Of a stretch of DNA of 37,373 nt, positions 1 to 37,373 are shown in pieces. The stretch covers positions 1-37,373 of the forward strand of contig CAMREV010000007.1 of the NCBI GenBank assembly GCA_947041945.1, written 5' to 3'. Source of the DNA: an uncultured Mycoplasmataceae bacterium (GTDB lineage: Bacteria; Bacillota_I; Bacilli_A; Mycoplasmatales; Mycoplasmoidaceae). The notes beneath the pieces were generated by a model. That model was not told the origin of the DNA. It saw only the letters and a list, made by a program, of their open reading frames with translations, and ran no database searches. The first letter of the stretch is position 1, and every line of letters starts with the position of its first letter. The position numbers and the translations under genes are program-made.

Positions 1-117
1 CCTCCTAAAAAAACTGCTACTAAAAAACAAACAAAGGCAGCAGCAAAAAAAGCTAAAAAAACTGCTACTAAAAAACAAACAAAACCAGCAGCAAAAAATA
101 CAAATAAAAAAAAGTAG
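1..117 (+). CDS. C-terminal tail of an unidentified lysine/alanine/threonine-rich protein (5' end outside window)
   Basis: Frame 1 is open from the first base to a TAG at 115-117 and encodes 38 residues, nearly all K, A, T, Q or P. Two copies of a 16-residue unit beginning KKTATKKQTK follow each other with a 48-bp period, at about 7-54 and 55-102. Such basic, low-complexity tails resemble histone H1 or HU-type C-termini and probably bind nucleic acid. The body of the protein lies upstream of the window, so its function cannot be named. The TopA protein in this window has a similar K/T/A tail. A strong terminator overlaps the stop codon, so this is the last gene of its transcript. Confidence 0.75.
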   Translation, partial: PPKKTATKKQTKAAAKKAKKTATKKQTKPAAKNTNKKK

Positions 118-135
118 ATTAATCTACTTTTTTTT
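106..135 (+). terminator. Rho-independent terminator
   Basis: A perfect 15-bp inverted repeat (arms 106-120 and 121-135) has an A-run on one side and a T-run on the other. It overlaps the stop codon of the lysine-rich gene. Its symmetry lets it also end the convergent CPBP protease transcript, whose stop codon is at 134-136. Confidence 0.8.
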
Positions 136-1099
136 AAACAAAGTAACGAATAAAGGCAATTAAATTATTTCCAAAATGAAGTAGTATTGGAAATGTGATA
201 TTTCTAAGTTTATAGTAGAAAAAACCATTAACTAATCCCAAGGGAACATAAACTAATATATTAATTCAATCACCAGACCTTGATATATGTGCAAATGCAA
301 AGAATATAGTTGATATCGGTCATGCTCATCATTTGTTGCAAGCAACTTCAGCAAGCGATTCTCTAAAAACAAACTCCTCTATAAATGGTGCAATAATAAC
401 AACAGTAAAAAAAACCACAGTAATTGAATAGGGATTTTTTAAAAAGTTTTGAATATTTGATTCATTGACTGGATTACCTCCACCAATCCCAAGTGTAATT
501 CCTCCCAAAATTGATAATAGTAATATAAATGAAATTACCCCTATTACTGATACCGATATGAAAAATTTTAAACTATTTCTATTAAAAAAAAGTTTCACTT
601 GCTCAACAAAATCATAATTTTTAATAAAATATATAGATAGTACAATTAACGGAATAATTACACTAGTAATTAATTGAAAAGAATTATTGTCAATATTTGC
701 ATAAGACAATATTTGCGCAATAATGAATCTTCCTGGAAAGAAATATAATAATATTCAAAATTTATTTTTCATAAAATGTTTTGAATTTTTCTTTAATAAT
801 CAAATGACTGCAATCATTGGACAAAAAACATTTATGAACACAATATCAAAATAATAAAAAATTAGCAGTTTAACTTTGTCATCTGTTATTTGATTCAAAA
901 AAAAGTCATCAACAGTTTTTATTCAATTAGGATATATAATTGTTCTGATAATATTTCAAACAATTTGAATGAAAATATAAAAAGCAAAAAAGAAAAATAT
1001 GTCTCTCGTTTCATATTTTTCTTCACTTTTTTTTGCATTACCAAATTTTTGTATTCCATCTTGAAAAAAATTAGTTGATTTTATTTTTTTTTGTTCCAT
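134..1099 (-). CDS. CPBP-family (CAAX-like) intramembrane metalloprotease
   Basis: A 321-residue multi-pass membrane protein, continuous when TGA is read as Trp. All three signature motifs of the CPBP/Abi family are present. They are EEFVFR (E241, E242, R246), FAFAH (H271), and a last-helix H-F-G-N-N near residue 309; the Glu and His residues are the expected metal and catalytic ligands. Several hydrophobic segments precede and follow them. Known members include eukaryotic CAAX prenyl proteases and bacterial proteins linked to bacteriocin immunity or peptide processing; the substrate here is unknown. The ATG at 1099 (MEQKK) is the first in the open frame. An internal TTG at 709 would delete the N-terminal membrane helices, so I did not choose it. 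The gene is divergent from rny and ends on the shared terminator. Confidence 0.88.
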
Positions 1100-1129
1100 A
1101 TTAATATTTTACATTTAATTATTTTTTTT

Positions 1130-1137
1130 ACTATAAT
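1130..1137. promoter_or_regulatory. Overlapping divergent -10 elements for the CPBP protease and rny
   Basis: TATAAT at 1132-1137 lies 52 bp before the rny start on the plus strand. Read on the minus strand, 1135-1130 gives TATAGT, 30 bp before the CPBP start. The two boxes share four bases, so the promoters could compete. No clear -35 is visible on either side. Confidence 0.4.
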
Positions 1138-1189
1138 TAAATAGTTTATTATTATCAAAAAATTTAACATAATAAAAACGGAAAAAAAT

Positions 1190-2560
1190 ATGATAGAAAA
1201 TTACTCACTAAGTAATGTAGATTTTATTTTGATTTCTGTATGTTTATTATTTTTTATTTTAACAATAGTTTTCTTTATTTTATTTTTATATAACAAAACA
1301 AAGAAAAAAAAATATATAAAAAATACTATTGAACTAAAAAATGAATTAATTTTTCAAAAAGACAATTTAGAACAAACAATTAACAAATACAAAAATTTAA
1401 ATGAAAATCTTAAAAATGAAATAGAAAAATACTTGGACAAAGTATCTAACATTGCAGAATTATCTGTGCAAGATGCTAAAGAAATTTTAATAGAAGATAT
1501 AGAAGAACTATATGAACAAGAATTATCAAAAAAAATAAGATATTTAAAAGAGCAAAATCACGAGAAGATAAATGAAATATCTTCAAATATTTTAATCGAC
1601 TCAATGGAAAAGATATTGCAAAATGTTATTGCCAAAACTTCATCAAATATTCATGTTGACGAAGAGATGAAGGGAAAATTAGTTGGTAAAAATGGAAGTA
1701 TGATTAATTTATTTGAAAAAGTAACTGGTGCAAACATTAGAGTAGAAAAAGATACTGATGTTGTCATATCTTGTTTCAATCCTCTTAAAAGGGAAATAGC
1801 TATAAGAACATTAAAAGGACTTCTATTACAAAGTTGAATTAATCAAGACAATGTATATAAAGTTTATAAAAGTGAATGCAAAAAAATCAATAGTGAAATG
1901 ATACAAATAGGTAAAAAAACAGTTGAAGAAACACTTAAATTAAAAAATGACATTCCTGAAGGTCTATACTATTACATCGGTAGATTGTATTATAGAACTT
2001 CGTTTAGTCAATCTGCTCTTACTCATTCTATTGAATGTGCCATAGTTTCTTCTTCAATAGCCGAAAAACTTGGACTAGATTCAACAAAAGCTAAGTTATG
2101 TGGTTTCTTGCATGACATAGGAAAATCAGTAGACTATGAAGAAGATAGAAATCATGTAGAATCAGGTTTAAAATTAGCAGAAAAATTTGATTTACCAAAT
2201 TATGTAATTAATACTATTCATTCTCATCATGGAGATATTAAAGCTGATAATACTTATGCAGTTATTGCAAAGATTGCTGATACAATATCAGCATCAAGAC
2301 CAGGGATAAGAAAGAGTGATACAAAAGAACATTTTGAAAGAGTAGAATCAATTGAAAAAATTTGTAAGTCCTTCAAAGGTGTAAACAATGCTTATGTTAT
2401 TAAATCAGGTAGAGTAGTAAAAGTTATTATTGATGCAAAAATAATTAATAATGACAAAATAAGTATTTTAGAAAAAAGATTATTATCAAAATTTGAAGAA
2501 AACAAACTGACCTTAAATGTTCCAATAAAAATTATAATAATTAGAGATAGAAATGGTTAA
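1190..2560 (+). CDS. rny: Ribonuclease Y (membrane-anchored endoribonuclease)
   Basis: A 456-residue protein continuous through a TGA(Trp) at about 1835. The order is one N-terminal transmembrane helix (about 10-33), a long lysine/glutamate-rich coiled coil (about 35-150), a KH RNA-binding domain with the GKLVGKNGSMI loop, and an HD domain. The HD domain contains LTHSIE (H about 279) and FLHDIGK (H308, D309), the metal-binding residues of the phosphodiesterase centre. RNase Y starts mRNA decay in Firmicutes and Mollicutes at the membrane. It is somewhat shorter than the usual ~520 residues, mainly in the coiled coil. The start is the first ATG in frame and puts the helix at the N-terminus. 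The end overlaps recU by 8 bp, suggesting translational coupling. Confidence 0.96.
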
Positions 2561-3101
2561 ACATTTTTATTTTTTTTATACATATTATCAATATATGAAT
2601 AACTATAAAAACAAGGGAATGTATTCTGAAGATCTTGTGAATAAAACATGTGAGTATTATTTAGTTAATGAAATTGCATTCATTTCAAAAAGATTCTTAC
2701 CAATCCAAATTTTAGAAAAAAAAGAAAATAAGGTTAAAGGAATTTTATTGAACAAATCTACTGTTGATTATAATGGGATGTATAATGGCTTATATATAGA
2801 TTTTGAAGTAAAGGAAACAAACAAAGATTATTTTAATTTAGATATACTCAAAAAACATCAAAAAGAACATCTCTTTTTAATTAATAAACTTAATGGTATA
2901 TCTTTTTTAATAGTAGGCTTTATAAGTGAACAAGATCATTTTTTTGCATTGAATTACAAAGATATTATTAAGTTAAGTGATCAAAAAATAAAAAAAATTA
3001 ATCTAGACTATTGCTATAAAAATTTCTTTAATATAAAAATAATTTTTCCAGGAATACTAGATCTCATAAGTTTTTTAAATTGAAACAATAAATTAATGTA
3101 A
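2553..3101 (+). CDS. recU: Holliday junction resolvase RecU
   Basis: A 182-residue protein with the family signature. NKGMYSEDLVN (about 19-30) corresponds to the NRGM/F-E-IN helix, and KSTVDYNGMYNGLYIDFEVK supplies the D, E and K residues of the type II restriction-like nuclease fold. It continues with KETNKDYF and KHQKEHL, as in Bacillus RecU. RecU cuts four-way junctions during recombination and repair. The frame passes a TGA(Trp) at 3081 and ends at TAA 3099-3101. The ATG overlaps the end of rny by 8 bp; there is no separate ribosome site, so it is probably translated by coupling. Confidence 0.93.
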
Positions 3102-3123
3102 TATAATTATTCTAAGGTATTGT

Positions 3124-3576
3124 ATGAATGAAAAAGAATTAAAAAAAATTTATAAAAAAATAATGAGAAATTCAATCGCATTTTGAATTTATTTAATTTT
3201 CCTTATTTTTACAGTTATTTACATTCTATCAATTAAGTATTACACTCTCCAAGTAATTAGATTATTTAATCTTCCTCAGGATTATGTCTTTAAATTTTTC
3301 TGAGAACCAAATTTTAATAATGCAAACTTCATACTAGACACTTCTTTTAATGTTGGTTTTTTCACATCAGCATTTATTGCTATAGTAGCTTACTTGTATG
3401 GTGTCATTAGCGCGATGATAATATACAAGAAAGCTCAAAATAACTATGATGTAAGTAAATTGGGATGTGGACTATTTCTTTTTAATGCTATTTTTACAAT
3501 TACAGGTTTTTGAATAATATTCTATTTAATATCTTGAACCTCTTTATATAAAGAGTTTAAGAACCACAATTTATAA
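3124..3576 (+). CDS. Small membrane protein of unknown function
   Basis: A 150-residue frame visible only with TGA as Trp (four TGA codons). The N-terminus is basic (MNEKELKKIYKKIMRN). Three hydrophobic segments follow at about 17-36, 80-105 and 118-140, separated by short polar loops. I recognise no family. It starts 22 bp after recU and is probably the last gene of the rny-recU transcript, as a strong terminator follows the stop codon. The length, start spacing and membrane pattern favour a real gene. Confidence 0.75.
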
Positions 3577-3578
3577 AA

Positions 3579-3610
3579 AAAAATATAATAATTTTAATTA
3601 TTATATTTTT
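3579..3610. terminator. Bidirectional terminator between the membrane protein and ferritin genes
   Basis: Perfect 15-bp arms (3579-3593 and 3596-3610) with a 2-bp spacer; A-run on one side and T-run on the other. The two genes converge here and the ferritin stop codon lies inside it. Confidence 0.8.
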
Positions 3611-4098
3611 GCCTCATGTACACTTATTTCTTGATCATCAATTAATTCGATAAGTCTTTCAAGTTCTCTTATGTCTTTTACATAATCTTTTATGAACCAT
3701 TGAATAAATTCAAATGTTTCATAGTCCTTTGAATTTAAAGCAAAATCAGCCAATTCATTAACATGTTCTCTATTTTTAAGTTCATTTTTTAAAACTTCTG
3801 AAAGTATTAAGAAAACATTCTTTCTAATAGACTTTTCTTTATTAACAGTTTCCAATATATTTTTTTTTACATTAGATAAATTTATTTCTAGTGGTTCTCT
3901 AAAGAAAACAAGATAATCATAAATTCTTGTAATGTGTGCTTCTGTTTTATCGCTTGCTAATTTTTTTACAAATTTTGCAATATTATCAACTCCAATTTTA
4001 TCAAGAATTGAAGCATAATACATATAGTGGTTATGAGCATCTAATTCTAAATTATATAGATTGATTAATTTATTTATAATCTTTTTATCTTTTTTCAT
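3601..4098 (-). CDS. Ferritin-like iron-storage protein with incomplete ferroxidase site
   Basis: A 165-residue four-helix ferritin. Helix A has LELDAHNHYMYYAS, helix B ends in EAHITRIYDYL, helix C has NELKNREHVNELADFALNSK, and helix D has TFEFIQWF, all aligning with bacterial FtnA. Against E. coli FtnA, the ligand positions E17, H53 and E94 are kept. The E50 position reads Thr (with a Glu next to it), Q127 reads Tyr and E130 reads Asp. Iron oxidation may therefore be altered or weak. Its Trp is one of the rare UGG codons in the window. The start has a good ribosome site (AAAGGTG). It lies 44 bp downstream of a HigA-like HTH gene on the same strand, probably in one operon. Confidence 0.88.
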   Translation of the reverse strand: MKKDKKIINKLINLYNLELDAHNHYMYYASILDKIGVDNIAKFVKKLASDKTEAHITRIYDYLVFFREPLEINLSNVKKNILETVNKEKSIRKNVFLILSEVLKNELKNREHVNELADFALNSKDYETFEFIQWFIKDYVKDIRELERLIELIDDQEISVHEAKI

Positions 4099-4142
4099 TT
4101 TGACACCTTTTAAATTATTATTTAATTATAACTCTATTTATT

Positions 4143-4373
4143 TTATTCTTTGTATTTTTTATCTAGATTAAGAAAGTATCCAATTGGTTGATTTGTTGCT
4201 TTGCAAAGTTTTCTATCCATCTCTTCATCTACAAATGATTCAATACTTGTGTCTAAAAAACTCTCCAGAACATCTAATTGAATTCCCGCTTCTATTGCTA
4301 ATTCATTAATATCTCATTTTTGAGCTTCTATTATATCCATTAAATAGTATTTTGATGATCATCCATTTGACAT
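4143..4373 (-). CDS. HigA-like helix-turn-helix protein
   Basis: A 76-residue frame with two TGA(Trp) codons, invisible under the standard code. The segment ELAIEAGIQLDVLESFL fits an XRE-type HTH, and the C-terminal part CKATNQPIGYFLNLDKKY closely follows the 'LGTSAEFWLNLQ..YD' ending of HigA/VapI-type antitoxins. The ATG is preceded by AAGGAA. No toxin-like gene is adjacent: the downstream neighbour is ferritin and the upstream neighbour is the divergent dnaB. It may be an autoregulator of the pair or an orphan antitoxin; neither can be decided from sequence. Confidence 0.75.
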
Positions 4374-4403
4374 AAGTTTATTCCTTAAAAATAATATGAG
4401 ATA

Positions 4404-4409
4404 ATTATA
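4404..4409 (-). promoter_or_regulatory. -10 element for the HTH-ferritin pair
   Basis: TATAAT on the minus strand, 30 bp before the HTH start codon, followed by an AAGGAA ribosome site. No convincing -35 element. Confidence 0.45.
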
Positions 4410-4429
4410 TTATTATTTTATATTTTTAA

Positions 4430-4435
4430 TATAAT
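4430..4435 (+). promoter_or_regulatory. -10 element for dnaB
   Basis: TATAAT 27 bp before the dnaB ATG, followed by the ribosome site AAAAAAAGG. It is probably the promoter of the long dnaB to gatB run, where no other terminator was found before 11534. Confidence 0.5.
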
Positions 4436-4462
4436 AAAACTATTGTAAAAAAAGGTTATTGT

Positions 4463-5860
4463 ATGTTTCAAGAAGTAGATCAAGAAATTAAAGATAAAAC
4501 AAATGAAGAATTAGAATCTATTTTAATATCTTGTTTATTAAACAAACATAAAAATTCAGAAGATATATTTTTATTACTTTTACCATCAGATTTTGGTTCA
4601 GAGAATAACCGTGTTGTTTTTGCGGCTGCAAATGAACTTAGAAAAGAATCAAAAATTACTGATGCTGTAACACTTATTAGCTATATTGATTCAAATTCTT
4701 CATTTCAATTTAATGATTATAATAACTACATCAAATTATTATCTACTAAATACAACTATGATCCTAATGTAAAAGCATATATTGAAATAGTTAAAAACAA
4801 TTCAATCATAAGACAATTAAAAAGTTTTGGTAATTCCTTATCTGAAATAAATATGGATGTTACTAATAATGGTGAAATACTTTGAGATTTAGAAAAAAGA
4901 TTTCTTGACATAACTAACAGTAAGAAGACTAAAGATGTTGAAACACTATCAGAAATAATGATTGAATATCACAAAAAATTAGAATCAATGAAAGGTAGAA
5001 TAGAAGCTCTTACTGGTACAACTTCTGGTTATCATGAGCTAGATAAAATAACAAATGGCTTTCAACCTGAAGATCTAATTATTTTAGCTGCAAGACCCGG
5101 TATCGGTAAGACAGCAATTGCATTAAACTTTTTATTAAATGCAGCGAAAGAATTTGCCGAATGAAATTTAAAAAAAGATCATACTGAAAAAGAAAAAATG
5201 GTTTTAATGTTTTCGATGGAAATGGGTAATAATCAAATTTCTGAAAGATTAGTTTCAATTCAATCTGGAGTTGATATTTCTGTTAATAAAAGAGGTAATT
5301 GAAATGAGATTCAATGACTTTCAACTATTGATGCTATATCAAGTTTAAGTACATATCCAATCTATGTTGATGATAGTAGTAATTTATCTATCATTGATAT
5401 TCAGTCTAAACTAAAACAATTATCAATAAATAAAGAAGTTAAATTAATTGTAATCGATTATCTACAATTATTAAAAGGCCCAAATACAAAAAGCCAGCAA
5501 GTAAATAGACAACAAGAAGTTGCAAGCATTTCAAGAACATTAAAAAGTATTGCTAGACAATACAATGTTCCTATTATAGCAATTTCTCAATTATCAAGAA
5601 AAATAGAAGAAAGAAAAGGTGAACATAGAAGACCAATTCTTTCTGACCTAAGAGAATCTGGAGCCATCGAACAAGATGCTGATATTGTTTCATTTTTAAA
5701 CTATAAAGATGAAGAAGATGCTTATAACAAATCAGACAAAAAAAATAATGATGTTGTGGTAGAATATATTATAGCAAAACATAGAAATGGTGCTACTGAT
5801 TCTGTTGATTTACTTTTTAAAAAATCAATAGGTAAATACATACCTATCAGTTACAGATAA
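4463..5860 (+). CDS. dnaB: Replicative DNA helicase DnaB
   Basis: A 465-residue hexameric replication-fork helicase, read through several TGA(Trp) codons. The N-terminal DnaB domain covers about residues 1-130. The RecA-like domain starts with TGTTSGYHELDKITNGF. It contains Walker A ARPGIGKTA (about 210-218), FSMEMGNNQISERL, Walker B VIDYLQLL, the AISQLSRK motif, and DLRESGAIEQDADIV near the end. It unwinds DNA ahead of the polymerase and recruits primase. The ATG has AAAGG upstream and is the first in frame. It begins a run of closely spaced plus-strand genes; the lipoprotein gene starts 11 bp after its stop. Confidence 0.97.
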
Positions 5861-5871
5861 TAGGAATTATT

Positions 5872-6798
5872 ATGAAAAAATTTAGTTTGAATAAAATTTT
5901 ATTATCAAGTGTTTTAATTGCATCAACATTTGTTCCGACAATTTTTATGGCATCTTGTTCTGCTGCATCAACAACTCAGATTAATGCACCAGTTAAAATA
6001 AGTGCTACAGGTAATACTTTTTTAGCTAGTAACTTTACATTTACTCCTGGGCCCCAACCAGTTTTCAAAAAAAATGGCGCTAATCTAGATAATAAGACAG
6101 ACTCTTTATTTTTTGATTACTGAGCAAATATTATTGCTCCCACATATGCTTTAAGTGCGTCTTCAATAATTCTAGATTCATCAACATCAACTTCTAAATT
6201 TTTATCACAAGGAGCAACAATCAGAGATCCAAGTTTTAATTATGCTGTCTCTAATTCATGAGTTTCAGGTTCAGATATTTATGTTAATGATGCATATAGA
6301 TTTAAATTAATGCCTTTCAACATGAATATGACAATGACAGGCGAAATACCTAAAATTGAAAAAGAAACACCATTAACAGCAAGCAATGTAACATCATCAG
6401 TTACAATGACAAATCTATCAATTAATTTTTCTTATTTCAATATTGTTGATGGATCAAAATTTGATAATGCTACTGCAATTTTACAATTGGAAAAACTTTT
6501 TCCAAAAGTTAATTTTAAACCCGAATACAAAGTTGATTTAAATTTGTCTAGTAGAACTAAATATGAAGTTTTAAATCAAAAGGATGATACACCAGTTGTT
6601 CCTGGAGCCAATACTAAATTTGATCCTGCAACTATGAAAGTTAAAGTAACAAATGACTATTATATTTCTTCACTTGCTGGTACTGCTGAATCAAATAAAA
6701 TAGTTATTAGTGATGATATTGTTTTATTTAAGGATTGAATGACAAATCCAAAAAATATAAAGACAATATATACAAATTTAATTACAAGCATATCTTAA
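5872..6798 (+). CDS. Surface lipoprotein
   Basis: A 308-residue protein with a lipoprotein signal peptide: basic start MKKFSLNK, hydrophobic core, and lipobox FMAS|C with Cys29 as the predicted acylated residue. The mature part is rich in S, T, N and K, with no transmembrane segment and no domain I recognise. It is most likely anchored on the outer face of the membrane. A ribosome site (AGGAA) precedes the ATG, 11 bp after dnaB. TGA(Trp) codons lie at 6121, 6259 and 6736. Mycoplasma lipoproteins are often antigenic and variable between strains, but no repeats or homopolymers that would suggest phase variation are visible here. Confidence 0.85.
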
Positions 6799-6804
6799 AA
6801 ATAA

Positions 6805-7455
6805 ATGAAATATTTAATTAATACTGATTGAAAAGAATTCATTAATGAACTATGTATTAAGCATAATGATTTTTTAGAATTAATAGAAAATGAATATAAA
6901 CAAAAAACAATTTTTCCAGAAGAAAAATTGATTTTTAATTGCTTTAACTATTTTAATAAAAATGAATTGAAAGTAGTAGTATTTGGGCAAGATCCTTATC
7001 ATGGTTTTGGACAAGCTAATGGCTTAGCTTTTTCAGTCAATGAAAACATCAAAACACCATCATCATTAAGAAACATTTTTAAGGAATTAAAAAATGACTT
7101 AAATATTAATCGAACATGTCCCGATTTGTCTGATTGAGCAAAACAAGGAATATTGTTTCTAAATACTTGCTTAACAGTTGAAGAAAACAAACCATTATCA
7201 CATAGTAAATTAGGTTGAGAAACATTAATAAATGATATAATAAGTTATATAAATTTTTGCTTTCCAGATACTATTTTTGTTCTAATGGGAAACAATGCAA
7301 AGAAAAAGAAAACTTACATTTCTAATAAAGGAAATATAGTAGCAACAGTTCATCCATCAGGTTTGAGTGCAAATAGAGGATTCTTTGGATCTAGATTATT
7401 CTCTCAAATAAATGACCTATTAGAAAAAAATAAAATGCAAAAAATAAATTGATAA
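6805..7455 (+). CDS. ung: Uracil-DNA glycosylase
   Basis: A 216-residue family 1 UDG that removes uracil from DNA in base excision repair. Motif A is [18 protein letters not shown] (catalytic D63, H66). The central [13 protein letters not shown] segment matches the family, and the uracil-binding loop is [15 protein letters not shown] (H183). The common form of that loop is HPSPLSAHRGF, so Pro is replaced by Gly and His by Asn. The start ATG at 6805 is 6 bp after the lipoprotein stop. There is no clear ribosome site, so coupled re-initiation is likely. The frame needs TGA as Trp near residue 9. Confidence 0.95.
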
Positions 7456-7472
7456 ATCTTAAAGGAATTAAT

Positions 7473-8507
7473 ATGCCATTATTAAAAAGCTCTTCATTAA
7501 CTTCTGTAGCAAATGGTGCATTAACTTCTAATCAAATGGTATACATATTTCTGGGTTTTTTAGTAATAATAATGGCCGTTATGTTTATTAAAAAAATTAT
7601 TTATCGTTATAGATATAAAAAAAGATATTATATCTTACCAAGAACTAACATTAAAGGAATTTCATATATTGCAATGGTTGTTGCATTATCTGTTGCCATA
7701 ATTATTTTATTAACCATTATTACATATAACTCCCTTGCTGTCCTTTTTAGATCTTTCCCAGGTACGAGAATTACCTTAGAAGGAATATTGATTAAAATTG
7801 GCGGATTATTATTTGGACCATTTATTGGTATGTTTATTGGTGGAGCAACTGATATGTTAACAATTGCTTTAACAGCTGGTGTTTTTCATTATGGATATTT
7901 TATTGCAGCATTAACATATGGCCTATTAGGCGGTTTTATAAGAACACTGGTTGTTTTTTCAAAAAGAAAAGAGTGAAAGTTTGCTTTATATTCATCAATT
8001 TCACTAATTCTTACTTGTGTTGGTATTTGTCTATTTTTATTAGGAACTGTTGCTAATTGAGATGTTGAATTACCTTTATCAATTTCTGTTCTTGGGAAAG
8101 ATTTAAGTTTTAAAATATTACATATAATATTATTAATTTCTGTAATGAATTCAGTAGGAATTCTTGCAATTATGTTTTTTTACTTTGTATCAAAAAAGTC
8201 TAAAAAGAAATGAATTAAAAACCAATTTATGACATTTTGTCCTGTTATCTCATTAGTTTTTATTTCAGAAGTTATTGTTAACTTATTTATGTTACCTGTA
8301 TTTGATGCTGATATTTCAACACTTAGTTATTCTCACTGAATAACAATCAGAAGTTTATTATTTATACCTTTAGTATTAGGAAACATAATAGTCATTTGAC
8401 CAATATATAAAATTATTTATCCACTTGTAGGATATAAATACGAACAAGATGTCATTGAGGACATTCATATACCATTAATTAATCAAAAAGAAAAAGTATG
8501 ATCATAA
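7473..8507 (+). CDS. ECF transporter S component (FolT-like substrate-binding membrane subunit)
   Basis: A 344-residue membrane protein with about eight hydrophobic segments. The central part (about 90-165: PGTRITLEGILIKIGGLLFG, then PFIGMFIGGATDML, then GYFIAALTYGLLGGFI) has the pattern of folate/riboflavin-type ECF S components, which capture a vitamin and dock on the shared EcfT-EcfA module. The ECF module is not in this window and the ligand cannot be read from sequence. At 344 residues it is about twice a typical S component (170-200), with an added N-terminal helix and a long C-terminal half. The start at 7473 has AAAGGA upstream. The last 10 bp overlap gatC. Confidence 0.75.
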
Positions 8508-8785
8508 AAAATAAATATAATTCAAAAGAAAAAATAGAAAAATATTCTAAAAACTTATTAATAAAACTTACAGATGCAGAAGTTGAAATTCTTATAAAAG
8601 AATTAGATGAAGTTTTTGAAGATTTATTAAGTTTTAATAATATTGATGATAAAAATTTAGAACCCACAAACTACATTTTTTCTAATATAAAAGTTTTGAG
8701 AAAAGATATTCCTATAACTAGTAATAAGAAAGATAAAATTCTTAAATGTTCAAAAACATTTGATGGAAAATACATTAAGGTTTAA
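8498..8785 (+). CDS. gatC: Asp/Glu-tRNA amidotransferase subunit C
   Basis: A 95-residue protein with the GatC pattern: an early LLIKLTDAEVEILIKELDEVF helix, then FNNIDDKNLEP, then VLRKDIP near residue 70. GatC wraps GatA and GatB into the amidotransferase that converts mischarged Glu-tRNA(Gln), and in some species Asp-tRNA(Asn), to the correct form. The end is shorter than the usual GatC, and the C-terminal VP motif is replaced by KYIKV. The start overlaps the ECF gene by 10 bp and gatA begins one base after its stop, so the genes are translationally coupled. Confidence 0.88.
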   Translation: MIIKNKYNSKEKIEKYSKNLLIKLTDAEVEILIKELDEVFEDLLSFNNIDDKNLEPTNYIFSNIKVLRKDIPITSNKKDKILKCSKTFDGKYIKV

Positions 8786-8786
8786 T

Positions 8787-10121
8787 ATGAAAAACAGGAT
8801 TGAAAATTTTAAAAAAATTATTGATAAAAATGAAAAATTAAATTTTATTATTTCAAATGTAAATTATCAAAACATAAAAATTAGGGAAGGAAAACTTTCT
8901 AAATTTTGCTACATTATAAAAGACAATATTTCATTAGAAGACCATTTAACAACTGGGGGTTCTTCATTTTTAAAAAATTATATTTCACCTTATAGTGCAA
9001 CATTAATTGAGTTGCTTAGCAATGAAGGTGCTATCCCAATTGCTAAATCAAATATGGATGAATTTGGTCTTGGTGGTACAGGAACTTTTTCATACAATGG
9101 AGATGTGATAAATCCATATGATGAAAAAAGAATCACGGGAGGATCATCTTCAGGTTCTGCTGTTGCTGTTGCAATTAATGCATGTGATTTTTCACTAGGA
9201 ACAGATACTGGAGACTCAATTAGAAGACCAGGTAGTTATTTGGGTGTAATTGGATATAAACCAACATATGGTTTAATAAGTAGATATGGAGTATTACCTT
9301 ATTCTCCTTCTTTTGATCATGTTGGTTTATTTTCAAAAGATATTTCAATAATTCAATCAGTAATGTCAGTTATTGCTAAACATGATGATAAGGACTTTAC
9401 ATCACAAAATATAGAAATAGATTTTCTAGAAGAAAACGAAAACAAAAAATATACTATTGCAGTTTTAAAGCAAACATTTAAGGATGTTAGAAAAGAAGTT
9501 GTTGATCTTTTTAATAACTCTTTAAATAAAATTCAAAATGTAAATATTGAACAAAAAGACTTTGAAGAAAAAATTTTAAAAATGATTCCTTTAGTTTATA
9601 AAATAATTTCTTATTCAGAAGCAGTTAGTTGTTATCAAAATATGACCGGAATAACTTTTGGTGAAAATATGGGCGGAAAAAACTTTGAGGAAACTGCAAC
9701 AAACAATAGAACTAAAAACTTTGGTAACGAGTTAAAGAGAAGGTTTATTATTGGTTCATTTTGTACATCAGAAGATAACTACAATGATTTATTTTTAAAA
9801 TCAAAAAAAATTAGAACTTTAGTAATTAATGAGACAAATAAAATCTTTGAAAAATCAGATTTTATTATTTCATTAGGATCTAGTGATATTGCTCCACTTA
9901 ATAAAGACATAAAAGAGAATAATGTAAAAGATAAGCTTGCAGACTATTATTTACAAGTAGCAAACTTTGGTGGTTATCCTTCAATAACTATTCCAATGGG
10001 TTATATAAATGAAATGCCAATAGGAATGAATATTATGGGCAAATTAAATTCAGATGCAGAATTATTATTTTTTGCAAAAAAAATAATGAAGGAATTAAAT
10101 GTGAGGGATAAAAATGATTAA
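8787..10121 (+). CDS. gatA: Asp/Glu-tRNA amidotransferase subunit A
   Basis: A 444-residue amidase-signature enzyme that hydrolyses glutamine and supplies ammonia to GatB. The Ser-cisSer-Lys triad is visible: Lys in YIIKDNISL, the cis-Ser in GGSSSGSAVAVA, and the nucleophile Ser in GTDTGDSIRRPGSY. The last motif is normally GSDTGGSIRQPASF, so a Gly is replaced by Asp next to the nucleophile. I chose ATG 8787 (MKNRIENFKK) over an upstream ATG at 8763 inside gatC, because an AAGG site lies just before 8787 and GatA proteins begin at this point. The end overlaps gatB by 8 bp. Confidence 0.95.
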   Translation: MKNRIENFKKIIDKNEKLNFIISNVNYQNIKIREGKLSKFCYIIKDNISLEDHLTTGGSSFLKNYISPYSATLIELLSNEGAIPIAKSNMDEFGLGGTGTFSYNGDVINPYDEKRITGGSSSGSAVAVAINACDFSLGTDTGDSIRRPGSYLGVIGYKPTYGLISRYGVLPYSPSFDHVGLFSKDISIIQSVMSVIAKHDDKDFTSQNIEIDFLEENENKKYTIAVLKQTFKDVRKEVVDLFNNSLNKIQNVNIEQKDFEEKILKMIPLVYKIISYSEAVSCYQNMTGITFGENMGGKNFEETATNNRTKNFGNELKRRFIIGSFCTSEDNYNDLFLKSKKIRTLVINETNKIFEKSDFIISLGSSDIAPLNKDIKENNVKDKLADYYLQVANFGGYPSITIPMGYINEMPIGMNIMGKLNSDAELLFFAKKIMKELNVRDKND

Positions 10122-11541
10122 TTATTTTATTACAATAGGTATTGAAGTTCATACTGTTGTTTCTTCAAAATCAAAAATGTTTTCTTCATCAGCAAATTCA
10201 AAAAATCCAGAACCCAATACAGAAATAAATGAAATAGACTTAGGGTTGCCTGGAACTATGCCTTCTGTTAATGAAGAAGTTATTAGAAAGGCTATTGTGT
10301 TAGCAAAGTTTTTTAATATGGAAATTGATAAAAACATTAAATTTGATAGAAAAAATTATTTTTATCAAGACTTACCAAAGGGCTTTCAAATCACACAACA
10401 ATTTTTTCCAATAGGAAAGAATGGATATATTGATATTAATATTGGAAAGAAAGTTCAAAGAGTTGAAATTGAAAGAATTCATCTTGAAGAAGATACTGCA
10501 AAACAAAACAAAATTAATGACAATATATTTCTTGATTACAATAGGGCAGGATTACCATTAATAGAAATAGTTACGAAACCAACAATTCATTCAATTGAAG
10601 AAGCTTCTGCTTTTTTAAAAGCATTAAGACAAGCATTACAATTTAATTCAATATCTGATGGAAAAATGGAAGATGGTTCAATGCGTGCTGATATTAATAT
10701 TTCAATTGCTCCTATTGGAAGCCGAGAACTTGGAACAAGAGTTGAAATAAAAAATATTAACTCAATTAACAATGTTGAAAAAGCAATTGAATTTGAAGCG
10801 AATAGACAATATAAATTAATTATTTCTAATAACAAATTTGGAAATGAAACAAGAAGATTTAATGACGTAAATAATGAAACAGAATTCATGAGAGAAAAAG
10901 TATCAAATGTTGACTATAGATACATGACTGAACCAAATATTTTAAATATAATTATCGATGATGACTTTATTAAAGAATCTCTTGAAATGTATTCAATAGA
11001 TTTTAAGAAAATAGAAAACAATTTAAAAAAAGATGGTTTAGATGAAGTAATGATTTCTCACCTTATGAATGAATATAGTTTATTTAAAATATTTAATGAA
11101 ATAAATTCAAATTGTAATGATTCAAAAGAAGTATATAAATGATTATGTATAGAATTACTTGGACAAATTTCTAAGAAAGAAACAAAAGTAGAAAATATAC
11201 CTACTATTTGAATTGAAAACATTATTGAACTAATTAAAAAAATAAAAACTGAAGAAATTAATGCAAAACAAGCTAAAGAGTTAGTTAAACATTTTATTGA
11301 AACAAATAAAAAAATCTCTGAGTTAATAAAAGAATTAAATTTTGTACAAATTAATGATCCAAAAATAATTAGTGACATACTAGATAAATACATAAAAGAT
11401 AATCAAAACATGATTTCACAATATGAAGATAGAAGTGAAAGAGTTGAAAAATTCTTTATTGGTATGGTTATGAAAGAAACAAATGGACAAGCCAATCCAA
11501 ATGTTTGTTTAGAAATATTTAAACAAAAAATAAAAAAATAG
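10114..11541 (+). CDS. gatB: Asp/Glu-tRNA amidotransferase subunit B
   Basis: A 475-residue protein, continuous through TGA(Trp) at 11140 and 11209. Signature motifs are IGIEVHTVV at the N-terminus, NYFYQDLPKGFQITQ, the catalytic IHLEEDTAKQ, DYNRAGLPLIEIVTKP and MRADINISI. A YqeY-like helical C-terminal part ends in GQANPNVCLEIFKQKI. GatB phosphorylates the misacylated aminoacyl group and transfers ammonia to it, so this organism makes Gln-tRNA (and/or Asn-tRNA) indirectly. It ends the dnaB-gatB run at a strong terminator shared with rel. Confidence 0.96.
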
Positions 11542-11567
11542 AAATAGATTATACTATTTCTATTTTT
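11534..11567. terminator. Bidirectional terminator between gatB and rel
   Basis: Perfect 14-bp arms (11534-11547 and 11554-11567) around a 6-bp loop, with A-run and T-run flanks. It covers both convergent stop codons. Confidence 0.82.
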
Positions 11568-13699
11568 AATGCTGAATACTTAATTTTAATTTCATCCATT
11601 GCAAATTGGGCTTGATCTAAGTTTCTTACATTTATAGTAATATCAAGTTTTGATTTATTTTCAGTAATTTTTGTTGTCTTGATTTCAATTATTTTAAAAC
11701 CAAGATCAATTATTGAGTTAATTACTTTGTTTGATATATCTTTATGAATTTCCATTGTGATACGACAATTAAATAATTTATTTGAATTTTCAATTCTTTC
11801 ATAATCTCAATGTAATACTATTTCTTTTTTACTTTTCTGATATGCTTGACAACTATAGTTATGTACAGAGAGTTGTCATTTATCTAATGTTCCAATACAT
11901 TCAATTCCAGGTATTTTAGAACAACATTTTGGATAAATAATTTTTTTATAAAAAATTCCGCTTAAATCTTTAAAATAAAAGTCAGACTTCTTCATGCCAT
12001 CAAGATAATAATCTTTTATTTTATTTGTAGCAAATAATATTTTTCTTTTTTGTTTTGAATCTAGACACATGTTTAAAACATTGGGATTCATTATATCTAT
12101 TTTTTTATTATTCAAAAATGTAATAAAATCTGAAAATGATTTAAAACCAATAGTAATTACTCTTGCCCTTATTTCATCTTCTGTTGCACAATCTTTTCCA
12201 ATTCTATCTTTTATTTGTTTGAAGAAATCGCTCACAACTTTTTCATTTTCATTTTCTATATCTAAGAAGTAATTACTAATTTTATTTTTTGCTTCATCCA
12301 TAGTACATCATTCTAATCAATCATGTGTACACTTGATTTTTGTAGAGTAGTTTCCCTCGACAACACTACCAGGTTTTAAATTTCTATATAATTCTGTTTT
12401 TTTATGATCCATCATCACCGATGATATCTTTAAAAAATCTAGAGGATTTGCTTTGAATGCCACATCCAAAACAGTTTGAGTTTCATCAACAATAAACCAC
12501 TGATTATTGTTTAAAAATAATACTTCAAAAAATTTCTTTTTTGAAATCTTATTTATATTTTCTTCTCCATCATTTTCTGAAATATTTGCAACTTGATTAA
12601 CAATTTTATTAATAACTTCACTACTATTACTTTTTCTTTCCTTATACCTTCAATGAGCAGCTAAACCAAAAGATGAAATTTCATCCATTTCTTGATTTCT
12701 AATTTGTAATTCAATATAAATACCTTTGTAAACAATAATAGTATGTAAAGATTGGTATAAATTTAATTTTGGTCTTGAAATATAATCTTTAAATCTTTTA
12801 GATAAAAAAGTAAAGTTTAAATGGGCCATTCCAAGTATTTTATAACAGTCTAATTGTGTTCCACTTATGATAATTCTTGAAGCAAAAATATCATACACAT
12901 CTTTAACTCTAATTTTTTCAAAAATTAATTTTTTGTTTGTAGAGTAAACACCCTTAACTCTTGTTTTTAGTTCAACTTTAATGTTATCATTTCTTAATAG
13001 TTTTATTATTGTTTGATTAAATTCATCTACTTTATCTTGATTTTTTTGAATATATTCTTCAGTTTCAATTTTAGTTTTTTCGTATTCTTTGGGATATAAA
13101 ACTGCAAAAGATAAATCTAGTAATGTTGTCTTTAAATCATACATACCAATTCTTCCTGCAATATTTGCAAAAACATCAAAAGTTTCCTTAGCAATTCTTT
13201 TTTGTTTTTCAGCATTTAAATGACTAATAGTATTCATGTTATGAAGTCTATCAGCAAGCTTGATAATGATAATTCTCAGATCTGTAGAAATAGATAATAA
13301 TACTTTCATTAAAGATTCATTTGTATAAACTTTTTTCTTATTTTCCTTTGATCTATTTTCATTGGTAACTGTAGATACTTTTGTGACACCAATAACCATT
13401 GCTAACACATCATTACCAAATCTATCTCCAATCTCTTTTTCTGTTGTTTGAGTATCTTCTAAAACATCATGTAATAATCCTGCAATTATAGTGTTTGCAT
13501 CCATTTTTCATTCACAAAGAAAAATAGCAGCTTCTAGTGGATGAATTATGTATGGCTCTCCACTTTTTCTCATTTGATTTCCATGCTTTAATTTTGCAAA
13601 TTCTCAAGATTTTTTTATTCTCTCAATATCCCTCTTAGATATCTTATTTATCTTTAAAGATTTGTAGAATTCATTAAGCCTATTTTCTAAGATTTCCAT
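11549..13699 (-). CDS. rel: Bifunctional (p)ppGpp synthetase/hydrolase (RSH family)
   Basis: A 716-residue protein, split under the standard code by TGA codons at 12308, 12317, 12650, 13505 and others. The hydrolase HD domain keeps H53, H77-D78, E81-D82 (GLLHDVLEDT) and IIKLADRLHNM (D150). The synthetase domain keeps RVKGVYSTNKK, DVYDIFASR, FKDYISRPK and the catalytic Glu in ELQIRN, followed by LAAHWRYKE. It has NLYQSLH where NGYQS is usual and some other changes. A TGS domain (VDETQTVLDVAF region), a central helical and Cys-containing part, and a C-terminal ACT domain (DITINVRNLDQAQF) follow. It makes and breaks the stringent-response alarmone. The start has GGGAG upstream. It is divergent from secDF. 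Confidence 0.95.
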
Positions 13700-13725
13700 A
13701 TATTTTTTATCTCCCAATTTAATCA

Positions 13726-13738
13726 ATTATAGTATAAT
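13726..13738. promoter_or_regulatory. Palindromic bidirectional -10 region for rel and secDF
   Basis: The 13 bases read ATTATAGTATAAT: a TATAAT box on the minus strand (13731-13726) and one on the plus strand (13733-13738), mirror images about a single G at 13732. The minus box is 26 bp before the rel ATG, with a GGGAG ribosome site between. The plus box ends 9 bp before the secDF ATG, which would give secDF an almost leaderless mRNA. Confidence 0.6.
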
Positions 13739-13747
13739 AGTTATGTT

Positions 13748-16700
13748 ATGAAAGTCAAAAATAAGGCAAAAAATAATTTTAATGGTTCTTCATGAATCAA
13801 ATCAAAACATTATTTATTTATATTCCTAAAATTCTTTTTAGTTATAGGTGTATTAATTGGCTCAATGGCGTCAATTGTTTTTAGTGCTTTTTATATATCG
13901 AAAAGTAATAACAGTACTGGTGAATTCGGTAATACTTACAATGTGAGATATGAAGTTGACTTAGCTGTTGAAGAAGGAAATAAAAATCTTTCTAATAATC
14001 AACTTAATACATTAGAAAACTCAGAAAATAGATTAAGAACAACAGCAGAATCATTTGAAGAGTGATTATTTTCTAAGAAAATTTATAATGATGGTGTTCA
14101 ATATGCAATTAAGCAAAAACCTGATGGTAATTACTCAGGTTGAGTATTTACAAATCTATACAATATTGAAAAAGTAGATTTTAAATTTGAAAAAGTTAAT
14201 CAAGACCCAATGAGCGTTATTTCAAAAAATGTTACTAATAACTTTATAGAAGTAATCCCTTATGATAAAACAAGAAATCCAAATCAAATTCCTGCTAACA
14301 ATTCAGTTTTAGTTAATTCAATTGGGATGAATGCAACAAATCCAAAAAAATCTCCAACAAATGGTTCAATTGATAATAACTCATCATTAGAAACTCCAGG
14401 TGTTGAGTTTAATTTTCCTACAAGTGTTAGTATTAAAAAATTTATGGAATTTAAATCAGGAACAAATGCTGATGTTTCAAGTTTGCCTGAAAACTATAAA
14501 TGATTTGTTTTTAATGATTTAGATGGTTTAGTTCAAAGATTAAATTATGTTAAATCTGTTTCTTATTGAAGACAAAACAACAATACTAGCAAATATCTAG
14601 AATTAGGAGAAGCTGGACTTCTTCCTCTAACTCTATATGATCCTAGTATTAACGTTAGTGAAACAGGTGTCCCTAATGGTGTTGAAAACTTAAATCATAT
14701 TGAATTTCTATATGAATCACTTACTGCAGAAGAAAAAACTTGAGGAGATATAGCAAGTGGTGATAATTCTGATAATACTGTTGCTGTTAATAAATCTAAT
14801 ATTTTAGATTTTTATAATCAATTTGATAGTAGAGCTGCAGCTGGTGCCACAGATAAAACTACTGGAAATTTTGACTCTTCAATCCAAGTGCTAGTTCAAA
14901 AAAATATTGTTGCTGAAATAAATTATTTAAATTATCATAAATGATTCCCACAATCACATGAATTAAGTGCTGTTCAAGAAGAAACAACAAGCAATTCAAC
15001 AAGACTACCAACTGCTGGTCAATTATCAGGTCCAGAAGATGTTAATACTATTAAAATTCCTTTAGAAGAAGAAAGTACTTTACCAGACTTCTTATTTGCT
15101 AATTCAGCAAACAAGAATGTTGACTCATTAATGGAGTTCTTTAGAGACTTTGGATCATTAAGTCCAATCACACCTTTTGTTAACTCTTCAATAATCCCTG
15201 ATACATCTCAAAAAATTCAATTTTTTGGTAATGGTTCTGTTACAGTTCCTTTAATTGCAGATTCTATTACTGGAATGAGTGCGTATAACTCAATTTTCTT
15301 AGCTAGTGGAATAATTATTCTTACTATTGCAGTTATTGTTTCAATTATTTATCGTATACCTGGCTTGATTGCTTCATTAGCAGTTATATTTACTGGTGTT
15401 ATCACATTTGCTTTTTCAAATTTATTAGGTTTAGTATTCTCATTTGGAAGTTTCCTTGCAATAATTTTGGGAATGTTGTTAACATTATGTTCATCAATAG
15501 TTTTTCTCGAGAGAATTAGGAAGAATGTGATTGATAGGAAATCCATATTTGACTCAAACATAATTTCAATTAATAAATCTATTACAACAATTTTAGATAT
15601 TCATGTGATTTCAATTATAGTTGGTCTTGCAACTGCAATGATGGGTGTTCTTGAAATGGTAGATTTTGGTTTCGAGCTAGTATTAACATCATTAGTTTCT
15701 TTAGTTTCAATTTTCTTAATATTCATTTTTATTCAAATGAATTTTTCAAAGACAAAAATGTTTTGAAAAAATAATCTTTATTTTTATTCAATAAATAAAA
15801 AAATTAAAGAAAATTATATTTCAGAAAATAATACAATTCAAAAAATTGAAAAACCATTTAGATTTTCAAAACAAATATTCCTTTCATCATTAGCTGTTTT
15901 TGTAGCGATCTTAGTAATTGTTATATCTTTAATATTTACTATTGGTATTCAAAATTCTGTAACATTCAAAACTGGAACTTCAATATATATTTTCCAACAA
16001 GTAGATGTTTCAAAAATTATTAGTTTAATCGGTGGAAATTGAGATGTTAAGATTGATGATAATTTTATATTCCTACAATCTTCTGAAATTTTTTCTGAAG
16101 CTGATATTTTAAGTAAAATTTCTTCATTAGGTTTAAATGCTGATAATATCTTTGTTGCTAGATCTTCGACAAATGTAATTAATCAAGTTTCTACCATTAA
16201 CACATTATCTCTTTTAGCAGCGGCTGGATTTATTGCGGTTTACTCTACAATTAGATTGGGAGTGTTTGCTGTGTTACCAATCTTTGTTTCGACACTTCTT
16301 GTAACGTTGTTCTCAGGTGCTATCCAATATATCTTATTTGTACCAATTGATAATTACTTCATTTACTCAATGACATTTATATTCCTGTTGAATAACATAT
16401 TATCAGTCATCTTTATTTCTACAACTAAATCAAGATTTAGTAATAGAGAAATATTTGATAAAGATAAAATTAAATTATTCTTAGAAAGAAATATTTTAAA
16501 CTTAAGACATTTATGAATATCACTTTTATTAATAGTAGTATTTAGTATTTCAATATCAATGATATTTATTTCAACAACTTTATTCTGATCATTCTTATCA
16601 ATTTTAATTGCAGTAATATTTAGCTTCCCATTCACATTATTATTTACAGCATATATTTACTATGTAATATTATTATTTAGACAAAAATATATTAAAAATA

Positions 16701-16786
16701 TTGTAATTGATAACATTTCAAATACTGCATATAAATATGATTCAATTGATGAACAATTAATTAATGGAATAAATCATAGAGGTTAG
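13748..16786 (+). CDS. secDF: Protein translocase component SecDF (fused)
   Basis: A 1012-residue membrane protein, read through about ten TGA(Trp) codons. One N-terminal helix (about 24-48) is followed by a very long extracytoplasmic domain (about 50-510, S/N/T-rich) and a block of five helices (about 515-670) starting SAYNSIFLASG. A sixth helix (about 705-730), a short outer domain and a second helix block (about 815-985) complete it. This is the SecD plus SecF layout; SecDF uses ion flow to help proteins leave the Sec channel. Sequence conservation is low, so the call rests on topology and position. Its place next to apt and rel matches the Firmicutes order secDF-(recJ)-apt-rel, with recJ absent. 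No ribosome site is visible before the ATG. Confidence 0.8.
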
Positions 16787-16787
16787 C

Positions 16788-17306
16788 ATGAAAATAGAAA
16801 ATATAATTGAGTCCATTAAAGATTTTAATGACTTTCCAACGAAAGGAACAGTTTTTAAAGACATTTCTCCAATTCTAAAAGATCCGAACAAAATTAAGTT
16901 CATTATTAAAGAAATGGCAAAGACTATTAAACTTATGAATCCGGACTTAATTGTTGCTCCAGATGCTAGAGGGTTTATCTTTGGTTTACCAATTGCTCTT
17001 GAGCTTAACTTACCTTTTGTAATGATAAGAAAAAAAGGTAAACTACCAGGTGAGTTATATTCTGAAGACTATGAATTAGAATACGGAAAAGCTACAATTC
17101 AAATTCAAAAAGATTCAATTGGAGAAGGCAAAAGAGTTGTAATTGTTGATGATGTTATTGCTACTGGTGGAACATCTAAAGCAATGGAAAAGCTTATTAA
17201 AAAATCAAATTCTATTATTGCTGGTCATGCATATTTAATGTCAATATTAAATATTGATTATAAAGAAATATTAGAAGGCGAATTTTACTCAATGATTAAA
17301 ATTTAG
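16788..17306 (+). CDS. apt: Adenine phosphoribosyltransferase
   Basis: A 172-residue purine-salvage enzyme making AMP from adenine and PRPP. It has the APRT N-terminus with DFPTKGTVFKDISPIL and the DARGFIFG and RKKGKLPGE segments. The PRPP-binding loop is VVIVDDVIATGGTSKAM. It starts one base after the secDF stop with AGAGGT as ribosome site, so both genes are on one transcript. This neighbourhood (apt with secDF and rel) is old and conserved in Firmicutes. Confidence 0.97.
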   Translation: MKIENIIESIKDFNDFPTKGTVFKDISPILKDPNKIKFIIKEMAKTIKLMNPDLIVAPDARGFIFGLPIALELNLPFVMIRKKGKLPGELYSEDYELEYGKATIQIQKDSIGEGKRVVIVDDVIATGGTSKAMEKLIKKSNSIIAGHAYLMSILNIDYKEILEGEFYSMIKI

Positions 17307-17311
17307 AATAA

Positions 17312-17341
17312 AAAAATATCTTAGAAACAAGATATTTTTTT
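17312..17341. terminator. Bidirectional terminator between apt and degV
   Basis: Perfect 12-bp arms (17312-17323 and 17330-17341), 6-base loop, A-run and T-run flanks, between convergent genes. Confidence 0.8.
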
Positions 17342-17345
17342 ATTA

Positions 17346-18212
17346 CTATTTAAAGAATACATCGAAGAACATTCCGCCAGAACCAACATGCACATAAATT
17401 GCACCTGGAACTTTATAGTCATCTCAAACGAAATTTATTTTATCATTTTCTTTTTTAATTTCTTCTATGAAGCCTTTAAATTTTTCATGATCTTTTTTAT
17501 TGTAGTTATAAACAACTTCTTTAATATCTTCAACTTTTTTATTATGAAATTTTAATTCTGTATTAATTGATTTTTTAAATAAAGATACAATCGACTTATC
17601 TTTTTCTAATGGCTTTAGAGTATCATATCTTCAGAAAATTGAAATTACCAATTTAATTTTTTTAGCAACAAAACCTTTAAAACTTGATAACCTTCCACCC
17701 TTAACTAAGAAATCAATATTTGTTAAGAAAAAGAAATTGCCATGTTTTTTCGTAAAATTTTCTACATGTTTTAGAATATCTTCAGTGCTTACATCTTTTT
17801 TAATTAAATCAAATAATTCTAGGTTTAATCTTCAACCACCATAAGAAACCAATTTAGCATCTAATAAAAAAACTTTATTATCTTTATCTACTTCTTTGAT
17901 TACCATTCTCATTGTATCAATAGTGCTCGAGATGCCACTTGATATTGTATGAATTATTATTCTGTCATATTTATCATAGTCTTTCTCAATTAATTCATAC
18001 ATAGATGCAATATTTGGTTGTGAAGTTTTAAATATTTTATTTCCATCAATTTCTTCTCTTATTTGATCAATATTTATTTCATCTATATCTAATAAGGCTT
18101 TTTCATTTCCTTCTTCATTAACAATAACAACTAGTGGTAAAACTTCCACAAAAGAAGGTAGTTTATCTCGAGATACAATCGTTGAACTATCAATTATTAA
18201 TTTTGTTTTCAT
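17346..18212 (-). CDS. DegV family fatty-acid-binding protein
   Basis: A 288-residue protein, continuous through TGA(Trp). DegV features are KLIIDSS at the N-terminus, IFKTSQPN, IIHTISSGISSTIDTM, LLDAKLVSYGG, and IDFLVKGGRLSSFKGFVA in the second half. The family binds a fatty acid in a central cavity, and related FakB proteins present fatty acids to the kinase FakA; no fakA is in the window. The start has AAGGAA upstream. The last residues GSGGMFFDVFFK end at TAG 17346-17348, at the shared terminator with apt. Confidence 0.9.
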
Positions 18213-18246
18213 AAAAATTCCTTATCAAAAATATTTTAATATTAAA

Positions 18247-18259
18247 ATTATATATTATA
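18247..18259 (-). promoter_or_regulatory. Tandem -10 elements for degV
   Basis: Two TATAAT boxes on the minus strand (18252-18247 and 18259-18254), 35-42 bp before the degV ATG. The whole stretch is A/T only, so a chance match is possible. Confidence 0.35.
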
Positions 18260-18282
18260 TATAAGATTTTGTATTATTATTT

Positions 18283-18317
18283 AAATGTATAGTTGTTTTC
18301 AAATTAACTATACATTT
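18283..18317 (+). repeat. Perfect 12-bp inverted repeat touching the tmRNA 5' end
   Basis: AAATGTATAGTT (18283-18294) and its exact complement AACTATACATTT (18306-18317) flank an 11-base loop. The repeat ends one base before the mature tmRNA. The second arm contains TATACA at about the -10 position for a start at 18319. It could therefore be an operator over the promoter, or a leader hairpin removed during 5' processing. Confidence 0.7.
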
Positions 18318-18318
18318 T

Positions 18319-18713
18319 GGGGATGTCAAGGCTTCGACATGATTAAGCGAGTCTTAAATGCAGTGGGGTAAGCCCCTTATAGCTCTAGGTATTTAATAAA
18401 TGCTAACAAATCAAATGATAACGTTGAACTTTCAGCTTTTGAAATAAACGCTATCCAAAACCAACAATTAAATTTCGCATATACTGCTTAATATACATTT
18501 TTGAAAATTTTATAAATCTTCTATAAATTTATAATCTTAAAACATAGATAGCTTTATTTTTCCTTTCTAGAAATAAAGTGAAAATTCTATAGAAAGAAAT
18601 CACCTTATATAATTGTTTCATTGTATATATTGTGAAAAACTAATGAAACTAAACTGTAGACTTTATTATAAGTTTAATTATGGAAATGGGTTCAATTCCC
18701 ATCATCTCCACCA
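18319..18713 (+). ncRNA. ssrA: Transfer-messenger RNA (tmRNA)
   Basis: The 5' end GGGGATGTCAAGGCTTCGAC and the 3' end with GGGTTCAATTCCC and CATCTCC-A-CCA form the alanyl-tRNA-like half; the seven-base acceptor arms pair, with one G-U. The CCA is encoded. A tag frame runs from GCT at 18402 to TAA at 18489-18491 and gives 29 residues, starting ANKSNDNVELS and ending NFAYTA. The tag is longer than the 10-11 residues of most bacteria, as known for mycoplasmas. tmRNA with SmpB rescues stalled ribosomes and marks the product for proteolysis. Length is 395 bases, one piece, not permuted. Confidence 0.96.
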
Positions 18714-18715
18714 AA

Positions 18716-18761
18716 TATCGAAACTAGTGTTTTAAGCAAGTGCAATTCTTGTTTTTCGATA
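18716..18761 (+). other. Two-tier hairpin after the tmRNA 3' end
   Basis: An 8-bp outer stem (TATCGAAA 18716-18723 with TTTCGATA 18754-18761) encloses an inner stem (AGCAAG 18735-18740 with CTTGTT 48-53, one G-U). It starts two bases after the encoded CCA. No T-run follows, so it is not a standard terminator; it may be a 3' trailer structure that guides end processing. Confidence 0.45.
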
Positions 18762-18791
18762 CCCAAAAAATACTATAAATTGTAGGTTAAC

Positions 18792-19406
18792 ATGACTAGC
18801 GAAATAATGAATGCATTATATTATATTTTCTTTGCGATTTTGATTATTGTTACTTTTGTTCTTTTATATTTTACAATCAGAACTTATAAAAATTCTGAAA
18901 GCGAGATTAACAGAAAATTAGGAAGAAAATCAAAAGACGAAGATGAAGAAACAGAAAGAAAAAACATTTTATTTAGAGAATCATTATTAAATGCTCTTGG
19001 AAGAATGAGTGAACATAAAATTGGTGCTTTAATTGCTGTTGAAAACAATGATGATTTATCATTTTATGAACAAAGTGGTTACCAAATTAATGGAACATTC
19101 TCACCAGAATTTGTTATGGCAATTTTTTCAAACAAAAAATCTGCATTACATGATGGTGCAATAATAATTAGAGATAGAAAAATAATTGCTATTTCAAGTT
19201 ATTTACCAATGACTAAAAATACAATTGATGTTAAATATGGTGCAAGACATAGAGCTGCAATAGGTTTAAGTGAAAAAACCGATGCACTTGTTTTTGTAGT
19301 TAGTGAAACAAACGGAAACATAAGCTATGCGCTTAATGGTCTTTTAAATGTTTTACCTAATAATAATAAAGAAAGAAATGAAGAATTAGATATAATACTT
19401 AGATAA
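18792..19406 (+). CDS. cdaM: Diadenylate cyclase CdaM (c-di-AMP synthase)
   Basis: A 204-residue protein with a single N-terminal transmembrane helix (about 8-28), a charged linker, and a DisA_N (DAC) domain. Catalytic motifs are ALHDGAIII (D120-G121-A122) and GARHRAAIGLSE (R-H-R about 152-154). It makes c-di-AMP from two ATP at the membrane. The single helix distinguishes it from CdaA (three helices) and matches mycoplasma CdaM. A TATAAA stretch (18774-18779) and AGGTT lie before the ATG, so it may have its own promoter after the tmRNA. mgtE follows 15 bp later, probably co-transcribed. Confidence 0.94.
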   Translation: MTSEIMNALYYIFFAILIIVTFVLLYFTIRTYKNSESEINRKLGRKSKDEDEETERKNILFRESLLNALGRMSEHKIGALIAVENNDDLSFYEQSGYQINGTFSPEFVMAIFSNKKSALHDGAIIIRDRKIIAISSYLPMTKNTIDVKYGARHRAAIGLSEKTDALVFVVSETNGNISYALNGLLNVLPNNNKERNEELDIILR

Positions 19407-19421
19407 TTTAAAGGGGGATTT

Positions 19422-20876
19422 ATGAAACAAGAAAAAAAAGAAATACTTTTTTTGTCAAAAATTATTTCCCAAAATTATACTCAAAAAAATACTCGTAATC
19501 TTAAAAAAGTAATCAGAAATAAGCCGATTAATATTTTAATCGAATCAATTGAAAACATAAATGATTTTGAAACACTAAACTTCTTTTTATTTTGTGCAAT
19601 TAAAATCAGACTTGGTGAAATTTTTATTTCATTATCATATGATAATAAAATGGAAGTTATTAGGAATGGTTCAAGCAAATTAATTAAAGAGATATTTGAT
19701 GATTTAGAAGCCGATGATTTATATGAAATTCTAAACAATCTTCCTAAAAAAGAATTCAAAAAAACCTTATTTATAATTTCATCTGAAGTTAGAAAAGAAT
19801 TTATTAAACTTTCAAGATATGAAGAAGGAGAAGTTGGTAGCATTATGAACTCTTCTTTTGTTGAGTTACATTGTGATCTAACTATTTCTAAAGCTGTAAA
19901 AGTAATTGAAGACAATAAAGAAGATCTTGAATTAAATGGTTTCATTTATGTTATTGATAGCGATAAGAAATTAGTAGGTAAAATTTATATTTATGACATT
20001 CTTTTAAGGAAAGAAAGAAATCTACAAATTAAAAAAATAATGAACAAAGCATTTGTTTCAATTAACAACCATGAAAAGATTGATAACTTATTAGTAATGT
20101 TTCAAAAATATGATTTAAAAGAAATACCAGTTGTTAACTCTGAAGATGTATTGCTTGGTTTCATTGATGACAGTGACGTTATTAGTGCCTTAAAAGAAGA
20201 AACAACAGAAGACATCTATAAAATGTACGGTATTAATGAATTAGATAAACCATATTCAAGAACAAGAGTTATTGATATTGTTAAATCAAGAATTTTATGA
20301 CTAATACTTTTAATGATTGCTTCAACATTCACTTCAATTGCATTAGAGCAATTACAAGAGTTGTCAAACAATTGAACAGGTGGTGCACTTTCAACATTAA
20401 TATTAGTTCCAATTATTCCAGTTATATCTGGAACATCAGGTAATGCTGGCTCGCAATCTGCTGCTTCCATTATTCGTGGTTTATCCATTGGTGATATTGG
20501 AATTAAAGAATATAAAAAAGTAGTTTATAAAGAATTTTTAGTTGCTTTAACTATTGGTGCTACATTAGCAATTGTTAACTTTTTAAGATTAATGATTTAT
20601 TATCAAATATTTCCAATTGATCTTACAAACAATCCAGGAATAAAATGAAATGGCGCAGAGTTTGCAGCAATTATTTCTTTAGGTATTTCAGCTGCATTAT
20701 TCATAGCAGTTTTACTTTCTAAATTTGTTGGTTCAATCCTTCCAATTATAGCAATTAAAGTTAAAATAGACCCAGCTTCAATGGCTTCACCATTATTAAC
20801 AACAATAATAGACACTATTACAATTTCGATTTTATTTTTATTAGGTTCTGGAATTATATTTGCATTAGTTCAATAA
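19422..20876 (+). CDS. mgtE: MgtE-type magnesium transporter
   Basis: A 484-residue protein in the MgtE order. An N-terminal helical domain (about 20-140) is followed by two CBS domains (about 140-270, starting VGSIMNSSFVEL and IKKIMNKAFVSI), a plug helix and five transmembrane helices. The membrane part carries the signature GTSGNAGSQSAASIIRGL. MgtE is a dimeric Mg2+ channel gated by Mg2+ in the cytosolic domains. Several TGA(Trp) codons fall in the membrane part. The ribosome site AAAGGGGG is the strongest in the window. It is likely translated from the cdaM transcript. Confidence 0.95.
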
Positions 20877-20963
20877 ATTGATTACTTAAAAAAATTATTA
20901 TTTCTCAAAAACAAAAAAATATTGTATTTATTTATGATATATTTAATAAGAAATAATAAAAAT

Positions 20964-21052
20964 GGATACTTACTCAAGTGGTTAAGAGGGCACCCTGCTA
21001 AGGTGTTAGGTCGGTCTCCGGCGCATGAGTTCGAATCTCATAGTATCCGCCA
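20964..21052 (+). tRNA. tRNA-Ser (anticodon GCT)
   Basis: An 89-base tRNA with encoded CCA. The 7-bp acceptor stem pairs GGATACT with AGTATCC and the discriminator is G. The anticodon loop CTGCTAA carries GCT, reading AGC/AGU. The long variable arm is typical of type II tRNASer and the T arm has GAGTTCGAATCTC. A strong terminator follows. Confidence 0.96.
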
Positions 21053-21061
21053 TTTTAAATA

Positions 21062-21095
21062 AAAAAAACACTTAACTTTAATTAAGTGTTTTTTT
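21062..21095 (+). terminator. Terminator after tRNA-Ser
   Basis: Perfect 14-bp arms (21062-21075 and 21082-21095) with A-run and T-run flanks, 9 bases after the tRNA end. Confidence 0.82.
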
Positions 21096-21135
21096 ATTTA
21101 TTTTTATTTATAATTATTTTACTAAAGGTTTTAAT

Positions 21136-23106
21136 ATGGAAAAAATAATAACAATAAAAACAGATAAAACCTTAAAAGGCGATCAACCAAATGCTGTTAA
21201 AAAACTAGTTGATAACTTTGTAAATAAAGGAATTAAAAAACAAGTTTTATTAGGTGCTACAGGAACAGGAAAAACTTTCACTGTTGCAAATGTTATAAGT
21301 CAATTAAATAAAAAAGCATTAGTATTAGCTCCTAACAAAACTTTAGCTGCTCAACTTTATATGGAATTAAAAGATTTATTTCCTGAAAACAGAGTTGAAT
21401 ATTTTGTATCTTATTTCGATTTCTACCAACCTGAAGCTTATGTAGTAAAAAGTGACACCTATATTGAAAAGACTTCTGTAACAAATTCAGAAATAGAATT
21501 ATTAAGAGTTTCAACATTTAACTCACTTGTAGAAAGAGAAGATGTAATTGTTGTTGCATCTGTTGCTGCAATATATGCTTCATCTTCACCTGAACAATTT
21601 AGACAAAATAGAATTATTATAAGTATTAAAGACAAAACAAAGTATACTGATCTTAAAAGAGAGCTTGTGAGATTGAATTATGAAAGAAATGATATTGATC
21701 AAAAACCAGGAACATTTAAAATTACCGGAGATGTTTTAGAAGTTTCACCACCATTTTCAAATGAATTTATTTATAGACTTTCTTTTTTTGGAGAAGATAT
21801 AGAAGAAATAGCTGAAATTGAACCTATTACTAAAAAAGTATTAAAAAAATATGATTTTTTTGTCTTGCCTGCAGCAAAAGAATATATTTCTGATGCAAAC
21901 AAATCAAAAGAATGATTATCAGCAATTAGAATGGAACTTAAAGAAAGAGTTGCATATTTTAAAGATAATAATAAACTAGTTGAAGCACAAAGAATAGAAG
22001 AAAGAACAAATCATGATATGGATGCTTTAGATGAGTTGGGATATTGTTCAGGAATTGAAAATTATTCAAGACACTTAGAATCAAGAAAAGAAGGCGAAAC
22101 ACCTTTCACACTTTTTAATTATTTTGGAGATGATTGAATACTTGTGGTTGATGAATCTCATTTGATGATTCCTCAAGTTCATGGAATGCACAACACTGAT
22201 AGATCAAGAAAAATGAATTTGATTGAGTATGGTTTTAGATTACCCTCTTCTGCTGATAATAGACCATTAAAGTTTGAAGAGTTTTATGAAAATTTAGATA
22301 AAGTTATTTATGTTTCTGCAACACCTAGTGAATGAGAAAAAGAAGATAGTTCAGACATTGTGGAGCAAATAGTTAGACCAACTGGTTTATTAGATCCTAT
22401 TATTAAAATTTTACCTAGTGAGAACCAAATCATAAAAGTTTTAGAGTTGATTAAAACAACTAGAACAAAAAATGAAAGAGTTTTAATTACTGTTTTAACT
22501 ATAAGAATGGCAGAAGAATTAACTGCATACTTAAAAGATAATAATGTTAAGTGTCAATTTCTTCATAACGAAATTAAAACAATGGAAAGACTTACTATTC
22601 TTAATCAATTAAGAAAGGGCATTTTTGATGTTGTAATTGGAATTAACCTTTTAAGAGAAGGTTTAGATTTACCTGAAGTTTCAACTGTAATAATTATTGA
22701 TGCAGACAAACAAGGGCTTTTTAGAAATACAAAATCATTAGTTCAAACAATTGGTAGAGCTTCTAGAAATGAAAATGGAATAGTTTATATGTTTGCAGAT
22801 AAAACAACTCCCGCAATGAAAGAAGCTATTGAAGAAACAAACAGAAGAAGAGCAATCCAAGAAGCGTTTAATAAAAAACACAATATTACACCTAAAACTA
22901 TTATTAGATCAATTGAGAACATTTCAAAAGATGATAACTTAATAATTGATTTTTCAAGAAGATCTAAAGATAGAAAGAAAACTCCTGCTGCCAAAAAACA
23001 ACTAATCAACAATTTAAAAATTCAAATGAAAAGTGCTGCAAAAAATCAAGAATATGAAAGAGCAGCATATTTAAGAGACTTAATCATTGAAGCTGAAAAT
23101 GAATAA
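21136..23106 (+). CDS. uvrB: Excinuclease ABC subunit B
   Basis: A 656-residue nucleotide-excision-repair helicase, read through TGA(Trp). Walker A is [13 protein letters not shown] (about 39-50). The beta-hairpin region has [15 protein letters not shown], the DEAD-type box is [11 protein letters not shown], and SATPSEWE follows. The C-terminal helicase motifs are [13 protein letters not shown] and [12 protein letters not shown]. The C-terminal UVR domain (about 620-655, QYERAA-like [12 protein letters not shown]) binds UvrC. UvrB verifies damage delivered by UvrA. It follows the tRNA terminator with a ribosome site AAAGG and has the ROK kinase gene 20 bp downstream. Confidence 0.98.
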
Positions 23107-23126
23107 ATTAATAATAAGGAAATAAT

Positions 23127-24062
23127 ATGAAAATACTATCAATTGATATAGGTGGAACAACAACTAAAATAGCAGTTATTTGTTCTGAAACTAAAAAGAT
23201 AATAGCAAAATATGAAGCTATAAAAACACAAAAAGGTAACTCATTAAAATGGTTATTTTACTATATAGATAATAATGTTAAAGAAACTTATAAAGTTATT
23301 TCTTTGTGTATCCCTGGATTTTATTCTAAAGAAAAACAAATGATTATATCTGCTTTTAATTTAGGCTACAAAAACTTTAAAGTAGTGAATGAATGTAAAA
23401 AATATTCTAACAAAAAAGTTTTTGTTACTAATGATGCTAATGCGGCATCTCTTGGTGAATTTTGAAAATCTAATTTAAAATACAACAATGCAATTTTTTA
23501 TATTTTGGGAACTGGTCTTGGTGGAGCAATAATTATTGATAAAAAAATATATGAAGGTTCTTTGGGCTTTGCAGGAGAATTTGGTCACGGTCCTTTCTAC
23601 AAAGATAAAGTTAAATGTAATTGTGGAAATGAACATTGTATTGAGCCAGTATCATCAGGTACAGGCATTACTAATAATTTAATTCTGAATGCAAAAAATA
23701 ATCCCAATTCAGAATTGGGAAAATTATATAAATCTGATCCAAAGAAGTTTTCAATTGAGAAAATTACTCCATTAATAAAAAAGAATGACAAACTTGTGAA
23801 CAAATCTTTAAGAGAATCTTTAACACCACTTGTTAACAATATAGTTGTTATGATATATGCACTTAACCCTGATGCTGTTTTCATTGGTGGAGGTCCTTCA
23901 AAATTAGGAGATGACTTAATAAATATAATTAAATCTATTTTAAAAGAGAACAAAAATCTTTCATTAATTGAAAAGACAAAAATTTTAATATCAAAACATG
24001 GTAATGATTCTGCATTATATGGTTGTGCATATAATGCATTAAGCAAAATGAATTCTTTTTAA
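23127..24062 (+). CDS. ROK family sugar kinase
   Basis: A 311-residue ROK protein, with TGA(Trp) at 23463 and one UGG Trp near residue 43. ATP-binding IDIGGTTTKIAV starts the protein, and TNDANAASLGEFW carries the catalytic Asp. LGTGLGGAIIID is the second phosphate loop. GFAGEFGHGPF and the zinc site CNCGNEHCIE follow. These fit glucokinase or N-acetylmannosamine kinase; the zinc motif is that of sugar kinases rather than repressors, and there is no N-terminal HTH. The exact sugar cannot be read from sequence. It starts 20 bp after uvrB with AAGGAA upstream. Confidence 0.92.
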
Positions 24063-24240
24063 ATATTGTTTTAATATAAAATATGTTATTATTATTATTG
24101 AGCATGTCAGCATATATGCATTAATAAACAACTATTTTATAACTAAAGTTTTGTAAGTAAGTTCGCTGAAGAAACTGAAAACATCAATATAAAATAACTT
24201 ATTAAGAGTTTATAATCTTTCCTTGCTTATAGGAGTAAAA
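24063..24240 (+). promoter_or_regulatory. Upstream region and possible mRNA leader of rpsD
   Basis: A 178-base non-coding stretch before rpsD. It has A/T-rich -10-like sequence near 24072-24100, a GCATATATGC palindrome near 24110, and possible pairing of TAAGTT near 24156 with AACTTA near 24196. AGGAG (24231-24235) is the ribosome site. S4 represses its own mRNA through leader structures in several bacteria, so a regulatory leader is plausible, but I cannot fit a known fold. Confidence 0.3.
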
Positions 24241-24849
24241 ATGTCAAGATATACAGGAAGTATACATAAAAAATCTAGAAGACTAGGTTTTTCACTTTTA
24301 GAAAATGATAGTGAATTTTCTAAAGGTAAAAAAAGAAAAAGCGCACCTGGACAACATGGTGCAAACATGAGAAAACTTTCAGGTTATGGTGAACAATTAC
24401 AAGAAAAGCAAAAAATGGCTTATCTTTATGGTTTAAATGACCGTCAATTTAGAAGATTATTTAAAATTGCACAAAGTATGAAAGGTCCACTTACATTAAA
24501 CTTATTTATTGTTCTTGAGAGTAGACTAGATAACATGATTTTTAGAATGGGTTTTGCCCCAACTAGAAGATCTGCAAGACAGATAGTTAATCATGGTCAT
24601 GTTTTAGTTAATGGTAAAAAATGTAACATTCCATCTAAAATTGTTGAACTAAATGATGAAATCTCAATAGCTGAAGCTTCAAAAAAACTTAAAGTTGTTG
24701 AAGATGGAGAAAAAAATACAAAATTCAATTTTGTTAATGTAGATTACAAAACAAAAAAAGGAAGTTACATTAGATTTCCAAATAGGGATGAACTTCCAGC
24801 TGATATAAATGAAGCTTATGTCGTAGAATGATACAAAAGACTGGTATAG
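24241..24849 (+). CDS. rpsD: 30S ribosomal protein S4
   Basis: A 202-residue primary 16S rRNA-binding protein of the small subunit. It starts MSRYTGSIHKKSRRLGFSL, has KKRKSAPGQHG and YGLNDRQFRRLF, and an S4 RNA-binding domain (RLDNMIFRMGFAPTRRSARQ, then NHGHVLVNGKKCNIPS). The frame reads TGA(Trp) at 24829 and ends VVEWYKRLV, matching the family's conserved VVEFYSR end; stopping at the TGA would remove it. I chose ATG 24241 with AGGAG upstream over a TTG at 24223. Confidence 0.97.
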
Positions 24850-24893
24850 TCATTTGTATTTTTTTTAAAATATATATAAAAAAAGGAATTATT

Positions 24894-25517
24894 ATGATCA
24901 AGTTTATCGACCACCCACTAATTAAAGACAAATTAACTAGAATGAGAAAATCAGAAACTCAGTCTACAAAGTTTAGAGATAACTTAACAGAGCTAACTCA
25001 ACTAATGGCTTATGAAGTAACAAGAGATTTTGAAGTTAACACAATTGAAATAGATACACCAATTTGTAAAACAAAAGGTTATAAGTTAAAAAACAATATA
25101 ACTATCATTCCAATTTTAAGAGCCGGCTTAGGAATGTCAGATGGTTTAAAATCATTAATTCCAACAGCATCAGTTGGTCATATTGGAATTTATAGAGATG
25201 AAGAAACTCTAGAAGCAAAGACATATTATTGTAAAATGCCAGTTAACATCAAAGAATCTATCACAATTGTTTTAGATCCAATGTTAGCAACTGGAAGTTC
25301 AGCAATTGCAGCAATTGATATTTTAAAAAAAGATTATAAACCATTAAAAATAATATTCTTATGTTTAGTTGCTTCTCCTGAGGGTGTTAAAAAGTTATCA
25401 GAAAAACATCCAGACATAGATATTTATGGAGCATCATTAGATGAAAAATTAGATGGTAATGGATATATTGTTCCGGGTCTTGGTGATGCTGGTGATAGAA
25501 TCTTTGGTACAAAATAA
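24894..25517 (+). CDS. upp: Uracil phosphoribosyltransferase
   Basis: A 207-residue pyrimidine-salvage enzyme forming UMP from uracil and PRPP. It has FIDHPLIKDKLTRMR at the start, PILRAGLGMSDG, the PRPP loop VLDPMLATGSSAIAA, and YIVPGLGDAGDRIFGTK at the end, all diagnostic. I chose ATG 24894 (MIKFIDHP) with AAAAGGA upstream; a longer reading from 24828 would run over the rpsD end and add residues not found in the family. It lies 44 bp after rpsD. Confidence 0.97.
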   Translation: MIKFIDHPLIKDKLTRMRKSETQSTKFRDNLTELTQLMAYEVTRDFEVNTIEIDTPICKTKGYKLKNNITIIPILRAGLGMSDGLKSLIPTASVGHIGIYRDEETLEAKTYYCKMPVNIKESITIVLDPMLATGSSAIAAIDILKKDYKPLKIIFLCLVASPEGVKKLSEKHPDIDIYGASLDEKLDGNGYIVPGLGDAGDRIFGTK

Positions 25518-25570
25518 TTTTTTTATATAAAAAATAAATTAATAGCACATTAAATAAGTATGGAGTCCAT

Positions 25571-26260
25571 ATGAATGATGTGTTATTATTTTTTTCTATA
25601 AAATATAATGGTGACTGAGAATTAATATTTGAAGCACTGGAAACTAAAGAAAAAATTCAAGTAAAAGACATAAATAATATAAAAAATAACTTTGCATATA
25701 AATACACAACGATAATAGATAACAATTATCCATCATTGTTAAAAGATGTTTATAAACCACCTTTTATTTTTTATTATGATGGCAATATAAATTTACTATC
25801 AAATAAATTAGTGACATTAATTGGCAATTGAAAAATAAGTGATCTATTATTGCTAGTTAAAAACAAGAGAGATATTACTTTTGTTTTAGAACACAATACA
25901 AATAATAAAAAGCTATCTCAAGAGATGATTTTAAAGAAGATTAACCATATTCTAATTTCAAATGTTGGACTTAAAAGAAATCAAGAAAATTCAATTCATA
26001 AATTAGTTATGTCTGAGTTTGTGGAAAAAAATGTTGAAATAGCATTTGATCAAATTCAAGATAGAATTCTAATGGGAATATCAAAAAATGCTATTATTAA
26101 ATATAAGAAAAACAACCTAAGTATCATGACAAGTTTAGAAATTGGAAAAATTGAAAGTAAAAGAATGTATTTCTTTAACAAATGTGATCAAAGAATTATT
26201 GCTAAGTTCCAATTAGAAGAAATTGAAAATATTTCTAAAATATTTTCAAATAAAAATTAA
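25571..26260 (+). CDS. Degenerate, truncated DprA/Smf-like protein
   Basis: A 229-residue frame with two TGA(Trp) codons. The stretch NNYPSLLKDVYKPPFIFYYD, then GNINLLSNKLVTLIGN, follows the DprA/Smf pattern 'YP..L..i.dPP..Ly.kGn..ll....iaiVGsR'. However, GNW stands where the GSR nucleotide/DNA motif should be. The following Rossmann part is short and hard to align; DprA is normally 280-370 residues. Its position directly before topA is that of dprA in Firmicutes. DprA loads RecA on incoming DNA in competent cells. Here the gene looks eroded or re-purposed rather than broken, since the frame is intact. The start has GGAG upstream. Confidence 0.65.
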
Positions 26261-26283
26261 ATTAATATAAATAATTTTTAGTC

Positions 26284-26289
26284 TATAAT
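26284..26289 (+). promoter_or_regulatory. -10 element for topA
   Basis: TATAAT between the DprA-like gene and topA. It ends only 5 bp before an in-frame ATG at 26295 and 32 bp before the ATG at 26322. This decides between a leaderless long form and the shorter form of TopA. Confidence 0.5.
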
Positions 26290-26321
26290 TTATTATGAAT
26301 AAATACAGAGAATGGAACAGC

Positions 26322-28463
26322 ATGAGTAAGAAACTTTTAATTATCGAATCTCCAAATAAGATTAAAACATTAACAAAATACATTGGTAGTGAGTTTGATA
26401 TTTTAGCAACAGTTGGTCATATTAGAGATTTAGCAAAATTTGGTATGGGTTTTGATACAACAACATTTGAACCAAAATGAGTTTTAATGAATGATAAAAA
26501 AGAAATCATTGATGACATTAAAAGTAAATCAAAGACAGCATCTGAAATATATATCGCAACCGATCCCGATAGAGAAGGAGAGGCAATTGCTTGACATATA
26601 TTTAATATTATTCCAAAAGAATTTCAAAAAAACTGTTACAGAATTACATTTAATGAAATTAGTCAAAAAGCTATATTAGAATCTTTTAAAAATAAAAGAG
26701 AAATTAATGAAAAATGAGTTCAATCTCAATTTGCTAGAAGAATAATTGATAGATTAATTGGTTTTAAATTATCACAATTAATGCAAAGTAAATTAAAAGC
26801 TGAATCAGCAGGAAGAGTTCAATCTGTAGCTTTAAAATTCATTGCCGATAGACAAAAGGAAATTGATGCTTTTGTTCCTATTCAATGATTCAACATTGAT
26901 ATAGCATTAAATTCAAAAATTCCTTTAGTTCTAAAAGAATTAAATAGCAAATATAATATTAAATCAAATTCTGAAATAAAAAAAACAGGATTTAATTTTT
27001 TCACTAGAAAAGAAGCTGAAGAAGTTTTCAATGAATTTGAGGAAGATTGTACATTAGATAATATTAGTGAACCTGCTTACCAAAAAAGTTCAAGTAAACC
27101 CCCATATAAAACATCTACAATGCAACAAGATGCAATAAATAAACTTAACATGAGTTCTAAGCAAACAACATCTATATCTCAAAAACTATATGAAGGTATT
27201 AATCTTAATGGAAGTCAAACAGCATTAATTTCATATCCAAGAACAGATAGTGTTAGACTTTCTGATGATTTTGTTAAAAGTAGTCTAAAATTTATTGAAA
27301 CTAAATATGGTAAAGAATATCTAGGAAATATTAAGCTTGGTAAGGCAACAAACAGCAATGTTCAAGATGCTCATGAGGCAATTAGACCTATTGATGTAAA
27401 TATCACTCCTGAAAGCATTAAAAATGACCTAGGAAAGAGAGAATGAGATCTTTACAACCTTATTTGAATTAGAACTGTAGCTAGTTTGATGGCAGATGCT
27501 AAATTTAAAAAAGTAACATTGAGTTTTTTTAATAACAAAAACTTATTTGAAGTGTCTTCAAGAGTTTGTGAATTTGCTGGTTTTAGATTAATTTATAAAT
27601 CAAGCGAAAAGGATGCTGATTTAATAATTAACATTGATGATTTCAAAATTGGATCTAAACATAAATTTATTAACCAAAATGAAGAAGAAAAAGGAATTTC
27701 TGAACACTTCACTTCTCCTCCTCCAAGATTTACACAAGCTTCATTAATTTCTGAACTTGAAAAAACTGGTGTTGGTAGACCATCTACATATAATACAATG
27801 GTAAACATTGTTGTAGATAGAGGATATTCTACTTTAGAAAATAAAACTTTCAATATTACAGATATTGGTAAAGCTGTTATTAAAGAATTAGATGGTTTCT
27901 TTAAAGGTGAAATTAATCCCAACTTTACAAGATCAATGGAAGAAAGACTTGACAACATTGCATCAGGAAATGAAGATTGAAGAGATTGATTAAAAGTTTT
28001 TTCTCCCGACTTTGATGTAAAAGTTAAATATGCTTGAGATAATATTGAAAAAGTTAAAGATGAAGAAGTTGGTAGAGATTGCCCCGTTTGTGGCAAACCA
28101 TTAGTATATAAAAAAGCAAGAAGAGGAAATAGTAGATTTATTGGTTGTTCTGGTTATCCTGATTGCAAACACTTAGAACCACTTGAGAAACCAAAAATTC
28201 TTGATGTTATTTGTCCTTTATGTAAGGAACATAATTTAATAGTTAGAAAAAATAAAAAAGGTAGTGAGTTTATTGCTTGTACTGGATTCCCAAAATGTCG
28301 TTATTTACTTTCTATGAAAGATTATGACTTACATATGAAAGATCACGCTGATAAACCATTTCCAATTATTGATTATACTAAAAAACCAAAAACAAAAGCT
28401 GCTACAAAAAAAACTACAACAAAAGAAGTAAAGCCAAAGGCAAAGAAAAAAGAAAGCAAGTAA
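26322..28463 (+). CDS. topA: DNA topoisomerase I
   Basis: A 713-residue type IA topoisomerase, split under the standard code by many TGA(Trp) codons. The Toprim domain starts KKLLIIESPNK and has IATDPDREGEAIAWHI. SAGRVQSVAL and the active-site SYPRTDS (Tyr about 305) follow. It relaxes negative supercoils. Two C-terminal zinc fingers (CPVCGKPL...CSGYPDC and CPLCKEHN...CTGFPKC) precede a K/T/A-rich tail of about 25 residues. I chose ATG 26322 because the N-terminus then matches the family. An in-frame ATG at 26295 would add MNKYREWNS, which contains a UGG codon that this genome otherwise avoids. A perfect terminator follows. Confidence 0.95.
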
Positions 28464-28477
28464 TTGCTTTCTTTTTT
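28446..28477 (+). terminator. Terminator after topA
   Basis: Perfect 14-bp arms (28446-28459 and 28464-28477), 4-base loop, T-run; overlaps the topA stop codon. Confidence 0.85.
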
Positions 28478-28487
28478 ACTTTTGTTT

Positions 28488-28509
28488 AAAATGTGACATC
28501 ACACATTTT
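28488..28509. repeat. Second hairpin downstream of topA
   Basis: AAAATGTG (28488-28495) pairs with CACATTTT (28502-28509) across a 6-base loop. Read in the plus direction it ends in a T-run and could be a back-up terminator. For the minus-strand sigma gene it lies about 90 bp past the stop. The remaining 28510-28598 shows nothing I can name. Confidence 0.5.
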
Positions 28510-28598
28510 TAAAAACTTATTGCTGCTTCATTTCTGACCTGACAAGTTTCATTATAAAAACTGTAATGTCATATATATTATAATATTTTATGAATATT

Positions 28599-29237
28599 TT
28601 AAATAATTTTATTTTCCACAATGTATATTTGAAATTTCTTTCTAAAACTGTCAAAGTACAAATAAGTTTTTTTATGAGGAATGTTAAGCTTCTCCGAAAT
28701 TTCTCTTAGATTATAATTTTTCAGTTTTAGTTTAATTATTTCTCTTATTGGGCTTTTAGGATTATTCAAACAGTACTTTTCTAAAAAGTCCTTTATTTGA
28801 TTCATCTTTCTTTCTGTTTCTGCTTTTTCAATATATTCTTCTTCTAAAGATTTTGTTGAACATGAATCAAGATTTTCAATTGGTTTTTGGTATTGATTCG
28901 TATTCATTCCTGCTTTATTTAAAACATTTTGTTTTTGTGTTAGAAATTTTTTTGCATATCTTCCTGCATTTGATTTTGTAACAATGTGAAGATACTGTAT
29001 TAATTTATAATTACGATTATTTATGTCAAATTTAATTATTGCTTCTTTAAAAGCATAAAAAATACTTGATAAATAGTCTCCTGATTCCAAGGGAATGTTA
29101 AAGTTTTTATAATAAATGTATTTTAAAAAACTTTTGTAAACAAAATTACCATATTCTTCTCATAATATTAGTAGTGATTCTTCATCATCATATTTTTGAA
29201 TCTTTTCTACTAAAGCAATTTCTTCTTCGAGTTGCAA
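28599..29237 (-). CDS. SigH-like alternative sigma factor
   Basis: A 212-residue protein. The first half (SLLILWEEYGNFVYKSFL, then ESGDYLSSIFYAFKEAIIKF) resembles sigma-70 region 2. The C-terminal part (IREIIKLKLKNYNLREISE, then KLNIPHKKTYLYFDSFRKKF) resembles the region 4 helix-turn-helix. Gene order cysS-rlmB-this gene equals the Bacillus order cysS-mrnC-rlmB-yacP-sigH, which supports a SigH-type assignment more than the weak sequence match does. I chose a TTG start at 29237 because AAAGGAG lies 5 bp before it and the frame has TGA(Trp) at 29160-29162; an ATG is not available nearby. It begins 2 bp after rlmB. Mycoplasmas carry few alternative sigma factors. Confidence 0.7.
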
Positions 29238-29239
29238 TA

Positions 29240-29962
29240 CTACTCCTTTGAGTGATAGTTTTTAATATAATTTAAAATTATTCCAGTAGCAACGCTTACA
29301 TTTAATGATTGAACACTTCCAAACATTGGGATGCTTATTTTAAAATCTGAATGCTCAATTAATTTTTGAGATATTCCATTTTTTTCATTGCCTAAAATTA
29401 CACAACAGTCAAAGTCAAACTTTGTTTCATTTAAATTTTTTGAATCATCAAGAGTTGTTGAAACAATTCAGAAGTTGTTTTCTTTTAATGTTTTTATAGT
29501 TGTTCCTAGATTTGTTACTCTTAAGATATTACTATTGTATATTGCACCAGTACTTGCTTTTATTACATATTCATTTACTTCTGCTTGATTCTTATTTTTA
29601 ATAATAATTCCATCAACACCAAAAGCATCACAACTTCTTATGATAGCTCCAAAATTTCCTGTATCACTTATTTCATCTAGCATTACAATAACTTTTCTTT
29701 TATTTATGCTTGATTTAACTTTTGATAAGAAATAAGGTAAATTTTCTGTTAGGTAGTTTTCATTTTTGATTCAAGCAATCACACCTTGGTGATTTGAATC
29801 AATGTTATTAAAAAAAGATTTGTCTTGAATAATATAATTTATATTTTTCTTATCACATATTTTTTTTATTTCTGGAAAAAAAGTTAAACTATGAACTGCT
29901 AAAACGTTATCTTTTTTTAGTTGCTCAAGAATAGCTTTCTTTCCTAATAATATATTGGCCAT
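29240..29962 (-). CDS. rlmB: SpoU/TrmH-type RNA 2'-O-methyltransferase (RlmB family)
   Basis: A 240-residue SPOUT methyltransferase. The N-terminal substrate-binding part starts [14 protein letters not shown]. The knotted domain has [20 protein letters not shown], then [12 protein letters not shown], then [28 protein letters not shown] and [20 protein letters not shown] complete the AdoMet-binding knot. These are the three canonical SpoU motifs. RlmB methylates 23S rRNA; a tRNA target cannot be excluded. The ATG has AGAGGT upstream and a TATAAT 30 bp away. It lies 46 bp after cysS and 2 bp before the sigma gene. Confidence 0.92.
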
Positions 29963-29991
29963 ATAAACCTCTTTTTCAATATCAAAAAAAA

Positions 29992-29997
29992 ATTATA
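29992..29997 (-). promoter_or_regulatory. -10 element for rlmB and the sigma factor gene
   Basis: TATAAT on the minus strand in the only gap of the exonuclease-to-sigma cluster, 29 bp before rlmB. It could separate rlmB and sigma expression from cysS. Confidence 0.4.
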
Positions 29998-30008
29998 ATA
30001 AAACAATT

Positions 30009-31685
30009 TTAAATTAGTTTCATTATAATCAATCTTTCTCTTATTTCGTCTGCTTCTTTAAATTTTTTATCAATTAAATATTGGTTTCATTTTTTAATTA
30101 ATTCAATATTTTCATTTGTATGAACATTTGGATAAAAAATTCCTAATATATCCAAAGTATTTTTTACATCATTATAAACCTTATTAAGTTCCTTAAAATT
30201 TTTGCTAGATATATTTGAAGAAAAAAGTTTTATTTTGTCATAGACTATTGTAACAATATTTGGAAGGTTTAGATTATCATTTAATAAATCTAATATTTCT
30301 TCAGATATAACTTCAATTTTACTATATGCATTATTTAAAATTAAATAACTATATGCCTTATTTATATCTCTTTCAATTTGATTAATCTTTTTTTGACTTT
30401 CATCTAATATTTTACTTACATAATTAATTGGTTTTTCATATCTTGTTTGATAGAACATTCATCTTACTGAATTTGAATCTGATTTATTAATTAAATCTTT
30501 AGCTAGAACAAAATTATTTAAGGATTTAGACATCTTTTGTTCTTCAATCATTAAATGACCTGTGTGCATTCAAATTTTTGCTAATGGTAAATCATATCTT
30601 GCAACATTTTGAATATTTTCATTTTCATGATGAGGGAATCTTAAATCAATTCCTCCTCCATGAATATCAACTTGTTTACCAATATATTTGTTAATAAGTA
30701 CACAACATTCAGTATGTCATCCCGGTCTACCAGCACCCATTGGACTTTCCCATTTAATTCCATCTGTAGTATTTTTTCATAAAACAAAATCATGCTTGTT
30801 CATTTTGTTTAAATCAATACCAACTCTTTCTCCATCATTTAATTTATCAATTTCCATTGATGACACAGTTCCATAGGTTTTTAAATCCTTGATTGAAAAA
30901 TAAACATTGCCATTAACTTCATATGCATATTCTTTTTGGATCAATTCTTGAATCATTTCAATCATTGGTTCCATGTTTTCTGAAACTTTAGGCATTTCAA
31001 CTGGCAATATATTCAATTGTTTTAAAATAGTTTTGTAATGTTCAAAAAACATTTCAGATAATTCTTTTTCTGACATATTCATTTCAGCAGATTTAATAAT
31101 AATTTTGTCATCAATATCAGTGATGTTATGAACAAACTTAACATTAACTTTTTTATATTTTAAATATCTATGTAAAACATCATATGTAATTATTGGTCTT
31201 ATATTACCAATATGAACATGATTGTATACAGTAGGACCACATAAGTAAATACTAATAGAATCACTATTTAATCCTATTATTTTTTTGGTTGATGAATCCA
31301 AGATATTTATTACATTATTAGTTTTTTTTTTAAAAGCAAATGAAACTTCATTTACTCAATCTTTTAATTCTTTTTTAATTTCTTCTTCAGTTGAATCAAA
31401 TTCTAAAACAAGTTTTTTATTTAATGCCCTTAAAATAAAAAATAAATTTGAAATTTCACTATATGTGAAAGCAATTACATTCAATTCATTATCATAAATT
31501 ATGTATGCACCATGATTTCAAGCGTGGTTAAAATTATCAACGTAAGTTTGATTAAAACTTATGTTGATTGGAATGTTTGCATTACTTTTAATATCGTTAA
31601 AAACATCAACATTTTTTTCGTTATACAATGCAAGCATTGGTGTTGGTCTATTTCCAGGAATGTATTCTAAATTAAATTTTTTCAT
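30009..31685 (-). CDS. cysS: Cysteinyl-tRNA synthetase with a novel N-terminal extension
   Basis: A 558-residue protein, continuous through several TGA(Trp) codons. The catalytic core starts near residue 129. It has zinc Cys149 and the class I signature in [15 protein letters not shown] (HIGN 158-161), GRPGWHTECC and [11 protein letters not shown] (zinc ligands), and [11 protein letters not shown] helical C-terminus ends [11 protein letters not shown]. CysRS normally starts about 20 residues before CGPTVY. Here 128 extra residues precede the core with no ATG in between; they begin [18 protein letters not shown] and match nothing I know. The start has AAAGG and GAGAG upstream and overlaps the previous gene by 14 bp. 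The C-terminus is short, ending soon after the anticodon-binding helices. Confidence 0.92.
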
Positions 31686-32451
31686 TCTCTCAACCTTTTA
31701 CTATATATAAAACATTATCATGACTTCTCAATGTTTTCATTGATGCTGAAGGATTTCTCTCATATTGCTCATTAGTTAAATATTTTAATGCTTCTTTTTC
31801 CATAATGGCTATAATTTTGTGGCTTTTAGTTAAACATCTATTTCCACAATTTATTGATTGTTCAGGAGCATTATTTAATTTAAAGTTTTCCATTAAATTT
31901 TCTGCTTCTTTTTCATCTAGTGCAGATAAGTTAGTACCAATGTTTTCAACATAGTTTTCAACAAATGGAATATTACCATCTTTATCAATAAAAACAATTG
32001 AAAAACTTATTCTTCCATTTGTAAATGCTTTGATTGTTTTATCAAAGTCTGAAGGGTTAATTAATAATTCTTTATTTATTCTTGATTCATCTTTTAATCT
32101 AAAAGAACAAAAATTAATTTTTTTATCTAATATTTCAAAAAACTTTTGGTAAGTTGAAACTTGAAAAAATTCAATGTTATCTGGTCCTATAAAATCATAC
32201 ATATTTACAATTTTTACTTTTTCAAATTCTTTTGGTAATTTTTTTCTAATTTTTTTAGAAATGTTTTTCTTTGCTCATTTTCCAGACATTACATTTAAAT
32301 TAAACAGCCCTCTATAAACTAAGTCTAATTCAGGATATCATGGCGAAATAATTGAAACACTATCAGATGTTTTTAATTCTTCTAATATTTCATTTCCAAT
32401 TACATCAATTGTTTCTGAAATTGTATCATTGTTTATTATTTTGTATTTCAT
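31672..32451 (-). CDS. Unknown protein between exonuclease and cysS
   Basis: A 259-residue frame with TGA(Trp) codons, ending WRENKI at TAA 31672-31674. It overlaps the exonuclease gene by 16 bp at its start and cysS by 14 bp at its end. It is mostly soluble and lysine/glutamate-rich. The N-terminus has SVSIISPWYPELDLVYRGLF, and a basic region KKNISKKIRKKLPKEFEK follows. Near the C-terminus lies a C-x3-C pair in INCGNRCLTKSH. I recognise no family. The overlaps on both sides argue for a real gene co-translated with its neighbours. Confidence 0.75.
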
Positions 32452-33539
32452 TTTTTATTCGCCATATTCTTATCAAATATATTGTTTAATGAATTTCAAG
32501 TATCTATTAAATCATTGTTAATCATTAAATTATTTGTATCTTTATTATAATTCAAATCTTGGTAATTTTGAATTCCATTAATTATTATATATGAATTCAT
32601 TGGTCTTTTCCCTAAAAACTCGTGGATTAGTTCACATAGATACTTATAATCATTTACTTGATTTTTGTACAATAATATTTTTTTATCTTTAATAGTTCAC
32701 ATAAATTTTCTCAATGAAACTATAAGAAAATGTTGGTGCTCATAATATTTTTTTGCTTTAATATATTTGGTTAAATCTTCATCTCAATTTTCAACTATCT
32801 TATTGTTTAAAAAAGAAACGGCCCTTATTCCTAAAACAACTTTTTTTCTTTTGATTCCTTCTTCAATAATTATTTTTTTAATATTGATATTGAACATTGC
32901 ATAACCATCAATTTTTGAAATGTTATCTTGAACACTTAAGTTCTTCATACTTATTTTTATTGTTGGATCAATTATTGTAGATTCAATACTTCTTTGACTA
33001 ATTACTTTTTCAATAATTTGTTCATCAGAGTATTTTATTCACTCTCGATAAATTTTAAACATTACTTCAGCATCATAAAAAGCATTATGCAATTTTTCTT
33101 CATCATAATTTATTTTAAAGAAATTTGCTAAGTTAGTAAGTGAAACACATTGATTATCACATGTTAATTTTTTTCACTCATCTTGTATGTCTAAAAAATT
33201 AACATTTGGTTTTTTTCCTAATTCTTTTTCAAATAGACCTGATAAAAAATTATAATCAAAGTCTCCAAAACTAACAAAAAAACTTTCATCAATAAATCTA
33301 TAAATTTTTTCCAAAACAATTTTATTGCTTGGTGCATTGTTAATTAATTCTAAAGATTCTCTTCCAATAAGTTTGATTACATTGTGAGAAATACTTCTTC
33401 CAGGATTTGAATATCAATTAACTTGAAATGCTTTTCCACTTTGAATTTTAATTGCTCCAAATTGAAGTAGTTTGTCATGTTTATGATCAGCTTCAATATC
33501 TAAAAAAACTATATCTGAATTTATAGGGATGTTAAACAT
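32436..33539 (-). CDS. DEDDh 3'-5' exonuclease with a C-terminal domain of unknown function
   Basis: A 367-residue frame seen only with TGA as Trp. The N-terminal half is a DnaQ-like exonuclease: IVFLDIEAD (Asp/Glu of motif I, residues 12 and 14), VSFGDFDYNFLSG (motif II Asp) and LHNAFYDAEVMF (H-x4-D of motif III). The rest (about 190-367) is lysine-rich and unrecognised. The enzyme may be a proofreading or RNA exonuclease; the DNA polymerase III epsilon family is the nearest by motif. The start has GAGG upstream and a TATAAT 35 bp before it. Its last codons overlap the next gene by 16 bp, so it heads a cluster of five genes. Confidence 0.85.
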
Positions 33540-33574
33540 TTTAGCCTCATTGTTTTAGCGATATTATTTTATTA

Positions 33575-33580
33575 ATTATA
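33575..33580 (-). promoter_or_regulatory. -10 element for the exonuclease-cysS cluster
   Basis: TATAAT on the minus strand, 35 bp before the exonuclease ATG, in an A/T-only stretch after the transketolase stop. No clear -35. Confidence 0.4.
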
Positions 33581-33612
33581 AATTATTAAAATAAAAAAAA
33601 TACAAAAATTAA

Positions 33613-35589
33613 TTATAATTCTTTGTATTTTTTCATAATGTTTTTTGCTACATCATTTGGATCAAGTCCAAGCTTTTTAATTACATCACTTGGTTTACCT
33701 GAATATCCATAACGATCTATACCAATAGTTATGTCAGCATATTTGTATCAAGGTGTTGTAACTCCAAATTCAATAGAAACTACTTTTTTATTACCCAGAA
33801 TGCTTTCTTTGTAAGAATTTGTTTGTTCATCAAATAACTTAACACATGGCATAGAAACAACATTTGTATACATCATATGTTCTTTTTCAAGTATTTCACT
33901 TACCTTTAAAGCAACTTCCATTTCACTTCCTGTTGCAATAATAGTTAATTTATATTTATCATGTTCTTTAATCAAGTATGCACCCTTTAATGCTTTTGAA
34001 ATTGTTCCTTTAGTTTGCATAAAGTTAGATCTTGAAGTTATTATACTTGTAGGATACTTTTTAGATTCAAGCGCAAATTTGAATGCAGCTATCATTTCTG
34101 CTTTATTACATGGTCTAAATACAAAGTTGTTAGGTATTAACCTTAATGTTCATGTTTGTTCAATTGGTTGGTGTGTTGGTCCATCTTCACCAACTGTAAT
34201 TGAATCATGACTATAAATACTTATTAATGGTATTTCAGAGATTGCAGCTAATCTAATAGCGGCTTTATTGTAATCAGAGAATGCTAAGAAAGTAGAACTG
34301 ATTGCTCTTAATTCATTGTATGAAGAAATTCCAGTGCTTATTGCATTTGATGCAAACTCTCTTACTCCAAAATTAATATTTCTTCCTAATCTATTTTTAG
34401 AAGTATATTGATCACCATTTTGATATTTAACTTTTGTTGAAGAAGATAAATCGCTATTACCAATTAATATAAATGGGTTATTATTTGCAATTATATTTAA
34501 GACATCTCCACAAAGATTTCTAGTTGCTAATTCTTTTTCATCCTTAATTATATTAAAGTCTTCTTCATCAATATGGAATATTCCTTCTTGAGCATTTTTT
34601 AATTTTTTAAAGAAAGATTTGTCTTTTTTAAAATATTCATAAATTTTATTATATTTTTCAATCGCCTTATCTCCTCTAATTTTTAGAGGTTCAAAATCTT
34701 GCATAGCAGTTTTAGATATTTCAAAAGGTTCATTATGATAATTTAGTTTATTTCTTAAGTCTGCTATTTCTTTTTCAGATAACGGTGAACCGTGAGCAGT
34801 ATTACTATTTTCTTTTGCTGATCCAAATCCGATTTTTGTTTTAATCTCAATAACACTTGGTTTATCTTTAGATTTTTTTGCTAATTGTATTGCTTCAGAA
34901 ATTGCAACATGATCATTACCATTTTTAACAAAGATGTAATTAAAATTTTTTGATTCAAAATACTTTTTAACATTTACATCAGTAGTATCTTCTACTTTAC
35001 CATCTAATTGAATATCATTTGAATCATATAAAAGAATTAACTTGTTAAGTTTATATTTTCCTGCAACTGAAATTGATTCATCAAATACACCCTCTTGTAA
35101 ACAACCATCTCCAAATAAACAATATGTGTAATTATCATATAAACTACCATATTCACATTTAAATGATTTATTTAAGAATGTTTCTCCAATTGCTATACCA
35201 ACTGAAGTAGCAACCCCTTGACCCAATGGTCCTGTTGATATTTCAATACCAGGCAACATATGTTTTTCTGGATGTCCTGGTGTAATTGAATCTATTTGTC
35301 TAAAATTTTCTAGATCTTCAATTTTTAAACCCTTGTATCCTGCTAAAAACATTGTTGAGTATAAAAGCGCACTACCATGTCCTGCACTTAATACAAATCT
35401 ATCCCTATTTGGGAATGTTGGATTACTTGGTGATAAATTAATATGGTTTCTAAATAATGCATACATAATTGGTGCTGCACCTAAAACAATTCCTGGATGA
35501 CCAGAATTTGCTTTGTGTACCATATCAACTCCCAATACTCTCATTGTGTTAATTGTTATTTTTGAATTTTTTGAATCGAATGTGCTCAT
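33613..35589 (-). CDS. tkt: Transketolase
   Basis: A 658-residue thiamine-diphosphate enzyme of the pentose phosphate pathway, split by two TGA(Trp) codons. It has MVHKANSGHPGIVLGAAPIM, DRFVLSAGHGSALLYS, the ThDP/Mg motif GDGCLQEGVFDES with LYDSND, and VGEDGPTHQPIEQ of the second domain. The C-terminal transketolase domain has LTIIATGSEMEVAL. It moves two-carbon units between sugar phosphates and supplies ribose-5-phosphate for nucleotide and PRPP use by apt and upp. The ATG has AAGGAA upstream. The upstream ABC gene ends at a terminator 28 bp before it, so it is likely transcribed alone. Confidence 0.97.
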
Positions 35590-35616
35590 ATTTTTTCCTT
35601 AAAGATATTATAAATA

Positions 35617-35646
35617 AAAAAAACCATAAATTATTATGGTTTTTTT
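35617..35646 (-). terminator. Terminator after the ABC exporter gene
   Basis: Perfect 13-bp arms (35617-35629 and 35634-35646) around 4 bases, between two minus-strand genes, with A-run and T-run flanks. Confidence 0.8.
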
Positions 35647-35649
35647 AAA

Positions 35650-37373
35650 TTAGTTATCTTCTGACATGCCAGATTGAATCATTTCGTAGTAAAGTCCTTT
35701 TTTAGATAGTAACTCATTATGAGTTCCTTTCTCTTTAAGAACCCCCTTTTGAAGTACAACAATTTGATCTGCTTTTTTAATTGTAGATAATCTATGGGCA
35801 ATAACAAATGAAGTTCTACCTTTCATAAGTTTTGCCATAGCTTCTTGAATTTCTTTTTCTGTTTTAGTATCTACATAAGAAGTTGCTTCATCAAGAATAA
35901 TAATTTTTGCTTTAGATAAGAATGCCCTTGCTATTGCAATTAATTGTTTTTCACCTTCAGAAATAATAGAATTATCTGGATATAGAATTGTATCTAAACC
36001 ATTTGGCAATTGTTCAATAAAGTGTCATGCATTTGCTGATTTAGCTGCTTCAATAATTTCATCATCAGTTGCTTTCATATTTCCATAAGAAATATTTTCT
36101 CTAATTGATTCTGAGAATAAGAATGTATCTTGTAAAACAACTGTAATGTTTTCTCTAATGTTATGTTTTGAGAATTTAGATATATCTTGACCATCAATTT
36201 CGATACTTCCTGAATTAATTTCATAGAACCTTGTTAATAAACTGATTAAAGTTGTTTTACCAGATCCTGTTGAACCAACAATTGCATTAATTCCACCAGT
36301 TTTTGTATTAAATGATAAATCATTAATTATTTTTTTTCCTTCTACATAAGAAAAATCAATATTTTTAAATTCAACACAAGCATTTTTAACTTTAATTTTT
36401 TTATCTGATTTTTCTTGAACTTCTTCTTTTTCATTTAGGATTTCAAAAAACCTACTTGCACCTGCAAAGGCTAATTGAAATTGATTAATCATTGAGAAAA
36501 AGTTTGTAATTGGCATTGAAAATTGTCTTTGTAATAAAATGAATGGGAATATTAATCCAACACCTGATAAATCAGTTGCTCCACTTATTGAAATGCCATT
36601 CGAAATAAATACAACAGCAATTAATGTAATGAACATTAACATAAAGTTGTTTACAAAGTTGTTATAAGGGAAAATAACTCCAGATATTAATCTTGATTTT
36701 TCTTCAGCAATTGATAAATCCTTATTAATTTTTTGAAATTTATTAAATGCTTCTTTTTGATAAGAGAATAAATTGATTACTTTTTGAGCAGAAATATATT
36801 CTTCTGCAAAACCATTTAAATCTCCTGTGAATTTCTGTCTCTTAGCAAAATAAGGTTGTGCTTTTCTTAAAACAAATATTACCACAAAGAACATTATTGG
36901 CATTGCTACAATTAGGATTACTGTTAAGATTGGAGAAAGAATAAACATTCCAATTAACATTCCAGTAACAGTAATAAGACCAGATAAGAATTCTACCCCT
37001 TGTTGTGATAATGTCATTGTAAATACTTCAACATCACTCGTTAATCTACTCATGATATCACCAGTTGATTGAACATCTAAGTATGAGAAAGGTAACTTTT
37101 GAAGTTTAAAGAATAAATCTTTTCTAATAGTAAATCCTAAGTTATGCGTTAACTTAATCATTAGTAAATTACTTAAATATCTAAAACCTGAGTAAATTGC
37201 ATAAAAGACGGCTAGCAATGTAGAAAAAATAATTATTTCTGTAATTATGTTTGGATTGTTTTTTATGTTATTAATTAAATACTCAATTCCAAAACCAACC
37301 ATGAATGTTGATAAAATGTTTGCAGCGATTGAAAAGATAGATAATATTAATATTAATATAAATCTCATTTTAT
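35650..37373 (-). CDS. ABC exporter, membrane and ATPase domains fused (5' end outside window)
   Basis: At least 574 residues, with the frame open to the window edge. A six-helix ABC transporter type 1 membrane domain (about the first 300 visible residues) is followed by an ATPase domain. Walker A is VGSTGSGKTTL, the Q-loop lies in VVLQDTFLF, Walker B is IIILDEATSYVD, and the H-loop is VIAHRLSTI. The signature motif reads ISEGEKQ instead of the common LSGGQ. MdlA/MdlB or LmrA-type multidrug or lipid exporters are the closest by layout. A methionine lies at 37368, but the frame continues upstream (Lys), and families have about 10-20 residues before this helix, so the true start is probably beyond the window. 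A partner half-transporter may lie there too. Confidence 0.9.

Follow-up and report, generated by a model that had tools for sequence, protein, structure and literature searches.

Putative back-to-back -10 boxes in the short gap between divergent rel and secDF-like genes of an uncultured Mycoplasmataceae bacterium

We analysed a stretch of 37,373 nt from an uncultured Mycoplasmataceae bacterium (assembly GCA_947041945.1, contig CAMREV010000007.1), referred to here as the window. The source is a mollicute that uses TGA as a tryptophan codon, and the two genes considered here, rel and a SecDF-like gene (hereafter secDF), are open reading frames read in that way. Their start codons face away from each other across a gap of 48 bp (Table 1). 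The rel product scores 524.9 bits against TIGR00691, over the cut-off of 499.2, and has Pfam matches to HD_4 and RelA_SpoT. The product of the divergent gene has no match in Pfam; it matches NF046001 (SecDF_plasm, E = 4e-36) and the MPN396 family (E = 3e-17), in both cases under the curated cut-off. Given these scores against models of the mollicute SecDF and MPN396 type, 'SecDF-like' is the safe name. We considered a TTG at 13726 as the rel start codon and rejected it: the ATG, or a point beyond it, is where homologues begin, and a TTG start would place the rel promoter box described below on the start codon. A scan of genome contigs with rel found no relatives, and a literature search under MPN397 or MG278 found no paper on rel/secDF transcription. 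Elsewhere in the window lie a tmRNA on the plus strand (18319-18713; tag AIQNQQLNFAYTA) and a small SRP RNA on the minus strand (28485-28577).

Table 1. Features of the rel/secDF locus, in window coordinates.
Feature	Position	Strand	Remarks
rel, RelA/SpoT family protein, 716 aa	11549..13699	-	HD + RelA_SpoT domains; ATG 13699
Intergenic region, 48 bp	13700..13747	.	separates the rel and secDF start codons
rel Shine-Dalgarno GGGAGA	13710..13715	-	10 nt upstream of rel ATG
Putative rel -10 box TATAAT	13726..13731	-	reads 13731 to 13726; sole TAWAAT on that strand within gap
13-bp odd palindrome ATTATA-G-TATAAT	13726..13738	.	arises from two adjoining -10 hexamers
Alternative rel promoter register TTGACT-16-TATACT (10/12), weak	13731..13758	-	start would be near 13724
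Putative secDF -10 box TATAAT	13733..13738	+	sole TAWAAT on that strand within gap
SecDF-like membrane protein, 1012 aa	13748..16786	+	ATG 13748; TGA = Trp

A sequence-only reading had drawn attention to a perfect odd palindrome in this gap, and it is present exactly as described: ATTATAGTATAAT, at 13726-13738, is symmetrical around its central base. However, two perfect TATAAT hexamers on opposite strands and one base apart always give a dyad of this kind, so that the symmetry carries no information beyond the presence of two consensus -10 boxes with a gap of one. With an A+T content of 83%, TATAAT-like hexamers are cheap; shuffles of the 48-bp gap carry TATAAT on both strands in 10% of cases. 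Palindromes with 6-bp arms and a gap of 0 or 1 number 59 in the window, against 64 +/- 7 in shuffles, and the count for odd palindromes with such arms is 36, against 35.6. Genome-wide (661 kb), the counts are 18 for ATTATA-N0-6-TATAAT and 21 for a reversed control pattern. Neither odd palindromes nor inverted -10 pairs exceed background in the window or the genome, and on this ground we rejected the palindrome as a special motif. By contrast, only 0.9% of shuffles of the rel/secDF gap contain ATTATA-N0-6-TATAAT, and pure composition is therefore unlikely to explain the placement. What is unusual about the palindrome is its location in the rel/secDF gap, not palindromy itself.

Mapped promoters of M. 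gallisepticum carry TA[T/A]AAT followed by a spacer of 5-7 nt, mostly 6, and a purine start, and a motif search in that species recovered no -35 motif (PMC4245973). Applying these rules with a 6-nt spacer, we predict that secDF transcription starts near 13745 (G), 3 nt upstream of the ATG, and rel transcription near 13719 (A), giving a leader of ~20 nt. Between the rel box and the rel ATG are 26 nt, which include a Shine-Dalgarno sequence; a same-genus genome (G001) has GGGAGC ahead of rel. The secDF box lies 9 nt from its ATG and has no Shine-Dalgarno sequence, which predicts a near-leaderless mRNA. The predicted start of secDF transcription is also the site of an additional, out-of-frame ATG, 5 bases ahead of the start codon of the gene (ATGTTATG, 13743-13750). 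We compared both spacings with those of 165 genes sampled from the genome; these and our other gene-context statistics derive from sampled genome stretches and a simple ORF caller. The nearest -10 boxes cluster ~15-35 nt from the start codon, and a further group lies at 5-12 nt. Shine-Dalgarno motifs precede 2 of 13 genes in this further group and 105 of the 165 genes as a whole (Fisher P = 0.0003). The rel gene matches the 15-35 nt group and secDF the 5-12 nt group, and the box spacings are typical for the genome. Leaderless genes have been described in mycoplasmas (PMC3160421), with examples in Mesoplasma florum (PMC7745072). Like them, secDF has a Pribnow box only a few bases from its start codon, within the 5-12 nt that we took to define such genes, and lacks a Shine-Dalgarno sequence; unlike them, its predicted leader is ~3 nt rather than exactly 0. 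The earlier suggestion that the -10 boxes serve both genes is thus retained in part: with one box per gene, each the only hexamer of its kind on its strand and at a genome-typical distance, the gap probably contains two promoters, one for each divergent gene, whereas the shared melting that was proposed along with them does not hold, as set out below.

We searched for the same arrangement in relatives. Among 95 family genomes, 15 from six genera have rel and secDF head to head; in the other two same-genus genomes they are on separate contigs. A back-to-back TATAAT pair with a gap of 0-6 was found in 8 of 14 head-to-head gaps tested, against ~0.5 expected from shuffles, and the fifteenth gap (G064) had no such pair by inspection. 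The paired arrangement is thus present in 8 of the 15 genomes, representing ~4 lineages. However, once each strand has a box, the two stand back to back by chance with a probability of ~0.12-0.2 in most gaps (0.07-0.54 overall). On this basis 1.3 of 9 lineages would be expected to have the pair, and 4 do (P = 0.03; lineages split by eye, G064 left out). The excess over the packing expectation is therefore modest. Between related species whose rel DNA is 77-92% identical, the paired boxes are identical. The distance between the two boxes is 1 in the window, 0 in five relatives (G026, G018, G029, G116 and G112) and 3 in two (G035 and G069). Hence, of the conservation anticipated for the palindrome, it is the paired -10 arrangement that recurs in several lineages; exact symmetry is not conserved, since the gap varies and the pair is missing elsewhere.

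This pattern bears on the possibility that a dimeric regulator of rel and secDF uses the palindrome as its operator, as a perfect dyad between two divergent genes might suggest. We consider an operator most improbable: the dyad consists of exactly two -10 consensus boxes, its spacing shifts from 0 to 3 in relatives, no conserved half-site was seen beyond TATAAT, and reversed A+T palindromes are equally common.

A TATAAT lies 6-11 nt ahead of the secDF ATG in most head-to-head relatives, and likewise in the same-genus genome G002, so a box close ahead of the gene is apparently a conserved feature of secDF itself. In G002 the neighbourhood is rearranged: rel does not adjoin secDF, which instead stands in tandem directly behind an SRP RNA gene (L002 1304-1480), with scpA/scpB-like ORFs, recognised by eye, further upstream. 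The secDF promoter there nevertheless reads ATTATA-TAG-TATAAT, with no divergent gene beside it, indicating that an inverted partner alone does not demonstrate divergent use. It could be argued from G002, and from the background frequency of comparable palindromes in the window, that only one arm of the rel/secDF palindrome is a real promoter, the other being a chance match in A+T-rich DNA whose gene uses a promoter inside the coding sequence of its neighbour. We regard this as quite improbable, given that both boxes are perfect and at proper distances from their genes, that paired boxes are kept between related species, and that the sole other rel candidate we found, TTGATT-18-TAAAAT at 13805-13776, is weak.

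The sequence-only reading had also proposed that the bases melted by RNA polymerase could be the same for both directions of transcription, such that the two genes may compete or be balanced by one opening event. A transcription bubble spans ~-11 to +2. For the perfect registers, the predicted bubbles occupy ~13734-13747 (secDF) and 13730-13717 (rel), flanking the centre and leaving 13731-13733 in neither. With no base in common there would be no single opening event, and melting of the same bases fails for these registers. The best-register starts are 26 bp apart with 6-nt spacers (24-28 bp with spacers of 5-7 nt), the bubbles would be separate, and each complex would fire in one direction; balance by one opening event accordingly finds no support. 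Bases are shared only in two poorer registers that match the consensus at 5 of 6 positions, TATAGT (13728-13733) and TATACT (13736-13731), and only in weaker registers do the starts come as close as 16 or 21 bp.

These poorer registers are nonetheless the basis on which the gap could be a true bidirectional promoter of the kind described by Warman and Grainger, the palindrome being bound either way through the overlapping TATAGT and TATACT, with rel and secDF in competition. The two boxes have central bases in common, transcription from them is predicted to start at a G in either direction (13740 and 13724), the two starts being 16 bp apart and so within the 7-25 bp of the definition (PMC10268837), and a TTGACT is positioned 16 bp from TATACT. 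However, the -35-like site is at chance level, with 7 TTGACT-16-TATACT-like sites found against 11.2 expected from shuffles; mapped mycoplasma promoters favour TA[T/A]AAT (PMC4245973); and perfect TATAAT registers are available that do not overlap and place the starts 26 bp apart. We therefore consider a bidirectional promoter unlikely. Known bidirectional promoters have one shared -10 element and starts 7-25 bp apart, most commonly 18 (PMC10268837, PMC12825309); positions -7 and -11 coincide on the two strands, and the promoters often lie between divergent genes (Middlemiss et al. 2023, PMC10268837; Warman et al. 2026, PMC12825309). The rel/secDF gap resembles them in that each strand has a -10 element, TATAAT, within the single site 13726-13738, probably too close together for two polymerases at once. 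It differs in that the two perfect hexamers are complete and side by side, separated by one base rather than sharing -7 and -11. Since no hexamer is shared and the best-register starts are predicted to be 26 bp apart, we do not class the gap as a bidirectional promoter, although its steric behaviour would be similar.

RNA polymerase has a footprint of ~75 bp. Footprints on the two boxes would overlap almost entirely, making it unlikely that two polymerases occupy the gap at once. Competition between rel and secDF, as originally suggested, is consequently possible on steric grounds, but at the five bidirectional promoters tested in E. coli none was seen at basal activity, firing being too low (PMC12825309). 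The closest precedent for the rel/secDF gap is in M. florum, in which back-to-back overlapping divergent promoters were mapped by 5'-RACE (Matteau et al. 2020, PMC7745072, Fig. EV3). In both cases the organism is a mollicute, the genes are divergent and the -10 boxes stand back to back on opposite strands; in M. florum the starts are mapped, whereas those of rel and secDF are predicted. As in M. florum, the two genes have a -10 box apiece, located at a normal distance, and the spacing of the boxes implies overlapping footprints. The rel/secDF gap is a new instance of an arrangement already known in mollicutes.

We conclude that the 48-bp gap probably holds two separate, ordinary promoters of the sigma-70 type, packed back to back. 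The minus-strand TATAAT would start rel with a short leader that includes the Shine-Dalgarno sequence, the plus-strand TATAAT would start secDF as a near-leaderless mRNA, and the palindrome would be a by-product of placing two consensus boxes one base apart. With footprints that overlap almost completely, one polymerase would be at the site at a time; each binding event would fire one way and, at modest activity, rel and secDF would be largely independent. The gap appears to be a tightly packed arrangement of a known type rather than a shared switch, an example of two promoters fitted into 48 bp by a reduced genome. It is conceivable, but in our view very doubtful, that the conserved pair has been kept because, with overlapping promoters, the DNA allows either the (p)ppGpp enzyme or the secretion protein to be transcribed but not both at once. 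If so, rel and secDF would be coupled without a regulator, in a bacterium that has few transcription factors. The conserved rel/secDF pair is a place to test promoter interference in mollicutes. The family search gave secDF matches in all genomes of genus g9 but rel matches in none of them, and rel was likewise without a match in g3, g4 and g5; rel has apparently been lost in whole genera.

Lastly, we considered whether back-to-back boxes are a habit of the genome as a whole. In a blind sample of its divergent gaps, minus the rel/secDF gap, 4 of 13 had pairs with a gap of 0-3, where 1.3 were expected (P = 0.03). A further comparison gave stronger P values, but these depend in part on stretches picked around known hits. 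However, a sample from G035 gave 1 of 16, against 0.8 expected, and the share of back-to-back pairs located within divergent gaps (7 of 18) was no higher than that of the control pattern (5 of 21; P = 0.49). We therefore rejected a genome-wide habit. Divergent gaps contain face-to-face pairs as well, and the genome as a whole therefore does not favour the back-to-back geometry. Individual cases include the gap beside a NifU-like gene, which also has back-to-back boxes, and the gap beside dnaA, with the pair ATTATA-ACC-TATAAT (L098 5462-5476); on the other side of the dnaA gap is an rpmH-like ORF, recognised by eye, and the area is likely the replication origin.
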